Shown here in pieces: positions 1 to 64,000 of a DNA stretch of 64,000 bases; position 1 is the stretch's first letter; each line of letters opens with the position of its first letter. The notes beneath the pieces are model-generated. The model was not told the DNA's origin and ran no database searches. It saw nothing but the letters and a program-made list of their open reading frames with translations. Made by a program: the position numbers and the translations under genes. Source of the stretch: Acetobacter malorum (GTDB taxonomy: Bacteria; Pseudomonadota; Alphaproteobacteria; Acetobacterales; Acetobacteraceae); assembly GCF_002153605.1 (NCBI RefSeq), contig NZ_JOPG01000001.1:1-64000 (forward strand). Reading direction: 5' to 3'.

Positions 1-696
1 GACGCGCCCCGCCAGTGCATCTCCCGCGGGGCGGCGGCAGAGATCCGCCTGTGTGACGTCACAGACCGCCTCGGCATGGAAGAATGGGTGCATAATACCG
101 GCCATCTGGACATGGTTCTGGCCTGCGCGGGCATTACCGGGGGCACCCGTAGGGCACCGGCACCGGACGATGCACCGTATGAGCCGGACGCGCAGATCCG
201 CCGGATGTTTGACACCAATGTGCAGGGCGTACTGAACACCGTGCTACCCGCCCTGCAAATCATGCGCCGCCAGCCGCGTGCAGATGATGGCATGCGGGGG
301 CGCATCTGCGCTATTTCCTCCGTTGCAGGCATTGTCTCCTATCCCGGCACCCCGTCCTACAGCGCCTCCAAAGCGGCGGTGGACCGGTTTATGGTCGCCA
401 CCGGCGGCAACATGAAGCAGGCGGGGATTTTGATGACCTCCGTTGTCTGCGGCTTTCTCAACACCCCCATGGTGGCCCGCAACCACTTCCCCATGCCGGG
501 GCTGACGGACGTGGATAACGCCAGCCGCCGTATTCTGCGTGGACTGCGGCGGAATGAACGGCGCATTGTCTTTCCGCGCTGGCTGGTGGCTGGCTCCCGT
601 TTTATGGACCTGCTGCCTATCCGTCTGGCCGAAGCCTATTATAATCATCAGCCCACCGGCGCTGCTGGCAGCATGCCGGAACCGGATCTGTCTTAA
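1..696 (+). CDS. Short-chain dehydrogenase/reductase, 5' end cut by window
   Basis: The reading frame is open from base 1, so the N-terminus with the glycine-rich cofactor loop lies outside the window. What remains is the rest of a Rossmann-fold NAD(P)-dependent oxidoreductase. An ACAGITGG stretch near residue 40 is the family's NNAG-like segment, a serine-rich strand (ISSVAG) holds the expected catalytic serine, and YSASKAAV supplies the YxxxK catalytic pair. The C-terminal part (FMDLLPIRLAEAYYN) may associate with membrane. Known of the family: hydride transfer on a hydroxyl or carbonyl substrate. The substrate cannot be told from sequence. An NCS1 permease follows after 40 bases on the same strand and may be co-transcribed. 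Confidence 0.85.
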   Translation, partial: DAPRQCISRGAAAEIRLCDVTDRLGMEEWVHNTGHLDMVLACAGITGGTRRAPAPDDAPYEPDAQIRRMFDTNVQGVLNTVLPALQIMRRQPRADDGMRGRICAISSVAGIVSYPGTPSYSASKAAVDRFMVATGGNMKQAGILMTSVVCGFLNTPMVARNHFPMPGLTDVDNASRRILRGLRRNERRIVFPRWLVAGSRFMDLLPIRLAEAYYNHQPTGAAGSMPEPDLS

Positions 697-736
697 CGCG
701 CTTCTTCTGCCCCGCCTTTTCAGGACCTGACCCGGC

Positions 737-2098
737 ATGACAAAGCCTCCCGCCTCTTCCGGCCCTGCCTCCACCCAGCACCACCTGATGGAGGATCTTT
801 CCGAAGCCTCCGTGCGGGAGCCCGTGCCTGCGGACCAGAAAACCATGGCGCTGGACAAGGTGTTCTGGAGCCATTTCTCCCCCAATCTGGGGCCGGGCGG
901 CTGGGTGACGGGGGCGCTCCTGATCAGTCTGGGGCTGGATTTCAAAACCGGGGTGCTGGCGGTTCTGCTTGGCAACCTGATTGGCGCGCTGCCGGTCGCC
1001 CTTGCAGCCTCCATCGGCCCTGCCACTGGCCTGACGCAGATGGAAGCCTCCCGCCGCGCACTGGGGCGACTGGGTGTGCGCCCTCCGGCCTTCCTCAACT
1101 GGATTTACTGCGTGGGGTGGGACGCGGTGAACAACGTGCCCGCCGCCACGGCCCTGATGGCGTTGCTCATGCTGGCAGGCGTGGCGCTGCCCTTCTGGTT
1201 CGCGCTGGCTGTTCTGGCCTCCGTGCAGATGGTGGCCTCCATTTACGGGCACCATGTGGTGCAGGCCGTGCAGAAATATCTGGGCGGCCTGCTGCTGGTC
1301 ACGTTCATTCTGATGGGCGTGGTGTTTGCTGTGCGTGGCTCTGCCCCCATTGCAGCACATCACCCTGTCAGCCTCTCCACCTTCCTGCTGGCAACGGGGA
1401 TTCTGGTCAGCTTCAACCTCTCATGGGCGTCCTATTCCTCAGACTACACGCGCTATCTGCCTGCCGATACCAACCCGAAAAAAGTGGTCTGGCTGGCGCT
1501 GGCCGGATTGCTGAGTTCCGCCATTCCGTTCCAGATTCTTGGGCTGATCAGCGCGGGGAGTGTGGCTAATCCGTCTCCCACGGCTGTCATTGCCTCACTC
1601 CAGCAGGCCATGGGGCCGCTGGGGGCTGTGGCGCTGGCGGCTATCGCGCTCTCTTCCATCACCGGCAATTCGTTTAACGATAACACGGCCAGCTACAGCC
1701 TGATCTCCGCTGGCCTGCATGTGCCACGCGTGACCGCCGCTATCCTCACCGCCCTGTTAGGCTATGGGCTGGCTGTGGCCGGAGCCGGGCGTTACACCGC
1801 GCTCTATACGGATTATCTGCTGGTCACGATGTACTGGATTGCGCCGTGGATCGGCATTGTGCTGGCTGACTGGTATTGCGGCACCCGCCAGTCGCGCCCA
1901 GTGCCTCCGGGCTGGACGTATGGAGCCACGATTTTTGCTGTGACCTCCGTACTGACCATCCTGCTGTTTTCGGACAGTCAGCTTTACACCGGCCCCGTCG
2001 CCCGCTGGCTGGACGGAGCCGATATCGGGTCTTACGTGGGCTTCTTTGTGGCCGGGGGCTGGTATGTGCTGGGCATGCGTTCCCGCGCCAGTTCATAA
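737..2098 (+). CDS. NCS1-family purine/cytosine-type permease
   Basis: A 453-residue integral membrane protein with about twelve hydrophobic segments. The N-terminal hydrophilic stretch ends in FWSHFSPNLGPGGWVTGALL, and the motif WASYSSDYTRYLP in the middle is typical of the purine-cytosine permease branch of the nucleobase:cation symporter-1 family (CodB-like). The conserved asparagine-rich NSFNDNTASYSL follows in the second half. It should import a nucleobase or related compound across the inner membrane with a cation; the exact substrate is not visible. Its 3' end overlaps the convergent rlmB gene by 67 bases. An adenine-deaminase-like gene exists elsewhere in the window, but no purine catabolic gene is adjacent. 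Confidence 0.85.
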   Translation: MTKPPASSGPASTQHHLMEDLSEASVREPVPADQKTMALDKVFWSHFSPNLGPGGWVTGALLISLGLDFKTGVLAVLLGNLIGALPVALAASIGPATGLTQMEASRRALGRLGVRPPAFLNWIYCVGWDAVNNVPAATALMALLMLAGVALPFWFALAVLASVQMVASIYGHHVVQAVQKYLGGLLLVTFILMGVVFAVRGSAPIAAHHPVSLSTFLLATGILVSFNLSWASYSSDYTRYLPADTNPKKVVWLALAGLLSSAIPFQILGLISAGSVANPSPTAVIASLQQAMGPLGAVALAAIALSSITGNSFNDNTASYSLISAGLHVPRVTAAILTALLGYGLAVAGAGRYTALYTDYLLVTMYWIAPWIGIVLADWYCGTRQSRPVPPGWTYGATIFAVTSVLTILLFSDSQLYTGPVARWLDGADIGSYVGFFVAGGWYVLGMRSRASS

Positions 2099-2868
2099 AG
2101 CCCAACGGCTGCGGCCACAGACACGTTCAGGCTTTCCATCTCACCCGGCATGTATAGCCCGGCAATTTCATCACAGCTTTCCCGCGTCAGGCGGCGCAGG
2201 CCCTTGCCTTCCGCGCCCAGCACGAGGGCCACACGGCGACCCTTGAAAGACGGACCATCCAGCAGGCCACCGCCAGCATCCAGCCCGACCGTCCAGCAGC
2301 CACCCTTCTGCAAAGCTTCAATCGCACGGGACAGATTGACTTCCCGCACCATCGGCACCGTTTCCAGCGCGCCAGAGGCCGCTTTAGCCAGCACGGCGGT
2401 TTCTTCTGGCGCGTTGCGGTCCTGCACCACAAGGCAGGCGGCCCCAAAGGCCGCGGCAGACCGCAGGATTGCGCCCACATTGCGCGGGTCCGTCACCTGA
2501 TCCAGCACCAGCACCGGGCCGGGGCGTTCCAGTGCTTCTTCCAGCGTCAGGTTAGGCAGCGCCTTGACCAGAACGGCCACGCCCTGATGCACGGCGTCCT
2601 CACCCAGCATGTCATCCAGACGGGCGCGCTGCACAATTTCCGGCTCAATGCGAATGACGGCCCCGGCCTCTTTTGCCGCCAGCAGCGCCGGATGCTCGGG
2701 CTCCGTCACCAGCAGGCGCTGAAACACGCGGTTCGGGTTAGCCAGAGCCGCTGCCACGGCGTGGGTGCCAAACAGCCAGCAGGCGCCAGCGGGTGCGGCC
2801 CCCTCGCGCCCTGCGGGAGAAGAATTGCGTGAGCGGCGGGACGGACGGCCAGAACGGGGAGGACGCAT
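2032..2868 (-). CDS. rlmB: 23S rRNA 2'-O-methyltransferase RlmB (TrmH/SpoU family)
   Basis: A 278-residue SpoU-family methyltransferase. An Arg/Ser-rich start is followed by the substrate-binding domain (WLFGTHAVAAALANP, about residues 31-45). The SPOUT domain then carries its three motifs: DQVTDPRNVGAILRSA near 120, LVLGAEGKGLR near 220 and ESLNVSVAAAVGLYELAR near 250. Known role: methylation of G2251 in the 23S rRNA P-loop using S-adenosylmethionine. I start at the ATG at 2868, which gives a family-like N-terminus; a longer in-frame start at 2919 would add 17 unlikely residues. The C-terminus runs past the usual end into the convergent permease gene. Confidence 0.9.
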   Translation of the reverse strand: MRPPRSGRPSRRSRNSSPAGREGAAPAGACWLFGTHAVAAALANPNRVFQRLLVTEPEHPALLAAKEAGAVIRIEPEIVQRARLDDMLGEDAVHQGVAVLVKALPNLTLEEALERPGPVLVLDQVTDPRNVGAILRSAAAFGAACLVVQDRNAPEETAVLAKAASGALETVPMVREVNLSRAIEALQKGGCWTVGLDAGGGLLDGPSFKGRRVALVLGAEGKGLRRLTRESCDEIAGLYMPGEMESLNVSVAAAVGLYELARERMPSTYQPPATKKPT

Positions 2869-2987
2869 GAAAAACCTTGAGCTGTCGTGTTCAGCCTCTT
2901 CCCTACCGCAAACTCCCACCGGCGGGCTATCCCCCTTTGCCGCGTCTCCCTTGCCACCATGTTGCGGCAGGGCATAGGATTCAGACC

Positions 2988-3494
2988 ATGATACGTATTT
3001 TTATAGACGCCGATGCCTGCCCGGTGCGGGATGAAACCTATCAGGTGGCCAGTCGCCACGGGTTGAAAACCTATGTGGTCTCCAACCGCCTGCTGGCCGC
3101 CCCCGCCTCCCCGCAGATTGAGCGCATTGTCGTGACGGACGGCATGGACGTGGCGGATGACTGGATTGCCGAGCACGTCAAAGCGCATGACATCGTCATT
3201 TCCTCAGACATTCCGCTGGCCGCCCGTTGCGTGGCAAAAGGGGCGTGTGTGCTGAACCCCAATGGCCGCATTCTGGATGAAAACGCCATCGGCATGGCGC
3301 TGGCCATGCGCAACCTGATGGAAGACCTCCGCTCCACCGGAACCATGCTGGGCGGCGGGAAAAGCTTTACCAAAAAAGACCGCTCAACATTTCTCTCTGC
3401 ACTGGATACAGCGGTGGTGCGCGGCAAAAAACAGGCCGCAGGCAGCGTTCTGGCGGCCCGTCTGGCCGCCCCGCCGGGTGGGCGGAGTGTCTGA
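2988..3494 (+). CDS. YaiI/YqxD family (UPF0178) protein
   Basis: A 168-residue protein opening with MIRIFIDADACPVRDE, the signature of the UPF0178 (YaiI/YqxD) family, a compact PIN/NYN-like fold with clustered acidic residues. Later conserved pieces are IVISSDIPLAARCVAKGA and the GTMLGGGKSFTKKDRSTFL segment. The start at 2988 places the conserved motif at the N-terminus, as in the family; an upstream in-frame start at 2877 would add a proline-rich tail with no family support. The biochemical function is unknown; a nuclease-like role is inferred from the fold only. A 16-base palindrome (3489-3504) overlaps the stop codon. Confidence 0.88.
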   Translation: MIRIFIDADACPVRDETYQVASRHGLKTYVVSNRLLAAPASPQIERIVVTDGMDVADDWIAEHVKAHDIVISSDIPLAARCVAKGACVLNPNGRILDENAIGMALAMRNLMEDLRSTGTMLGGGKSFTKKDRSTFLSALDTAVVRGKKQAAGSVLAARLAAPPGGRSV

Positions 3495-3594
3495 AAATTC
3501 AGACAGTCTCAGATTGTAAAATTGAAGGTGCGACCGGAAGATCCTGCTGGTAAGACTGCTAAAGGCCAGATGATTCGCAAGGGAGTTTTTAAAC

Positions 3595-3819
3595 ATGCCA
3601 GCGCGCCGCCCTACCCGCTCTGATAATGACGACTTCTCTGACGAGACGCCTGAAAACGAAGCCTATGCGTTCTCCCTGCTTCAGGACGAAGAGGATGAAG
3701 AACAACGCCAGCGTGCGGAAGAAAACGAAGACATTCTTGAAGAAATGACAGACTACGCCGACCATTATCTTGGCGATAATCAGGATGATGAGTTCCCCGA
3801 GGACGATCAGGACTTCTAA
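3595..3819 (+). CDS. Small, highly acidic protein of unknown function
   Basis: A 74-residue protein, about one third Asp and Glu, beginning MPARRPTRSDNDDF and ending EFPEDDQDF. The start is preceded by an AAGGGAG ribosome binding site ten bases upstream. It has no signal peptide or membrane segment, and the composition predicts a largely disordered, strongly anionic polypeptide. Only its first residues are basic. I do not recognise a characterised family. The good ribosome binding site, its place between two co-oriented genes and a strong inverted repeat just after it argue that it is real. A nucleic-acid mimic or chaperone-like role is speculation. Confidence 0.65.
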   Translation: MPARRPTRSDNDDFSDETPENEAYAFSLLQDEEDEEQRQRAEENEDILEEMTDYADHYLGDNQDDEFPEDDQDF

Positions 3820-3847
3820 ACCCTTCTGCGAGACGACCGAAGAACTG

Positions 3848-3892
3848 CCATGCCGCAACCTGCCTTCTCCCAGTAAAAGGTTTGCGGCATGG
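3848..3892. repeat. Strong inverted repeat after the acidic-protein gene
   Basis: CCATGCCGCAA (3848-3858) pairs perfectly with TTGCGGCATGG (3882-3892) around a 23-base loop. No T-run follows on either strand, so it is not a classical intrinsic terminator. It lies between the acidic-protein stop and the DedA gene and could be an RNA-stabilising 3' hairpin, a factor-dependent terminator element or a protein-binding site. Confidence 0.6.
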
Positions 3893-4010
3893 TCCGCATC
3901 ACCCCGTGCGGTTCTGTCGCACTCTCCTGCACAAGGACACCTGACCCCTGCTGCACCATCTGGACACGCTGCTTCAGCATTACGGCTATGGCATTGTTAC
4001 CCTGATTGTC

Positions 4011-4586
4011 ATGATGGAGAGCATGGGTGTGCCTGTGCCGGCCGAGGCCTGCATCATCACGGCCTCGCTGTATTGTCTGAAAACCCATCATCTTGCCATT
4101 GGCTGGGTGGCCGTTGCCGCCGTGGCGGGCGCAATTATTGGCGATAATATTGGCTACATTATTGGTCGCAAGGTCGGACTGCCGCTGCTGGAAAAATACG
4201 GCCCCCGTTTCGGTCTGACCTCTGAGCGGCTGATCTTGGGGCAATATCTGTTCCACCATCACGGCAGCGCCATTGTGTTCTGTGGCCGGTTTATTTCCGT
4301 GGTGCGCGTGTTTGTGGCCGTGCTGGCCGGGGCGTGCCGCATGCACTGGCCGCGCTTCATGCTGTTTAACGCACTGGGGGGCACCTGCTGGGCAGGTGGT
4401 TATGCGCTGGGCACCTACGCACTGGGGCGCAAAATTTCAGAAGTCTCTGGCCCGGTTGGTCTTGTTATCGGTCTTGCAGCCCTTGGCGGCATGATCGCCA
4501 TGGGGCGTTTCCTGAAGAAAAATGAGGCGCGGCTGACGCAGCTTGCCTTGCAGGAATCCCGAAACGGCACACTCTCAGCATCCTGA
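4011..4586 (+). CDS. DedA-family membrane protein
   Basis: A 191-residue protein when started at the ATG at 4011. ESMGVPVPAEA matches the DedA E-x-G-x-P-x-P-x-E motif and FCGRFISVVRVFVAVLAGACRM matches the conserved arginine-containing amphipathic segment. Three or four hydrophobic segments follow. DedA (SNARE-associated/VTT) proteins are inner-membrane proteins, some of which flip undecaprenyl phosphate or phospholipid. The frame continues upstream for 21 residues (HHLDTLLQHYGYGIVTLIV), which look like the normal DedA N-terminal helix. No ATG, GTG or TTG lies there, but CTG codons at 3948 and 3951 follow an AAGGA at 3933. The true start may therefore be a CTG near 3948. Confidence 0.82.
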   Translation: MMESMGVPVPAEACIITASLYCLKTHHLAIGWVAVAAVAGAIIGDNIGYIIGRKVGLPLLEKYGPRFGLTSERLILGQYLFHHHGSAIVFCGRFISVVRVFVAVLAGACRMHWPRFMLFNALGGTCWAGGYALGTYALGRKISEVSGPVGLVIGLAALGGMIAMGRFLKKNEARLTQLALQESRNGTLSAS

Positions 4587-4704
4587 GCGCCGCACCGTTA
4601 CCATCAAATCGCCTGAAAGCCTCGGCAGGGTGTCCGCAATGGACATTCCGCCATCCCGGCTGTATCCGTCTGAGCCTGATCAACAACAAGGCATGGAGCG
4701 GGTC

Positions 4705-5364
4705 ATGAACGCATCCCGGAGCTCTTCCGAGGGCAGCATCACTCTACATCGCAACGACCTGCCCGACGGGCTGACCTTTACCGGGTCCGTTGCCGTGGAT
4801 ACGGAAACCATGGGCCTCAACCCCCATCGGGACCGGCTGTGCCTTGTGCAGCTTTCCGCAGGGGATGGCACCGCGCATCTGGTGCAGATCATCCCGGAAT
4901 CCCTTGGCGGCAAGGGCTATGACTGCCCGAACCTCAAGCGCCTGATGGCTGATCCCGCCGTGACCAAAATCATGCATTTCGCACGGTTTGATGTCGCTAT
5001 CCTCCAGCACGCGCTGGGCATTACCGTCAGCCCTGTGGTCTGCACCAAAATTGCTGCCCGTCTGGTGCGCACCTTTACGGACCGCCACGGTCTGGCCGCT
5101 CTGTGCCGGGACATGCTGGGCGTTGAGTTGAGCAAGCAGCAGCAGACGTCTGACTGGGGGGCTGCCGACCTCAAGCCCGAACAACTGGCTTATGCTGCGT
5201 CTGACGTGCTGTATCTGCATGCGCTGTGGCAGAAGATGGATGCGCTGCTGCACCGGGAAGGCCGTCGTGAGCTGGCTCAGGCCTGCTATGACTTCCTGCC
5301 CGCCCGTGCCCGGCTTGACCTTCTGGGTTATGAAGACCCGGATATCTTTTCTCACCGCGCCTGA
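4705..5364 (+). CDS. rnd: Ribonuclease D (short form, 3'-5' exonuclease)
   Basis: A 219-residue DEDDy exonuclease. Visible catalytic motifs are Exo I (VAVDTET, about residues 29-35), Exo II (HFARFDVAIL, about 93-102) and Exo III (LAYAASDVLYLHAL near 165) with the YxxxD pair. The HRDC domains of enterobacterial RNase D are absent, as usual for short alphaproteobacterial forms. I chose the ATG at 4705 because GGAG sits six bases upstream; in-frame starts at 4693, 4639 and 4543 would add an unconserved leader. Role: 3' trimming of tRNA and other stable RNA precursors. It precedes kdsD, matching the usual alphaproteobacterial order. Confidence 0.88.
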   Translation: MNASRSSSEGSITLHRNDLPDGLTFTGSVAVDTETMGLNPHRDRLCLVQLSAGDGTAHLVQIIPESLGGKGYDCPNLKRLMADPAVTKIMHFARFDVAILQHALGITVSPVVCTKIAARLVRTFTDRHGLAALCRDMLGVELSKQQQTSDWGAADLKPEQLAYAASDVLYLHALWQKMDALLHREGRRELAQACYDFLPARARLDLLGYEDPDIFSHRA

Positions 5365-5390
5365 TCCAGCCGGACCGGAGCCCGCCCTGC

Positions 5391-6398
5391 ATGACAGAAC
5401 ACGCCACCTTAGACCTGCCCGACCGCCTCGCGACCGAGGCCGCAGCCGTCATCCAGACCGAACGCGCCGGACTGGATGCGCTGGACCGCGCGTTGCAGGA
5501 CCCAGCGGGACTGGGCGGCGCGTTTGCACGGGCCGTGGACATTCTGCTCCATGTGTCGGGCCGCGTGGTGGTGACCGGCATTGGCAAATCCGGCCATGTG
5601 GCCCGGAAAATTCAGGCTACCCTGTGCTCCACCGGCACCCCGGCCCTGTTTGTCCACCCTGCCGAGGCCTCTCATGGGGATCTGGGCATGGTGCAGCCGG
5701 GGGATGCGGTGCTGGCTTTCTCCAATTCCGGTGAGACGACGGAACTGGGCGATATTGCCGCCCACACTCGCAAAACGGGCCTGCCTCTTCTGGCCGTCAC
5801 CAGCCGGGCAAATTCCACTCTGGCCTCTGCGGCGGATGTGGCGCTCACCCTGCCCGCCATGCCGGAAGCCTGCCCAATGGGGCTGGCCCCCACCACCAGC
5901 ACCCTGATGCAACTTGCGTTTGGGGATGCGCTGGCCGTGGTCCTGCTGCGCCAGCGCGGCTTTACGGCCAGTGACTTTGGCAACTACCACCCCGGTGGCC
6001 GTCTGGGCAGCCGCCTGCGCACTGTAAAAGAGCTGATGCGTACTGGCGCAGACCTTCCTCTGGGGCGGGAAGACACCCCGATGCGGGATGTCATTATGGA
6101 AATGACGCGGCAGGCTCTAGGCTGCATTGGCATTCTGGACCATAATGGCTGTCTGGCGGGGCTGATCACAGATGGTGACCTGCGCCGCGCGCTGGACCAT
6201 GATCTGACAACCACGCTGGCAAAGGATGTCATGAACCGTCACCCTCTCACCATAGGGCCTGACATTTTTGCTGCTGATGCGCTGCGCATGATGAACGAAC
6301 GCGACCGCCCCATTACCTCCCTGTTCATTCTGGATGCAGACCGCCGCCCGATGGGCGTGGTGCATGTGCATGATCTGCTGCGGGCAGGTGTGGGATGA
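5391..6398 (+). CDS. kdsD: Arabinose-5-phosphate isomerase (KdsD/KpsF/GutQ family)
   Basis: A 335-residue protein with a SIS sugar-isomerase domain (about 45-180) followed by two CBS domains (about 205-330). GIGKSGHVARKI and the STGTPALFVHPAEASHGDLG stretch are family hallmarks. It interconverts ribulose 5-phosphate and arabinose 5-phosphate, the first committed step toward KDO, the inner-core sugar of lipopolysaccharide. It overlaps lptC by four bases (ATGA), so the gene is translationally coupled to the LPS export genes. A kdsC phosphatase gene, often found between kdsD and lptC in gammaproteobacteria, is not present here. Confidence 0.93.
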   Translation: MTEHATLDLPDRLATEAAAVIQTERAGLDALDRALQDPAGLGGAFARAVDILLHVSGRVVVTGIGKSGHVARKIQATLCSTGTPALFVHPAEASHGDLGMVQPGDAVLAFSNSGETTELGDIAAHTRKTGLPLLAVTSRANSTLASAADVALTLPAMPEACPMGLAPTTSTLMQLAFGDALAVVLLRQRGFTASDFGNYHPGGRLGSRLRTVKELMRTGADLPLGREDTPMRDVIMEMTRQALGCIGILDHNGCLAGLITDGDLRRALDHDLTTTLAKDVMNRHPLTIGPDIFAADALRMMNERDRPITSLFILDADRRPMGVVHVHDLLRAGVG

Positions 6399-7129
6399 CG
6401 GAACCTTCCGGCCGCCCGCCCCAACGCGATGACTTTGCCCGCTCGGAAGAAACCGTCCGCCAGCAGCGTGAGCGCATGGCTCCTTCCGTCGCGCGCCGCC
6501 TGCCGCCAGATGCGGGGGAACTGGCCCGCCGGCGGATGCTGCTGCGCTGGGCCAAATGGGTTCTGCCCGCCACGGCTCTGCTGCTGCTCAGCTCCATTGC
6601 CGTCTGGCCGGAAGTGGACCGGCTGATTAACGCCAACAAGGCGGCGCTCAAGGAAATCTCCAAGGTCAAGGTGGAAAGCGGCAATCTGATTGGCGCGACC
6701 TATCGGGGCGTGGATGAGCATAACCGCCCCTTCATGATCACAGCGGACAGTGCGCATCAGGCCAACCCGGAACGGATGGATCTGGACAACCCCGTGGCTG
6801 ATATCCTCAGTCAGGGAGGGAGCTGGCTTCTGGTCCGATCGGAAAAAGGGGTCTACATGCAGCATGCACAGATTCTTGACCTGACAGGAGAAGTCACCCT
6901 GTATCGTGATGATGGCCTTATGATGCGCAGCCCTGTGGCGGATGTGGATATCCGTACGGGCATTATTGCGTCCAATAGCTGGGTGCGGGCAGAAGGGCCG
7001 TTTGGCGTGCTTGATGCAAAAGGATATCTGGTGTCCCAGCATGAAGGCATTGCCCAGTTTCGCGGGCCGGGCCGACTGATTCTGAACGACGACCGCGGCA
7101 GCCATCCGGCTGATGGGAAGGCCTCCTGA
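6395..7129 (+). CDS. lptC: LptC, periplasmic-facing LPS export protein
   Basis: A 244-residue protein. A charged cytoplasmic N-terminus (about 1-45) is followed by a single transmembrane helix (WVLPATALLLLSSIAVWPE, about 54-72) and an OstA/LptC-type beta-jellyroll domain with repeated short strands (GATYRGVDEHNRPFMITAD and downstream). LptC links the LptB2FG ABC transporter to the periplasmic LptA bridge. It lies between kdsD and lptA and overlaps kdsD by four bases. Similarity is in architecture more than in strict motifs, as is normal for LptC. The stop codon is immediately before the lptA start. Confidence 0.85.
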   Translation: MTEPSGRPPQRDDFARSEETVRQQRERMAPSVARRLPPDAGELARRRMLLRWAKWVLPATALLLLSSIAVWPEVDRLINANKAALKEISKVKVESGNLIGATYRGVDEHNRPFMITADSAHQANPERMDLDNPVADILSQGGSWLLVRSEKGVYMQHAQILDLTGEVTLYRDDGLMMRSPVADVDIRTGIIASNSWVRAEGPFGVLDAKGYLVSQHEGIAQFRGPGRLILNDDRGSHPADGKAS

Positions 7130-7130
7130 T

Positions 7131-8246
7131 ATGCTCCTGACCTCCTCCTCCCGCCTGCGCGGCCTGCGCCGCCCGGTGCTGGCTCCCGCCTTCGGGCTTG
7201 CGGCCCTGCCACTGCTGGCTGCCCTGTTCTGTGGCACGGCCCACGCGCAGTCCATCGACCTCTCGCATGGCGGGCAGATTACCGTCACGGCAGCCGGTGG
7301 GTTTGACTGGGACCAGAACCAGAAAAAAGTCACGGCGTATGATCAGGCCAAAGCCGTCCGTGGGGACGTGACGGTAACAGCCGACAAGCTGATTGCCTAT
7401 TACCGCAAGAAGGCCGCACCTGACGGCGCACCGGCGCCAGCGCAGGGTGAGGCTCCGGCTGGGGCCGTTACCGGCACAACGGCCAGTGCCAAACCGGGGT
7501 CTGATGCTCCCGCCGCTCCAACCGGCCAGCCTCCCGCCCCTGCCAGCACGCCTGCCCCGGCAGATGCCAAGCCCGCGGACGGTAAAGCCGAGGGCGGTGA
7601 CCCGGATTCCTCCGGTGCTAATGAAATTTATCGACTGGAAGCGGTCGGCCACGTGCATATCTACACCCAGACTGATCAGGGCTGGGGTGATAAGGCCGTT
7701 TATGACATGGATCAGGCCGTGCTGGTGATGACCGGCAAGGCGCTGAAGCTGACCACCCCGCAGGATATTCTGACGGCGCGGGATTCCATGGAATATTACT
7801 CGCAGCAGCGCATTTCCATCGGGCGTGGCAATGCGACCGTAACCACCAATGACAACCGGCAGATCCGTGCGGATGTGCTGGTGGGCTACAGCGCCCCGCC
7901 GGACCAGTCCGCGCAGCCGGCAGACCAGAAGAAAGACGCAAACCAGACCTCGTCTGACCCGCTGGCCAATGGCTCCGGCAAGCTGGAAAAGGTCAACGCG
8001 TTTGGCCATGTGTGGGTCCGCACCCAGACGGAAACCGTCACCGGGGACCGGGGTGTGTATGTGCCAGACACCGGCATTGCGCGCATTGTGGGTAATGTGC
8101 ACATCACCCGCGGGCCTAACCAGATTCAGGGCGCAGCGGCCATCATCAACATGCATACAGGTCTGGCGACCATGACAGAGCGCCCCGGCAGCCGCGTGAG
8201 CGGTCTGGTTGTACCCAACAGCGGCGACTCATCGGACAGGAAATAA
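7131..8246 (+). CDS. lptA: LptA/OstA-like periplasmic LPS transport protein with a proline-alanine insert
   Basis: A 371-residue secreted protein. The hydrophobic signal segment (about 15-37) ends in AHAQS, a good signal peptidase I site. Two OstA-like parts follow: ITVTAAGGFDWDQNQKKVTAYDQAKAVRG near 50-75, and the C-terminal half ending GNVHITRGPNQIQGAAAIIN. Between them, about residues 95-155, lies a low-complexity Pro/Ala/Gly/Asp segment not found in the roughly 185-residue enteric LptA. It carries LPS across the periplasm between LptC and LptD. I use the ATG at 7131, one base after the lptC stop, rather than an overlapping start at 7113. lptB follows three bases after the stop. Confidence 0.87.
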   Translation: MLLTSSSRLRGLRRPVLAPAFGLAALPLLAALFCGTAHAQSIDLSHGGQITVTAAGGFDWDQNQKKVTAYDQAKAVRGDVTVTADKLIAYYRKKAAPDGAPAPAQGEAPAGAVTGTTASAKPGSDAPAAPTGQPPAPASTPAPADAKPADGKAEGGDPDSSGANEIYRLEAVGHVHIYTQTDQGWGDKAVYDMDQAVLVMTGKALKLTTPQDILTARDSMEYYSQQRISIGRGNATVTTNDNRQIRADVLVGYSAPPDQSAQPADQKKDANQTSSDPLANGSGKLEKVNAFGHVWVRTQTETVTGDRGVYVPDTGIARIVGNVHITRGPNQIQGAAAIINMHTGLATMTERPGSRVSGLVVPNSGDSSDRK

Positions 8247-8249
8247 CGG

Positions 8250-9071
8250 ATGACGCAGGAGATCAGCTGGACCTCGGAAGAAACGGTGGAAGATCAGGTC
8301 ATCGGACCGGGTCCTGAACCGACGACCCTGAACGCCCCGCACGCGCCCGGCCATGGCCTGTTTGCCAACGGTATTGGCAAATCCTACAAAAAGCGCGAGG
8401 TGGTGAAGAACGTCTCCATCGAGGTGCATCGTGGCGAGGCCGTTGGTCTGCTCGGGCCGAACGGCGCCGGCAAAACCACCAGCTTTTATATGATTGTGGG
8501 TCTTGTACAGCCTGATACCGGCTCCATCACGCTGGATGGGGCGGATATTACGCAGCTGCCCATGTATCGGCGCGCGCGGCTGGGCATTGGCTACCTGCCG
8601 CAGGAAGCCAGCATTTTCCGTGGCCTGAATGTTGAACAGAACATCATGGCCGCACTGGAAGTCGTGGAGCGTGACCCGGACCAACGGGAAGTGATGCTGG
8701 ATGGCCTGCTGAGTGAATTCGGCATTTCCCACCTGCGTCGCTCCCCCTCCCTCGCCCTTTCAGGCGGTGAACGGCGGCGTCTGGAAATTGCCCGCGCACT
8801 GGCCAGCCAGCCGCATTACATCCTGCTGGATGAGCCGCTGGCGGGGATTGACCCCATTGCGGTGGGCGAAATCCGAGACCTCGTCTCGCACCTGAAAGAC
8901 CGCGGCATTGGCGTGCTGATTACCGACCATAACGTGCGTGAGACACTGGAAGTGATCGACCGCGCCTACATCATGCACAGCGGGCAGGTGCTGATGCAGG
9001 GCGTGCCGGAAGAGATTGTGGCGCATGAGGACGTGCGCCGTGTGTATCTGGGCGAGAGCTTCTCGCTCTAA
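8250..9071 (+). CDS. lptB: LptB, ATPase of the LPS export ABC transporter
   Basis: A 273-residue ABC ATPase with an N-terminal extension of about 38 residues. Walker A is GPNGAGKTT (69-77), the signature is LSGGERRR, Walker B is YILLDEPLAGID, and the H-loop is in LITDHNV. VGLVQPDTGSITLDG and the DEPLAGIDPIAVGEI stretch are typical of LptB. It powers extraction of LPS from the inner membrane with LptF and LptG, which are not in this window. It ends the kdsD-lptC-lptA-lptB block. Its last four bases overlap the convergent small membrane-protein gene. Confidence 0.95.
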   Translation: MTQEISWTSEETVEDQVIGPGPEPTTLNAPHAPGHGLFANGIGKSYKKREVVKNVSIEVHRGEAVGLLGPNGAGKTTSFYMIVGLVQPDTGSITLDGADITQLPMYRRARLGIGYLPQEASIFRGLNVEQNIMAALEVVERDPDQREVMLDGLLSEFGISHLRRSPSLALSGGERRRLEIARALASQPHYILLDEPLAGIDPIAVGEIRDLVSHLKDRGIGVLITDHNVRETLEVIDRAYIMHSGQVLMQGVPEEIVAHEDVRRVYLGESFSL

Positions 9072-9352
9072 CGCCTCCCTTTGGTCACCAGCTGTGGCGG
9101 GGCCATCTCCGGCACGACCGGTGCAGGTTCCAGCGTGATGGGCGGCACTGGCAGGCGGGCGGCATCAGCCTTCGGCTTCTGCTTGACCACCTCTACCGGA
9201 ATAACCACCTTTTCCATCGGCGGCTTATAGTGCGTCATGTACCACATGATGCTGCCGTAAGCGGCCAGCAGCACCAGCAGGATCGCGACTTTGGCCCGCC
9301 ACTTGTGGCGCATTTTGGGCATGTTGACGGGCGGGCTGGATCTTAAAAGCAT
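9068..9352 (-). CDS. Small single-pass membrane protein, unknown function
   Basis: A 94-residue protein with a basic start (KMRHKWRAK), one transmembrane helix (VAILLVLLAAYGSIMWYM, about 22-39) and a periplasmic proline/valine-rich tail (PPITLEPAPVVPEMAPPQ). The layout resembles the N-terminal part of TonB-like or cell-envelope anchor proteins, but no domain is recognisable. The ATG at 9352 has AGGA four bases upstream; an in-frame GTG at 9409 is an alternative. It is transcribed against lptB and sits where other alphaproteobacteria carry rpoN, between lptB and hpf. Confidence 0.6.
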   Translation of the reverse strand: MLLRSSPPVNMPKMRHKWRAKVAILLVLLAAYGSIMWYMTHYKPPMEKVVIPVEVVKQKPKADAARLPVPPITLEPAPVVPEMAPPQLVTKGRR

Positions 9353-9597
9353 GGCATCCTGTCTGGCTTGCAACTCTGTCTTGTGTTGTATGCGCCAGCT
9401 TTCCGGCACAGCAACCCCGAAAGAGGTGGTTTTTTTCAGAGTCTGCCCTTAACGCGGCCGCTATAACGCCAGAATACCCCCGCTGGTTCCTATATTAAAA
9501 CTGTCACAAACCCATAGACAGACCCCCGCCAACCATGCCCAAATACTGGCAGGCATGAGGGAGTCATCCCCGTGTCCTGACGAGTTAAGCCGCCTCC

Positions 9598-9639
9598 GCC
9601 TGAGAGAGGGCTGCATCTGTTACGGCTCCGCGCTCAGGC
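9598..9639. repeat. Inverted repeat in the hpf leader
   Basis: GCCTGAG (9598-9604) pairs with CTCAGGC (9633-9639), 41 bases before the hpf start. It would form a 7-bp stem with a 28-base loop in the hpf transcript. There is no T-run. The rest of the 9353-9679 gap shows no gene and no promoter I can place convincingly. Confidence 0.35.
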
Positions 9640-9679
9640 AAAGACGGTCCTGCTCTTAACCAGCGAGGAACGACATCCG

Positions 9680-10294
9680 ATGCATATTCATGTTTCCGGT
9701 AAACAGATTGCTCTGTCCGATGCGCTCAAACATCGGGTCAATGCTCACCTGGGCGGCCTTGCAGAACGATATTTTGACAAGGCGCTGGAAGCCAATGTGA
9801 CTTTCAGTAAAGCCCGTTCCTTCTTCACCTGCGATATCAACGTGCATGCAGGCCGCGGCCTGACCCTGCGCGGAGAAGGCGAGGCCGCAGACGCGAACGC
9901 CGCGTTTGATGATGCCGCCGAGCATATCGCCAAACGCCTGCGCCGCTACCATCGCCGCGTCACCTCCCACGCCCGCGCCACCAAGACAGCGGAGGCTCCG
10001 CCTGAAACCGGGCGGTCCTATGTGCTGAAATCCACCCCATCCGCTGCGGACACCAAAGCCCAGCAGGACAATGGCGTCGACCATGAAGCCACGGCAGAAG
10101 CCGAAACCTACGCCGCCATTATTGCGGAACACACCACGGATATCCCCACCCTGAGCGTGAGTGAGGCCGTCATGCGGCTGGATCTCGCCGCATGCAGCAT
10201 TCTGCTGTTCCGTAACCGCAAAAATCAGCAGATCAATCTGGTTTACCGGCGGGATGACGGGAATATCGGCTGGGTGGATACGGGGCCGTCCTGA
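9680..10294 (+). CDS. hpf: Ribosome hibernation-promoting factor, long form
   Basis: A 204-residue protein. The N-terminal RaiA/HPF domain (about 1-105, beginning MHIHVSGKQIALSDALKHRV) binds in the decoding channel of the 30S subunit. After a linker, the C-terminal domain (about 145-204; LSVSEAVMRLDL, VYRRDDGNIGWVDTG) is the dimerisation domain of long HPF, which joins ribosomes into inactive 100S particles in stationary phase or stress. A GCGAGGAACGAC ribosome binding site precedes the start. In many proteobacteria hpf lies between rpoN and ptsN; neither neighbour is here. A strong terminator follows. Confidence 0.93.
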   Translation: MHIHVSGKQIALSDALKHRVNAHLGGLAERYFDKALEANVTFSKARSFFTCDINVHAGRGLTLRGEGEAADANAAFDDAAEHIAKRLRRYHRRVTSHARATKTAEAPPETGRSYVLKSTPSAADTKAQQDNGVDHEATAEAETYAAIIAEHTTDIPTLSVSEAVMRLDLAACSILLFRNRKNQQINLVYRRDDGNIGWVDTGPS

Positions 10295-10326
10295 AGGACG
10301 TCCTCACCCTTTTTTCCACAAAAATA

Positions 10327-10371
10327 CCCTGCCACATGACGGAATTTTCTTCCGGATGTGGCAGGGTTTTT
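10327..10371. terminator. Intrinsic terminator after hpf, probably bidirectional
   Basis: CCCTGCCACAT (10327-10337) pairs with ATGTGGCAGGG (10356-10366), with an inner CGGA/TCCG stem, followed by TTTTT on the plus strand. An AAAA run on the left side allows use from the minus strand for the convergent DUF1150/hsp20 unit. Confidence 0.88.
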
Positions 10372-10395
10372 CATAAGCTGGTCTTGCCCGAAGGC

Positions 10396-10662
10396 TTACT
10401 GGAGGCTGGCTGGCACCATATCGTGCTGGAGAATAACCCCCCACGCGGTTTCCAGATCATCCACCACCGCCAGCGGTGAGCCATCGGCTGCATGGATGGC
10501 GCAGCCTTCCTCGCCATCTTCTGTCAGAGCCGGGCGCACATAGGCGACATTGGCAACCCCCAGAGACCGAAACTGATTTTCGGAAAGCTGATGGACATCC
10601 AACGGTTTATCCGACTCATCGGGCATAAGAACAACACGTCCGTTGCGGGTCGTGACTCTCAT
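10396..10662 (-). CDS. DUF1150-family protein
   Basis: An 88-residue protein of the alphaproteobacterial DUF1150 family; the visible core is LGVANVAYVRPALTEDGEEG followed by AVVDDLETAWGVILQHDMVP. An AAGGAGA ribosome binding site lies six bases before the ATG. The gene directly follows an Hsp20 gene on the same strand, a pairing that recurs in alphaproteobacteria and suggests stress co-expression. The function is not known. No catalytic motif or membrane segment is seen. Confidence 0.82.
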   Translation of the reverse strand: MRVTTRNGRVVLMPDESDKPLDVHQLSENQFRSLGVANVAYVRPALTEDGEEGCAIHAADGSPLAVVDDLETAWGVILQHDMVPASLQ

Positions 10663-10738
10663 GGTGTCTCCTTTCCGTATCTAGAAAGCCAACGCAGGCT
10701 GGCGGAAAAAGATCCCCGCCCGTCCTGCGCCGGGCTTT

Positions 10739-11230
10739 TCAGTCCTCCACCACCGTATGCAACATACGGGAGGTGCGCGGCTTCAGCCCGCTGGCCGAGG
10801 CCGCTGCACTTTTTGGGGTGCCGGGCTGCATGATCTCAATCCGCTTGACGCGCACTTCCGGCTGCGGGCGGAACAGATCAATATGCAGCAGGCCGTTATC
10901 CAGCCAGGCCCCGCCAATTTCTATACCCTCGGCCAGCACAAACGCCTTCTGGAACTGGCGGGAGGCAATGCCGCGGTGCAGATAGACATGCTCTTCACCA
11001 TCTTCCACCTGCCGGCCACGGATCACCAGCTGGTTGTCTTCCTGCGTTATCTGGAGGTCATCCATCCGGAAGCCCGCAACGGCCAGCGTAATCCGCAGCC
11101 CGTTGGGGGCAATCTGTTCAATATTATAGGGTGGATACCCATCACCGTTGCCCTTGCTGGCCCGTTCGAGCATCTGCTCGAGGTGGTCAAAACCAAGGAA
11201 CATGGGTGAGCCAAATACTCTGCCAGACAT
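10739..11230 (-). CDS. Hsp20/IbpA-type small heat-shock protein
   Basis: A 163-residue alpha-crystallin-domain chaperone. The N-terminus contains FDHLEQMLERA; the crystallin domain runs from about 35 to 130 (YNIEQIAPNGLRITLAVAGF, then EDNQLVIRGRQ and LHRGIASRQFQKAFVLAEGI). It holds unfolding proteins during heat stress without ATP. It heads a two-gene unit with the DUF1150 gene. Upstream lie a sigma-32-like promoter and a short leader that can pair over the ribosome binding site, so both transcription and translation are likely heat-controlled. The C-terminal tail lacks a clear IxI motif but ends in SRMLHTVVED. Confidence 0.92.
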   Translation of the reverse strand: MSGRVFGSPMFLGFDHLEQMLERASKGNGDGYPPYNIEQIAPNGLRITLAVAGFRMDDLQITQEDNQLVIRGRQVEDGEEHVYLHRGIASRQFQKAFVLAEGIEIGGAWLDNGLLHIDLFRPQPEVRVKRIEIMQPGTPKSAAASASGLKPRTSRMLHTVVED

Positions 11231-11290
11231 AAAGCCTCCCCTTTCTGAGCGAGACAGAAACCGGACCCTTCATGGCATCCGGCTTTCCTC
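11231..11290 (-). promoter_or_regulatory. Candidate ROSE-like RNA thermometer in the hsp20 leader
   Basis: Reading the minus strand toward the hsp20 ATG, GAAAGCCGGA and TCCGGTTTC form a 9-bp stem with one bulged G. The second part contains TCGCT, matching the UYGCU anti-Shine-Dalgarno signature of ROSE elements, then the purine-rich GGGGAGG ribosome binding site. GTCTC can pair with GAGGC across that site. ROSE elements are known before Hsp20 genes in alphaproteobacteria. The pairing over the ribosome binding site is short, so this is a candidate only. Confidence 0.45.
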
Positions 11291-11293
11291 ACG

Positions 11294-11321
11294 ATATGGG
11301 ACACACGCGGCCAAACGCAAG
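11294..11321 (-). promoter_or_regulatory. Sigma-32 (RpoH)-type promoter of hsp20
   Basis: On the minus strand CTTGCG is followed after 14 bases by TCCCATAT, close to the heat-shock sigma-factor pattern CTTGAA-N13-17-CCCCATNT. Its place 64 bases before the hsp20 start, directly ahead of the putative thermometer leader, supports the call. Confidence 0.7.
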
Positions 11322-11472
11322 ACTGCACGGAAGCTCACGCATGCCTGAAAAGGCCCCTCAGGCGGCTTTGCACACCATACAGGAGCAGAGTGCGGCATAT
11401 TTCCCACGCTTTTTGTGTCGTCAGCGCCATCTCCCTCTGGCGCAGGCGGGCGCGGGAGGTTAAATCGGGCGT

Positions 11473-12033
11473 ATGACAGACGCAGCCATGACAGATGCAG
11501 CTTTTTCCGCTGCGGCGGCAGATGCCGCTCCTATGCCCATTCTCATTGCCCCGCATGCCGTGCTGCGGCGCAAGACGCGTGAGGTAAAACCGGAAGATAT
11601 GGCGGACATCCGCCGGGTTCTGCCCAGCATGTTTTCCGCCATGTATGCCGCCCCCGGCATCGGGCTGGCCGCCCCGCAGGTGGGCCTCGGCCTGCGTTTT
11701 GCGCTGGTTGATCTGGGCGAGGAAGATGCGCGCGAGCCGATCGTGATGATCAACCCGGAAGTAATTGCCGAGACGGAAACACTGGCCGCGCGGGAGGAAG
11801 GCTGCCTTTCCCTGCCCAACCAGTATGCGGAAGTGACACGCCCGGAAAAGGTGCGCGTGCAGTGGCGCACTGTGGGTGGCGATGTGATGGAGCGTGAAGT
11901 GGACGGCCTGCTGGCCACCTGCATGCAGCATGAAATTGACCATCTGGAAGGCATCCTGTTTGTGGATCACCTCTCCGTGCTGCGCCGCAACATGATCCTG
12001 CGGCGACTGGCCAAGGAACAGAAGCGGAAATAA
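11473..12033 (+). CDS. def: Peptide deformylase
   Basis: A 186-residue metalloenzyme that removes the formyl group from the N-terminal methionine of new proteins. All three motifs are present: [10 protein letters not shown] (about 57-66), EGCLSLP (with the metal-binding cysteine, about 109-115) and QHEIDHLEG (two metal histidines and the catalytic glutamate, about 153-161). About 20 extra Ala/Asp-rich residues precede the usual start; the ATG at 11473 has GGGAGGT 13 bases upstream, and the ATG at 11488 is an alternative. It is followed by fmt after 16 bases, so formylation and deformylation genes are paired. Confidence 0.95.
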
Positions 12034-12049
12034 GCCGGAGGGCTGGCAC

Positions 12050-12997
12050 ATGCGTCTTATCTTCATGGGCACACCGGATTTTGCGGTCCCTGCCCTGCAC
12101 GCCCTCCATGCCGCAGGGCACGAGATTGTCGCTGTGTATTCCCAGCCCCCGCGCCCCGCTGGCCGGGGCAAGGCGCTGCGGGCCTCGCCTGTGCAGCAGG
12201 CGGCGGAAGCCCTCGGCCTGCTGGTGCGCCACCCTGAAAAACTGCGCAAAAATGAGGAAGAATGGGCCGCTTTTGCTGCCCTTGAGGCCGATGCTGCCGT
12301 GGTAGCTGCTTATGGCCTCATTCTGCCGCAGGTCATGCTGGACGCGCCGCGCCTTGGCTGCCTGAATATCCATGCCAGCCTGTTGCCGCGCTGGCGTGGA
12401 GCCTCACCCATTCAGAGTTCTATTCTGGCGGGCGATAAAGAAAGCGGCGTGACCATCATGCAGATGGAAGCGGGCCTTGATACCGGCCCCATGCTGCTGC
12501 GTGAGGCCGTGCCCATTACGCCCGAGACCACCGCCACCAGTCTGCATGACGCGCTCAGCGCCATCGGCGGGCAACTGGCCGTGCGCGTGCTGGCCGAACG
12601 CCCTACCCCCACGCCTCAACCGGAAGAGGGCGTGACATACGCCCCTATGCTGACGCGGGAAGATGGCCGTCTGGACTGGTCCCAGTCTGCCGCAGCGCTG
12701 GACCTGCGTATTCGTGCCCTCACGCCCTGGCCCGGCACCTTTACCGTGCAGGCTGACGGCACCGTGCTGAAAATTGGCGCGGCTACCCCGTTGCCCGACC
12801 GCAAGCACACCGCCACCCCTGGCATTGCGCTGGATGACGCCCTGACCATTGCCTGTGGGGACGGCGCGCTCCGCCTGACCCGCCTGCAAAAGCCCGGTCG
12901 CGGCATGATGGATGCTGATGCTTTCCTGCGCGGCCAGCCTATGCCCGCAGGCACGCGCCTGTATCACACGCCGCCAGCCGCTCCCGCCTCCGAATGA
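12050..12997 (+). CDS. fmt: Methionyl-tRNA formyltransferase
   Basis: A 315-residue enzyme. [19 protein letters not shown] opens the formyltransferase fold. [12 protein letters not shown] and [17 protein letters not shown], with the catalytic Asn-His pair, lie near 85-120, and [11 protein letters not shown] near 140. The C-terminal tRNA-binding domain begins near 205. It transfers a formyl group from 10-formyltetrahydrofolate to Met-tRNA(fMet) for initiation. It sits between def and truA; its stop overlaps the truA start (ATGA). Confidence 0.96.
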
Positions 12998-13860
12998 CAG
13001 AGCTGCCGTCGTTTCTCTCCGAACCCTCGCCCGTTTTTCCGTCTGATCCCCACAAGGATGCCCAGACTGATCAGGCGTTCCAGCGCTGGGCCGTTAAAAT
13101 CGAATATGACGGCACGGGTCTCGTCGGCTGGCAGAAGCAGAGTGTGGGCACCTCCGTGCAGGGCCTGCTGGAAGCTGCGGCCACCCGGATGGCTAATGGA
13201 CGGCGCGTTTCCAGCATTACGGCCGGGCGGACAGATGCCGGCGTGCATGCCACAGGGCAGGTCGCGCATCTGGACTTCCCCGCAGATATGAACCTCGCCC
13301 CCCATATCGTCCGTGACGGACTGAGCTACCATCTGAAGCCCCACCCCGTGGCCGTGCTTCAGGCCGCGCTTGTCACGGAAAAATGGAGCGCACGGTTTTC
13401 CGCTACATGGCGCTCCTACCTCTACCGCATTATCAACCGGCCCTCACCGCCTGCTCTTGGGGCCACCCATATGTGGCATGTGCGCGCCCGCCTGAATCTG
13501 GACCGGATGCGGCAGGGTGCGGACAGGCTGGTGGGCACGCATGATTTTACGTCCTTCCGGGCCGCGGCCTGTCAGGCCAGAAACCCGGTCCGCACGCTGG
13601 ACAGCCTGACAGTGGAACGTGTGGGAGAGGAAGTGCACATCCGCACCCGCGCGCGGTCCTTCCTGCACCATCAGGTGCGGAACATGGTAGGCACGCTGGT
13701 CCTTGTGGGCAGAGAACGCTGGGACCCGGAACGCATTACCGCAGCGCTGGAAGCCCGCTCCCGCACAGCTGGCGGCCCAACAGCCCCGGCGGAAGGCCTG
13801 TATCTGACCGGCGTAGGCTATAACCCTGACCCGTTTGCGGACCCGCCAACCTCATACTAG
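12994..13860 (+). CDS. truA: tRNA pseudouridine(38-40) synthase TruA
   Basis: A 288-residue enzyme with an N-terminal extension of about 25 residues before the domain start [16 protein letters not shown]. The catalytic aspartate is in [15 protein letters not shown] (about 74-88). [11 protein letters not shown] and the C-terminal [17 protein letters not shown] are also family-typical. It makes pseudouridine at positions 38-40 of the tRNA anticodon stem-loop. It is the last gene of def-fmt-truA, four bases overlapping fmt. It converges on a nitronate monooxygenase gene with only 32 bases between them and no visible hairpin terminator. Confidence 0.94.
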
Positions 13861-13892
13861 CCCTGTGCGGAAACACGCAGCCCGCCACGTCA

Positions 13893-14987
13893 TCACACCA
13901 AACTTTTCCGCTCCATCTGGCGCGCTCGCCGCTTCAGAATTTCCGTGTATTCCGCCTGAATTTCCCGGACCAACCGGGCCGCTGGCAGAGCACGGGCCAG
14001 CGGTGCGCCCTGCCCGGCCCAGTATGCGCCAAAACCTGCCTCGCCGTGGGTTCGGGCTGCTCTGGCCAGCGCCTTCCCGGCATCATACGCAATGGGATAA
14101 TCCGGGCACGGTGGCACGTCGGGCCGCTCAGCAAGTTCCGTAAAGCGGTTGGACAGCCCCCGCGCTGGCCGACCGGAAATCAGGCTGACCATACGAGTGT
14201 GAAAAGCCGACGGCCCCATCAGGGCTTTTCTATATCCCTCATCCAAACCCGTTTCCGGGCAGAGCAGAAACGCCGTGCCCATCTGCGCCGCAACCGCGCC
14301 CAGATCAAGCACTGCCGCCAGCCCGGCCCCATCCATAATTCCGCCAGCGGCAATCACCGGCCCATGACACTGGCGGCTGAGCAGACGGACCAGCGGCAAA
14401 GTGCCCAGTGCATCGTCCGGGGCATGCGGGTCAAACATGCCCCGATGCCCTCCGGCCTCAACGCCCTGTGCAATGACCGCATCCATTCCGGCAGCTTCCG
14501 CCGCCAGTGCCTCGGCAGGGCTGGTGACAGTCGCCAGAAGGAAAGCCCCCGTTTGTTTGAGGGCCATGACAGAGGCATCTGGGGGCAGTCCGAAATGGAA
14601 GCTGATGACAGGCGGTTTGACTTCCAGAAGAAGCGCCAGCATCTCCGGGTCATCCAGAAAACTTGTGTAGGGTGAAGACAGTTTTTCTGGCGGTGTCTCG
14701 TCGTACTCTACAAAAACAGGCGTCAGCCAGTGCAGCCAGCGTGCCTCACGCTCTGCATCTGCTCTGGGCGTAGGATGCACGAACAGATTGACGTTAAAGG
14801 GCCGGTCCGTTCTGGCGCGCACCTCCGCAATCAGGGCCCGTGCCTGCTCAGGCTTTGTCGCGCCAAGCCCCAACGCGCCCAACCCACCCGCATTAGACAC
14901 TTCCGCTGCAAGCTGTGGCGTGGACACACCAGCCATCGGAGCCTGAAAGACCGGAACTCTCAGGCCGAGTTGTTCAAGAAGGGGCAT
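13893..14987 (-). CDS. Nitronate monooxygenase / NAD(P)H-dependent flavin oxidoreductase
   Basis: A 364-residue TIM-barrel flavoprotein of the 2-nitropropane dioxygenase family. VPVFQAPMAGVSTPQLAAEV opens the barrel, AVIAQGVEAGGHRG (about 170-185) binds flavin, and PVIAAGGIMDGAGLAAVL and AQMGTAFLLCPE provide phosphate-binding loops. Known chemistry: FMN-dependent oxidation of alkyl nitronates, a detoxifying reaction; some relatives are enoyl reductases. I start at the ATG at 14987, seven bases after the LysR stop; the in-frame TTG at 15017 would overlap that gene. It is probably co-transcribed with the LysR regulator. Confidence 0.88.
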   Translation of the reverse strand: MPLLEQLGLRVPVFQAPMAGVSTPQLAAEVSNAGGLGALGLGATKPEQARALIAEVRARTDRPFNVNLFVHPTPRADAEREARWLHWLTPVFVEYDETPPEKLSSPYTSFLDDPEMLALLLEVKPPVISFHFGLPPDASVMALKQTGAFLLATVTSPAEALAAEAAGMDAVIAQGVEAGGHRGMFDPHAPDDALGTLPLVRLLSRQCHGPVIAAGGIMDGAGLAAVLDLGAVAAQMGTAFLLCPETGLDEGYRKALMGPSAFHTRMVSLISGRPARGLSNRFTELAERPDVPPCPDYPIAYDAGKALARAARTHGEAGFGAYWAGQGAPLARALPAARLVREIQAEYTEILKRRARQMERKSLV

Positions 14988-14994
14988 AAGTTCT

Positions 14995-15876
14995 TCAGTC
15001 CGCAGAACGTTGGGCAATAAAATCCGTCAGAGCCTCAACGGCCTGACTGCGGTACCGTTCCTTGTGTCGCAGGCCGAAGAACACCCGCGGCCCAAAGGAC
15101 ACAGGCGCTGCGTGCAACGTGCCTGCCGCCAGCGCGGGGGCCACCACGAGTGAGGACAAACCCGCAATCCCCGCCCCGGCCTCCACTGCCGTGCGCACAC
15201 TCTCGTTAGAGGGCAGAACCAGCGCCTCATGCAGGGTTTCCGGTTCCACGCCAATCTGCCGCAGGCAGTCATCCAGAGTAGACCGGGTGCCGGATCCCTG
15301 CTCCCGCATAATCCAGCGAGCTTTTTGCAAAGCCTCTGGCGTGCAGCTGTGTGCCTCAAACGGCGTGGACTGCACCAGCACCAGCTGATCCTGCGCAATA
15401 GGCCACTGCGCCAGAACGGGATTGTCCACCTTGCCTTCCACAATCCCCAGATCAGAACGACCAGCCTGCACATGCGCTGCCACCTGCGTGGTATTGCCAA
15501 TTTCCAGCACGATTTCGATATGCGGGAACCGCTCACGGAAGGCCGCCAGCAGTGACGGCAACCAGTAAGCCGCAATGGTCTGGCTGGCCACCACGCGTAA
15601 GGTGCCGCGCTTTAAGCCGCTCAGATCATCCAGCATGGTTTCCGCCGCAGTCACACGGTCCAGAATGATGCGGGCTTCGGCCAGAAACAGCGTTCCGGCT
15701 TCCGTCAGCACAATACCCCGCCCGACACGATGAAACAGGCGGACCCCATGCCGGGCTTCCAAAGCGGCAATCGCGGCCGAGACCGCAGACTGTGTGACAT
15801 GCAGGGCGCGGGCGGCCTCCGTCATGTGTTCACGCTCGGCCACACATAAAAAAATACGAAGCTGCTCCAGTGTCAT
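14995..15876 (-). CDS. LysR-family regulator divergent from a YeiH-type exporter
   Basis: A 293-residue LysR regulator. The winged helix-turn-helix is at residues 1-60 (MTLEQLRIFLCVAEREH, then ARALHVTQSAVSAAIAALE). The effector domain runs from about 88 to 290 (RGTLRVVASQTIAAYWLPSL). It lies head-to-head with a YeiH-family gene, the same pairing as enteric yeiE-yeiH, so it most likely controls that exporter. I use the ATG at 15876, which puts MTLEQLRIF at the N-terminus, as in YeiE and CysL-like proteins; the ATG at 15894 is possible. The inducer is unknown; sulfite is known for enteric YeiE. Confidence 0.9.
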   Translation of the reverse strand: MTLEQLRIFLCVAEREHMTEAARALHVTQSAVSAAIAALEARHGVRLFHRVGRGIVLTEAGTLFLAEARIILDRVTAAETMLDDLSGLKRGTLRVVASQTIAAYWLPSLLAAFRERFPHIEIVLEIGNTTQVAAHVQAGRSDLGIVEGKVDNPVLAQWPIAQDQLVLVQSTPFEAHSCTPEALQKARWIMREQGSGTRSTLDDCLRQIGVEPETLHEALVLPSNESVRTAVEAGAGIAGLSSLVVAPALAAGTLHAAPVSFGPRVFFGLRHKERYRSQAVEALTDFIAQRSAD

Positions 15877-15890
15877 ACCAATCCGCCCCC

Positions 15891-15919
15891 TCATTCATCA
15901 TTTTTACTGATTGGAATGA
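15891..15919. promoter_or_regulatory. Possible LysR-regulator operator (dyad)
   Basis: TCATTC (15891-15896) and GAATGA (15914-15919) form a dyad 17 bases apart in the gap between the divergent LysR and YeiH-type genes. Related ATTGGAAT and GTTGGATT stretches follow to 15945. Placement fits a LysR binding site, but no consensus for this subfamily can be checked here. Confidence 0.35.
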
Positions 15920-15983
15920 GAAAAACAATGCGTTGGATTGATTGATCTTCTGCGCCTAGATCAAACGGCAGAAGGAAATCGAA

Positions 15984-17057
15984 ATGACGAAATCTGCCAA
16001 ATCTTCCCTGATGCACACCACCCGCACCCTGCTGCCGGGCCTTGGTTTATGTGTGGCCGTTACCGCTGCGGCGTATGCGCTTCAATCACTCGAGGTGCTG
16101 GTGTTTGGCAAGGCCTGGCTGGAAGCACTGGTGCTGGCCATTCTGCTGGGCACCTGCGTACGCAGCCTGTGGTCTCCGGGGGAGAACTGGCATGCGGGCA
16201 TCTGCTTTAGTGCACGGACCCTGCTTGAATTTTCTGTGGTGCTGCTGGGCGTATCCATCAGTGCGGCCAGTGTTGTCTCCCTCGGGCCAGTCCTGCTGGT
16301 GGGCATTGCTGCCGTCGTCGCCGCCGCCATTGTGGTCAGCTTTGGTATAGGCACGCTGCTGGGCCTGCCGCCCCGCATGGCGCTGCTGGTCGCCTGTGGA
16401 AACGCCATTTGCGGCAACTCTGCCATTGCCGCCGTCGCCCCCGTTATCCGGGCAGATGCAAAGGACGTGGCCGCTTCCATCGCCTTTACGGCTGTGCTGG
16501 GCGTGGTGGTGGTGCTTGGCCTGCCGGTGCTGGGTCTTGCTGCGGGGATGACGGGGTTGTCCTTCGGCATTTTTGCCGGGATGACGGTCTATGCCGTGCC
16601 GCAGGTTCTGGCCGCGACCTCCCCGCTGGGCACGCTGGCGGTGCAGATGGGCACCGTGGTCAAGCTGGTGCGGGTGCTCATGCTGGGGCCGGTCTGTTTT
16701 GTCCTCTCCCTGCTCGCCCCCAGACTGGCCCCGGAAAAGCCTGATGGCAGTAATGTCACCGCCGGTCCTGCCCCGACCAAACGGGCCAGCTTTGCGCAGT
16801 TCGTGCCCTGGTTCATTCTGGGCTTTCTGGCCCTCATGCTCTGCCGCACCTTCGGGCTTGTGCCTGTGCAGTGGATTGCCCCACTCAATCAGGTCGCCAC
16901 GGTGCTGACCGTCATCTCCATGGCAGCCCTCGGGCTTGGCGTGGATGCACGGACAGTCACCAAAGCCGGGGGCCGCGTGACGACGGCCGTTATCCTGTCC
17001 CTTGCCGGACTAGGCGTGCTCACTCTGCTACTGCTGGATGTGGTGCATCTGCGGTAA
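15984..17057 (+). CDS. YeiH family (PF03601) putative sulfate/sulfite exporter
   Basis: A 357-residue membrane protein with about ten hydrophobic segments. Conserved pieces are ARTLLEFSVVLLGVSIS, LLVACGNAICGNSAIAAVAPVI (about 130-155) and the C-terminal SMAALGLGVDARTV. The family (PF03601, formerly UPF0324) is annotated as putative sulfate exporters; the transported substrate is not firmly established. AAGGAA lies six bases before the ATG. The divergent LysR gene is its likely regulator. A strong terminator follows. Confidence 0.88.
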   Translation: MTKSAKSSLMHTTRTLLPGLGLCVAVTAAAYALQSLEVLVFGKAWLEALVLAILLGTCVRSLWSPGENWHAGICFSARTLLEFSVVLLGVSISAASVVSLGPVLLVGIAAVVAAAIVVSFGIGTLLGLPPRMALLVACGNAICGNSAIAAVAPVIRADAKDVAASIAFTAVLGVVVVLGLPVLGLAAGMTGLSFGIFAGMTVYAVPQVLAATSPLGTLAVQMGTVVKLVRVLMLGPVCFVLSLLAPRLAPEKPDGSNVTAGPAPTKRASFAQFVPWFILGFLALMLCRTFGLVPVQWIAPLNQVATVLTVISMAALGLGVDARTVTKAGGRVTTAVILSLAGLGVLTLLLLDVVHLR

Positions 17058-17130
17058 GACCGGGGAGAAATTCGCCCTTCGTCCTGAACGACCGGGCGAC
17101 AGAGACGCCTCCTGTAACCCGGCACAATAA

Positions 17131-17180
17131 AAAAGCCTGTGCAGCTTGAGAGAAACGATCTCAAACCAGCACAGGCTTTT
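17131..17180. terminator. Bidirectional intrinsic terminator between convergent genes
   Basis: AAAAGCCTGTGC (17131-17142) pairs with GCACAGGCTTTT (17169-17180), with an inner TTGAGA/TCTCAA stem. A-runs on one side and T-runs on the other serve both the YeiH-type gene and the convergent membrane-protein gene. Confidence 0.9.
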
Positions 17181-17222
17181 TCAACACAGAGCGTCACTAC
17201 CCTGCTGCACAAACCGTTCTGT

Positions 17223-17858
17223 TTAGTGGGACGGTTTAACCGCAATCATCGGCTGGAGCAGATCCTGCATCACGATGTAATGCGGCGGCAGAAGTGCGGC
17301 GAGACCGTAGAGAACCAGTGTCACAGCCAGCACGGAGACATACAGCAGCAGCGCACGGCTGCGGGTCAGGCCGAGCCCGACGCGCGCCACATACCATTGC
17401 AGCCACATCTCATAGACAGAAACCGTGACCATCAGTGAGGCCATAAACCCCGGCTGGTGCAGCAGCGGCGGGAACAGCACGCCCGCCAGAACCGTGGCCA
17501 CCAGAGAGATGAGGACCACCACCCAGCCGCACCATGTGGCCGCCGTGATGTAGCGCAGCCAGAGCGCATCCCGCCCCCATTTGTGGGCGTAAAAGTGGGA
17601 GACAACCGCTGGCAGCAAGACAACACACAGAGACAGCAAAAGCTTGGTAAAGCCCAGCGCCTTATCCGGCTGCATGGCAGCCTGAAAAAGGCCTACCAGC
17701 AACAACGCCAGTTGCGGAGCCAGTGCCGCACCAAAGGAATCCGGCGTGCCCTGAAAGCACCCAATGCCTTCACGACGCCCGCTGGCCAGCAGCAGCATCC
17801 CCTGCAAAATTCTGCGGCCGTTGTTACCCTGCTTGCCTGAACCCGAACTTGAAATCAC
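17223..17858 (-). CDS. Multi-pass membrane protein, possibly Yip1-like
   Basis: A 211-residue protein with about five hydrophobic segments after a short polar start (GRREGIGCFQGTPDSFGAAL). The N-terminal LLLASGRREGI followed by multiple helices resembles Yip1-domain proteins seen beside dapE in alphaproteobacteria, but the match is loose. No enzymatic motif is visible. Its ATG overlaps the dapE stop by four bases, so it is translated together with dapE at the end of the rpmH-to-dapE run. The function is unknown. Confidence 0.7.
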   Translation of the reverse strand: MISSSGSGKQGNNGRRILQGMLLLASGRREGIGCFQGTPDSFGAALAPQLALLLVGLFQAAMQPDKALGFTKLLLSLCVVLLPAVVSHFYAHKWGRDALWLRYITAATWCGWVVVLISLVATVLAGVLFPPLLHQPGFMASLMVTVSVYEMWLQWYVARVGLGLTRSRALLLYVSVLAVTLVLYGLAALLPPHYIVMQDLLQPMIAVKPSH

Positions 17859-19051
17859 GCCATGACCCCTTCCAGAAAGGTCTTGTAAATCACCGTCAAT
17901 GTTTCCAGATCGGCCAGTGTGGTGTGTTCATCCACCTTATGGATGCTGGCCCCGACAAGCCCAAATTCGGCCACCGGACAGTAGTTTGCAATAAAGCGGG
18001 CGTCGGATGTGCCGCCCCCGGTGTCCAGCTTGGGCGTCCGGCCCGTGACAGTCTGCACGGCCTGCACCAGATGGTCCGTCGCTGGCCCCGGTGCAGTGAG
18101 GAACGATTCTCCGCTAATCCGCACATTCACCCGCGCCGTGGGCGCATGCTGGCGGCAGATAGTTTCCAGCCAGCCTTTCAGGCCAGCGCCTGTATGTAGG
18201 TCATTAAACCGGATGTTCAGCCGGGCTTCCGCCGTAGCGGGAATAAGGTTGGTGGCCGTGTTGCCCACATCCATGCTGGTAATTTGCAGGCTGGACGGCT
18301 CAAACCATTCGGAGCCGTTATCCAGCGGCGTCTCTCGCAGGGCGGTGAGCACGCTCAGCAGCTTATGCACCGGGTTATCAGCGCGATGCGGATAGGCCAC
18401 GTGACCCTGCACGCCCTCCACCACAATATGCGCGTTCAGACTGCCGCGGCGACCGATCTTGATCATATCGCCCATAGCGGCGGGGTTGGTCGGCTCACCC
18501 ACCACGCAGTAATCCGGAATCTGGTCTTTTTCCGCCATCCATTCCAGCACCTTACAAGTGCCATAGGTGGCGGGACCTTCTTCATCGCCAGTAATCAGCA
18601 GGCTGATGGAACCGGGCACGCCGCCCTGCTCTACGCACCGCGCCACGGCAGACACAAACGCGGCAATGCCGCCCTTCATGTCACACGCGCCACGCCCGAA
18701 CAGAATGCCATCAGAAACTTCCGCAGCATAAGGCGGATGCGTCCACGCACTTTCCGCCCCCGGCGGCACCACATCGGTATGGCCCGCAAAACAGATGTGC
18801 GGCCCGGCTGTGCCCAGCCGCGCAAACAGGTTGGGCGTGCGTTCTGCCCCTTCCCCAAACGGAAGAGACACCACGGTAAAGCCCAGCGCTTCCAGCATGG
18901 CCGCCAGAGTGTGCTGGGCCGGACCGGGATCGGGCGAGACAGAGGCATGACGGATCAGCGCCTGCGTCACCGCCACCGGGTCTGTCAGAACAGGCAAATG
19001 CCCGGTCTGGGGTCCGGTTAGGGTGGTCTGGTCCGGCGCTGAATATGTCAT
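17855..19051 (-). CDS. dapE: Succinyl-diaminopimelate desuccinylase
   Basis: A 398-residue M20-family metallohydrolase. CFAGHTDVVPPG (about 88-99) and GRGACDMKGGIAAFV (about 117-131) provide metal ligands, ITGDEEGPATYGT near 152-164 the catalytic glutamates, and GGGTSDARFIANYCPVAEFG near 344-363 the C-terminal histidine-free closing motif. It removes succinate from N-succinyl-LL-diaminopimelate in lysine and peptidoglycan precursor synthesis. It carries about 22 extra N-terminal residues. dapD is directly upstream, 27 bases away, so consecutive steps of the succinylase pathway are co-transcribed. Confidence 0.94.
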   Translation of the reverse strand: MTYSAPDQTTLTGPQTGHLPVLTDPVAVTQALIRHASVSPDPGPAQHTLAAMLEALGFTVVSLPFGEGAERTPNLFARLGTAGPHICFAGHTDVVPPGAESAWTHPPYAAEVSDGILFGRGACDMKGGIAAFVSAVARCVEQGGVPGSISLLITGDEEGPATYGTCKVLEWMAEKDQIPDYCVVGEPTNPAAMGDMIKIGRRGSLNAHIVVEGVQGHVAYPHRADNPVHKLLSVLTALRETPLDNGSEWFEPSSLQITSMDVGNTATNLIPATAEARLNIRFNDLHTGAGLKGWLETICRQHAPTARVNVRISGESFLTAPGPATDHLVQAVQTVTGRTPKLDTGGGTSDARFIANYCPVAEFGLVGASIHKVDEHTTLADLETLTVIYKTFLEGVMA

Positions 19052-19078
19052 TGCGTGTCTGCCCGAGGTTCCCTCTGC

Positions 19079-19927
19079 TTAGTCGCGCAGCAGGTCGTTA
19101 ATGGAAGTCTTGGAGCGTGTGCGCTCGTCCACCCGCTTCACAATCACGGCGCAGGCCAGATTGGGGTTCGGGCGACCATCGGGGCCAACCGGCTTGGAGG
19201 ACGGCAGCGTGCCCGGCACCACAACGGAATAGGCCGGAACGCGACCCATGAAGATTTCACCCGTTGCACGGTCCACAATCTTGGTGGACGCGCCGAGGAA
19301 CACGCCCATGGACAGCACGGAACCGCGTTCCACAATCACGCCTTCCGCCACTTCGGACCGCGCACCAATAAAGCAGTTATCTTCAATAATGACCGGAGCC
19401 GCCTGCAACGGTTCCAGAACGCCACCAATGCCAGCGCCACCGCTGATGTGGCAGTTGCTGCCAATCTGCGCACAGCTGCCAACGGTCGCCCAGGTATCCA
19501 CCATGGTGCCGCTGCCCACATGAGCGCCCACGTTTACAAAGCTGGGCATCAGCACAGCACCCGGGGCGATGTAGGCGGAGTACCGCACCATGGCACCCGG
19601 CACCACGCGAAAACCGGCTTTTTCAAAACGGGCCTGATCCCAGCCCTGAAATTTGACGGGCACCTTGTCAAACGCTGGCCCGCCAGCAGCAGCACCCGGC
19701 ATGACAACGCTGTCATTCAGACGGAAAGAAAGCAGAACAGCCTTTTTCAGCCATTCATGCACCACCCAGCCATTTTCGCTGGGGGCAGCTACGCGCAGAC
19801 GCCCGGAATCCAGCGCCTCGAGAGCGGTTTCAATCGCCTTGCGATCGTCACCCGTCGTGGCGGAGGAAATCCGGTCACGAGCTTCCCACAGAGTTTCGAT
19901 TTGAGCGCGGAGAGTTTCTTCAGTCAT
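19079..19927 (-). CDS. dapD: Tetrahydrodipicolinate N-succinyltransferase
   Basis: A 282-residue left-handed beta-helix acyltransferase. An N-terminal helical domain ([16 protein letters not shown]) precedes hexapeptide repeats (about 125-235: [20 protein letters not shown] and onward) with [20 protein letters not shown]. It succinylates tetrahydrodipicolinate with succinyl-CoA in the lysine/diaminopimelate pathway. It is directly upstream of dapE. The 183 bases before it, back to argB, contain a TTGACA on the minus strand near 20020 but no convincing -10, so a separate promoter is only possible. Confidence 0.95.
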
Positions 19928-20110
19928 GAGACACCGTCAGACAGGATGAACAGAGGGTCAGGGCAGAGCCACCGACCGGCAAAAAGAGGAAGGAACCATG
20001 CGGACAGGGCACGCTCCTGTCAACGCGCCGATGCCGGACACCTGCCATCAACACGGCTCAAAGTCGGACTCTGAGGCACCGTGCCGACAGCAGGCTTCAA
20101 AACGGCAGGA

Positions 20111-21016
20111 TTAGTCTGCGCGGATCAGCGTGCCGGAGCCAGAAGCCGTAAACAGTTCCAGCAGGCAGGCATGTGGTGTGCGGCCATTGATGATCACAGC
20201 AGCGCGGGCCCCCGCCTGCACAGCCTGAATACAGGTTTCAACTTTGGGGATCATGCCGCCGGTAATCACGCCATCCGCAATGGCCTGACGCGCCTGTTCC
20301 GCCGTCAGTTCGGGGATCAGGTTGCCGTCTTTATCCAGCACGCCCGGCACGTCCGTCAGCATCAGCAGGCGCGTGGCATGCACGGCCCCGGCGACAGCAC
20401 CGGCAGCGGTGTCGGCATTGATGTTATAGGTCGCACCGTCTTCACCCAGACCCACCGGTGCAATTACCGGGATCAGGCCGGAGCCGGACAGGGCATAAAT
20501 CACGCGCGGGTCCACCTTCACCGGCTCGCCCACAAACCCCAGATCCAGCACGCGCTCAATCTGGCTGTCCGGGTCACGCACGGTGCGAGCCAGCTTGCGG
20601 GCGGTAATCAGCTTACCGTCCTTGCCAGAAATGCCCACGGCCAGCGCACCGGCCTGACTGATGAGTTCCGCGACTTCCTTATTCACGGAGCCTGCCAGCA
20701 CCATTTCGATCACATCGACCATGTTGGCGTCAGTAACGCGCAGGCCATCCACGAAGGTGGAGCTTATATCCAGCCGCTTCAGCATCTGGTTGATCTGCGG
20801 GCCACCGCCATGCACCACAACCGGATTGATGCCAACCAGCTTGAGCAGGGCAATATCCCGCCCAAACGTCAGGGCCAGCTCCGGGTCCCCCATGGCGTGT
20901 CCACCATATTTGACCACAATGGTGTCACCCGCATACCGCCGCAGATACGGCAGCGCACTGGCCAGCACTGCGGCTTCATGGTGCAGATCAGGCAATGAGG
21001 AAGAAGGGTCGGTCAT
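20111..21016 (-). CDS. argB: Acetylglutamate kinase
   Basis: A 301-residue amino-acid kinase. [12 protein letters not shown] (about 32-43) binds ATP phosphates, [16 protein letters not shown] (about 65-80) binds acetylglutamate, and the nucleotide site continues in [14 protein letters not shown] near 205-218. It phosphorylates N-acetylglutamate, the second step of arginine synthesis. The ATG at 21016 has AGGA upstream; the in-frame TTG at 21025 is less likely. It lies between engB and dapD, as in other alphaproteobacteria. Confidence 0.95.
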
Positions 21017-21052
21017 GGGCTGCAAATCCTGCTCGATAATCCTGCCGGGGGG

Positions 21053-21730
21053 TTATTGCGGCGGCAGAGCAAACGCCGCAAGTTCTGCGCGCAGTTGCTC
21101 AATGCCCAGCCCGGTCTCACTACTGGTCACGGAAAGGAAGGGGCACGCCGCAGGATGGCGTTTGGTCAGAGCCAGAACCTCTTCTTCCTTGCGGGCCAGC
21201 GCCGTGGGTTTGACGGCGTCACACTTGGTCAGCACCACCTGAAAGCTGACGGCGGCACGGTCCAGCAGCTTCATCACTTCCAGATCATGCGGTTTGACTT
21301 CGATGCGCGCATCCAGCAGCAGCATCACCCGCCGCAGGCCGGGGCGGCCACGCAGGTAGTCAAACATCATTTCCTGCCAGTCTTCCTTGACCGACTTCGC
21401 CGCCTTGGCAAACCCGTAGCCCGGCATATCCACCAGCATCAGCCGATTGGCGAGGTCAAAAAAGTTCAGCTGCTTGGTGCGTCCCGGCTGGGAGGACGCA
21501 CGGGCCAGCGTCTTCCGGCCTGTCAGAGCGTTGACCAGTGTGGACTTGCCCACGTTGGAGCGACCGGCGAACGCAATTTCCGGCAGCGTTTGCGGCGGCA
21601 ACTGCCCGAGCTTCTGCGCCCCGAAAATAAAGTCGCACGAACCGGCAAAAAGCCGCCGCCCCTCTTCCAGGGCGGCGGCAATCTGCTCGTCATTCGTCAG
21701 TTCACGAAAGTCTGTTCCGGCTTCAGGCAT
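21053..21730 (-). CDS. engB: Ribosome-biogenesis GTPase EngB (YihA/YsxC)
   Basis: A 225-residue GTPase. G1 is GRSNVGKSTL (about 56-65), G3 is DMPGYG (about 100-105), and G4 is TKCDAVK (about 168-174). It assists late assembly of the 50S ribosomal subunit and is essential in many bacteria. Its start codon shares one base with the yidC stop (TGATG), which indicates translational coupling. Confidence 0.94.
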   Translation of the reverse strand: MPEAGTDFRELTNDEQIAAALEEGRRLFAGSCDFIFGAQKLGQLPPQTLPEIAFAGRSNVGKSTLVNALTGRKTLARASSQPGRTKQLNFFDLANRLMLVDMPGYGFAKAAKSVKEDWQEMMFDYLRGRPGLRRVMLLLDARIEVKPHDLEVMKLLDRAAVSFQVVLTKCDAVKPTALARKEEEVLALTKRHPAACPFLSVTSSETGLGIEQLRAELAAFALPPQ

Positions 21731-23496
21731 CAGCGCTTGCTCACTACGGTCGTCTTGGCATCAGCATTTTTGTCAGCCGCCTTGAAGCGCCCGAGGATGA
21801 TGAACTGCTGCAACGCGGTCAGAAGGTTGCTCCACGCATAGTAGATCACCAGACCAACCGGCTGATGCGCCATGAAGAAGGTGAACACCAGCGGGATGAA
21901 CGCCATCACCTTCTGCGGTGCAGGGTCCATGTTGGTGGAGCTGGAGCTGATCTTCTGCATCAGGAACATGGTGGCCCCATACAGGATCGGCCATGCGCCC
22001 AGAGAGAGGATGGACAGCACCTGCGCCGGGTCAAACGGAATCAGCCCGAACAGGTTGAACACGTTCGTCGGGTCCGGTGCAGACAGATCCTTGATCCAGC
22101 CAAAGAACGGCGCATGGCGCATTTCAATGGTGACGTAGAGATCCTTATACAGACACCAGAACACCGGAGCCTGAATAAACAGCGGCAGGAAACCACCGAA
22201 CAGGTTTACGCCCTCTTCCCGATAGAGGCCCATGATATGCTGCTGCATGGCCATCGGGTCGTCTTTGTAGCGGGCGCGGATCTGGTCCACCTTCGGCTTC
22301 AGGCGCGCCGTCTTCCACGTCATACGCATCTGTTTGATGGTCAGCGGCAGGAAGAGCAGCTTCACAATCACGGTAAAGGTCAGCAGGGCCAGACCGAAAT
22401 TGCCGATCATGGTGTAGAGCCAGTCCAGCACGAAGAACACCGGACGCGTCAGGAACGCCAGCCACCCGAAGTCCACTGCTTTCCAGAACATGGGTACATG
22501 CAGATCGTGCTCATACCGGTCCAGCAGACGCACTTCCTTCGCGCCAGCAAACACATGTGCTTCGGAAGAAGCCGTCTGGCCTGCTGCCACCTGCACCGGA
22601 GCGGTAGAGGTAAAGCCGACCTGATAGGTGTGCTGTGCGGGCAGATAGGTATAAGCGCCAACAACCTGTGTGTTCTGGTCCGGCAGAACAGCCATCAGCC
22701 AGTATTTGTCGGTAATACCAGCCCAGCCGCCTGTGCCCTGATGGCTCCAGGACACATTGTCCGGCGGCACGCCATCGTTGCGCAGCGCCTTGTAGGAGCC
22801 TTCGTTCAGGCGCCCATCAATGACGGAAATCGGCCCTTCATGCACCAGCATGCCGCCGGTTGTTTCCGGCGTGTAGCCACGATTGACGCGATAATACGGA
22901 TACAGTGCAACCGCCTGCCCCGTGGCGTTGTGCACGCGCTGGGTGACGGTGAACATGAAGTCCTGATCCACCGCCAGAGCGATTTCAAACGTCAGGCCCT
23001 GCCCGTTATCCCATGAAAGGGTAACGGGGTGGGTCGAATCCAGCTTGCTGTTGTCCGCTTTCCACACCGTGCGGGAATCGGGCAGACGCACCGAGACATC
23101 GGACGGCGCACGCCAGCCGAAATCAATAAAGTCCGGCTTAGAGCCCGTGCCATCTGCCAGAACGCGTACGTCCGGGCTGTCCGGCTTGACGGTTTCCCGG
23201 TATTTTTTGAGGACCAGATCATCCAGTCGCGCACCGCGCAGATTGATGGAGCCCTGCACAGCAGGCGCATCAATCACCAGATGCGCGTCCGGCCCGCTGG
23301 GCTCGCTCGCTGCATCACCTGCGGATTGTACGGATGGTGTGGAAGAAGGCTGCGCAGCACCAGACGGCGGCGCAGAAACACTTTGCGTGGTCTGCTGCGT
23401 GACAGGAGCCTTGGGCGCCTGCGGGAAGAAATAATCAAACCCGATGAGAACCGCAGCTGACAGCAGTGTTGCCAGTATCAGACGTCTTGTATCCAT
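21730..23496 (-). CDS. yidC: Membrane protein insertase YidC
   Basis: A 588-residue Oxa1-family insertase of the Gram-negative type. The N-terminal helix (LILATLLSAAVLIGFDYFF) is followed by an Ala/Ser/Pro-rich linker and the large periplasmic P1 domain (about 75-350). The conserved core is from about 370 to 575: LALLTFTVIVKLLFLPLTIK, KDDPMAMQQHIMGLYREEGV and the C-terminal helices. It inserts membrane proteins alone or with SecYEG. It follows rnpA in the usual order, but the small yidD gene normally between them is not seen in the 149-base gap. Confidence 0.96.
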   Translation of the reverse strand: MDTRRLILATLLSAAVLIGFDYFFPQAPKAPVTQQTTQSVSAPPSGAAQPSSTPSVQSAGDAASEPSGPDAHLVIDAPAVQGSINLRGARLDDLVLKKYRETVKPDSPDVRVLADGTGSKPDFIDFGWRAPSDVSVRLPDSRTVWKADNSKLDSTHPVTLSWDNGQGLTFEIALAVDQDFMFTVTQRVHNATGQAVALYPYYRVNRGYTPETTGGMLVHEGPISVIDGRLNEGSYKALRNDGVPPDNVSWSHQGTGGWAGITDKYWLMAVLPDQNTQVVGAYTYLPAQHTYQVGFTSTAPVQVAAGQTASSEAHVFAGAKEVRLLDRYEHDLHVPMFWKAVDFGWLAFLTRPVFFVLDWLYTMIGNFGLALLTFTVIVKLLFLPLTIKQMRMTWKTARLKPKVDQIRARYKDDPMAMQQHIMGLYREEGVNLFGGFLPLFIQAPVFWCLYKDLYVTIEMRHAPFFGWIKDLSAPDPTNVFNLFGLIPFDPAQVLSILSLGAWPILYGATMFLMQKISSSSTNMDPAPQKVMAFIPLVFTFFMAHQPVGLVIYYAWSNLLTALQQFIILGRFKAADKNADAKTTVVSKR

Positions 23497-23645
23497 TGCT
23501 GGCCTGCTGGCCCCCCTGCACGAAACGGAACAGATAATTCAACCGCGAAACACGGAGTCTTCACGGCACTCTGGTTTCCAGCGCAGGATGAGCAGGAATG
23601 CAAGCCGGGAAAGCATCTTCCTGTCCTGTCAGACAGGCAGACGTC

Positions 23646-24053
23646 TTACTTGTGGCCGGGCTTTGCGCTCCGGTCAGCCTGAGAAAGACACTGCTGCAAG
23701 GCTTTGCGAAAATCTGCCACCAGATCCGCAAAAGAGCGGTTCAGGGTTGCAGCGCGGCCAATCAGAACCAGATCAAGGCCGTTAAGAGGTGTTTCAGTTT
23801 CCACAATGCGGACAACCTCGCGCAGCCTGCGGCGGGCGCGGTTGCGGACCACGGAATTTCCAACTTTTTTTGTCACGGTAAAGCCAATGCGCGGGGCATT
23901 GGAGTCGGCGCGCTGAAAAAGCTGGAGCACCAGCCCCCGCACGGGCGCTTTACGCCCACGCGCGGCCAGAAAGAGAAACTCTTTCCGCTTTTTAAGGCGT
24001 TGGGAACGAACAGGCTCAGCCCCCGCTCCCTCCAGACGCTCACGCTGCTGCAT
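23646..24053 (-). CDS. rnpA: Ribonuclease P protein component
   Basis: A 135-residue basic protein. LKKRKEFLFLAARGRK begins the domain, RIGFTVTKKVGNSVVRNRARRRLRE (about 57-80) contains the RNR-type RNA-binding motif, and VLIGRAATLNRSF closes the fold. It assists the M1 RNA in 5' processing of tRNA precursors. It lies 23 bases after rpmH, in the universal rpmH-rnpA arrangement. The first ~15 residues are not conserved, so the exact start is uncertain. Confidence 0.93.
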   Translation of the reverse strand: MQQRERLEGAGAEPVRSQRLKKRKEFLFLAARGRKAPVRGLVLQLFQRADSNAPRIGFTVTKKVGNSVVRNRARRRLREVVRIVETETPLNGLDLVLIGRAATLNRSFADLVADFRKALQQCLSQADRSAKPGHK

Positions 24054-24076
24054 GATGCCCGTAAGCCATAAAAAGC

Positions 24077-24211
24077 TTAAGCGGAGAGACGCTTACGGCC
24101 TTTGGAACGACGGTTGGCGATGATCTTGCGGCCACCAACAGTTGCCATACGTGAGCGGAAACCATGGCGACGCTTGCGGACCAGCCGGGACGGTTGATAA
24201 GTGCGCTTCAT
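24077..24211 (-). CDS. rpmH: 50S ribosomal protein L34
   Basis: A 44-residue basic ribosomal protein, [18 protein letters not shown] to KGRKRLSA, with the family's invariant KRTYQPS start and [17 protein letters not shown] ribosome binding site precedes the ATG at 24211; the frame is open farther upstream, but those residues are not L34. It is first in the rpmH-rnpA-yidC-engB-argB-dapD-dapE run and has its own strong promoter. Confidence 0.97.
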
Positions 24212-24276
24212 TGCAGCACTCCCTTCATTGATACAGATATGCAGGCAGCCCAGAGCCACCTGTCTTGAAGGGCCGG

Positions 24277-24305
24277 CTTATAATGTTCAGAAAGGAGAAC
24301 GTCAA
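24277..24305 (-). promoter_or_regulatory. Sigma-70-type promoter of rpmH
   Basis: On the minus strand TTGACG and TATAAG stand 17 bases apart, near-ideal for the housekeeping sigma factor. Transcription should begin about 24270, giving a leader of about 58 bases before rpmH. Confidence 0.75.
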
Positions 24306-24361
24306 TCATATCGGCAGAGTCCCGGCACACTCTGTTCCGACAAAAGAAGGGCTGGTCCTCC

Positions 24362-24910
24362 ATGAGCACCTCTCAATCCCCCCTCAGCACCGTGCTGCTC
24401 CTGTTCTGCCTGCCCCTTTTGGGGGCTGTAACGGCTGGCCTGCTGGGCCTGTCCTTCCCTGCCGGCCTGCTGCCTGTCGCCCTCACCGCCGCAATCGGCG
24501 CCTGGCTGGGCACCCGTTTCCGGCACCCAACCTCGGCTCATTCGGGCCTCGCGTCAGCCCCAAAACCCGCAGAATCGCTCGCCAAGGATCAGCCGGCACC
24601 CGCTCGGGCTTCTCTGACACCCCACACGGCTTCTGCGGCCCAAACGCACTCAGGCACACAGGCACAAGTAGGGTCGACCCCTGTCACGGCACCTCTGACC
24701 CCATCGGGTCTGCCCGCGCATCCGCAAGCCGCGCTCCCTACACCAGACCCCAAACTGCGCCACGATATTCGGAATATTCTCTCACCGGCGATGCTGGCCG
24801 CCGAGCAGCTTGGCACCAGCACAGACCCGCTGGTGCTCAAGGCCGTCAAAACTATTGACGAGTCTCTGGACCGCGCTCTGCTCCGGCTGAAGCAGAAGCC
24901 GCAGTCCTGA
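24362..24910 (+). CDS. Membrane protein with an orphan histidine-kinase-like H-box helix
   Basis: A 182-residue protein. Residues 9-50 form two hydrophobic segments (VLLLFCLPLLGAVTAGLLGL and GLLPVALTAAIGAWLG). Residues 52-128 are a Pro/Ala/Ser/Thr-rich linker. Residues 131-178 read KLRHDIRNILSPAMLAAEQL, a variable turn, then VKTIDESLDRALLRL. That resembles the two-helix dimerisation/phosphoacceptor domain of histidine kinases (HDLRN-type H-box, here His134-Asp135), but no ATP-binding domain follows. I do not recognise the family. It is divergent from rpmH and convergent with gloA. Confidence 0.65.
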   Translation: MSTSQSPLSTVLLLFCLPLLGAVTAGLLGLSFPAGLLPVALTAAIGAWLGTRFRHPTSAHSGLASAPKPAESLAKDQPAPARASLTPHTASAAQTHSGTQAQVGSTPVTAPLTPSGLPAHPQAALPTPDPKLRHDIRNILSPAMLAAEQLGTSTDPLVLKAVKTIDESLDRALLRLKQKPQS

Positions 24911-24916
24911 CAGGCC

Positions 24917-25309
24917 TTAGTCCTGGCGCTGGATCAGTTCGATCTTGTAGCCGTCCGGATCTTCGACAAACGCGATAATGGAGGTGCCGAATTTGACCGG
25001 ACCAGCCTCCCGCGTGACCTTCCCGCCCCCGGCGCGCACCTTTTCTACCGCAGCCGCCACATCGGGCACGCCAACGGCAAAATGGCCAAAGCCGGTGCCA
25101 ACGTCATAGCCATCATCCTGACCCCAGTTATAGGTCAGTTCGATTTCGGCCTGTCCGGCGGCATTATCTGCATAGCCAATAAAGACAAGAGTATATTTGC
25201 CGTCTGGCACTTCCCGCCGACGCAATTCATGCATGCCGAGAAGCTTATAAAAAGCGATGCTGTCATCCAGATTTTTCACCCGGACCATGGTGTGCAAATA
25301 ACTTGCCAT
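24917..25309 (-). CDS. gloA: Lactoylglutathione lyase (glyoxalase I)
   Basis: A 130-residue vicinal-oxygen-chelate enzyme: [22 protein letters not shown] opens it, and [19 protein letters not shown] and [14 protein letters not shown] carry the metal-binding His and Glu residues. It isomerises the methylglyoxal-glutathione hemithioacetal to S-lactoylglutathione, removing toxic methylglyoxal. It lies 31 bases after lpxI on the same strand, at the place where lpxB often stands, and its end is six bases from the convergent membrane-protein gene. Confidence 0.95.
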
Positions 25310-25340
25310 CGCGTTGTCTCTCCTCTGTTTCGCTCTGTTT

Positions 25341-26183
25341 TTAGCGCGTGAGAGGCTCCGGGGTTACCGCAATCAGGAATAATCCTGCCTGATCAGCCTC
25401 CACCACGCAGGCATCCCGATCAGTCAGCAAGGTGTGTCCGGCCTCAAACGCAATGCCCCGCAGTCCCGCCAGATGCGCATTACGCACGGTAGCGGGGCCA
25501 ATGGTGGGCATATCCGCCCGCTTGTCCTGCCCCGGCTTGAGGAGCTTGACCAGCACTCCGCCCTCACCCGGCTGCCGACACTCCCCGGCCCGCGCCAGCA
25601 TACGGTCCGTGCCTTCCATGGCCTCCACAGCCAGCACCAGACCGTTCTGCACCACGCAGCCTTGCCCGATGTCCATCCGGCCCAGCGCATGCACGACCTC
25701 AATGCCCCTTTGAATGTCAGCCATAGCCTGCTCATCCGGTGCAACAGTGCCCAGAACACCGGGCGGCACGACGGCATGGGACAGAAATTCATGCGCGCCC
25801 CGCACGCAAAAGCCTTCCTCGCCCAGAATGCGGACCAGAGCAGCCAGAAGCCCGTCATCGCCCGCAAACAACGCCCGCCCCAGCCGGGCCAGAATGCGCG
25901 CACCTTCCGCATCGGGATACAGGCTGCGCAGGGAGGGACGACGGATAGGGCCAATCAGCACAAGATCCGTGCAGCCATGCGCCCGCAGGAGAGACAGCAT
26001 CTGCCCGGCGGCCCCAAGGCGTACAAGCTGATGCGGCCAGGGGTTGATCACCTCTGGCTCAGCAAATCCATCAAATCCAAGAATAAAAACGGGTCGCCCG
26101 GCTGCCGCAGCGGCTTCAGCCACCCGTGCCGGAAGCGGACCGCCCCCGGCCAGAATGCCAACTGCGCCGGGCTGCGCGCTCAC
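25341..26183 (-). CDS. lpxI: UDP-2,3-diacylglucosamine pyrophosphatase LpxI
   Basis: A 280-residue protein (LpxI_N/LpxI_C, formerly DUF1009). [18 protein letters not shown] opens it; [25 protein letters not shown]-like [22 protein letters not shown]-type stretch (about 165-185) and [17 protein letters not shown] (about 205-225) are family signatures. It hydrolyses UDP-2,3-diacylglucosamine to lipid X in lipid A synthesis, replacing LpxH in alphaproteobacteria. It overlaps lpxA by four bases. lpxB, often next, is absent here. Confidence 0.92.
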
Positions 26184-27082
26184 GCGCCCTCAGTTTCCGC
26201 CGTGCTGAAGTCTCCCCGCGCGACGCGGACAAGACCGCGCCGGCTGGGCGCATCAATAAACTCAAGAATTTCACGCACGCGCGGTTCATCCCCAAACTCG
26301 CGCCGCATGACTTCAAGGCGGGCGGCAAACGGGCCATCCTCAGATGCCCCTTTGGGATACAGCGTGAAGAACGCCTTACGCATCCGGTGGATTTCTGCCG
26401 ACTGCACACCATTCCGGCGCAGCCAGATCCAGTGCAGGCCCACAAGCCGCGCACGGTTCCCCAGCACACTGCCGTAAGGAATCACATCGGCTTCCACGCC
26501 AGCCACGCCACCAACCAGTGCTGCATGGCCAATACGCACGAACTGATGAATGGCGGCGGAGCCCATGACGCGCGCATCATCCTCAATCGTCACATGGCCA
26601 CCCATGACCACGTTGTTGACGATAATCACGCGGTTACCCAGCGTGCAGTCATGTGCCACATGAGCGTTGGCCATAATCAGCACATCATCACCAATGTGCG
26701 TCAGGCCACTGCCCACAGCAGTGCCACGATGAATGGTCACGTGCTCACGCACCACCGTACGGGCACCAACCTCACACCGGGTCGGCTCACCTTTATATTT
26801 GAGATCCTGCGGGGCCATGCCGATCGTGCTGAACGGGAAATAGCGGGATCCCGCGCCAAGGCGCGTATGACCATCCACCACAACGTGGGAAATCAGCTCC
26901 ACGTTGTCCTCAATCACCACATTCGGGCCGACGGAACACCACGGACCGATAACCACGCCACGCCCAAGCTGAGCCTCTGGTGCAACAATGGCGGTTGGGT
27001 GAACACGCGCCCCCCCGTTTTCTCCTACTGCATGCACCAGTTCCACTCCTCTTTCACCTGCCTGCTTCCCGTACGTCGTCAT
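26180..27082 (-). CDS. lpxA: UDP-N-acetylglucosamine acyltransferase LpxA
   Basis: A 300-residue left-handed beta-helix protein. VHPTAIVAPEAQLGRGVVIG begins the hexapeptide repeats at about residue 27; IGMAPQDLKYKGEPTRCEVG, HVAHDCTLGNRVIIVNN (catalytic histidine) and GLHWIWLRRNGV follow. It transfers a hydroxyacyl chain from ACP to the 3-hydroxyl of UDP-GlcNAc, the first step of lipid A. It is longer than enteric LpxA because of about 25 N-terminal residues and an acidic C-terminus; a start slightly downstream is possible. It is 90 bases after fabZ. Confidence 0.93.
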   Translation of the reverse strand: MTTYGKQAGERGVELVHAVGENGGARVHPTAIVAPEAQLGRGVVIGPWCSVGPNVVIEDNVELISHVVVDGHTRLGAGSRYFPFSTIGMAPQDLKYKGEPTRCEVGARTVVREHVTIHRGTAVGSGLTHIGDDVLIMANAHVAHDCTLGNRVIIVNNVVMGGHVTIEDDARVMGSAAIHQFVRIGHAALVGGVAGVEADVIPYGSVLGNRARLVGLHWIWLRRNGVQSAEIHRMRKAFFTLYPKGASEDGPFAARLEVMRREFGDEPRVREILEFIDAPSRRGLVRVARGDFSTAETEGA

Positions 27083-27172
27083 ACACTGTGCGGAAACACC
27101 TGCCCCAAAAAACGGGCGTTTTCCGGGCAGGTCAGGATATTAGCTACAATTATCTCAAAAATAATGGGGGGC

Positions 27173-27649
27173 TCAACCCATGATCATGGCGCTGAATGTT
27201 GCTTCCGCCACGGAAACACCATCGACTTTGGCCACACCACGGAACTTCCACACATTAGCGCGGTGGCGTTCCTTGACCACATGGATACGCAGCTGGTCAC
27301 CCGGCTCCACAGGCTTACGGAACTTGGCGTTCTCGATTGTCATGAAATAGACAACCTTGCCCTCAAAAGCCTTACCCAGCGTCAGCACTACCAGCGTAGC
27401 GGCTGTCTGCGCCATGGCTTCAACAATCAGCACACCGGGCATGACAGGCCGCACAGGGAAGTGCCCCGGAAAGAACGGCTCGTTAACCGAGACATTCTTG
27501 ATACCGGTTGCTTCTTCCCCGAGCCTGATATCCACCATCCGGTCGATGAGCAGGAAAGGATATCTGTGCGGAATCGCTTGCATAATGCGCGTGACGTCAA
27601 TCGCATCGATTGTCTGAACGTCCTGCTGCGATTCTTGTTTCGTCTCCAC
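27173..27649 (-). CDS. fabZ: 3-hydroxyacyl-ACP dehydratase FabZ
   Basis: A 158-residue hot-dog-fold dehydratase. [15 protein letters not shown] (about 27-41), [19 protein letters not shown] (catalytic histidine, about 56-74) and [10 protein letters not shown] follow the family pattern exactly. It dehydrates 3-hydroxyacyl-ACP in fatty-acid elongation. Its place between lpxD and lpxA is conserved and ties membrane phospholipid and lipid A supply, since both use 3-hydroxymyristoyl-ACP. Confidence 0.96.
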
Positions 27650-27694
27650 GTCCCCTAGACCACCTTTTTCAGCCGGACAGCGCCCGGTATCTGT

Positions 27695-28780
27695 TCAACC
27701 CTTGCCCGAACCGCCTTCTGCCGGTCCAGACGCTTTTTTGGACAGCTTGCGCAACACCGCCACATTCCGGAAAAACTCCCGGAACGGCATGGCTGGACTG
27801 CCAATCACATCAGCGCCGCCTTCAACATCAGACATCACGCCGCATTGCGCCCCAATACGCGCCTTGGCCCCAATACGGATATGCCCAATAAGGCCTGCCT
27901 GCGCTGCGATGGTCACATAGTCTTCCAGCACAGTGGAGCCGGAAATACCGGCCTGAGACACTACGATACAACACCGCCCAAGCCGGGCGTTGTGGCCGAT
28001 CTGGACCAGATTGTCGAGCCGGGAGCCTGCACCAATCACGGTATCATTCACAGAACCGCGGTCAATTGTGGTGTTTGCGCCGATCTCAACATCGTGCTCC
28101 AGCACCACCTGACCAAGCTGCGGCACTGTCTCAAACCCGTTTGGCCCCACGGCAAATCCGAAACCATCCTGCCCGATACGCGCACCCGGCAGAATAATCA
28201 CACGTTCACCCAGCACAGCGTGCGACAGAGTGACATGGCAGCCAATGCGGCAATCTGCCGCCAGGACCACGCCCTCACCGACCACCGCGTGAGAATTGAT
28301 GATGCAGCGCGGACCAATTTCCGCCCGCGCACCAACCACCACAAACGGGCCAATTTCAGCAGAGGGGTCCACCACCGCGCTGGCATCAACCACCGCCAGA
28401 GGATGAATACCCGGCTGTGCCGGTGCCTTGGGGTGGAACAGCCGCGCAACCCGGGACCATGCCAGATACGGGGTAGCAGAAACCAGTGCAGCTGAGTGCG
28501 CCGGAACCTTGTCCGCAAAAGCCGGAGCCACAATCACCAGACCGGCTTTTGTGCCTTCCAGAAGATGGGCATAGCGACGGTTATCCAGAAAGCTGACATC
28601 CTGAGCGCCAGCAACCTGCAACGGGGCAATCCCGGCATAACCTTCAGCGGGAAGAGTGCCTTCCCGCGGCGGGACCAGCGTGGCTCCGGCTGCTTCAGCC
28701 AGAGCCTGCCCGTCAAACGGACCAGACCGCGTAAAAAACCGGGGGTCAGCAGGCCCGGAAGACGCTTTGGTACTGGTCAT
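27695..28780 (-). CDS. lpxD: UDP-3-O-acylglucosamine N-acyltransferase LpxD
   Basis: A 361-residue protein with an N-terminal uridine-binding domain (about 20-115; VSFLDNRRYAHLLEGTKAGL) followed by hexapeptide repeats (about 120-320; IGPFVVVGARAEIGPRCIIN, and QIGHNARLGRCCIVVSQAGI with the catalytic histidine). It adds the second hydroxyacyl chain, on the amino group, during lipid A synthesis. It lies two bases after the skp stop, in the conserved bamA-skp-lpxD-fabZ-lpxA order. Confidence 0.95.
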   Translation of the reverse strand: MTSTKASSGPADPRFFTRSGPFDGQALAEAAGATLVPPREGTLPAEGYAGIAPLQVAGAQDVSFLDNRRYAHLLEGTKAGLVIVAPAFADKVPAHSAALVSATPYLAWSRVARLFHPKAPAQPGIHPLAVVDASAVVDPSAEIGPFVVVGARAEIGPRCIINSHAVVGEGVVLAADCRIGCHVTLSHAVLGERVIILPGARIGQDGFGFAVGPNGFETVPQLGQVVLEHDVEIGANTTIDRGSVNDTVIGAGSRLDNLVQIGHNARLGRCCIVVSQAGISGSTVLEDYVTIAAQAGLIGHIRIGAKARIGAQCGVMSDVEGGADVIGSPAMPFREFFRNVAVLRKLSKKASGPAEGGSGKG

Positions 28781-28782
28781 CC

Positions 28783-29676
28783 TTACTTATGCGCTGCCGG
28801 AGCGGCGGCGGGAGCCGCAGGAGTTGCTGCCGGAGCCGGGCCCGTTGCAGGCGTTTCCTGATCGGCATCTGCCGTGGTCGGCATCTTGCCGGATTTTGCC
28901 AGCACTTCCGGGTCCACATTGGCATCCGGAATAAACACGGACGGCAGCACACCGTTCAGCTGCTTGGCCACTTCGTTGGTAATGTCCTGCCCGTCCACAT
29001 GCAGAGCAACCTGCTCGCTATGCAGCACGAGGTTCATACCGTGGGAGGCCGCAACCTTCTGAATGACCTGAACCAGCTCACGCTCGATCTGCCCCAGAGA
29101 AACCTGAGCGGCTTCCTGAATGATGCGGTTGCGATTACGGAAATCGCGCTGTGCCTTCATCACGCGGTTCTGCAGGCTGCGCTCACGATTCTGAATCTGG
29201 TCAGACGTCATGGATTTGGCCTGAGCCTGCAGGTTCTGCTGCTCATCCCGCCAGCCAGCCTGCTCTTTCTGCAGGTCCTGCGCCAGCGCATCACGACGGC
29301 CACCCAGCGTGCGTTCCACCTGCATGGCCGCACTGGACTGACGCATAACGCCGGAAACGCTGATCACACCAATAACAGTTGCCGGCGGAGCAACGCTCTT
29401 GGGCAGATCCTGCATGGACGGAATAGGCGGCAGCGGCAGAACCGGCGGGGTCTGCTGCTGGTCTGCTTCGCTGCTGTCAGCCGGGGGAGCAGGCAGCGGA
29501 ACCGGAGACGGTGCCCGGCGCTGGGTATGCGCAGCCGGAGGCGCAGGCTGCTGAGCAGCCTTAGGCACAAACCAGCCACCGCCCCCAGCGTTCTGAGCCA
29601 TGGCGGACGGTGCCAGCGCAACGGAAATTGACAGGAGAGCCGCAGAAAGAGCGGCTGTTCTGTTAAACTTGGGCAT
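28783..29676 (-). CDS. skp: OmpH/Skp-family periplasmic chaperone
   Basis: A 297-residue protein. The signal peptide (about 1-27) ends SAMAQNAGG. A Pro/Gln/Ala-rich region (about 35-95) precedes the OmpH/Skp helical arms (about 100-235: SSAAMQVERTLGGRRDALAQ, QNRVMKAQRDFRNRNRIIQE), and an Ala/Pro-rich tail follows. It is nearly twice the length of enteric Skp because of these low-complexity ends. It chaperones outer-membrane proteins to BamA, whose gene overlaps or abuts it upstream. GAGG lies five bases before the ATG at 29676; an adjacent ATG at 29679 is equally in frame. Confidence 0.85.
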   Translation of the reverse strand: MPKFNRTAALSAALLSISVALAPSAMAQNAGGGGWFVPKAAQQPAPPAAHTQRRAPSPVPLPAPPADSSEADQQQTPPVLPLPPIPSMQDLPKSVAPPATVIGVISVSGVMRQSSAAMQVERTLGGRRDALAQDLQKEQAGWRDEQQNLQAQAKSMTSDQIQNRERSLQNRVMKAQRDFRNRNRIIQEAAQVSLGQIERELVQVIQKVAASHGMNLVLHSEQVALHVDGQDITNEVAKQLNGVLPSVFIPDANVDPEVLAKSGKMPTTADADQETPATGPAPAATPAAPAAAPAAHK

Positions 29677-29683
29677 CATTACC

Positions 29684-32116
29684 TCAGAATTGCTGGCCGA
29701 AGCCAAAGCGAAGGAGCTGTGTCCGGTCATTGTGACTGCGCATGACAGGCACACCCAGATCGATATTCAGCAAGCCAAACGGGCTCTTCCAGGAGAAGCC
29801 CGCACCCGCACTCACACGCGGCCGGAGTGTATTACCGCTTACATCAGGCTTGTTGGTATAAGGATTGATAATATTCCGTCGCACGCGCATCCCGGCAACA
29901 CTCCCGGAGTCAACAAAGGCGCGTCCTTTCACACCCATGTCAGACAGGAACGGGATCGGGAAGTTCAACTGCGCAGACGCCGTATACATGAAGCGGCCAC
30001 CAAGCAGATCTTCCGAGGCGTGGCCATAATAACCAATACTACGCGGCCCGGCACCACCGTCCAGGAAGCCTCGCAGATTGTTACCGCCCAGATAGAAGTT
30101 ATCAATAATACTGCTTTTACCGTTACCCCAGTCTGTCATGTAACCCATGCCAGCCCGAAGGGCGACCGTCCACTCATGGCTGTTGGTCAGGTCATCCAGC
30201 GGAATATAGTACGCGCCATTCACCTTACCACGCAGATACCGGGTATCCCCGCCCAGACCGGCAAAGTCACCACCGACAGACACCATGTATCCGCTATGCG
30301 GGACCATGTGGTTGTCACGCGTGTCATAAACCAGATTGGTGCTCAGCTGAGACAGCGTCGTCGCGCCTTTGTTGTCGAGAACGTACAGTGAGGACTCATC
30401 CCACGTATTCCCGACGTTACGACGCATCAGGGTGTAGCTCCAGGACTGAGACAGATAGCGGTTATAGGCATACCCCATACGCAGGGTCAGGCCATACCGG
30501 CTTTCCGAATAGTTCTGATAGGTCTGGTATTTGTTCTCAATCCCGTACAGATCAATCCCGGCCACCATGTTGCGGCTCAGGAAGGCCGGATCGGTTACCG
30601 AGAAGTCTGCCTGTTTCTGCCACATGGACATGGTGCCAGAGAGACCGGCGTCAATACCCGTGCCCAGCAGGTTATGCTGTTTGAGGCCAATGTTACCCAG
30701 CACACCAACGTCGGTCGAATAACCACCACCGAGCGAGAATTCACCCGTCGGCTTTTCCGTCACGTTGACGGAGACGTTCGTGCGGTCCTGTGCAGACCCC
30801 TGATTTTCATCCAGAGAAACGCTTTTGAAGAACCCGAGGTCTTCCAGGCTCTGCTTGGCGTATTTCTTGTAGCTCGGGGTGTACGGATCCCCTTCAGCAA
30901 ACGGCAACTGGCGACGGATAACGTTATCCTGCGTGACGGTGTTCCCGTTCACGTCAATCCGCTCAATATACCGGCGCGGGCCTTCGCTCACATCAAACAG
31001 CAGATTGACGGTGTGCTTTTCCGGGTTACGCGCAATTTCCGGACGCACCATGGCGAACGGATGACCCTGAGCCTGAAGGATTTCCTCCATGTCCGTTGCG
31101 TTGTCCTGCACGGCCTTACCATCGTACCACTGGTGGGCAAACAGCTCGACATACTTACGCAGGGACTTCGCAGGGACGTGGCGCAGGCTGGAGCGAATAT
31201 CCACCTTACCCAGACGGTAGCGAATCCCCTCGTTCATCGTGAAGGTCACGTAGAAGGATTTGCGATCCGGAGAGAGTTCGCCCGTAGCGTTCTTGATCTC
31301 GAAATCGACGTAGCCGTTGGCCAGATAGAAGCGGCGCAGCAACTCGGCATCATATTTCAGACGGTCGGGGTTGTACTCATCAGAGGATGAGAAGAACCGA
31401 TACCAGGCGGTTTCCTTGGAGGAGACCACGCCAGCCAGACGCGCTTCGGAATAGGCTTTATTGCCGACAAAGCTGATCTTGCGGATCAGCGTCTGCGGGC
31501 CTTCATTGATCTGGAAGACAACGTCCACGCGGTTATGCGCCAGCCGGACAATCTGCGGCGTCACAACGGCAGCGTAACGGGCTTTCTGGGCGTAGACATC
31601 CAGAATCTTCTGGCGGTCATCCGCTGTTGTCTCGGCTGAGAACACGGCGCGCGGACGCAGGGCGATGACCTTCCGCAGGTCTTCATCCTTCGCGGCGTGA
31701 TTGCCTTCAAACACAATGCGGTTGACGATCGGGTTTTCCACCAGACGCACGTGGAGGACACCCCCCTCGCGCCGCATGGTCACATCCTTGAACAGCCCTG
31801 TGGCGTAGAGCGTCTTCAAAGAGCGGTCCAGATCATCCTGACTGAAGGAATCCCCCGGACGGACCACCATGTAGGACAGCACGGTATTGGTCTCGATACG
31901 GGTGTTCCCCGTGACCGTAATATCTTCAATCACCCCGCCGGAATGCCCGGCCAGAGTGGATGTGGATGCCGAGAGTCTGGCCTGCCGGGCAGGAGAAACG
32001 GAAGCAGGTGACTGTGCACCATGATCCGCAGCTGCAGCGCGCGCGCCCTTCCCTTCCACAAGGAAGAAAGGCAGCACACAAGCAGAAACAAAGAGGGCTG
32101 AACGCTTACCCGTCAA
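29684..32116 (-). CDS. bamA: BamA, outer-membrane protein assembly factor
   Basis: An 810-residue protein. The signal peptide (about 1-28) is followed by five POTRA domains (about 60-400; IEDITVTGNTRIETNTVLSY is the first), then the Omp85 beta-barrel (about 430-810) ending in FGFGQQF with the expected terminal aromatic residue. LRGFLDGGAGPRSIGYYG holds the conserved L6-loop-like arginine region. It folds beta-barrel proteins into the outer membrane. It sits between rseP and skp, the usual envelope order. Confidence 0.95.
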   Translation of the reverse strand: MTGKRSALFVSACVLPFFLVEGKGARAAAADHGAQSPASVSPARQARLSASTSTLAGHSGGVIEDITVTGNTRIETNTVLSYMVVRPGDSFSQDDLDRSLKTLYATGLFKDVTMRREGGVLHVRLVENPIVNRIVFEGNHAAKDEDLRKVIALRPRAVFSAETTADDRQKILDVYAQKARYAAVVTPQIVRLAHNRVDVVFQINEGPQTLIRKISFVGNKAYSEARLAGVVSSKETAWYRFFSSSDEYNPDRLKYDAELLRRFYLANGYVDFEIKNATGELSPDRKSFYVTFTMNEGIRYRLGKVDIRSSLRHVPAKSLRKYVELFAHQWYDGKAVQDNATDMEEILQAQGHPFAMVRPEIARNPEKHTVNLLFDVSEGPRRYIERIDVNGNTVTQDNVIRRQLPFAEGDPYTPSYKKYAKQSLEDLGFFKSVSLDENQGSAQDRTNVSVNVTEKPTGEFSLGGGYSTDVGVLGNIGLKQHNLLGTGIDAGLSGTMSMWQKQADFSVTDPAFLSRNMVAGIDLYGIENKYQTYQNYSESRYGLTLRMGYAYNRYLSQSWSYTLMRRNVGNTWDESSLYVLDNKGATTLSQLSTNLVYDTRDNHMVPHSGYMVSVGGDFAGLGGDTRYLRGKVNGAYYIPLDDLTNSHEWTVALRAGMGYMTDWGNGKSSIIDNFYLGGNNLRGFLDGGAGPRSIGYYGHASEDLLGGRFMYTASAQLNFPIPFLSDMGVKGRAFVDSGSVAGMRVRRNIINPYTNKPDVSGNTLRPRVSAGAGFSWKSPFGLLNIDLGVPVMRSHNDRTQLLRFGFGQQF

Positions 32117-32245
32117 GATTTGCCATCCTCCATCCGGGTCGTTCCCATCTCAGGAGACCTTCCCCTGTTGTTCTTTCGCCCGCAGGGGGACGTATCCGAT
32201 ATAACCCTTGTCACGCAAGTTCTTCCGTTCCAACCCTGCTGTAAT

Positions 32246-33355
32246 TCAGCTTACGAGCGATGCAATCCACTTAAACAGTCCGAAACCAGACAGGTCATTA
32301 AATGTCGAAAACAAGAACAGACCTGCAAGAAGCGCGAAGCCGGCCTGAAAGCTGATTTCCTGAATCCGCTTTGAAACCGGACGGCCCCGTACAGCCTCTA
32401 TGGCATAAAAAACGAGGCGTCCGCCATCAAGAAGCGGCACCGGGAACAAATTTATTAGCCCCAGATTGACTGAAAGCAAAGCCATGAACGAAAGCAGGCT
32501 GGCAAAACCATACTGTGCCACCTGTCCGGAGAGCTGCGCAATCTTGAGCGGGCCGCCCAGATCCTTGGCTGTATGGCGGCCGGTCAGGATTTGCCACACA
32601 CCATCCAGCGTCTGCACGGACGTTGTCCATGTGGCCTTCACCCCCGCCACAACAGCGCCGGGCACGGAGAGCGGCTTGCCTGCTTCCGTCGCAAACATCA
32701 CGCCAAGCTGGCCATGCGGCGTGGAAGAGGACGACTCCGGAGCCGTCCCGATGGTGACAGGCAGATCCACATCCTGCCCGCCGCGCCGGACGGTCAGCGT
32801 AGTTTTTGCCCCTGCCTCACCCAGAATGGTGGCCTGAGCATCCTGCACAGTCGTCACATCATGGGTGCCGATTCTGCGGATTACATCACCCGCCTGCACC
32901 CCGGCAGCAGCCGCAGCGCCACCCGGCTGCACGGCGGCAATCTCGTTCCGCACAATGGGCTGGCCCACCGAGGCGAAAATGATGGTGAACAGCAGAATAG
33001 CCAGAAGGAAGTTGAACACCGGCCCGGCGACAATCACGATCGCCCGGGACCAGACGGATTTATCATGAAAGGTGCGACCCGGAAGCCACGCGGCCTTCTG
33101 CTCCGGCGTGGCGTCTTCCGGGTCTTCAAACCCATGCGGGCGGACGTAGCCGCCCAGCGGAATGGGACAGATACGCCATTCCGTCCCGCTGCGGTCATGC
33201 CAGCGGAACAGGGCCGGACCAAAGCCCAGAGAGAACACTTCCACATGCACCCCCCGCCAGCGGGCCGCCAGATAGTGCCCCAGCTCGTGAATGCTCACGA
33301 GCACGCCAAGCACAAAGGCGAAGGAGATGAGTGTACGGAGGTATTCGTGTATCAT
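32246..33355 (-). CDS. rseP: RseP/MmpA-type site-2 intramembrane metalloprotease
   Basis: A 369-residue polytopic zinc protease. The HExxH motif is in SIHELGHYLAARW (His23, Glu24, His27). A PDZ domain spans about 125-215 (GAAAAAGVQAGDVIRRIGTH), and NLFPVPLLDGGRLVFY (about 310-325) carries the NxxPxPxLDGG motif. It cuts membrane-bound anti-sigma factors or signal remnants inside the membrane. It stands between dxr and bamA. Its particular substrate is not visible. Confidence 0.94.
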   Translation of the reverse strand: MIHEYLRTLISFAFVLGVLVSIHELGHYLAARWRGVHVEVFSLGFGPALFRWHDRSGTEWRICPIPLGGYVRPHGFEDPEDATPEQKAAWLPGRTFHDKSVWSRAIVIVAGPVFNFLLAILLFTIIFASVGQPIVRNEIAAVQPGGAAAAAGVQAGDVIRRIGTHDVTTVQDAQATILGEAGAKTTLTVRRGGQDVDLPVTIGTAPESSSSTPHGQLGVMFATEAGKPLSVPGAVVAGVKATWTTSVQTLDGVWQILTGRHTAKDLGGPLKIAQLSGQVAQYGFASLLSFMALLSVNLGLINLFPVPLLDGGRLVFYAIEAVRGRPVSKRIQEISFQAGFALLAGLFLFSTFNDLSGFGLFKWIASLVS

Positions 33356-33389
33356 GATAATCCGAATATCGGCTCAGAGAGCTGTTTTC

Positions 33390-34547
33390 TCAAGCGGCCA
33401 GGGCAAGAGTATGGCTACGGGCCGCCTTGCGGGCTTCGGCATCCCAGTGCAGCACCGCCTCAAGCGTGTCTGCCGGGGGGGCGCCCAGAGCCGTCATGGT
33501 CTGCTCGACCACGCGGGCAATGTCCAGAAAGCCAATCTGTTCCTTCAGGAAGGCTTCAACCGCAATTTCATTAGCCGCGGAAAGAATGGCCGGAGCAGCG
33601 CCCCCGCTCCGCAGAGCCTCGCGCGCCAGACGCAGCGCCGGGAACCGCACCATATCTGGCGCACTGAATTCCAGCGTAGCAAATGCAGCAAGATCCAGAT
33701 GGCTGGAGGTCGTGCTCATGCGCTTCGGCCAGGCCAGCGTGTGCGCAATGGGGATGCGCATGTCAGCGGAGCCCATCTGCGCAATCAGGCTGCCATCCGT
33801 ATACTGCACCAGCCCATGCACTACGGACTGCGGGTGCACCAGCACATCAATACGGTCTTCGGTCAGGCCAAAAATTCGGGCCGCCTCAATCACTTCCAGC
33901 CCTTTATTGAACATGGTCGCGGAATCGATGCTGATTTTCGCACCCATGCTCCATGTCGGGTGCTTCAACGCCTGTGCGGGCGTGGCGGCTTCCATCTCTT
34001 CCATGCTGGATTTACGGAACGGGCCGCCAGAAGCTGTCAGAATGATTTTGGCAACCTGATCGGCCTGCTTGTCCGCCATAGCCTGCGCCACGGCATTATG
34101 TTCGGAATCCACCGGCAGCAGCGTGGCTCCCGCGTCTGCCACAGCGCGCAGCATGACATCACCCGCACACACCAGCGCTTCCTTGTTCGCCAGCGCGATG
34201 GATTTACCGTTCTTGACGGCTGCCAACGTCGGCTCCAGCCCGGCAGCGCCGGTAATGGCCGCCATGGTCCAGTCCGCCGGGAGGCCAGCCGCTGCAATCA
34301 CAGCCTCGCGCCCACAGGCGACCTCAGTGCCACTTCCGGCCAGCAGGGTACGCAGCTCATCAAATGCTTTTTCGTCCGCCACAACAGCCAGCTCGGCTTT
34401 CAGGCTTTTGGCCTGCTCCGCCAGCTTTGCCGCATTGCATCCGCCTACCAGCGCCCGCACCCGGAACTGGTCACGCGCCTGCTCCAGCAGATCCACGGTT
34501 GAACAGCCAATGCTGCCTGTGCTTCCCAGAACGGTAACGGTTCTCAT
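33390..34547 (-). CDS. dxr: 1-deoxy-D-xylulose 5-phosphate reductoisomerase
   Basis: A 385-residue enzyme of the MEP isoprenoid pathway. VTVLGSTGSIGCSTVDLL (about 4-21) is the NADPH loop; ALANKEALVCAGDVM (about 122-136) and ILTASGGPFRKSS (about 174-186), then HPTWSMGAKISIDSATMFNKG (about 203-223) hold metal and substrate residues. The start at 34547 gives the standard N-terminus; the open frame upstream is not conserved. It supplies isopentenyl units for undecaprenyl phosphate, matching its neighbour uppS. Confidence 0.96.
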   Translation of the reverse strand: MRTVTVLGSTGSIGCSTVDLLEQARDQFRVRALVGGCNAAKLAEQAKSLKAELAVVADEKAFDELRTLLAGSGTEVACGREAVIAAAGLPADWTMAAITGAAGLEPTLAAVKNGKSIALANKEALVCAGDVMLRAVADAGATLLPVDSEHNAVAQAMADKQADQVAKIILTASGGPFRKSSMEEMEAATPAQALKHPTWSMGAKISIDSATMFNKGLEVIEAARIFGLTEDRIDVLVHPQSVVHGLVQYTDGSLIAQMGSADMRIPIAHTLAWPKRMSTTSSHLDLAAFATLEFSAPDMVRFPALRLAREALRSGGAAPAILSAANEIAVEAFLKEQIGFLDIARVVEQTMTALGAPPADTLEAVLHWDAEARKAARSHTLALAA

Positions 34548-34611
34548 TGCGCTTTCTTTCAAACCAGACGAAGGCGGTCTGCCCCCACAGGGCCGTGCCG
34601 CCTGTTGAGAC

Positions 34612-35442
34612 TCACCCCGGCAGTTTTCCTGCCAGAAACGCGAAAACAGCGTGCGCGCCTGCCGTCCAGAACGGTGCCGGAGCCGCCACACACAAAGACA
34701 CCAGAGCCGCCGCAGGGGCTGCGACCACCAGACCATCAAACCGGTCCAGCAGGCCACCATGCCCCGGCAGCAGGGTGCCAGAATCCTTCACGCCCAGCGC
34801 GCGCTTCATGGCGCTTTCCGCCAGATCGCCCGCCTGCGCCACAACACCGAGAACAGCGCCCCAGAACGCTGCCGTCGCCACCCCGCCCTGCCCGGATAGG
34901 CCCGCAATCAGGCAGCCGCACAGCACAGCGCCCACAAGCCCACCAAGAGAACCGGACCATGTTTTACCGGGAGAAATACGCGGGGCCAGCTTGGGGCCAC
35001 CAAACAGCCGGCCCGTCAGATAAGCGGTGCTGTCACTCGCCACCACAACCGCGACCACAAACAGCACCGGCCACACGCTCTCCAGCCGCAGCCAGACAAG
35101 GGCCGTGCCTGCCAGCACAATCACGCACATGACGGCACATAACTGCGCACCGAACACAAAAGAACTCAGGCAGAAAATCGGGAAGGCTTCCCACCGGCCC
35201 GTTACCGCAGCCAGCCCGGCCCCAATGGCCCACAGCACGTAAACACTGCCGCGCCATGATTTGGGAGACAGGCCAAACAGGATGGCTGCTTCTGCCGCCA
35301 TGCCGCCCATCACACCCAGAATGAGGATATCATACAGCAGGCCGCCCATACCGATGCACAGCCCGGCCACCAGCACCAGCACACAGGCGGACATTAGGCG
35401 GGTCCGCAAATCTCTCCAGGCCGAAGCGTCCGGCTGCGTCAT
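34612..35442 (-). CDS. cdsA: Phosphatidate cytidylyltransferase
   Basis: A 276-residue membrane enzyme with about seven hydrophobic segments. The C-terminal signature SAMKRALGVKDSGTLLPGHGG followed by LLDRFDGLV (about 214-243) is the CDP-diglyceride synthetase motif. DSTAYLTGRLFGGPKLAPRI and SPGKTWSGSLGGLVGA precede it. It makes CDP-diacylglycerol for all phospholipids. It overlaps uppS by four bases. Confidence 0.95.
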   Translation of the reverse strand: MTQPDASAWRDLRTRLMSACVLVLVAGLCIGMGGLLYDILILGVMGGMAAEAAILFGLSPKSWRGSVYVLWAIGAGLAAVTGRWEAFPIFCLSSFVFGAQLCAVMCVIVLAGTALVWLRLESVWPVLFVVAVVVASDSTAYLTGRLFGGPKLAPRISPGKTWSGSLGGLVGAVLCGCLIAGLSGQGGVATAAFWGAVLGVVAQAGDLAESAMKRALGVKDSGTLLPGHGGLLDRFDGLVVAAPAAALVSLCVAAPAPFWTAGAHAVFAFLAGKLPG

Positions 35443-36227
35443 GATACAGAAGGCCTTGTGCCAAACCGGCGCTCCCGGCGGGCATAGGCTTCCAGCACGG
35501 TCGCAAAATGCCCTTCATTGAAGTCGGGCCAGAAAATATCCAGAAAAACGAGTTCCGCGTAGGCGCTCTGCCACAGCAGGAAGTTGGACAGCCGGAACTC
35601 CCCACTGGTCCGCACCACCACATCCGGGTCTGGCACGCCAGCGGTCCACAACTTGTCCGCAAACAGGCTTTCGTTAATCTCTTCAGGCTTCAGGTCGCCC
35701 TGCTGCACCGACTGCGCCAGACGACGCGCCGCCTGCACAATATCGCCGCGCCCGCCGTAAGACAGGGCCAGAAGGAGGGTCAGCCGCCCATTGTCCCGCG
35801 TGAGCGCTTCGGCTCGTGCCAGCTCTTCCCGCAGGCTGACATCAAACCGCGCCAGATCGCCAATAAAGCGAATGCGCACGCCTTCACGGTGCAGTTCCGC
35901 CACCTTATGCCGCAGATAATACCGCAGCAGGCTGGTCAGATCGGCCACCTCGGCAGGTTCGCGGGACCAGTTTTCCGAAGAGAACGCATAGAGTGTCAGA
36001 TACTTCACGCCACGATGCATGGCCGCACGCAGGCAGCGGGAAACGGCTTCCGCCCCCGCTTTATGCCCGGCCAGACGCGGCAGACCTCTCTCCAGCGCCC
36101 AGCGCCCGTTGCCATCCATAATGACGGCAACATGCGCGGGGACGACAGATTTCCTGTCTACAGTCCCGGATGATTTTGTTGGCACGGCTTCACCACCACG
36201 GGCCAGAGAGAGGAATCCCGACGCCAC
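35439..36227 (-). CDS. uppS: Undecaprenyl diphosphate synthase (cis-prenyltransferase)
   Basis: A 262-residue enzyme. HVAVIMDGNGRWALERGLPR (about 32-51) holds the catalytic aspartate, LTLYAFSSENWSRE (about 76-89) follows, and VVRTSGEFRLSNFLLWQSAYAEL-type C-terminal stretch (about 207-230) binds pyrophosphate. It builds C55 lipid carrier diphosphate for cell-wall and O-antigen synthesis. The first ~28 residues are extra, so a start a little downstream is possible. It lies five bases after the frr stop. Confidence 0.95.
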   Translation of the reverse strand: MASGFLSLARGGEAVPTKSSGTVDRKSVVPAHVAVIMDGNGRWALERGLPRLAGHKAGAEAVSRCLRAAMHRGVKYLTLYAFSSENWSREPAEVADLTSLLRYYLRHKVAELHREGVRIRFIGDLARFDVSLREELARAEALTRDNGRLTLLLALSYGGRGDIVQAARRLAQSVQQGDLKPEEINESLFADKLWTAGVPDPDVVVRTSGEFRLSNFLLWQSAYAELVFLDIFWPDFNEGHFATVLEAYARRERRFGTRPSVS

Positions 36228-36232
36228 TGGCG

Positions 36233-36796
36233 TCAGACCTGCTTAATCTCGCGGTCTTTTTCAGCCAGCATGTCATCAATTTTTTTCACATACTGGTCCG
36301 TGAGCTTCTGAATGGCGTCAGACCACGTCTTGACGTCATCCTGACTGATCTCACTCTTTTTCTCAAACGCCTTGGCTTTGTCCATGCCATCACGACGCAC
36401 GCCACGGGCGGCAATCTTGGCGCCTTCGGCATAGCGGGCCGCAGCCTTGGCCAGTTCATGGCGGCGTTCTTCCGTCAGCTGCGGAATCGGCACGCGGATC
36501 AGCTGGCCGTCAGAAGCCGGGTTCAGGCCCAGCCCGGAATCACGGATGGCACGCTCGACAGCACCCACCAGCACGCGGTCCCACACCTGCACGGTAATCA
36601 TCCGCGCTTCCGGCACGGCAATGGAGCCAACCTGCGTCAGCGGCACTTCACCGCCATAAGCTTCCACGCGCACCGGCTCCAGCAGGGCCGGACTGGCGCG
36701 GCCGGAACGCAGGCCAGCAAAGTCACGACGCAGGCTTTCCAGAGCGCCATCCATGCGGCGCGTCAGGTCTTCCAGAAGGGCATTCAGATCAGACAC
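36233..36796 (-). CDS. frr: Ribosome recycling factor
   Basis: A 187-residue protein: MDGALESLRRDFAGLRSGRA (about 15-34), VQVWDRVLVGAVERAIRDSG (about 74-93) and the C-terminal QKLTDQYVKKIDDMLAEKDREI follow the RRF pattern through the full length. With EF-G it splits ribosomes after termination. It follows pyrH by 104 bases that include a strong hairpin. Confidence 0.96.
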   Translation of the reverse strand: MSDLNALLEDLTRRMDGALESLRRDFAGLRSGRASPALLEPVRVEAYGGEVPLTQVGSIAVPEARMITVQVWDRVLVGAVERAIRDSGLGLNPASDGQLIRVPIPQLTEERRHELAKAAARYAEGAKIAARGVRRDGMDKAKAFEKKSEISQDDVKTWSDAIQKLTDQYVKKIDDMLAEKDREIKQV

Positions 36797-36816
36797 GGTC
36801 TCTCTCCCGTTTCCCG

Positions 36817-36839
36817 GACGGACCTTTCACAGGTCCGTC
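36817..36839. repeat. Perfect hairpin in the pyrH-frr gap
   Basis: GACGGACCT (36817-36825) pairs with AGGTCCGTC (36831-36839) around TTCAC. On the transcribed minus strand no T-run follows, so it is not a standard intrinsic terminator. It may mark RNA processing or attenuate between pyrH and frr. Confidence 0.6.
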
Positions 36840-36900
36840 TCATCACTCTCAACAACAGGGTCCGGCGGCAGCACACCGCGAACACAATAGTCCGTTGGTT

Positions 36901-37638
36901 TTACGCGGTTTCGATAATCCGCGTGTAAGGGCCTTCTTCACGCATCACACGCGGGAAAGACCCCGGCTCACCAATGTTGAACACAACAATCGGCAGACGA
37001 TTTTCACGCGCCAGACTGATGGCTGCGGCGTCCATCACGTTCAGCTGTTTGGACAGCACATCCATATAAGTCAGCTGCTCATACCGCACGGCAGAGGGGT
37101 CATGCTTGGGGTCAGCCGAATACACGCCGTCCACCTGCGTGCCTTTCAGCAACACATCGCATTCCATTTCCGCAGCGCGCAGCGCGGCGGCGGTATCGGT
37201 GGTGAAGAAGGGGTTGCCGGTCCCCGCAGCAAAAATTACCACGCGGCCTTTTTCCATATGCCGCACGGCGCGGCGGCGGATATAGGGCTCGGCAATGGCA
37301 GACATCGCAATAGCGGACATCACCCGCGTGGGGAGTTCCTGGCCTTCCAGCGCGTTCTGCAGCAGCAGAGCGTTAATCACGGTTGCCAGCATGCCGGCGT
37401 AGTCGCCCTGAGCACGATCCATGCCTTTGGCCGCCGCGGCCAGACCACGGAAGATGTTGCCACCGCCCACAACAAGGCAGACTTCCCACCCGCTGCGCAC
37501 AACCTCGGCAACATCAGCGGCAATACGCTCAACCGTCTGCTGATCGACGCCATAAGCGCCTGACCCCATCAGGGCCTCGCCGGAAACTTTGAGCAATACG
37601 CGTTTACGGGGTGGCATCTCGCCAGTGGAAGCAGTCAT
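36901..37638 (-). CDS. pyrH: Uridylate kinase (UMP kinase)
   Basis: A 245-residue amino-acid-kinase-fold enzyme. [12 protein letters not shown] (about 14-25), [14 protein letters not shown] (about 53-66) and [22 protein letters not shown] (about 133-154) match PyrH. It phosphorylates UMP to UDP, feeding UDP-sugars for lipid A and peptidoglycan. It heads the pyrH-to-lpxI cluster. rpsB and tsf, usual upstream neighbours, are absent; instead a terminator hairpin and a short leader reading frame precede it. Confidence 0.96.
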
Positions 37639-37721
37639 TGGCCCTCAATCACGCAGATCGTCTGAAAAAGGCCCTGCCCCCGTGCAGGGGCAGGACAAGT
37701 CGCCCCTCTCTTATCCTTCAT
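37635..37721 (-). CDS. Possible 28-codon leader reading frame before pyrH
   Basis: An ATG at 37721 opens a frame of 28 codons (starts [12 protein letters not shown]) that runs through the terminator hairpin at 37665-37694 and stops with TGA overlapping the pyrH ATG by four bases. No good ribosome binding site precedes it. The overlap is of the kind used for translational coupling, but a frame this short can arise by chance. Confidence 0.3.
37665..37694 (-). terminator. Intrinsic terminator between era and pyrH
   Basis: On the minus strand CCTGCCCC and GGGGCAGG form an 8-bp GC-rich stem around a 6-base loop, followed by GCCTTTTT. It should end the rpoZ-to-era transcript. It lies only 27 bases before the pyrH start, leaving no room for a promoter between, so it may also act as an attenuator. 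Confidence 0.8.
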
Positions 37722-37751
37722 GACGCGCGGCCACAAGCGGTCAGACCCGCC

Positions 37752-38651
37752 TTAGGGCACATCATCCAGACCAATGGCGCGCAGGCGGGCGCGCTCTTCA
37801 TCCCACCCAGAGCGCTCTTTTACATTCAGAAACAGGTGGCATGGCCGTTCCAGCAGACCGGAAAGCTGCTTACGCGCGCGCTCCCCAATCTGGCGGATTT
37901 TCTGCCCGCGCTCGCCAATCAGAATCGCCTTGTGGCCGGTGCGCCCCACATAAATGGTGGCGTCAATCCGCACGGAACCGTCGGGGCGTTCCTTATAGCT
38001 TTCCGTCTCCACCGTCGTGCCATACGGCACTTCCTCATGCGTTTGCAGGAAGATCTGCTCACGCACCAGTTCAGCGGCCAGCAACCGGTCGGGCAGATCG
38101 GTCAGATCATCTTCCGGGTAGAGATACGGGCCTTCCGGCAGGCTGGCAGCCAGACGGTCCAGCAGATCTTCCACCCCGCTGCCGGAGCGGGCGCTGACCA
38201 TGAAGACATGCTCCACCGTCAGCTTTTTGGTGATGTCCTGCGTCAGCGGCAACAGCCGTTCCGGGGAGACCAGATCGGTCTTGTTCAGCACCAGCCAGAC
38301 TTTGCGGCCCGTGGTCGCCAGACGCTCAATAATGCTGCTAACCGCATCCGTCAGACCCGAGCGCGCATCCACCAGCAGGAGCGTGATGTCCGCATCTTCC
38401 GCCCCGCTCCATGCGGCGGCCACCATCGCCCGGTCCAGCATCCGGCGCGGCTGGAAAATTCCGGGCGTATCCACCAGCAGAATCTGCGTGGTGCCGCGCA
38501 TCAGAATCCCCAGCACACGGGCGCGGGTCGTCTGCGCCTTAGGGCTGACAATGGAGAGTTTCGCCCCCGCCATCTTGTTCAGCAGCGTGGATTTACCGGC
38601 GTTTGGCGCCCCCACCAGAGCGGCAAACCCGCAGCGTGTCGTCTCACCCAT
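37752..38651 (-). CDS. era: GTPase Era
   Basis: A 299-residue GTPase. G1 is VGAPNAGKSTL (about 14-24), G3 is DTPGIF near 61-66, and G4 is NKTDLV near 124-129. The C-terminal KH domain (about 205-285) includes AILIGERGQKIRQIGERAR. It binds 16S rRNA near its 3' end and aids 30S assembly. Its start at 38651 overlaps the rnc stop by eight bases in another frame, consistent with rnc-era coupling. Confidence 0.96.
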   Translation of the reverse strand: MGETTRCGFAALVGAPNAGKSTLLNKMAGAKLSIVSPKAQTTRARVLGILMRGTTQILLVDTPGIFQPRRMLDRAMVAAAWSGAEDADITLLLVDARSGLTDAVSSIIERLATTGRKVWLVLNKTDLVSPERLLPLTQDITKKLTVEHVFMVSARSGSGVEDLLDRLAASLPEGPYLYPEDDLTDLPDRLLAAELVREQIFLQTHEEVPYGTTVETESYKERPDGSVRIDATIYVGRTGHKAILIGERGQKIRQIGERARKQLSGLLERPCHLFLNVKERSGWDEERARLRAIGLDDVP

Positions 38652-39390
38652 GTTGCGGGCCTCCAAGTTGTTCAAGCAGATCCGCTGCTGCGGCACTTTC
38701 GGCGGCCCGCTTGTTTCCGGCCCGCCCTTCTCCACTCCGGCCACCAGCGGTAACCTGCACCACAAACAACGGCGCGTGAGAGGGGCCATCGGCCCCGATT
38801 GTCTTATAAACCGGCAGGCTCTGCCCGCGGCCCAGAACCCATTCCTGCAAGGCCGTTTTCGGGTCCTTGGGCGGGCGGGCCTGCGCATCCAGCAGCGGCT
38901 TCCAGACCGTGCGGACAATGTTCCGCGCCGGGTCCAGCCCGCCATCCAGAAAGACTGCACCCAGCACGGCTTCCAACGCATCGGCCACCACATTGGCGGT
39001 GCTTTGCACCCCGGCGCGGGCCTCATGCGTGGCAACGGCCAGACTGGCAGGCAGATCAATCCGTTCGGCAATTTCAGCCAACGACGTGCGGGAGACCAGA
39101 TGCGCCAGACGGGAGCCAAGTGCTCCTTCCTGCTCTGCCGGGTAGCGTTCCAGCAGCCATTCCGCCATCAGCAGCCCCAGCACACGGTCCCCGATAAATT
39201 CCAGCCGCTCGTTAGAGCCCATGCCCCGCGCCTTCTGCGGCCGACGCCGCCCGCCTGCGTTCTGGTGCGCGGCAGAGCGATGCGTCAGCGCCTCATGCAG
39301 CAGAGCGGGATTACTGAACTGATAATCCAGCCGGTCCTGCAGGGCGGTTACAGCGGAGGCTTCTCCGGCAAAAACTGCGGGGCGCTTCAT
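38644..39390 (-). CDS. rnc: Ribonuclease III
   Basis: A 248-residue double-strand-specific endonuclease. NERLEFIGDRVLGLLMAEWL (about 54-73) is the signature with catalytic acidic residues. LEAVLGAVFLDGGLDPAR supplies the second set, and a double-stranded RNA-binding domain covers about 175-240 (PKTALQEWVLGRGQSLPVYK). It matures rRNA and some mRNAs. It overlaps lepB by four bases and era by eight. Confidence 0.96.
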   Translation of the reverse strand: MKRPAVFAGEASAVTALQDRLDYQFSNPALLHEALTHRSAAHQNAGGRRRPQKARGMGSNERLEFIGDRVLGLLMAEWLLERYPAEQEGALGSRLAHLVSRTSLAEIAERIDLPASLAVATHEARAGVQSTANVVADALEAVLGAVFLDGGLDPARNIVRTVWKPLLDAQARPPKDPKTALQEWVLGRGQSLPVYKTIGADGPSHAPLFVVQVTAGGRSGEGRAGNKRAAESAAAADLLEQLGGPQHG

Positions 39391-40196
39391 GTAATGCTCC
39401 GGAAAATACGGGCCCAGCGAATTTCCGCCGGCCAGTACCAGATCTGCCAGAACGGGTGCGCGGACTCTACGGAGAAGAACACGCGCGACGCATGGCCAAC
39501 CAGATTTTCCATCGGCACAAAACCAAGGTCTTTCGGACCATCGCCCATAAAGCGGCTGTCCGCGCTGTCATCCCGGTTATCGCCCATGGCGAAGAAATAG
39601 CCCGGCGGCACAACGTAATCCGGCGTATTGTTCTGCGCGCCATCATCCATCAGCTTGAGCACCTGATGCGCCACGACGCCCTTGCCCCCACTGGCTGGCA
39701 ACTGCTCATCACAAGCCTCGCCTTCCATCGGCACATGGGATTCATCCAGCGCGGTATAGGGATGCGGGGCGAGGCAGGGCACCTGCTGGTCGTTCAGATA
39801 CAGATGGCCTTCCGTCACGCGGATATGGTCACCCGGCAGGCCGATAATCCGTTTGACGTAATCAACCGACGTATCTTTGGTAAAACGAAATACAGCCACA
39901 TCACCCCGATGCGGTTCCGCTCCCCAGATCCGCCCCTGAAACAGGTTGGGCGAGAACGGGAAGGAATAGCGCGAATAGCCGTAGCTGTATTTGGACACCA
40001 TGATGTAGTCCCCCACCTGCAGGGTCGGAATCATGGAGCCGGACGGAATCACGAAGCTTTCAAACAGGAAAGTGCGGAACAGCGTGACCACCAGCACCAC
40101 GCCGATGATGGTTCTCGCATAGTCCAGCACGAGCTGCCCGATGGTTGCCGGCCCCCCTGCGCCTGATGCCGTGGGAGTCTGGTTCGGGTTGGTCAT
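39387..40196 (-). CDS. lepB: Signal peptidase I
   Basis: A 269-residue membrane protease. One transmembrane helix (IIGVVLVVTLFRTFLFESF, about 30-48) precedes the catalytic serine in IPSGSMIPTLQVGDYI. VAVFRFTKDTSVDYVKRIIG carries the catalytic lysine, and FAMGDNRDDSADSRFMG (about 205-221) is the third motif. It removes signal peptides of exported proteins. ATG 40196 and an in-frame GTG at 40205 are both possible starts. Confidence 0.94.
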   Translation of the reverse strand: MTNPNQTPTASGAGGPATIGQLVLDYARTIIGVVLVVTLFRTFLFESFVIPSGSMIPTLQVGDYIMVSKYSYGYSRYSFPFSPNLFQGRIWGAEPHRGDVAVFRFTKDTSVDYVKRIIGLPGDHIRVTEGHLYLNDQQVPCLAPHPYTALDESHVPMEGEACDEQLPASGGKGVVAHQVLKLMDDGAQNNTPDYVVPPGYFFAMGDNRDDSADSRFMGDGPKDLGFVPMENLVGHASRVFFSVESAHPFWQIWYWPAEIRWARIFRSIT

Positions 40197-40272
40197 GTCC
40201 TGCACCGCCTGTCTGCGTCGTTAGGAAAGAAAAGAAAAATCGGCGGGATCAAGCCGCGCACCCCAGGGGATG

Positions 40273-40680
40273 TCAAGCGGGACGCCCCGAGATAATCACC
40301 TCAGCAAAGGCATACGGATGCTCGTCCGTCATGCTCAGCACCAGATGCGGCACCTGCCCCGCGGGCACGATCTGCTGCAACCGCAGCAAGGCTGCCCCGG
40401 TCAGCACCAGTGTAGGCTGACCAGAGGGCAGATTATCCACCCCGATCTGGCTCTGCGCCACACCCTGCGCAAACCCGGTGCCCAGCGCCTTGGCGCAGGC
40501 CTCTTTGGCGGCCCAGCGTTTAGCATAGGCCCCAATCCGGGCCTGACCCTTCCGGCGGTCGGCCCGGGCTCGTTCCGTTTGGGTAAACACCCGATTGAGG
40601 AAGCGGTCACCAAACTGTTCGATCACGCGTTCAATCCGACGCATGTCGCACAAATCCACTCCGGCGGCGATCACACTCAC
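40273..40680 (-). CDS. acpS: Holo-acyl-carrier-protein synthase
   Basis: A 135-residue 4'-phosphopantetheinyl transferase. AAGVDLCDMRRIERVIEQFG (about 5-24) and YAKRWAAKEACAKALGTGF (about 52-70) contain the metal-binding Asp and Glu and the WAAKEA signature; MTDEHPYAFAEVIIS closes it. It activates ACP for fatty-acid and lipid A synthesis. It overlaps rel by four bases. Confidence 0.95.
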   Translation of the reverse strand: MSVIAAGVDLCDMRRIERVIEQFGDRFLNRVFTQTERARADRRKGQARIGAYAKRWAAKEACAKALGTGFAQGVAQSQIGVDNLPSGQPTLVLTGAALLRLQQIVPAGQVPHLVLSMTDEHPYAFAEVIISGRPA

Positions 40681-43034
40681 GCCCGTGCCCTGTCAGCCTG
40701 AGAAATACCCTGCGCGGCCCGCAGCGCGGCAATCACGGAGGACAGATGGCGCAGGTCCCGCACTTCAACGTCTACAAGGATTTCCATGAAGTCGAGCTGC
40801 CGGTGCACAATCTTCAGGTTCACCACCGAGGCATCCGCCTTGGATACGGTGTTGGTAATGGCAGCCAGCACGGCAGATTCGTTCTCGGCCACAATGGTGA
40901 TGCGCCCCACCCGCAGCTCTCCGCTGCCAGAGCGAGACATGGCATCATAATCCCAGTCCACATCCAGAAAACGCTCCGGTGTGGCGGCAAAGCTTTCCAG
41001 CGTCGGGCAGGTCCGCGTGTGAATAGTCACGCCTTTTCCGGTCGCGACCACCCCGACAATCCGGTCACCCGGCAGGGCGTGGCAGCAGGCGGCAAAATGC
41101 ACCGCCACACCGGGGCCAAGCCCCACCAGCGGAATTGCCCCACCGGAGCGCCCACTTCCAGCACCGCTTGTGGCGCGTGGGCGCGGTCCGGCGGTACCCA
41201 GAACACCCGGCAACCCCGCAACCATGCGCGGCGCACGTGTCGCGCGACGCAGTTCCGGGTAGGCCGCATGCACAACATCCCGCGCACCGAGGTTGTTATT
41301 GCCCACCGACACATAAAGATCCTGAAGCGAATTCTGCTTCAGCGCCTTCAGTGTGGTTTCAATAATCTTTTCGGAGCCATCGACCCCTTCCTGACGGAAG
41401 GCCTTGGCCAATGCTGCGCGGCCGCTATCCAGATAGGTCTGGCGCTGCTGTGCAGCTACATAGCGACGAATACGCGCCCGCGCCTTGCCGGTAACCACAA
41501 ACCGCTCCCACGAGGGGGACGGTGCGCCACCGCGGGCCGTCATGATCTCGACCTGATCCCCGTTCTGCAACTCATGGCGCAGCGGCATCAGGCGGCCATT
41601 GATCTTGGCCCCCACGCAGGAATCGCCAATCTGGCTATGCACAGCATAGGCAAAATCAACCGAGGTCGCCCCACGCGGCAGCGAGATCAGCTGGCCTTTG
41701 GGGGAGAAGCAGAAAACCTGATCCTGATAGAGTTCAAGCTTGGTGTTTTCCAGAAACTCATCCGGCGCGGAGGACGCTTCCAGAATTTCCAGCAGATCCT
41801 GCACCCAGCGTGGCCGACGGAAGCCAGCAATCCCGCCACCGGCCTCAACATCACCTTCCTTATACGCCCAGTGTGCCGCCACGCCGTTTTCGGCAATGTC
41901 GTGCATGGCCTCGGTGCGGATCTGCACTTCAATCTTCTGGTTGCGCGGGGAGCGCAGCGTCACCCCGGTATGCAGGCTCTGATATCCGTTGGCCTTGGGG
42001 GTGGAAATATAGTCCTTGAAGCGCCCGGCAATAACCGGATAGGCGGCATGCACCGCCCCGAGCGCCATGTAGCAATCCTCACGCGTATCCACCACAACGC
42101 GGAACGCCATAATGTCGGAGAGCTGCTCAAACGCCACATTCCGGCGCTGCATCTTCTCCCAGATGGAATACGGCGATTTTTCCCGGCCTGAGACGTGGAC
42201 GTTCTTCAGCCCAGCTTCTTCACACAGGCGCAGCAGTTCCCGCCGCACCTCTTCAATCACATCAGCACCCTGCCCGCGCAGGTAATTCAGGCGGGCGCGA
42301 ATGGTGGCATCTGCTTCCGGCTCAAGCTGCGCGAAGGAGAGGTTCTGCAGCTCGGTCTTGACCCGATCCATACCGATACGTTCGGCAAGGGGGGCATAGA
42401 TATCGAGCGTTTCCCGCGCAATGCGCTGGCGACGGTCCACCCGCTCCACAAAATGCAGTGTGCGCATGTTGTGCAGACGGTCCGCCAGCTTGACCAGCAG
42501 AACGCGGATGTCTTTCGACATCGCCAGCACGAGCTTGCGGAAATTTTCGGCTTGTTTGGTGCGGTCAGACTGGAGCTCCAGCCGGGTCAGCTTGGTGACA
42601 CCATCCACCAGATCCGCCACCGTCGGGCCAAACTGCGCCCGCAGGTCTTCCTGCGTAATGCCGGTATCTTCAATAGTGTCGTGCAGCAGGGCCGTGATGA
42701 TGGACGGCACATCCAGCCGGAAACCAGCCAGAATCATCGCAACCGCCAGCGGGTGCGTTATGTACGGGTCACCATTATCACGAAGCTGGCTCTCATGAGC
42801 CTTTTTCGCCACGGCAAAAGCGCGGCGAATACTCTCCAGATCAGCAGTTGGCGCGTATCCGCGCACAACATTGATCAGCCGGTCACAGGTAATATCTCCA
42901 CGCCCGGAAGGCTCAGGAGAAACCGGAACGGGGGTGGAGTCCCCCGTTGCAACAGGCAGAAGCGCAGAACCGGCTGAGGAGTCTGCCTCAGACACCAAAG
43001 TCCCGGTCCTGTTGTCGCCCCCCGCCTGCGTCAC
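40677..43034 (-). CDS. rel: Bifunctional (p)ppGpp synthetase/hydrolase (RelA/SpoT homologue)
   Basis: A 785-residue RSH protein. An extra Ser/Pro-rich start of about 45 residues precedes the HD hydrolase domain, whose ALLHDTIEDTG (His118-Asp119) is intact. The synthetase domain (about 270-380) has SIWEKMQRRNVAFEQLSDIM and GYQSLHTGV. TGS (CFSPKGQLISLPRGATSVDF, about 430) and a C-terminal ACT domain follow. Both catalytic halves look active, so this is likely the single long RSH that sets the alarmone level. It sits between rpoZ and acpS, as usual. Confidence 0.94.
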   Translation of the reverse strand: MTQAGGDNRTGTLVSEADSSAGSALLPVATGDSTPVPVSPEPSGRGDITCDRLINVVRGYAPTADLESIRRAFAVAKKAHESQLRDNGDPYITHPLAVAMILAGFRLDVPSIITALLHDTIEDTGITQEDLRAQFGPTVADLVDGVTKLTRLELQSDRTKQAENFRKLVLAMSKDIRVLLVKLADRLHNMRTLHFVERVDRRQRIARETLDIYAPLAERIGMDRVKTELQNLSFAQLEPEADATIRARLNYLRGQGADVIEEVRRELLRLCEEAGLKNVHVSGREKSPYSIWEKMQRRNVAFEQLSDIMAFRVVVDTREDCYMALGAVHAAYPVIAGRFKDYISTPKANGYQSLHTGVTLRSPRNQKIEVQIRTEAMHDIAENGVAAHWAYKEGDVEAGGGIAGFRRPRWVQDLLEILEASSAPDEFLENTKLELYQDQVFCFSPKGQLISLPRGATSVDFAYAVHSQIGDSCVGAKINGRLMPLRHELQNGDQVEIMTARGGAPSPSWERFVVTGKARARIRRYVAAQQRQTYLDSGRAALAKAFRQEGVDGSEKIIETTLKALKQNSLQDLYVSVGNNNLGARDVVHAAYPELRRATRAPRMVAGLPGVLGTAGPRPRATSGAGSGRSGGAIPLVGLGPGVAVHFAACCHALPGDRIVGVVATGKGVTIHTRTCPTLESFAATPERFLDVDWDYDAMSRSGSGELRVGRITIVAENESAVLAAITNTVSKADASVVNLKIVHRQLDFMEILVDVEVRDLRHLSSVIAALRAAQGISQADRARA

Positions 43035-43040
43035 ACGCTC

Positions 43041-43412
43041 TTACCGCCGTGCGCGCCCGCTGAGAGCGGCTTCAATCGCACCGGCATCATCAGAAGCTTC
43101 TTCTTCCGGAGAGACTTCCTGCAGACCAAAGATGTTCTGTTCAGTCGGCACCAGATCCTGCACTTCTTCATCCACAGGCTCGGGCTCGGGTTCGCGGGCC
43201 TGAGAGCGGATCAGATCATTACGCAGGTCAGGCAGCTTGACCGTTTCGTCCGCGATTTCGCGCAGGGCGACAACCGGATTCTTGTCATTATCGCGGTCAA
43301 TGGTAAGCTCTTCCCCGCGTGAGATATTGCGGGCGCGCTGCGCCGCATACAGCACCAGCTCAAAGCGGTTCGGGACTTTCTCAACGCAGTCTTCGACGGT
43401 GACGCGGGCCAT
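43041..43412 (-). CDS. rpoZ: RNA polymerase omega subunit
   Basis: A 123-residue protein. [21 protein letters not shown] and [20 protein letters not shown] with [12 protein letters not shown] are the omega core (1-70). The C-terminal half is an acidic, disordered tail ([15 protein letters not shown]). Omega stabilises beta-prime and forms part of a ppGpp site; the next gene, six bases away, makes and degrades ppGpp. Confidence 0.96.
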
Positions 43413-43490
43413 TACGAAGAGCCTCCAGACAATTCAGCTAAAAAATTCAGAGAGAGCATTGTAACGCATCCCCCCACCCCTAGGAAGTCC

Positions 43491-44027
43491 TTATTCCTGA
43501 ATCCGGCGGATTTCCTGATCCGCGACATCAGGCAGCAGGTCCGCCAGCCTTTTCCCGCTGGAAGGGTGAACCCACTCCGGCGCGACGTCCTGCAGGGGCA
43601 GCAGCACAAAAGCCCGCTCATGCGCACGGGGATGTGGCAGGATAAGATGCGAATCATTCTGACAAAGAGAGCCATAGGTGATAAGGTCGAGATCCAGCGT
43701 GCGGGCTGCGTTTGGTATGGAACGCTCGCGCCCAAAGCGCGTTTCTATTGTCTGAAGCGCTTGTAGCAGGGCATCAGGCCCAATCCTGGCGATCCCCCGA
43801 ACCATACCATTGATATAAGGAGGCTGACCGGAAGGTGGGACAGGAGCACTTTCATACCAGACTGAGACAGCCTCGATCTGCAACCCCGGCACGTCTTGCA
43901 GCGCGGCGACAACCTGCTGGCATGTCTCACGCGCCGCCTGCCCCGCATATGGCAGATTTGCTCCTATCGCGATCAGAACAGTTTCTGCCTTGTCAGAGGT
44001 TTTTGTCAGGCCTGATATAAATGCCAT
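43491..44027 (-). CDS. folK: 2-amino-4-hydroxy-6-hydroxymethyldihydropteridine pyrophosphokinase
   Basis: A 178-residue enzyme. VLIAIGANLPYAGQAARETC (about 17-36) opens it; IETRFGRERSIPNAARTLDLDLITYG (about 98-123) is the HPPK signature, split by typical acidic metal ligands, and LILPHPRAHERAFVLLPLQD ends the core. It pyrophosphorylates the pterin before dihydropteroate formation in folate synthesis. ATG 44027 is preferred over an in-frame GTG at 44054. A 78-base gap separates it from rpoZ. Confidence 0.94.
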   Translation of the reverse strand: MAFISGLTKTSDKAETVLIAIGANLPYAGQAARETCQQVVAALQDVPGLQIEAVSVWYESAPVPPSGQPPYINGMVRGIARIGPDALLQALQTIETRFGRERSIPNAARTLDLDLITYGSLCQNDSHLILPHPRAHERAFVLLPLQDVAPEWVHPSSGKRLADLLPDVADQEIRRIQE

Positions 44028-44154
44028 GGCTGATGTATCTTTTTTTCTGAACACGGGTATAATCCGCCGACCTTACCCTTAAATCCCTGAATGCGATAGA
44101 TTTTTAACCTACATTCAAAATGCCTTATCGTGTCATTTAGAGGAAAAAACCCAA

Positions 44155-44790
44155 ATGAATCTCAAAAAAGAAGAGAGGACATGCCTCTTCATTGATGGCT
44201 CCAGCCTTTATTCAACGTCCCGTGGTCTGGGCTTTGATGTCGATTATAAAAAGCTGCTGGATTTCTTCACATCCAAAACACACATCATACGCGCTTATTA
44301 TTACGCCGCCATTCTGGATACGGAAGACTACTCACCCCTTAAACCGCTGACGGACTGGCTGTCCTATAACGGCTATTTCCTGGTGACCAAACCTGCCCGC
44401 GAATTTACCGATTCCACCGGCAAACGCCGCGTGAAGGGCAATATGGAAATCGAAATTGCTGTGGATATGATGGAAATGGCGCCGCATATCGACCACGCCA
44501 TTCTCTTTACCGGTGACTCAGATTTCCGCCGCGTGGTGGAAGCCGTGCAGCGTCAGGGCACCCGCGTGTCCGTCGTGTCCTCCATGCGCTCTTCTCCGCC
44601 GCTGATTGGCGATGATCTGCGTCGTCAGGCCGATAACTTCATGGAGCTGGCAACCATTGCCAACAACTTCACCCGTCGCCAGCAGGCAGAAACTCAGCGC
44701 CCGCGCGTTGGGAACCCTGCCCCCATCCGCCATCCGGCCGACCAGATGAGCGAGCCGGATCTGGATGACGACGAGACCGATATCCTCTGA
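44155..44790 (+). CDS. NYN-domain (LabA/DUF88) putative RNase
   Basis: A 211-residue protein. The NYN/PIN-like domain covers about 8-165: CLFIDGSSLYSTSRGLGFDV, KGNMEIEIAVDMMEMAPHID and AILFTGDSDFRRVVEAVQRQ give the four conserved acidic residues expected of a metal-dependent RNase. The C-terminus is polar and ends in a run of Asp/Glu. GAGGAAAAAACCCAA precedes the ATG. Known relatives (LabA, DUF88) act in RNA degradation or regulation; the specific role is unknown. It is divergent from folK and followed by a terminator. Confidence 0.87.
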   Translation: MNLKKEERTCLFIDGSSLYSTSRGLGFDVDYKKLLDFFTSKTHIIRAYYYAAILDTEDYSPLKPLTDWLSYNGYFLVTKPAREFTDSTGKRRVKGNMEIEIAVDMMEMAPHIDHAILFTGDSDFRRVVEAVQRQGTRVSVVSSMRSSPPLIGDDLRRQADNFMELATIANNFTRRQQAETQRPRVGNPAPIRHPADQMSEPDLDDDETDIL

Positions 44791-44814
44791 TCAACACGTC
44801 TGACGTGTTTTAAG

Positions 44815-44875
44815 AAAATACCCCTCTCCAGCCGCCCAACCTCTTTCGGGCCCACGCTGGCAGGGGTATTTTTTT
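44815..44875 (+). terminator. Intrinsic terminator after the NYN gene
   Basis: AAAATACCCCT (44815-44825) pairs with AGGGGTATTTT (44862-44872), with an inner CCAGC/GCTGG stem, followed by a run of T. A smaller AACACG/CGTGTT hairpin lies just before it, near 44793-44808. Confidence 0.88.
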
Positions 44876-45034
44876 AGCTGGACTGTGCCACCAGACTGAT
44901 TTCCTATAAAAAAAATTTCAGACTGGCGGAAAAAAAGCCGGTGTCATGCGTTTCATTCAACTCTATCATGCAGAAGAGAGGTCTTTGGCCAGGACCGAAT
45001 CCTGCACCCTTCTGAGTATTTTTTGGAGAAGCCT

Positions 45035-45718
45035 ATGCCTACTTGTTCTGAAGCCCGAGCCGGCCTCCTTTCGCTGCTGCGTGGCGTTGAACACTTCAAC
45101 ACTGAGGTTTTCCCGGCCAAGCAGAACCTTTTTGCGTCTCTGGCAGATGGCCAGTCTCCCAACGCTCTGTTTATTGCCTGCGCAGACAGCCGTATTAACC
45201 CCAGCCTGATCACCCAGACGGAACCGGGCGACCTGTTCATTCTGCGCAACATTGGCAACATTGTTCCGGCCTATGGCGAAATGCTGGGCGGTGTGTCTTC
45301 CGCTGTGGAATATGCCGTCGCCGGCCTTGGCGTGTCCGCCATTATCGTCTGCGGCCATTCCGATTGCGGCGCGATGAAAGCCCTGCTGGCTCCGGAAAAA
45401 AGCGGTCTGGACAAAATGCCGACCGTCCGTAAATGGCTGCGCAATGCAGAGGCTGCCCGCGCAGCACTGGGAGACCTGAAGGCAGAAGACGCTGGCCCGG
45501 CCAATGTCCGCAGCCTGTCTGAGCAGAATGTGCTGCTGCAACTCTCTCACCTCAAAACCCACCCGGCTGTGGTGGCTGGCATGGCACGCGGCACGCTGTT
45601 CCTGCAGGGCTGGTTCTATGACATCGGGACGGGTGAAATCACCATTCTTGATGAACAGACCCGTAAAACCACCACCATTGCGGAAGCCATTTCACATCTG
45701 GAAGCCCAGCCTGCCTAA
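45035..45718 (+). CDS. Beta-class carbonic anhydrase
   Basis: A 227-residue zinc enzyme. CADSRINPS carries the first zinc cysteine with the Asp-Arg dyad, and CGHSDCGAM the zinc histidine and second cysteine; LRNIGNIVP and GGVSSAVEYAVAGLGV lie between. It interconverts CO2 and bicarbonate, feeding carboxylations and pH balance. GGAG lies seven bases before the ATG at 45035. The 159 bases before it hold AT-rich tracts but no promoter I can assign. It ends in a terminator that abuts the next gene. Confidence 0.95.
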   Translation: MPTCSEARAGLLSLLRGVEHFNTEVFPAKQNLFASLADGQSPNALFIACADSRINPSLITQTEPGDLFILRNIGNIVPAYGEMLGGVSSAVEYAVAGLGVSAIIVCGHSDCGAMKALLAPEKSGLDKMPTVRKWLRNAEAARAALGDLKAEDAGPANVRSLSEQNVLLQLSHLKTHPAVVAGMARGTLFLQGWFYDIGTGEITILDEQTRKTTTIAEAISHLEAQPA

Positions 45719-45751
45719 AGGCAGGAAGGTTTGCTTTCAAATAAGACACGG

Positions 45752-45785
45752 ACCGGCGGAGCACAGGCTTCGCCGGTTTTTCTTT
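45752..45785 (+). terminator. Intrinsic terminator after carbonic anhydrase
   Basis: ACCGGCG (45752-45758) pairs with CGCCGGT (45771-45777), followed by TTTTTCTTT. It stops two bases before the start codon of the next gene. Confidence 0.82.
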
Positions 45786-45787
45786 GC

Positions 45788-46819
45788 ATGACCCGTTTTA
45801 CCAACTCCCTAACGCTCCCCGGCGCATTTTTCCTGCTGGGCGCAGCCTTGGTCGGCATGCCGATACAGCCTGCCCTTGCAGTTCCCACTGGTGAACACGA
45901 GTTCCTCAGTCCCACAACACAGCAGGAAGCTTCGCCTTCACCGGCAGCCGCTCCGGCTCCAGCCCACTCCCTCAAGCTGGCAACGTGGAATATGGAATGG
46001 CTGATGGCGGAGGATGGGCCGCTGGCAGCCAATGCCCCGCCTGACCGCCCCCATCGGACCGCTGCCGATTTTGAAAAACTGGCGGCGTACGCACGGCATC
46101 TGGACGCTGACATCGTCGGGTTACAGGAAGCGGACACCACCGCCACGGCAGAGCGGCTTTTTCCAGCCCGCACCTATCAGATCTTTATGACGAATGACGC
46201 CCTCCTCCAGCATCCGGCGCTGGCGGTACGCAAACCGCTTCCCGCCCACCGCAACCCGGATCTGGTGGAGCTTGACGTTGCGCCCACCACGGCCACGCAT
46301 CAACTCCGGCGCGGGCTGGATGTAACGGTCGAGACCGATACAATCCCGCTGCGCATTCTGGTGCTACATCTCAAAACCGGCTGCTGGGACAATCCTGTTT
46401 CAGAAAAACACCATAACTGCCCCACCCTGTTGCAGCAGTTTGGCGTGCTGCAAAACTGGATCAGCGCGCGGGCGGCTGCGCATGAAGCCTTTGTGATCAT
46501 GGGCGACTTCAACCGGCGCATGACGGTTTATGACCCGTTTTTCCTCATTCTCAGACAAGCTGCCCCACTAAGTCTGACAACTGCGGGATGGGCCAGCCCC
46601 TGCGAAAATGGCTCCTATTTTATTGACCATATTCTGCTGGGCGGTGCGGCTCAAAACTGGCTGCAACCGCATTCTCTGCGCGTGATGACTTACCGGCAAG
46701 AAAGTCAGCCTGTCACCCTCTCTGACCATTGCGCGGTCTCTGTGCAGCTCACCCCAAAAGCATTGGCGCCTTCTGCATCCTCTGCGACAACAGCGTTCCA
46801 GCCCGGCACTCAGCCATAA
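45788..46819 (+). CDS. Secreted endonuclease/exonuclease/phosphatase-fold protein
   Basis: A 343-residue protein. A signal peptide (about 1-32, ending ALAVP) is followed by a Pro/Ala linker and the EEP fold: LATWNMEW (about 63-70), IVGLQEADTTATAERLF (catalytic glutamate), VLHLKTGCWDN, VIMGDFNRRM and SDHCAVSV (catalytic Asp-His) all stand in order. The substrate may be nucleic acid, a phosphorylated sugar or a lipid. No ribosome binding site is seen, and the carbonic anhydrase terminator ends two bases before the ATG, so expression may depend on read-through or an unusual leader. Confidence 0.82.
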   Translation: MTRFTNSLTLPGAFFLLGAALVGMPIQPALAVPTGEHEFLSPTTQQEASPSPAAAPAPAHSLKLATWNMEWLMAEDGPLAANAPPDRPHRTAADFEKLAAYARHLDADIVGLQEADTTATAERLFPARTYQIFMTNDALLQHPALAVRKPLPAHRNPDLVELDVAPTTATHQLRRGLDVTVETDTIPLRILVLHLKTGCWDNPVSEKHHNCPTLLQQFGVLQNWISARAAAHEAFVIMGDFNRRMTVYDPFFLILRQAAPLSLTTAGWASPCENGSYFIDHILLGGAAQNWLQPHSLRVMTYRQESQPVTLSDHCAVSVQLTPKALAPSASSATTAFQPGTQP

Positions 46820-46820
46820 A

Positions 46821-46854
46821 AAAACCGCTGCGGATGGCTCCACAGCGGCTTTTT
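46821..46854. terminator. Bidirectional terminator between convergent genes
   Basis: CCGCTG (46825-46830) pairs with CAGCGG (46843-46848), flanked by AAAA on the left and TTTT on the right. It serves the EEP protein gene and the convergent helicase. Confidence 0.8.
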
Positions 46855-46890
46855 GCATTTACCACAAACCCGTAAGGGTGAGGGCACGTC

Positions 46891-48231
46891 TTAGAAGGCG
46901 CGGCCACGGCCAGCAGAGGCTCCGCCACCGGAGCGACCACCGCCACCCGGACGACCGCCGCCACCATTCCCACCACGCGGCGGGCCACCACGGCCACGAC
47001 CACCGCCGCCGCCATTCCCGCCACGCGGCGGACCACCGCGACCACGGCCACCGCCACCCAGCACGGGCGGACGCATGGTGGAGGCCTCAGCACTTTCGGA
47101 GTGCCAGGGATGGTCACGCACCACCGGAATGGGCTTACCAATGGTCTTTTCAATATCACGCAGCCAGGCGCGCTGTTCCGGGTCACAGAAGGACACGGCC
47201 CAGCCATCACGCCCGGCACGCGCCGTCCGGCCAATACGGTGGACGTAGCTTTCCGGCACGTTCGGCAGATCGTAGTTGAAGACGTGGCTCACATCGTCCA
47301 CGTCGATGCCACGGGCCGCAATATCGGTTGCCACCAGAACTTTAACGCTCCCGGTGCGGAAGCCGCTCATGGCCCGCTCACGCGCACCCTGAGACTTGTT
47401 ACCGTGAATAGCTTCCGCCACCACGTTGTTCTTGTTCAGGAATTCCGCAACTTTGTTGGCCTCGTGCTTCATGAGGGTGAACACCACGGCGCGGGCCACC
47501 TTGGGGGATTCCACCAGGGTCAGCAGGGCATCGCGCTTGTCCGTGCCATCCACAAACATCACAGCCTGCTGGATACGGTCCACCGTGCTGGACGGCGGAG
47601 TGACTTCCACCTTAGCCGGATCATGCAGCAGAGAGTTAGCCAGATCTGCAATGCTGCGCGGCATGGTAGCGGAGAACAGCAGCGTCTGCCGTTTGGGCGG
47701 CAGGAAGGTCATGATGCGGCGGATATCGCGCACAAACCCCATGTCCAGCATGCGGTCAGCTTCATCCAGCACCAGCACTTCAAGGCCGGAGAGGTCAATA
47801 AAGCCCTGACCAATCAGGTCCAGCAGGCGGCCGGGGGCTGCAACAAGCACATCCACACCCCGACGCATGGCTTCAACCTGACGCCCCTGCCCCACGCCGC
47901 CGAACACAACGGCCTGCGTGAATTTCATATGGCGGGCGTAGGCCTTGAAGCTGTCGCTGATCTGGGAAACCAGCTCACGCGTGGGAGCAAGCACCAGAAC
48001 GCGCGGCTTTTTGGGGCCGGCAACCTTGGGATGAGCATGCAGATGGTTGAGGATAGGCAGGGCAAATGCTGCGGTTTTACCGGTGCCTGTCTGGGCCAGA
48101 CCCAGCAGATCACGGCCTTGCAGCAGATACGGGATGGACTGAGCCTGAATGGGGGTCGGGGTTTCATACCCCTGCTCAGCCAGAGCCTTTAACAGAGGGG
48201 GGGCAAGATTCAGTTCAGAAAACGTAGTCAT
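46891..48231 (-). CDS. DEAD-box RNA helicase with an RGG-rich tail (RhlE-like)
   Basis: A 446-residue ATP-dependent helicase. Q motif is GYETPTPIQAQSIP, motif I AQTGTGKTA, Ia PTRELVSQI, II LDEADRML, III SATMPRSI, and VI YVHRIGRTARAGRDG. The last ~70 residues are Gly/Arg/Pro-rich with a near-exact repeat (GRGRGGPPRGGNGGGG, twice), an RNA-binding and probably phase-separating tail. It remodels RNA in ribosome assembly or decay, often in the cold. ATG 48231 gives the usual MTTFSELNL start. A long leader of about 195 bases is likely. Confidence 0.93.
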   Translation of the reverse strand: MTTFSELNLAPPLLKALAEQGYETPTPIQAQSIPYLLQGRDLLGLAQTGTGKTAAFALPILNHLHAHPKVAGPKKPRVLVLAPTRELVSQISDSFKAYARHMKFTQAVVFGGVGQGRQVEAMRRGVDVLVAAPGRLLDLIGQGFIDLSGLEVLVLDEADRMLDMGFVRDIRRIMTFLPPKRQTLLFSATMPRSIADLANSLLHDPAKVEVTPPSSTVDRIQQAVMFVDGTDKRDALLTLVESPKVARAVVFTLMKHEANKVAEFLNKNNVVAEAIHGNKSQGARERAMSGFRTGSVKVLVATDIAARGIDVDDVSHVFNYDLPNVPESYVHRIGRTARAGRDGWAVSFCDPEQRAWLRDIEKTIGKPIPVVRDHPWHSESAEASTMRPPVLGGGGRGRGGPPRGGNGGGGGRGRGGPPRGGNGGGGRPGGGGRSGGGASAGRGRAF

Positions 48232-48669
48232 CAGGGCAAACCTTTTCGTGCAGCCTGAAAAGCGAGACGAGAACACCCTTTTTCAGTTACGCACCATATC
48301 GTGTCAGGACGGAGTGAAAACGGCGCACTCTGTGCACGACCCCTCACCCGCATTCATGAACATTTTTTAACAATGCTGGCAGCGTCACGTCTTTTCAGAA
48401 AAGTCAGTCTGAAAACCCTGCCTTGAATCGGTATATAAGTGGAGTTCTCATACCCCGCAAGCCTTCCGTACCATATTGGTCCGAAAAGAAAGCCGCCATA
48501 TAATCGTCACACTCTGTTCACGGCTCCGACCACAACCGGCCAAAGCAATGAAACAAAAGCCATGGATGCTCAATTTTAAAGGAAGTTTTAAAAAAGGGTA
48601 AAGATGCCTCATTCTATGAACGAGACCTCTTCACATCTGCTTGCCTAACAAAAGTTTTAGAAGAAATAA
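48232..48669. other. 438-base gap, AT-rich, no clear gene
   Basis: The left part is the helicase leader with a possible promoter at 48433-48460. The right part is AT-rich. It contains two tiny plus-strand frames, 17 codons from 48548 (MKQKPWML start) and 14 codons from 48604 (MPHSMNET start). Neither has support beyond a purine-rich stretch ahead of the second. No tRNA, terminator with T-run or repeat is visible. Confidence 0.4.
48433..48460 (-). promoter_or_regulatory. Possible promoter of the DEAD-box helicase
   Basis: On the minus strand TTGCGG and TTATAT stand 16 bases apart. Transcription from here would give a leader of about 195 bases, long for this genome and reminiscent of cold-induced helicase mRNAs. 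Confidence 0.3.
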
Positions 48670-49278
48670 TCAGTCTGCAAATCGATCAGCCAGAATAACC
48701 TCCTGCCGGGGCAGGCTGCCGCCGCGTGGCTGAGGCGGCGCAGTGCCTTTGCCGATGGCCACAAACAGGCCAATCACATGGTCTTCCGGCAGGTTGATCA
48801 GCTTGCCCACGGCATCAAAATCAAAGCCGTCCATCGGGCAGGTCTGATAGCCCAGAGACACCGCCGTCAGCATCAGCGTCTGCGCTGCCAGCCCGCAGGA
48901 GCGCATGGCTTCATCCCGCTGCACCTGTTCCCGCCCGCGATAATACTGGTCAATCATCCCGGCCATCAGCGTTTGCACGTCCTGCGGGGCATCCTGCCAG
49001 TAACGGGCCGGGCTCTTCTTCCACGCAGCAAGGTCGGCACAGACCACAATCAGAACAGAGGCGTCTGTCACCTGAGCCTGATCCCACGCCGCCGCGCGGA
49101 TCTGTTGACGCAGCGCCGGATCCGTTACCACCACAAAGCGCCAGTTTTGCAGGTTGAAGGCCGTTGGTCCCATGCGGGCGGCATCCAGGATCTGCGCAAG
49201 GTCGGCTTCGGGGATCTGAAAATCCGGGTCATACTGCTTCACAGCCCGCCGCGTGGCGACGGCTTTCAGAACATCCAT
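48670..49278 (-). CDS. Nitroreductase-family flavoprotein
   Basis: A 202-residue FMN-dependent oxidoreductase. TRRAVKQYDPDFQIPEADL (about 9-27) and DAARMGPTAFNLQNWRFVVV (about 32-51) bind FMN; GLAAQTLMLTAVSLGYQTCPMDGFD (about 130-154) and the LINLPEDHVIGLFVAIGKG segment complete the fold. Likely reduces quinones or nitro compounds with NAD(P)H; the physiological substrate is unknown. It lies 24 bases after metW and is probably read through from metX-metW. Confidence 0.9.
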   Translation of the reverse strand: MDVLKAVATRRAVKQYDPDFQIPEADLAQILDAARMGPTAFNLQNWRFVVVTDPALRQQIRAAAWDQAQVTDASVLIVVCADLAAWKKSPARYWQDAPQDVQTLMAGMIDQYYRGREQVQRDEAMRSCGLAAQTLMLTAVSLGYQTCPMDGFDFDAVGKLINLPEDHVIGLFVAIGKGTAPPQPRGGSLPRQEVILADRFAD

Positions 49279-49302
49279 GTCTCTCAGCTTCTTCTTTTGA
49301 GA

Positions 49303-49932
49303 TCAGTGTTTCTCAGATACAGGCGGGCACTCGCCTTCCCGCCGCAGCAGGAACAAAGCCTGCTCACCAAACAAATTGGCCATCCGGATGGAGCGCCGCC
49401 AGGGGGCGCGTTCCCCGTCTTCATCCACCGCCATCCATTGCTGCACACAATAGCCCTCTTCCGCGCACAGCGCGATGAAGTCCCGAATGGTGCACGGGTG
49501 AATATTGGGCGTCTCATACCACGGGGTGTGCCACACAGCCGTCATGGGCATCCGTCCGCTCAGCAGTAGTTTCAGCCGGAGCTGCCAGTGGCCAAAATTG
49601 GGGAAAGACACAATGGCATGCCGCCCGATACGCAGCATCTGCCGCAGCACTTCCCGCGGGCGCTCCACTGCCTGAAGCGTGCGCTGCAAGACCACATAAT
49701 CAAACGCATCATCAGGGTAATGCGCCAGATCGTGGTCCGCATCCCCATGCACAACGGGCAGGCCGTGGGCGACGGAGCGGGTAACTTCCCGCATATCGAT
49801 TTCAATGCCACGGGCATCACAGCCGCGCAGGCGGAACAGATGGTCAATCAGCGCGCCATCACCGCTGCCAACGTCCAGAACCCGTGTGCCGGGTTCGATC
49901 ATCTCTGCAATCAGGCGTTGATCAAGGCGCAT
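49303..49932 (-). CDS. metW: MetW, methionine-biosynthesis partner protein
   Basis: A 209-residue protein of the methyltransferase fold. RVLDVGSGDGALIDHLFR (about 17-34) is the glycine-rich loop; VLQRTLQAVERPREVLRQML and FPNFGHWQLRLKLLLSGRMP (about 108-127) are MetW-specific. It works with MetX in acylation of homoserine. Its ATG shares one base with the metX stop (TGATG), so the two are coupled. Confidence 0.93.
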   Translation of the reverse strand: MRLDQRLIAEMIEPGTRVLDVGSGDGALIDHLFRLRGCDARGIEIDMREVTRSVAHGLPVVHGDADHDLAHYPDDAFDYVVLQRTLQAVERPREVLRQMLRIGRHAIVSFPNFGHWQLRLKLLLSGRMPMTAVWHTPWYETPNIHPCTIRDFIALCAEEGYCVQQWMAVDEDGERAPWRRSIRMANLFGEQALFLLRREGECPPVSEKH

Positions 49933-51107
49933 CAGGCGAGCCCTGCATGATCTGCCACACCGCACAGGAAGCCCCGTACGGTTCTGTCAAAATCCGGTTC
50001 ATCCAGCAAAAAGGCGTCATGCCCCTTGTCCGTTTCAATCTCCACAAAGGAGACGTTCGCTGCGGCCTGATTAAGCGCACGCACCAGATAGCGGGAGCTG
50101 GATGTGGGGAACAGCCAGTCGGACGAGAATGACACCACGCAAAACCGCACCGGCGTGCCGGCAAAGGCCGCAGGGAGTTCACCATCATGCTCAGCAGCAA
50201 GGTCAAACCAGTCCATGGCGCGGGTAATGGTCAGATAGGAATTGGCGTCAAACCGCCGCACAAAGGCCGAGCCCTGATAGCGCAGATAGGATTCCACCTC
50301 GAACACATCGCCAAACATGGCCAGAGAAGCCTCGGGAGCCTGCGCGTCCTTAGGTTCCTGCCGCACACGGCGGCCGAATTTGCGCGTCAGCGCTTCTTCT
50401 GAAAGGTAGGTGATGTGCGCCATCATACGCGCCACGGCCAGCCCACGCGCCGGGACCACATTATGTTCCCAGTAACGACCGCTATACCAGTCCGGGTCAG
50501 CAAAAATCGCCTGACGCCCGACCTCGTTGAACGCGATATTCTGAGCGGAGTGGAACGGGGCCGTCGCAATCGGCATGGCGGCCAGCATCATGTGCGGATA
50601 CGTCACGGCCCATTCCAGCACCTGCATACCGCCCATGGAACCGCCAACGACCGCAAACAGCCGCTCAATCCCTAAAGAGCGCACCAGCTTATACTGGGCA
50701 CGCACCATGTCACGGATGGTAATAGGCGGGAAATCCGTGCCCCAGCGCTCCACCTTGCCTTCGGCGCAGGCCGGTTTAAGGGAACGCGGGCCAGTGCTGC
50801 CCATGCAGCCGCCCAGCACGTTCATGCAGATAATGAAAAAACGGTCCGTATCAATGGGCCGCCCTGGCCCCACCATGCGCGCCCACCATCCGGGCTTGCC
50901 GGTTTGCGGATGCGTTTCCGCCACGTACTGATCCCCCGTAAAGGCGTGGCAGATGACAATGGCGTTGTCCCGCTTGGGGGAGAGCTGGCCGTAGGTGCGA
51001 TAGGCCACATCAAGGGACGGCAGATGCACACCGCATTCCAGATCCAGCCCATCGGGGAACGTGGCGTGCTGATGGTCGCCGACATCAAGAGGCGCTGTGC
51101 TGTTCAT
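49932..51107 (-). CDS. metX: Homoserine O-acyltransferase MetX
   Basis: A 391-residue alpha/beta hydrolase-fold transferase. [32 protein letters not shown], and the nucleophile elbow [14 protein letters not shown] are present; the Asp and His of the triad are near SSDWLFP and [10 protein letters not shown]. It acylates homoserine in methionine synthesis. Acetyl-CoA is the classical donor, but several MetX proteins paired with MetW use succinyl-CoA, so the donor is uncertain. It lies 100 bases after lepA; no SAM riboswitch signature is seen in that gap. Confidence 0.94.
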
Positions 51108-51207
51108 GAAGGTGATACCAACTCCGGCTGGAAGACCTCCGACATAGGAGCGAAAACAGGACGGATCAAGTCCGCCTTAACGCTGCCGCAGGCCTGCCAT
51201 GCCGGGG

Positions 51208-53013
51208 TTAGCCATCCATTTTCAGAGCAGCGAGGAAGGCGCTCTGCGGAATTTCCACTTTCCCGAACTGCCGCATACGCTTTTTACCCTCTTTCTGCTT
51301 TTCCAGCAGTTTGCGCTTACGGGAGATGTCACCGCCATAACATTTGGCCGTCACATCCTTGGAAAGTGCGCCGATGGTCTCACGCGCAATCACCTTGCTG
51401 CCAATGGCTGCCTGAATGGCGATTTTGAACAGCTGGCGGGGAATAAGGTCCTTCAGCCGGGCGCAAATGGCGCGGCCACGGGTTTCCGCCGCAGAGCGAT
51501 GCGCAATGAAGGACAGCGCATCCACCGGCTCCTGATTGACCAGAATGGAAATGCGCACGAGGTCACTCTCCTCATACCCGTCCATCTGATAGTCAAAGCT
51601 GGCGTAACCGCGCGTGAGGGACTTCAGGCGGTCATAGAAGTCAAACACCACCTCGTTCAGCGGCAGACGATAGACGGCCATAGCGCGGTTGCCCACGTAG
51701 GTCAGATCCACCTGTACGCCGCGGCGCTCCGTGCACAGGGTCAGCACAGCACCCAGATATTCATCCGGCACCATGATGGTGGCCTTGATCCACGGCTCGT
51801 CAATCTTCTCGATCTGAGAAAGGTCCGGCATATCCGCCGGGTTGTGCAGCTCTTCTTCCTGCCCGTTGGTCAGCGTGATGTGGTACACCACGGACGGCGC
51901 GGTGGCGATCAGATCAAGATCGAACTCGCGGGACAGACGTTCCTGAATGATTTCCAGATGCAGCAGGCCAAGGAAGCCGCAACGGAAACCAAAGCCCAGC
52001 GCTGCGGACGTCTCGGCCTCATAATGGAACGAGGCATCGTTCAGGCGCAGTTTGGAGAGGCTGTCCCGCAGCTTTTCAAAGTCGTCCGCCACAATGGGGA
52101 AGAGGCCACACCACACCACCGGAATGGAGGGTTTGAACCCTGCCAGAGCCTTGTCCGCCGGGCGACGGTCATCGGTGATGGTGTCACCCACGTTGCAGTC
52201 GGCCACGGTCTTGATGGCAGCATTGATATACCCCATCTCACCCGGACCAAGGCTTTCCACCGCCGTCATGCGCGGGGCAAATACACCGACCTGATCAATC
52301 TGATGCACGGCACCCGTGGACATCATGCGCATTTTCATGCCGCGCTGCAGGCGGCCTTCCTTGACGCGCACCAGCACGATCACGCCCAGATACGGGTCGT
52401 ACCAGCTATCCACCAGCATGGCCTGAAGCGGCTTTTCCGCATCCCCCACCGGCGGCGGCAGGCGGGTCACAACGGCTTCCAGAACGCCCTCAATATTCAG
52501 GCCGGTCTTGGCGGAAATTTCCACCGCATCATCTGCGGGGATGCCAATGACTTCTTCAATCTGCGCCTTGACGCGTTCGACATCGGCTGCGGGCAGATCG
52601 ACCTTGTTCAGCACCGGCACAATTTCATGGTTGGCATCAATGGCCTGATACACGTTGGCCAGTGTCTGCGCTTCCACACCCTGCGAGGCATCCACCACCA
52701 GCAGCGAGCCTTCACACGCGGCCAGAGAGCGGCTGACTTCATACGCAAAGTCAACATGTCCGGGCGTGTCCATCAGGTTCAGGACATACGTCTTGCCGTC
52801 CTTGGCCGGATAGGTCAGCCGGACGGTCTGGGCCTTGATGGTGATGCCACGCTCACGCTCAAGATCCATATTATCGAGCACCTGATTCGTCATCTCGCGG
52901 GCGGTCAACGCCCCGCAAGCCTGAATCATGCGGTCGGCCAGTGTCGATTTCCCATGGTCAATATGGGCGATAATCGAGAAATTACGGATGAGCGAAAGGG
53001 GTGTGTCGGTCAT
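51208..53013 (-). CDS. lepA: Elongation factor 4 (LepA)
   Basis: A 601-residue translational GTPase. G1 is [10 protein letters not shown] (about 15-24), G2 [13 protein letters not shown]3 DTPGHVDF (about 80-87) and G4 NKVDLP (about 134-139). The LepA-specific C-terminal domain holds [24 protein letters not shown] (about 560-583, split here by family-wide conservation). It acts on stalled or initiating ribosomes. Start at 53013, not the upstream in-frame start at 53061, which adds unconserved residues. Confidence 0.96.
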
Positions 53014-53319
53014 GCTGCTCCCTTTAAGCGATACGGAGAGACTTGTCAGCCAGTTCCGCACCGCGGGGAGCTGTTTCCCTGTAAATTTTTACGCAGAAGA
53101 AAATACGAGGGCGTCATCAGGCCTCTTGCTGCGCTCTTTGCGCGACTCGTTTTAACGCTGCCCTTCCCTGCCCCCTCTGAACGCATGAGAGAAAATGATA
53201 GCGCCGGCACTTTATGTATTTTTCGTTAAAAAATAGATGACGATCCCAGACCCAAGTGTTAAACCCGGCCCGCTTTACTAAAGCCTTCATCTTCAAAATA
53301 TTCACGGGACTAATATTCA
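53014..53319. other. 306-base gap between divergent lepA and Hint-protein genes
   Basis: This interval must hold the promoters of both genes. The right half is AT-rich. I see no clear -35/-10 pair, no repeat of note and no RNA gene. The Hint-protein start has only a weak GGGA 13 bases upstream. Confidence 0.4.
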
Positions 53320-54771
53320 ATGAGTGGCTCTACATCCACAAGTGATTCTACATCCACGATTCCCACCAGCGGGACATATATTCTTAATTTTGCGACACTG
53401 GGTGGCGGCAATAGTGGCGGCACAACAACGCCAGTCAATATACAGAATAGCGTTTCCGTCACTTTTTCCAAAAGCAGCTTCACGATCAATGGAAAAAATT
53501 ATACTTACGATCTGACATGGGGAAAATCCGGATCAACCCAGATCATTCTGGGTGACGGACATGGTGGATACTATCTACTTACTGACGCAGATATAAAAAT
53601 CAGCGATTTTTCTTACCATAATTATTCTTATTCCAACTCCAACAACCACTGGACAATCACAAACACCACTAACTCATCCTCAAGCAATCTGGCTTTTAAC
53701 AACAAGCATTTCGTGACCTGCTTTTTGTCTGGGAGCGAAATCAGCACCGCAGATGGCACCCGCGCTGTGGAAAAGATCCAGATTGGTGATCAGCTCGTTG
53801 CGTTTGACTGGAAGCACAACACCCCCGTCACGCGCCGGGTTGTCTGGGCAGGCAAGGCGCACGCAACAGCGCAGGCTAATCTGCCAGACGATGAAGCCGG
53901 CTGGCCTGTTCGCATCCTCAAAGACGCTCTTGCCGATGGTGTGCCTTACAAGGACATGCTGATTACCGCCGAGCACTGCCTGTTCTTTAACGGCAAATTT
54001 GTCCCGGCGCGCATGCTGGTGAATGGCGTGTCTATCTTCTACGATAAAACCATTCCGTCTTATGATTACTACCACGTCGAAACCGAAGAGCATTCCGTCA
54101 TCACCGCAGATGGTGTGCTGACTGAAAGCTATCTGGATACGGGCAATCGCCTCTCCTTCCGGCAGGACGGTAAGGTTGCAACCCTGCGGAATGCTGCCCG
54201 CACCTGGCAGGATGATGCCGCCGCCCCGCTTGAAGTGGACCGTGCTTTTGTTGAACCGCTGTTCGACACCCTGAAAATGCGCGCTGCCAGCCTTAAAGAT
54301 GGCTCTGCTACAGTTCCCAGCACGACACGCACGCAGGACCCTGACCTGCATCTTGTCACACAATCAGGCGCAGTGATCCGCCCCATGCGTCAGGATGGTC
54401 CGCAGTACAGCTTTATGCTGCCCCCGGGCACACAGGCCGTGCATATTGTCTCTCGCGCCAGTCGCCCGGCAGACGTGATTGGCCCGTTTGTGGATGATCG
54501 TCGTTATCTGGGTGTCGCTGTTTCTGCTATTTCCAGCACATCAGCAAAGCAGCAGCACACCCTTACCGCGCACCTTCAGGCTCAAAAGCCGGCTGGCTGG
54601 CATGAGGATGACCAGACCAACTATGCATGGACAAACGGGAATGCCCTGTTGCCGCTCGGCAATGCTCTGGAAGGCGAGACTGGAGGCGTTCTGGTGCTGA
54701 CCCTCGCGGCAGCCGGTCCTTATCTGCTGGATGCTCCCACAACCAGCGAGATGACCCGACACTCTGCCTGA
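53320..54771 (+). CDS. Hint-domain (hedgehog/intein-like) protein
   Basis: A 483-residue protein. Residues 1-130 are rich in Ser, Thr, Asn, Gly and Tyr, resembling surface or adhesin-like repeats. A Hint domain begins at Cys134 (CFLSGSEISTADGTRAVEKI); LITAEHCLFFNGKFVPARML and TEEHSVITADGVLTESYLDT are further Hint_2 motifs. Such domains can self-cleave at the Cys. The rest (about 290-483) is unassigned and may be the released or anchoring part. Single Hint_2 proteins are common in acetic acid bacteria and their role is not known. No classical signal peptide is seen. The first 400 bases are AT-richer than the neighbours. Confidence 0.85.
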   Translation: MSGSTSTSDSTSTIPTSGTYILNFATLGGGNSGGTTTPVNIQNSVSVTFSKSSFTINGKNYTYDLTWGKSGSTQIILGDGHGGYYLLTDADIKISDFSYHNYSYSNSNNHWTITNTTNSSSSNLAFNNKHFVTCFLSGSEISTADGTRAVEKIQIGDQLVAFDWKHNTPVTRRVVWAGKAHATAQANLPDDEAGWPVRILKDALADGVPYKDMLITAEHCLFFNGKFVPARMLVNGVSIFYDKTIPSYDYYHVETEEHSVITADGVLTESYLDTGNRLSFRQDGKVATLRNAARTWQDDAAAPLEVDRAFVEPLFDTLKMRAASLKDGSATVPSTTRTQDPDLHLVTQSGAVIRPMRQDGPQYSFMLPPGTQAVHIVSRASRPADVIGPFVDDRRYLGVAVSAISSTSAKQQHTLTAHLQAQKPAGWHEDDQTNYAWTNGNALLPLGNALEGETGGVLVLTLAAAGPYLLDAPTTSEMTRHSA

Positions 54772-54801
54772 TTGTCGATTTTTCTTTTTTAAAACATAGA
54801 A

Positions 54802-54838
54802 ATGCGGGCCTTGTGTGAAAGCATAAGGCCCGTATTTT
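54802..54838. terminator. Intrinsic terminator after the Hint-protein gene
   Basis: ATGCGGGCCTT (54802-54812) pairs with AAGGCCCGTAT (54825-54835, one G-T pair), then TTTTCTTTG. It may also serve the convergent S24-like gene. Confidence 0.82.
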
Positions 54839-54861
54839 CTTTGTCTTTATGAACAGCGACC

Positions 54862-55533
54862 TTAAAACGTCGCCATAATAATACGGTGCATCCATACATC
54901 GGACTTTCCCTCCGAGACGGGCACCAGTTCGTCTGCAGGCGGGGCGGCAAAGGAATACACCGCCCAGCGAGATCCCCCTTCAAGAGCTGATGGATCCGGG
55001 TTTTCAACCAGAATACCAAGAACCGGTTCAAAATCAGACTGCATGAGCAACACACGATCAGAACGCCGGGGCGGCATATCGGGCATGATGACCAGTGAAC
55101 TCCCATCCCGCAACACGGGTTCCAGGGCATCCGTATCCACACGCACGACGTAGGCATCTCCGGTTACGGCACAGGGGAGTGTGACCTCCTCCCACAAGAC
55201 GCCAGTCGGGTGGCCTGCACTGTCAAACAGACCATTGCCCCGCAGCCGGGAAAGCGGCAGCCCCCGAAGACGCCGGACCGGAGCAGCGCCCTGCCCGCGC
55301 CCCTCGCCTTCCAGCCGCCGGATAAAGTTTGCAGGGGAGATTTTCAGAACATCCAGCGCCCGCAGCAGAGTGGGCAATGCCATCCAACGCATTTCACCCT
55401 GCGGACTGATCCGGCGAGATGGATTGAATGTGGTCGGGTCCAGTCCCGCGGCACGGGCAAGGCCAGAGGGGGTCAGCCCCTGTTCAAGCGCCAGGGCATC
55501 CAGCGCCTCCCACAGATCATCGGGACGAATCAT
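54862..55533 (-). CDS. Helix-turn-helix repressor with a non-catalytic S24-like domain
   Basis: A 223-residue protein. The N-terminal helix-turn-helix (LALEQGLTPSGLARAAGLDP, about 14-33) is of the XRE type. The C-terminal half (about 120-215) has the LexA/CI fold: DAYVVRVDTDALEPVLRDGS aligns with the usual GDSMEPTL segment, but the catalytic Ser-Met is replaced by Asp-Ala-Leu. Self-cleavage is thus not expected. It probably senses a ligand or partner instead. Its start overlaps the small upstream gene by four bases. Target genes are unknown. Confidence 0.8.
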   Translation of the reverse strand: MIRPDDLWEALDALALEQGLTPSGLARAAGLDPTTFNPSRRISPQGEMRWMALPTLLRALDVLKISPANFIRRLEGEGRGQGAAPVRRLRGLPLSRLRGNGLFDSAGHPTGVLWEEVTLPCAVTGDAYVVRVDTDALEPVLRDGSSLVIMPDMPPRRSDRVLLMQSDFEPVLGILVENPDPSALEGGSRWAVYSFAAPPADELVPVSEGKSDVWMHRIIMATF

Positions 55534-55793
55534 CCATGCCGTGCAGGCGCTGGCTTAAGCCCGTCTGCGACTTTCAGCACTTCCCGCGCGTGGCGCGCCT
55601 CGCCCTCATCAGTGACAAAAAAGCGGCCTTGTCCGTTATCCCGCACAAAGCCCATGCCTTCCATCCGCACCAGACACGGATCATCCCGCTGCCCGGCGGG
55701 ACGCCCCACAGCTCCCGCAAGGCACAAACGGTGCAGGGCGGAGCGGCAACAGGTTTCCAGATACGGTTCATTCCACATGGAATGCAGGATCAT
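55530..55793 (-). CDS. Small winged-helix-like protein paired with the S24-like regulator
   Basis: An 87-residue protein. Its middle (LVRMEGMGFVRDNGQGRFFV, then TDEGEARHAREVL) looks like the wing and last helix of a winged-helix DNA-binding domain. Cysteines cluster near the start (ETCCRSALHRLCLAG). It overlaps the following regulator by four bases (ATGA), so the two are one unit. I do not recognise a named family. The start is uncertain: ATG 55793 or ATG 55778; no strong ribosome binding site precedes either. Confidence 0.55.
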   Translation of the reverse strand: MILHSMWNEPYLETCCRSALHRLCLAGAVGRPAGQRDDPCLVRMEGMGFVRDNGQGRFFVTDEGEARHAREVLKVADGLKPAPARHG

Positions 55794-55849
55794 CAATCAC
55801 TACGGGGAATGCAAGCGGCTTCTCTGCTTAGGACACCCAAACACGCGCG

Positions 55850-56509
55850 TTAGCAGGGTTCATCAAAACTTTCTTCGCGCAGTGCCGTGAGGGTTTTCCC
55901 TTGAAATGTCCAGTAATCAGGCCCGCGCAAAGCAACGAAATTTTTTCCAAGTTTTGTAAAAATCATACCTGCTGCTTTTGTAAGGCTCACAATTTCACCT
56001 TCCAGCAGAACCTTCTTATCGTCCCACACAGAGCATTTGATATCCGGGTCACTGATCCATTCAAGTACCGCACCCTGTGTCAGCCCGATCATACTAAAAT
56101 TGAAGTTTGGTTGCCGCTTTTGCTCACGTTGAAAAGCCGCCACGTCATCAGGGGTAATAGGATTTTCTCCGTCAGACTGATCTGCCTGTGACGGAAGAGG
56201 TTCTTCGTCTACCGCAATCACTTCACCATCAAGCAGTTCCAGAATGAGCTGCACACGCTCAGGTTCAATCCGGAAGAATTCCCGGTTCCCGTTAATACGA
56301 TGATCGCCAAACGCGCCGTGAAGATGCTTTTCAACGCGATGATAATCGGAAACACGTTTTGCATAAAAACATTCAAACGGTACTGGGACACCACTGCTAT
56401 AAAGTTGTTTGAGTCGTTTGGAGATAATCTGATCAGTTTTACCAATCTTGACCAACCCAGGCATGACGGGGTTCGTGAGAATATAAATAATGCCATCATT
56501 AAAATTCAT
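55850..56509 (-). CDS. GIY-YIG nuclease-family protein with a RAMA-like C-terminal domain
   Basis: A 219-residue protein. The N-terminal domain (about 5-100) is GIY-YIG-like: GIIYILTNP, then LVKIGKTDQIISKRLKQLY, AKRVSDYHRVEKHLHGAF and the glutamate in NREFFRI. After an acidic linker, the C-terminal part (about 145-215: LTQGAVLEWISDPDIKCSVW, LLEGEIVSLTKAAGMIF) resembles the RAMA/restriction-adaptor type of domain; that match is tentative. The gene is AT-richer than its neighbours, which suggests acquisition. Relatives occur as stand-alone genes of unknown role or near restriction systems; none is seen here. Confidence 0.78.
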   Translation of the reverse strand: MNFNDGIIYILTNPVMPGLVKIGKTDQIISKRLKQLYSSGVPVPFECFYAKRVSDYHRVEKHLHGAFGDHRINGNREFFRIEPERVQLILELLDGEVIAVDEEPLPSQADQSDGENPITPDDVAAFQREQKRQPNFNFSMIGLTQGAVLEWISDPDIKCSVWDDKKVLLEGEIVSLTKAAGMIFTKLGKNFVALRGPDYWTFQGKTLTALREESFDEPC

Positions 56510-56532
56510 AATTTTGCCTGCAAGCGGATTTC

Positions 56533-56561
56533 ATTATAAACGTGAGCATAATATTAACCCA
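56533..56561 (-). promoter_or_regulatory. Possible promoter of the GIY-YIG gene
   Basis: On the minus strand a perfect TATAAT lies about 24 bases before the start codon, with a weak TGGGTT 17 bases farther up. Confidence 0.4.
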
Positions 56562-56606
56562 CACAATCGTCCATTTAGAAAAATGTCTTTTTCCTTCTCA
56601 GATGCT

Positions 56607-57464
56607 TTACTCCGTCAAAGCCTGCTGAAAATAGGTTTTCAGATCAGTCGGGCCCTTTAGAGGGGCAGGAGGCACGTCATACGCCTGCGTGACAAAAATT
56701 TCTGTCATATGCGCGTAAGACTGCGCCGCATCGTCTGAAAACCCATTGCGGCGATATGCCGCCAGCCACTCGTTTTTGGGAAGAGACGCCACCCGCACCG
56801 ACTTATTCAAAACCTCCCCCAGAACGTCCGCCACATCAGCAGGGCTGTACCATTCCGGGCCTTCCACCGCATACACACCGGTTTCAGAGACTGGCGCACG
56901 CACCAACTGCGCTGCAACCGCCCCACTATCCTGCGGAGCCACCATCGGCACTTTTTGCGAGGCAGGCAGAAAGGTTTCCAGAACACCAGACGTCCGCACG
57001 GCGTCGAGACCGAACGTCCAGTTGCTCATATAATACGCGGCCCGCACAACACAGAGCGGGGTTTGCAACTGGCGCGCTCCTTCCTCAAATTCATACAGAA
57101 CACCCAGATCCCCGGAGTGCGCGCCGGGCTGAGCGCCATAGGTGGACTGAAGGACAATTTTTTCCAGCGCCGCTCCCTGCAAGGCTTTCAAAATAGCCTG
57201 CACCGTCCTGCGTTCTTCCACATCCGTATTCAGGGCCGGACTGGCGGGCGGGTTCAGCACAAAGGCACGCTCGGCTTTCTGAAATAACGCGGTCAGAGCC
57301 GGGGTGTCCTGCACATCCACCACCGCCGCCTCGGCCCCCTTATGTCGCCAGACTTCAGCCTTGGCCGCACTGCGGGTGACGACGGTGACAGCCTCTCCCG
57401 CCGCCAGCAACGCCCGCGCCACACTGCCCCCGACATGGCCAGTGGCCCCCATGACAACGTACAT
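56607..57464 (-). CDS. NmrA-like NAD(P)-binding protein
   Basis: A 285-residue atypical short-chain dehydrogenase. MYVVMGATGHVGGSVARALL holds the GxxGxxG cofactor loop at the N-terminus; VVTRSAAKAEVWRHKGAEAA, then AFVLNPPASP and the C-terminal YSPADVADVLGEVLN are typical of NmrA/quinone-oxidoreductase-like (QorB) proteins. No Tyr-x-x-x-Lys pair is evident, so it may be a redox sensor or a quinone reductase. GAGGAAAGGGG precedes ATG 57464. Confidence 0.87.
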   Translation of the reverse strand: MYVVMGATGHVGGSVARALLAAGEAVTVVTRSAAKAEVWRHKGAEAAVVDVQDTPALTALFQKAERAFVLNPPASPALNTDVEERRTVQAILKALQGAALEKIVLQSTYGAQPGAHSGDLGVLYEFEEGARQLQTPLCVVRAAYYMSNWTFGLDAVRTSGVLETFLPASQKVPMVAPQDSGAVAAQLVRAPVSETGVYAVEGPEWYSPADVADVLGEVLNKSVRVASLPKNEWLAAYRRNGFSDDAAQSYAHMTEIFVTQAYDVPPAPLKGPTDLKTYFQQALTE

Positions 57465-57611
57465 TTGCGCCCCTTTCCTCACCCACATTCTGGCAGGCCG
57501 TCTCTGGAAATACGCCGGCTCCAAGACCTGCGCTTACAAAGCCCTTCCTGTCAGAAAAACAGGCGACGCTCTAGCCCCTGCACGCCACGGGAACAGCCTC
57601 ATTCTGCCCAT

Positions 57612-57647
57612 AAAAAAGGGACGAACCCGTTTCCCGGTTCGCCCCTT
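57612..57647 (-). terminator. Intrinsic terminator after gcd
   Basis: Read on the minus strand, AAGGGG-CGAACC pairs with GGTTCG-TCCCTT across a short loop and runs into TTTTTT (57612-57617). It lies about 45 bases past the gcd stop. Confidence 0.85.
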
Positions 57648-57692
57648 CCCTTACGTCATGCCGGAACACCGTCCGGCAACAGTCTGGTCAGA

Positions 57693-60098
57693 TCAGTGCT
57701 TTTCCGCACCATCCGGCAGCGCATAGGCCACAATATAGTCGCCCAGCTTGGTGCCGAAGGAGCCGTGGCCGCCATCGGCTGTCACCACAAACTGGCGACC
57801 ATTGGCTTCATACGTCATCGGCGTGGACTGGCCACCTGCGGGCAGACGGTCCTGCCAGAGCTGGCGGCCGGTCGTCACGTCATACGCCCGGATGTAGTAG
57901 TCCGCCGTGGAGGTCAGGAACGCCACACCACCAGCCGTGGTCAGCGGGCCGCCCAGAGACGGGATACCAACCTTGAAGGGCAGCGGCAGCGGAGAGCTGT
58001 CCCGCACGGTGCCGTTGCGGTGCATCCACATGATCTTGTTGGTCTTCAGATCAATCCCGGCGACATAGCCCCAGCCCGGCTGTTTGCAAGGAATGCCCAG
58101 CGGAGAGAGGAAGGCATGCAGGTCCACACCATACGGCGTGCCGTATTGCGGCTGCACACCGCTTTCTGAACCGGACGGCCCGACATTCGGGTTCGGCTCA
58201 GCCGGGTTACGCGGCCCACGCGGGATGAGGGTGGAGACAAACGGAATGGCAATCGGGTTAGCAAAAGCCACCTGACGCACAGGGTCCACAGCCAGACCAC
58301 CCCATTCAAACATGCCCAGATTACCGGGGAACACCAGCGTGCCCTGCAGGGACGGCGGCGTGAACGGGCCTTCATACCGCAGCTTTTTGAACATGATGCG
58401 GCAGACCATCTGGTCCAGCATCGTGCCGCCCCACATGTCCGCATCCGTCAGATTATTCTTCGGGCGGAAGGTGAGTTCGGAATACGGCTGGGTGGGTGCC
58501 ACATGGTCACCGGGGGCTGCCCCCTGCGGGACGGGCGTTTCCGGGGCCGGGACAATCAGGTGTCCGTTACGGCGGTCCAGCACAAAAATGTTGCCCGTCT
58601 TGGCCGGCGCATACAGAGCAGGAACCACCGTGCCATCTGCCTGACGAATATCGACAAGGCTCGGCTGGGACGGAATATCCATATCCCACAGATCATGATG
58701 CACAGTCTGATAGAACCAGACCTTCTCACCCGTATCAGCATTCAGCGCCAGGATACCGGACGCATAACGTTCCTGATCGGCTGAGCGATGACCGCCCCAG
58801 ATATCCGGCGTGGCCACACCCGTGGGGATGTAGATCATGTTCAGCCGGGCATCGTAAGACGCCGTAATCCAGGAATTGGGAGAGTTCGCCACATATTTGT
58901 GGGTGTCGGACGGCAGTTCGTTCGGGTTGGGGTTCCCTGCATCGAACGCCCAGACCAGACGGCCCGTATACAGGTCATACGCACGCGTCACGCCAGAGGG
59001 TTCATGCGTGGAGTAGTTATCCGTCACCGCACCGGAGACAATCACAACCTTCTGCGTCACCACCGGCGGAGAGGTCGGCTCATAGAACCCGGCCTCATGC
59101 ATCGGCATGCCGCCCTTCAGGTCCAGTTCACCATCCTGACCAAAGCCGTGGCAGCGTTCCCCTGTTTCCGCATCCAGCGCAAACAGACGGCCATCATTTG
59201 TGGGCAGGAAGACGCGGTGGCTGCACTCGGTCGGAGCTGGCGAGCCATCGCTCGTCACATCACCGGGGTGCATCTCAGAATAGGAGACGCCACGGCACGT
59301 CATGTGCTGGAAGGTCGGGTTGTACTGGAGCTTCGGGTCGAACTTCCACCGCTCTTTGCCCGTTGCTGCATCCAGCGCAAACAGGATCTGATGCGGGGAG
59401 CAGAGATACAGTGTGTCGCGCACCTTGATGGGCGTGACTTCATCCGTGAATTCACCGGGGTCGTTCGGGGTCTTCAGGTCATGCGTGCGGAACACCCATG
59501 CCACTTTCAGACCGGACACATTGGCCGGGGTAATCTGCTTGAGCGGAGAATAACGGTCACCAAACTGGGTGCGACCATAAGCGGGCCAGTCGGCATCCGC
59601 CGCATCCTGCGCATCACCCGGCACAACAGCGGCCTGCGGTCCTGCGGAGGGGAGCACTCCGGCAATGTCCTGCGGGTCCTGCGTCAGCGCAAAGCCATAC
59701 ACTGCCACACCAGCCAGCACGCCCAGAGCCAGCGGAGCACGCCCCATGCGGGAGTGCGGGTAAAGGTCTCTGGTCACAAACGGCAGGAGCATCCACAGGC
59801 CCAGCGGCAGCAGCACGTCCCCACGCGGGGCCAGCGCCCAGAAGTCAAACCCGACTTCTCCCACGGACCAGATGAGCGTTGCAAAAACCAGAGCGGCATA
59901 AAGCCACAGAGCTTCCTGCCGACGCCGCCAGAGCAGCCCGGCAGTGACCAGCAGGACCAGCCCGCAGAGCACATAAAAGAGAGAGCCGCCCAGAGAAGCG
60001 AGCCATGCGCCGCCTCCCGTCAGGAACAGGCCCAGCACTGCCACAAGGACAGTCGTAATCAGTAACGGCATACCAGGCCGCGAAGATGGTGGCGTCAT
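57693..60098 (-). CDS. gcd: Membrane-bound PQQ-dependent glucose dehydrogenase
   Basis: An 801-residue quinoprotein. Five transmembrane helices (about 10-145) anchor it; the rest is an eight-bladed periplasmic propeller. FQHMTCRGVSY carries the active-site histidine equivalent to E. coli His262. GLYEPTSPP-like FYEPTSPPVVT, VTDNYSTHEPSGVTRAYD, TPDIWGGHRSADQERYAS, YQTVHHDLWDMDIP and GTLVFPGNLGMFEWGG all follow E. coli Gcd closely, so glucose is the likely substrate rather than quinate. It oxidises beta-D-glucose to gluconolactone in the periplasm and passes electrons to ubiquinone. A secreted mutarotase is divergent from it. Confidence 0.94.
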   Translation of the reverse strand: MTPPSSRPGMPLLITTVLVAVLGLFLTGGGAWLASLGGSLFYVLCGLVLLVTAGLLWRRRQEALWLYAALVFATLIWSVGEVGFDFWALAPRGDVLLPLGLWMLLPFVTRDLYPHSRMGRAPLALGVLAGVAVYGFALTQDPQDIAGVLPSAGPQAAVVPGDAQDAADADWPAYGRTQFGDRYSPLKQITPANVSGLKVAWVFRTHDLKTPNDPGEFTDEVTPIKVRDTLYLCSPHQILFALDAATGKERWKFDPKLQYNPTFQHMTCRGVSYSEMHPGDVTSDGSPAPTECSHRVFLPTNDGRLFALDAETGERCHGFGQDGELDLKGGMPMHEAGFYEPTSPPVVTQKVVIVSGAVTDNYSTHEPSGVTRAYDLYTGRLVWAFDAGNPNPNELPSDTHKYVANSPNSWITASYDARLNMIYIPTGVATPDIWGGHRSADQERYASGILALNADTGEKVWFYQTVHHDLWDMDIPSQPSLVDIRQADGTVVPALYAPAKTGNIFVLDRRNGHLIVPAPETPVPQGAAPGDHVAPTQPYSELTFRPKNNLTDADMWGGTMLDQMVCRIMFKKLRYEGPFTPPSLQGTLVFPGNLGMFEWGGLAVDPVRQVAFANPIAIPFVSTLIPRGPRNPAEPNPNVGPSGSESGVQPQYGTPYGVDLHAFLSPLGIPCKQPGWGYVAGIDLKTNKIMWMHRNGTVRDSSPLPLPFKVGIPSLGGPLTTAGGVAFLTSTADYYIRAYDVTTGRQLWQDRLPAGGQSTPMTYEANGRQFVVTADGGHGSFGTKLGDYIVAYALPDGAEKH

Positions 60099-60516
60099 TC
60101 AGGTCAACCAATGTTGTCAGAAATGTAAGAAAGGACGACAACCGTATAAGATAAATTCATTTTTTTCCAGAAAAATTCTGGAACTGCGTCGCGCCCGATA
60201 GAAAACAGAGCAACTGATTGCTCCCCGCACACACTCGGCATGCTTTTTATCTTTTTTTAAGAAAGAACACAGGCTCTCCACCCTGAAGAAATAGAAATTT
60301 CTTCAAGAAGTCCTGAGAAAATTTTCTTTTTTTATCGACTCAATTCTAAAAACATTCCAGACAAGACTATCAAACCATACAAAACCGCAAACATACACCG
60401 CCCGGCCCGTGGCCCCGGACATGAACTTTCATGCCCTCATGACGTTATTGGGCAGTATACGCCAACGCGGCGTACGGGCATTTGTTCCGGCCAGTACACA
60501 TGAACGGTCTTACACC
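60099..60516. other. 418-base AT-rich regulatory gap between gcd and galM
   Basis: This gap between divergent genes is much AT-richer than the coding sequence. It holds a perfect dyad at 60165-60183, a half-site of it (TTCCAGA) at 60355-60361, and a second hairpin, GAAGAAAT (60285-60292) with ATTTCTTC (60297-60304). T-runs lie at 60243-60258 and 60324-60333. No gene or RNA is recognised; promoters for both genes must be here, but I cannot place them. Confidence 0.5.
60165..60183. promoter_or_regulatory. Perfect dyad upstream of gcd, possible operator
   Basis: TTCCAGAA and TTCTGGAA flank AAA, a perfect 8-bp inverted repeat about 67 bases before the gcd start. No run of T follows on either strand that would make it a terminator. 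The size and symmetry fit a dimeric repressor site. Confidence 0.5.
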
Positions 60517-61725
60517 ATGACTTCACGCTTAGTTTCGCCTGCTGCCAGACCACACGGCCTCATAAGCCGCCTCTCCCGCTACGCAACACTGGGGCTGGCC
60601 GCGCTGGGAGCGCTGCTGCCGTCCCTGTCCCACGCGGCCACACCCGGAGCGTTTGAAGCCGAGCCGTTTGGCGCACTGGCAGACGGGCAGAAAGTCTCCC
60701 GTTACACTCTGCGCAACAAGGCAGGCCTGAGTGTGCAGTTTCTTTCTTATGGCGGGGTGATTACAGCCATTTCCACGCCGGATAAGACCGGAAAGCAGGC
60801 CAACATCGTGCTCGGCTTTCCCACGCTGGAGGGCTACACGCGGGATAGTGCAGAGGGTGGCCTGTTTTTTGGTGCGCTGGTGGGCCGTTATGCCAACCGC
60901 ATTGCCAAGGCATCGTTTGATCTGGACGGCACGACCTATCACCTCCCGGCCACTGAACCGCCGAACACCCTCCATGGTGGCCGGAACGGTTTTGATAAAA
61001 AGATATGGTCTGTCAAAAAACTTTCCGACCTGACGAATGCCACAGGCGCGGAACTTACTCTTATCAGCCCCGACGGGGATGAAGGCTTTCCCGGCACCCT
61101 GACGGTGCGGGTCTCCTACATTCTGGATGACAGTAACCGCCTGAGCATCCGCTACCGCGCCAGCACGGACCGCCCCACTGTTCTGAACCTGACAAACCAC
61201 AGCTATTTCAATCTGGGTGGGGAAGGCTCCGGCACGGTGGAAAACCACCTCCTCACCCTGAACGCGGACCATTATACCCCAACAGATGATGCCTCCATTC
61301 CCACAGGGGACATTGCCAAAGTTGAGAATACACCACTGGATTTCCGCACACCGCACCGGATTGGGGAGCGGCTGCGCAGCACCTTCGGGCAGATGCGCCA
61401 CGCGCACGGCTATGACCATAACTGGGTTCTCACCCCGCCAACCGGCCCGGCCCCACGTCTGGCCGCCACGCTAACGGACCCGGCCACAGGCCGCACTCTG
61501 TCCGTGTTCACCACGCAACCTGGCATTCAGGTTTATACCGGCAACAGTCTGGATGGCCGTTACGCAGGGCCGTCTGGCCAGACTTACCGCCAGACAGACG
61601 GCATTGCGCTGGAAACCCAGTTCTTCCCGGATTCCCCACACCACCCCAATTTTCCCTCAACCGTGCTCAGACCGGGTGAAGAGTTTGACCACACCACAGT
61701 CTTTGCCTTTGGGGTTGAGCCGTAA
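60517..61725 (+). CDS. galM: Secreted aldose 1-epimerase (mutarotase)
   Basis: A 402-residue protein. The signal peptide (about 15-40, YATLGLAALGALLPSLSHA then ATPG) exports it. The galactose-mutarotase fold follows: YGGVITAISTPDKTGK, GRYANRIAKASFDLDGTTYH, LHGGRNGFDKKIW (catalytic histidine), LTNHSYFNLGGEG (second histidine) and ALETQFFPDSPHHPNFPSTV (catalytic glutamate). It interconverts alpha and beta aldoses. Because PQQ glucose dehydrogenase takes the beta anomer, a periplasmic mutarotase beside gcd makes functional sense. ATG 60517 gives a clean signal peptide; a farther start at 60409 would not. Confidence 0.92.
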   Translation: MTSRLVSPAARPHGLISRLSRYATLGLAALGALLPSLSHAATPGAFEAEPFGALADGQKVSRYTLRNKAGLSVQFLSYGGVITAISTPDKTGKQANIVLGFPTLEGYTRDSAEGGLFFGALVGRYANRIAKASFDLDGTTYHLPATEPPNTLHGGRNGFDKKIWSVKKLSDLTNATGAELTLISPDGDEGFPGTLTVRVSYILDDSNRLSIRYRASTDRPTVLNLTNHSYFNLGGEGSGTVENHLLTLNADHYTPTDDASIPTGDIAKVENTPLDFRTPHRIGERLRSTFGQMRHAHGYDHNWVLTPPTGPAPRLAATLTDPATGRTLSVFTTQPGIQVYTGNSLDGRYAGPSGQTYRQTDGIALETQFFPDSPHHPNFPSTVLRPGEEFDHTTVFAFGVEP

Positions 61726-61745
61726 AAGGGTCTGATGGCCTGCCG

Positions 61746-62768
61746 TCACAACGCCGCAGTATGACGAAGCAAAAACGCATCAAGCCTTTCAAGCTGGTGC
61801 GTCAGAGCGTCATCATTCAGGAAAGAGCCGAGGAAACTGTTCCGCGCCAGCGTCGCAACATCCCGGTTTGACAGTTTCCCGGCATCGACAAGGGCGCGGT
61901 AATTCTCCGCAACGTAGCCACCAAAATAGGCCGGATCATCCGAGTTCAGGGTCGCCCGTAGTCCTTTTTCCAGCATGATATCAATGGGGTGGTCCCGCAG
62001 ATCTTCCACCACGCACAATTTGAGGTTGGAGAGCGGGCAGACGGTCAGGGTCATGGCGTCCCGCGCCAGACGGCTGGTCAGAAAAGGATCTTCCAGTGAT
62101 CGGTTGCCGTGGTCCAGTCGGTCCACCCGCAGGATATCAAGGGCTTCATACACATAGGCAGGCGGTCCTTCTTCCCCCGCGTGCGCCACACGCTTCAAAC
62201 CGGCATCGGCTGCGGCGGCAAAGACTTTTGCAAATTTTGAAGGCGGATGCCCGACTTCTGAAGAATCCAGCCCGACACCGCTAATCTGCCCGAACCATTT
62301 TTCAGCAGAGCGGAACGTTGCAAACGCGGACTCTTCATCCAGATGCCGCAAGAAGCACAGGATCAGCAGAACGCTCATACCATGCCTGCGTCGGGCCTCC
62401 TCCACGCCCGCGAGTAGCCCTTCCATCACCACATCAAATGGCACACCCCGCAGCGTATGCGTCTGAGGATCAAAAAAGATCTCGGCATGCGTTACGCCAT
62501 CTGCCGCAGCGCGGTCAAAATAGGCGACGGCCAGATCCCGAAAATCCTCCGCCGTCAGCAGCACATCAGCCCCGGCGTAATAGATATCCAGAAAATCCTG
62601 CAATTTTGTAAACTGATACGCCTTGCGCACATCCTCTACAGAAGAAAACGGGATGGAAACCCGGTTCCGCCGTGCCAGTGCAAACATCAGTTCCGGTTCC
62701 AGACTGCCTTCAATATGCAGATGCAGTTCCGCCTTTGGAATAGCCGTAATAAAATCCTGCCCGTGCAT
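61746..62768 (-). CDS. Adenosine deaminase family, probably adenine deaminase
   Basis: A 340-residue TIM-barrel zinc deaminase. PKAELHLHIEGSLEPEL (about 11-27) binds zinc; HAEIFFDPQTHT, VGLDSSEVGHPPSKF (about 178-192), VAHAGEEGPP (His and catalytic Glu) and TLNSDDPAYFGGY (zinc Asp) follow. The DSSEVGHPPSKF stretch is the mark of the adenine-deaminase branch (bacterial and fungal type) rather than true adenosine deaminase, so the likely reaction is adenine to hypoxanthine plus ammonia. It serves purine salvage. It is convergent with galM and divergent from the unknown gene on the right. Confidence 0.88.
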   Translation of the reverse strand: MHGQDFITAIPKAELHLHIEGSLEPELMFALARRNRVSIPFSSVEDVRKAYQFTKLQDFLDIYYAGADVLLTAEDFRDLAVAYFDRAAADGVTHAEIFFDPQTHTLRGVPFDVVMEGLLAGVEEARRRHGMSVLLILCFLRHLDEESAFATFRSAEKWFGQISGVGLDSSEVGHPPSKFAKVFAAAADAGLKRVAHAGEEGPPAYVYEALDILRVDRLDHGNRSLEDPFLTSRLARDAMTLTVCPLSNLKLCVVEDLRDHPIDIMLEKGLRATLNSDDPAYFGGYVAENYRALVDAGKLSNRDVATLARNSFLGSFLNDDALTHQLERLDAFLLRHTAAL

Positions 62769-62945
62769 TGCCGCTCCTTCTGGTTAAACTGTCCGGTGAA
62801 AATAAAATCAGTTAAGGCCAGAACAGCACCCTAACGCAAATTTGCCGTATGATCCCTCGTATACGTCCCCTTACTGCCTTGTCTTCACGGCAGTATCTTC
62901 TATAAAATGAAACCGTATTTTTAGAGATTTCAGGCGACTTTTATT

Positions 62946-63770
62946 ATGGATTGTACTCTTCTCATTACGCGGGAACCTTTCCCAATACAGGGCGAGAGCC
63001 GCCCTGTCCTGCGCATCATGCCGGATGCTGTATATGCACTGGTGGTAACAGATCCTACGCTTGATTTTGAAGAAAGTGCCACAGACCCCGGCTACGGAAC
63101 CATTTTGTATAAAAACCCGGACCCGGCTGAGAGCCCGCAGGTCCATAGATTTCCCTTCACCAGAGAGGGTATTCGCAGCGCCAGTGCGGAAGCCCCGATT
63201 GTTCTCAAGCTCCTTGATCTTGCCAAAACACTCAAAGCCCATGTTCTGAGTGATCATGGTGCACTCTATTTCAAAGATGCGAGCGGTTTACTGAATATTA
63301 CTGAAGATCAGAGCGCAAAAAGTTATCTTGTGGGGGACAAGGGGAAACGCTACGCCCTTACCCCCGATGGCGCTCTGGCTGAGCCTGCGTGCCTGCCCGA
63401 TTATCTGGCCGAGAATAAATTTTCTTTTTTGCCAGACAAACCTGAAAACACGCAGAGAAAAAGCAGGACGCCAGCACCCGCTCTTTTAAAAGGACTAGGC
63501 ACCTTTAAGTGCTCACTTTTCAGCAAAGCGCACCAGAAAAACGTCATGCTCTCCGTTCATGCTTACTATGTCTGGGGCCTGGGCTTTCTCAGCGGCATGA
63601 ATTTTGCCTATCAGGACAGTCCTGAAGAGAACGTCACTTATCCCCACACAAAAACGAGCATGCACGAAGATATTGCATTTTTATATGCCTATTGCACACG
63701 TAACCCTGATGAAATGTTCGTTTCAGCTTGTATGGCGCTGCATTACATGCGCATGCAACGGCAGTCGTAG
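62946..63770 (+). CDS. Protein of unknown function, first of two tandem paralogues
   Basis: A 274-residue protein with no recognised domain. The first ~50 residues (MDCTLLITREPF, then VVTDPTLDFEESATDPGYG) resemble the start of the next gene. Residues 60-150 look globular; about 155-185 is Lys/Pro-rich; the end (SVHAYYVWGLGFLSGMNFAY, MHEDIAFLYAYC, MALHYMRMQ) is aromatic and may hold one weak hydrophobic segment. No signal peptide. The ribosome binding site is weak. The gene is AT-richer than the housekeeping part. The 177 bases before it separate it from the divergent deaminase gene. Confidence 0.65.
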   Translation: MDCTLLITREPFPIQGESRPVLRIMPDAVYALVVTDPTLDFEESATDPGYGTILYKNPDPAESPQVHRFPFTREGIRSASAEAPIVLKLLDLAKTLKAHVLSDHGALYFKDASGLLNITEDQSAKSYLVGDKGKRYALTPDGALAEPACLPDYLAENKFSFLPDKPENTQRKSRTPAPALLKGLGTFKCSLFSKAHQKNVMLSVHAYYVWGLGFLSGMNFAYQDSPEENVTYPHTKTSMHEDIAFLYAYCTRNPDEMFVSACMALHYMRMQRQS

Positions 63771-63847
63771 AAACCCGTCAGTCTTCTTTTCATCCTCCCC
63801 ATTAAACATTCGCGCCATTCAGCCAGACACGCAGGAAAAACCACACA

Positions 63848-64000
63848 ATGGGATATGAGATTACAATCACACGCGAAGCAGGCTGCTGGGATGACGAGAC
63901 CGCAGGTCGTCCCCTTTTGGAGTTCCAGCCCGAAATTGTACATACCGTTCTTAAGGCTGATCCCACTTTAGAATTTGAACCGGGCAAAAAAGACCCCAGA
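63848..64000 (+). CDS. Second tandem paralogue, cut by window end
   Basis: An ATG at 63848, with AGGAAA ten bases upstream, opens a frame that is still open at base 64000 (51 codons). MGYEITITREAG and VLKADPTLEFEPGKKDP line up with the start of the preceding protein: both have ITRE near residue 6, then a DPTL(D/E)FE block near 35-42, then DP. It is thus a duplicate or divergent paralogue. Function unknown. Confidence 0.65.
   Translation, partial: MGYEITITREAGCWDDETAGRPLLEFQPEIVHTVLKADPTLEFEPGKKDPR

Follow-up and report, generated by a model that had tools for sequence, protein, structure and literature searches.

A two-gene accessory cassette of Acetobacter malorum encodes paralogous proteins with a mobile head domain and an HdeA-like tail, possibly of orphan immunity type

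Results

Two full-length paralogues at the right edge of the window

The stretch of DNA analysed here (the window, 64,000 nucleotides) corresponds to bases 1–64,000 of a 252,721-base contig (G000:C1; G000 denotes this genome). At its right end lie two adjacent genes, A and B, the second of which runs past the window edge (Table 1). A first-pass annotation of the window had described them as neighbours that share N-terminal motifs, contain no known domain and are AT-richer than their surroundings, and this description was borne out. Both open reading frames were confirmed, with ITRE at residues 7–10 of either protein and the motif DPTL(D/E)FE present as DPTLDFE at residues 36–42 of protein A and as DPTLEFE at residues 38–44 of protein B. 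Searches of Pfam, NCBIfam and PADLOC returned no match for either protein at E ≤ 1, gene B had two weak PHROGs matches, the better one at E 0.021, and a PDB sequence search with gene B found no match. GC content is 49.8% for gene A and 44.1% for gene B, against 55.9% and 63.1% for the left and right flanking genes and 59.7% for the window. By their sequences, the left flanking gene is probably adenosine-deaminase-like (add-like) and the right one probably MRJP-like.

The same annotation had proposed a shared head followed by differing remainders, a misreading that arose because the window edge cut gene B. Proteins A and B align over their full length, with 97 of 275 positions identical (35%, E 6e-49), and are thus paralogues of one two-domain architecture rather than the product of a chance N-terminal match. 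The array had also been suspected to continue past base 64,000; when the contig was extended rightward, it ended at the two genes and was followed by the MRJP-like gene. A third, shorter member of the family (243 aa) is encoded further along the same contig.

Table 1. Features of the gene pair and its surroundings (contig coordinates; the window ends at base 64,000)
Feature	Position	Strand	Remarks
Left flank, add-like gene	61746..62768	-	177 nt from gene A, divergent
Promoter-like site TTGTCT-18-TAAAAT	62879..62908	+	5' of gene A
Gene A (P0001, 274 aa)	62946..63770	+	ORF; MGYDVxITR-type head and HdeA-like tail
Head domain of gene A	62946..63281 (about residues 1–112)	+	alpha/beta; profile match E 8.9e-35 to alignment A2, which itself includes the gene A sequence
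Second copy of hairpin-like motif	63318..63377 (residues 125–144)	+	after the head; restricted to long-form proteins
HdeA-like helical domain of gene A	63483..63767 (residues 180–274)	+	C..F and YC cysteines; hhalign and fold rows
Gene B (P0002, 286 aa)	63848..64000, end at contig base 64708	+	first 51 residues inside the window
Right flank, MRJP-like gene	64813–66030	-	3' of gene B, opposite strand
Third family member (L011)	92804–93535	-	shorter form

The promoter-like site upstream of gene A has a similar stretch in a second genome, G034, as judged by eye; taken alone it is weak, since the scan of the region yielded seven promoter-like sites against 2.6 expected. Downstream of gene B, a hairpin followed by a T-run is kept in G034 (z -4.5 in G000, -6.0 in G034). 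The terminator scan, run with a loop limit of 8, listed no plus-strand site around the gene pair.

The pair is present or absent at a fixed site and evolves faster than its flanks

We compared the site in three genomes (G000, G034 and G009). The interval between the add-like and MRJP-like genes measures 2,044 nt in G000, where it holds the pair, and about 20 nt in G009, where the pair is missing and the add-like and MRJP-like proteins are 97% and 95% identical to those of the window. In G034 the pair occupies this site as it does in G000. More broadly, homologues were found in 6 of 61 genomes, this one included, all belonging to the same genus (6 of its 37 genomes).

The G034 orthologues of gene A (P0007) and gene B (P0008) are both 77% identical in amino-acid sequence to their G000 counterparts, as compared with about 97% for the flanks. 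The dN/dS ratio between the two genomes is 0.23–0.28 for gene A and 0.19–0.20 for gene B, against 0.03–0.05 for the flanks; taken with the difference in identity, this indicates that both genes are kept by selection yet change faster than their surroundings. The average dN/dS of genes A and B gave no sign of positive selection. Synonymous divergence was also higher in the pair (dS 0.5–0.7) than in the flanks (0.3–0.4), which could reflect exchange by transfer. For each gene, identity to the G034 counterpart (77%) exceeds identity to the adjacent paralogue (35%), so the duplication predates the split between G000 and G034. In agreement with the idea of an accessory family of tandem paralogues, the pair thus combines presence or absence at a fixed site, low GC, fast evolution and a patchy distribution (6/61).

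The third copy in this genome (G000:C1:92804-93535, minus strand) is 95% identical to a copy in A. orleanensis (L008/L015/L029), which adjoins a TIR gene. At the sequence level, the third copy suggests a recent transfer. Among plasmids, 17 records were matched with the third copy and 18 with a head domain from Pantoea, and gene B had no match. A phage origin was considered and discarded: three queries found no match in the phage collection, and none of 72 pattern matches in viral_contigs was confirmed.

A head domain shared across phyla

The head spans about 110 aa and follows the pattern MGYDVxITR ... K.PD ... KM..IA..L.A.V.GD.GE.Y. A scan of genome_contigs confirmed 41 head loci among 106 pattern matches, which by their record titles come from Pseudomonadota, Actinomycetota, Bacteroidota, Planctomycetota, Verrucomicrobiota, Bacillota and Acidobacteriota. 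Alignment A4 comprises 37 of these 41 loci (without L032, L064, L065 and L067) and A9 comprises 36 (without those and L029). Five loci combine the head with an HdeA-like tail, three with other tails (L049, L057, L059), and the other 33 encode stand-alone heads or short ORFs. In a planctomycete (L049:3050-3742) and a Pedosphaera MAG (L057:8001-8618), the head is fused to another C-terminal part that is mutually similar between the two. Within the window's phylum, the domain turned up in at least 2 of 398 genomes, this one included, and within one family, apparently Enterobacteriaceae, in at least 14 of 246; both searches began with a loose first look. Within those 14 genomes, matches were partial in G826, G867 and G666 and contained stop codons in G856 and G666, and sequences were taken from 12.

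Pfam searches with the two window proteins, seven homologues and 11 head domains gave no convincing family (best stray matches E 0.017 to 0.14), and no Imm family appeared in these scans up to E 1. In the predicted model of protein A, pLDDT lies between 85 and 94 in 11 of the first 12 ten-residue blocks and falls to 64 at residues 11–20; a stand-alone head was modelled with pLDDT 92 and pTM 0.86. Structural comparison of the latter ranked ZipA first (Z 7.0, rmsd 3.6 over 96 residues, 5% identity), followed by SirA (Z 5.7) and TBP (4.8), with RnlA (4.6) also listed, where Z values below 8 may mean merely a common arrangement. With the same model, neither the PDB nor the viral library yielded a Foldseek match at E ≤ 0.001. 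McrD, the best PDB Foldseek row, was rejected as a relative (E 0.021, TM about 0.3), as were the designed 'Cake' proteins, which a PDB sequence search with A2 matched over a 19-residue stretch only. The PDB sequence search with A8 gave nothing below E 0.4. The ZipA C-terminal domain and TBP-like sandwiches are therefore the top fold rows for the head, yet identity to ZipA is 5% and Z is below 8; on these models we take the head to be an alpha/beta sandwich and claim no relative for it.

Several individual head proteins have features of their own. A WWKFW-like C-terminal end recurs on the stand-alone heads of L038, L039, L042, L044, L053, L058 and L061, and the neighbour of the head gene in L053 (8540-9211) also ends in this way (KSWWQFW). 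On a Paraburkholderia plasmid (AP028203.1, L022:5947-6309), the head protein has a signal peptide by eye, and from this sequence an exported form of the domain may exist. The head protein of an E. coli plasmid (CP088875.1, L021:6001-6417) is annotated as thioredoxin; the thioredoxin family was absent up to E 1 from the Pfam scan of A2, which includes this protein.

A tail most likely of the HdeA superfamily

Between head and tail lies a second copy of a hairpin-like motif (VGDxGxxYxxxxxGxL). When this internal repeat was compared with shuffled sequences, the number of shuffles per 1000 that reached its score was 9 for gene A, 46 for gene B, 0 for both the A. indonesiensis and the A. tropicalis proteins, and 8 and 178 for the two G034 proteins.

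Pfam gave no direct PF06411 (HdeA) match for the window proteins at E ≤ 1, and a search of this genome with the PF06411 model was empty. Profile–profile comparison by hhalign aligned the tail with a PF06411-derived alignment of 14 HdeA proteins (A10, from 14 of 20 PF06411 loci) at 92.9%, E 3.8e-7, and at 94.3%, E 9.5e-8 after three secreted relatives had been added to the tail. The head domain, as a control, reached 0.6%. Rap1a (PF18602) was rejected as the identity of the tail, with control values of 14.6% and 7.8% against 12 Acetobacteraceae PF18602 proteins (A6, from 12 of 20 PF18602 loci). The model of protein A (pLDDT 82, pTM 0.54) has HdeA, YmgD, HdeB, HdeA and HdeB as its top five structural rows (Z 8.1 to 6.8, in a range below about 13 that can be common for helical bundles), and HdeA (1bg8) superimposes on the tail with Z 8.1 and rmsd 3.6 over 76 residues. 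Foldseek with this model gave no match at E ≤ 0.001, with YmgD at rank 4 (E 0.89); a fold relative for the whole protein was discarded, the best row having E 0.56.

The tail cysteines, in C..F and YC, align with those of HdeA, and both are found in genes A and B and in both G034 orthologues. Loci L027-L031 and this genome's third copy lack the second cysteine, and L028 has neither. The tail shares with HdeA, HdeB and YmgD (PF06411) a profile match, aligned cysteines and, weak by themselves, helical fold rows, and differs from them in being fused behind another domain, in its lack of a visible signal peptide and in the missing direct Pfam match. On the profile comparison and the fold rows together, it is most likely an HdeA-superfamily domain.

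Among the 41 loci, the five that join the tail to the head (L027-L031) all come from acetic acid bacteria, either Acetobacter or Neokomagataea. A search of 200 genomes of the family with the tail profile A5 matched five: this one, one further head-plus-tail fusion and three in which proteins of 135-172 aa, seemingly with signal peptides, matched weakly (E 3.7e-7 to 9.7e-5). By eye, no signal peptide is visible in proteins A and B, in which the head starts at residue 1 and no hydrophobic N-terminus can be seen.

Head genes elsewhere occur in immunity-type and mobile contexts

To describe the surroundings of the head genes we used a set of 59 small neighbours (ORFs of at most 265 aa on the same strand, predicted with a home-made gene caller, with three added by hand from L022), for which 25 of the 48 matched families were listed. 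In Paraburkholderia nodosa (L051), the head gene adjoins a Tsi6-like gene (E 7e-6; its 26.5 bits fall just short of the 26.9 cut-off), an Imm35 gene (E 9e-10) and a DUF6630 gene. The first two neighbours are the same in P. ultramafica (L032); Tsi6 matched two of the 59 small neighbours, the second presumably being that of P. ultramafica, which is 89% identical. In Paenibacillus cellulosilyticus, the head gene is the third after a gene for a 2,033-aa RHS protein. Immunity-type contexts were thus found in two lineages, Paraburkholderia and Paenibacillus. A possible YD/RHS fragment noted by eye beside the head in L033 was dropped, as Pfam returned no family for it.

Other head genes are found on mobile DNA: within a transfer cluster of ICE type carried by a Pantoea plasmid, beside DUF2199 and transposase genes on a Paraburkholderia plasmid, with an integrase and AlpA in a stretch of E. 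coli plasmid, and with MobA/MobL in Neokomagataea. In a planctomycetote (BJHQ01000008.1, L061:3500-13000), the head gene forms one of the cassettes in an array that resembles an integron and contains 16 attC-like repeats (GCCCAAC...GTTGGGC) spaced 463 to 984 bases apart. Among the matches listed, ordinary genes flank many of the stand-alone heads, as judged by eye.

Discussion

Taken from sequence, the pair looks like a small transferable protection module, possibly directed against the toxins of rival bacteria. We tentatively read it as a two-gene accessory cassette of two diverged orphan immunity-type proteins. Each protein joins an alpha/beta head of the MGYDVxITR type to a helical tail, most likely of HdeA fold, and since no signal peptide is visible, each should act in the cytoplasm. 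There it would bind an incoming toxin domain from a competitor and block it, and the duplication would let one cell cover two toxin variants. Orphan or tandem immunity genes that lack a toxin are well established, described as polyimmunity loci (PMC3482391), and a working orphan immunity gene has been reported (PMC10539506). The pair matches polyimmunity loci in being formed by tandem full-length paralogues that are accessory, fast-evolving and patchy and adjoin no recognisable toxin gene: none was recognised by eye among the ORFs of the 15 kb around it. The likeness to the systems of these two papers (PMC3482391, PMC10539506) lies in tandem small paralogues without a toxin and in a head that elsewhere accompanies Tsi6-like and Imm35 genes; the differences are that the A. 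malorum proteins are larger and two-domain, that Pfam gave them no Imm family up to E 1, and that no RHS or T6SS marker was found in the genome.

The immunity-type nature that had been suggested for these genes from the start therefore finds backing in contexts elsewhere (Tsi6-like and Imm35 genes in Paraburkholderia, an RHS gene in Paenibacillus) and none in this genome, in which searches found no RHS repeat and no T6SS sheath gene (VipB). A search for the CDI marker PF05860 was likewise empty but is given no weight, since its control matched nowhere either. Because the context comes from two lineages, with no partner toxin and neither of these markers in the genome, we hold the orphan-immunity reading as a possible one, somewhat short of an even chance.

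The head could alternatively be a part, helper or regulator of anti-phage systems, carried as accessory cargo of defence islands, which we consider unlikely. Such genes do lie near heads: SIR2 and HerA in L159, MmeI-like type IIG enzymes in two distant lineages (L163:2785-5568 and L027:6865-9621), an RT-Toprim gene in L165, a TIR gene in L015, a NERD+UvrD-type helicase in L160 (best model C3a187, E 6.5e-37, with GajB weaker) and a protein with QatA matches in L164 (E 1.2e-18). However, these neighbours are ten hand-picked proteins, eight of which have PADLOC matches, accessory genes often occupy such islands, and the defence systems vary from place to place; the window proteins themselves match no PADLOC family (E ≤ 1), and by eye no defence gene adjoins the pair. 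The HdeA relationship of the tail instead invites the idea of a cytoplasmic acid- or acetate-stress chaperone, in which, on acidification of the cytoplasm, the tail would hold proteins that are unfolding, with the head as a targeting domain. The occurrence of head and tail together only in acetic acid bacteria (5/41 loci) fits this proposal, but a local gene fusion can account for the restriction, because the family also contains weak tail relatives that seem to carry signal peptides. A core stress function would hardly be expected to leave homologues in just 6 of 37 same-genus genomes, the head spreads beyond acid niches, and HdeA acts in the periplasm, whereas proteins A and B have no signal peptide by eye. 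On sequence grounds, a chaperone role is accordingly quite improbable. HdeA is mentioned in the literature as a protein that reaches the periplasm (PMC10933484).

The pair might also be an antitoxin-like or sensor gene unit for some ligand, kept as a selfish or regulatory element. It is compact and followed by a hairpin and T-run, and the head's fold rows include RnlA, an E. coli toxin (Z 4.6). Nevertheless, the 2 kb unit has no third gene, the terminator scan did not list the site after gene B, and a Z of this size may be merely a common arrangement; we regard this explanation as very unlikely.

Returning to orphan immunity, a broader version is that the MGYDVxITR domain defines a superfamily of mobile immunity proteins that crosses phyla and has yet to be described, and that acetic acid bacteria have recruited the HdeA fold to it as a second, cytoplasmic module for toxin binding or assistance in folding. 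We put this forward as a doubtful proposal.

Orphan immunity genes and accessory tandem genes are already known. The architecture reported here, in which an HdeA-like tail follows an unnamed mobile head and no signal peptide is visible, appears to be new as far as the libraries searched are concerned. A head of 110 residues that occurs in several phyla and in mobile contexts, with no convincing Pfam match for the 11 examples tested, makes a good candidate for a new family of immunity or defence proteins. In the acetic acid bacteria, the HdeA-like tail, for which no signal peptide is visible, would put a periplasmic acid-chaperone fold to an unusual use.
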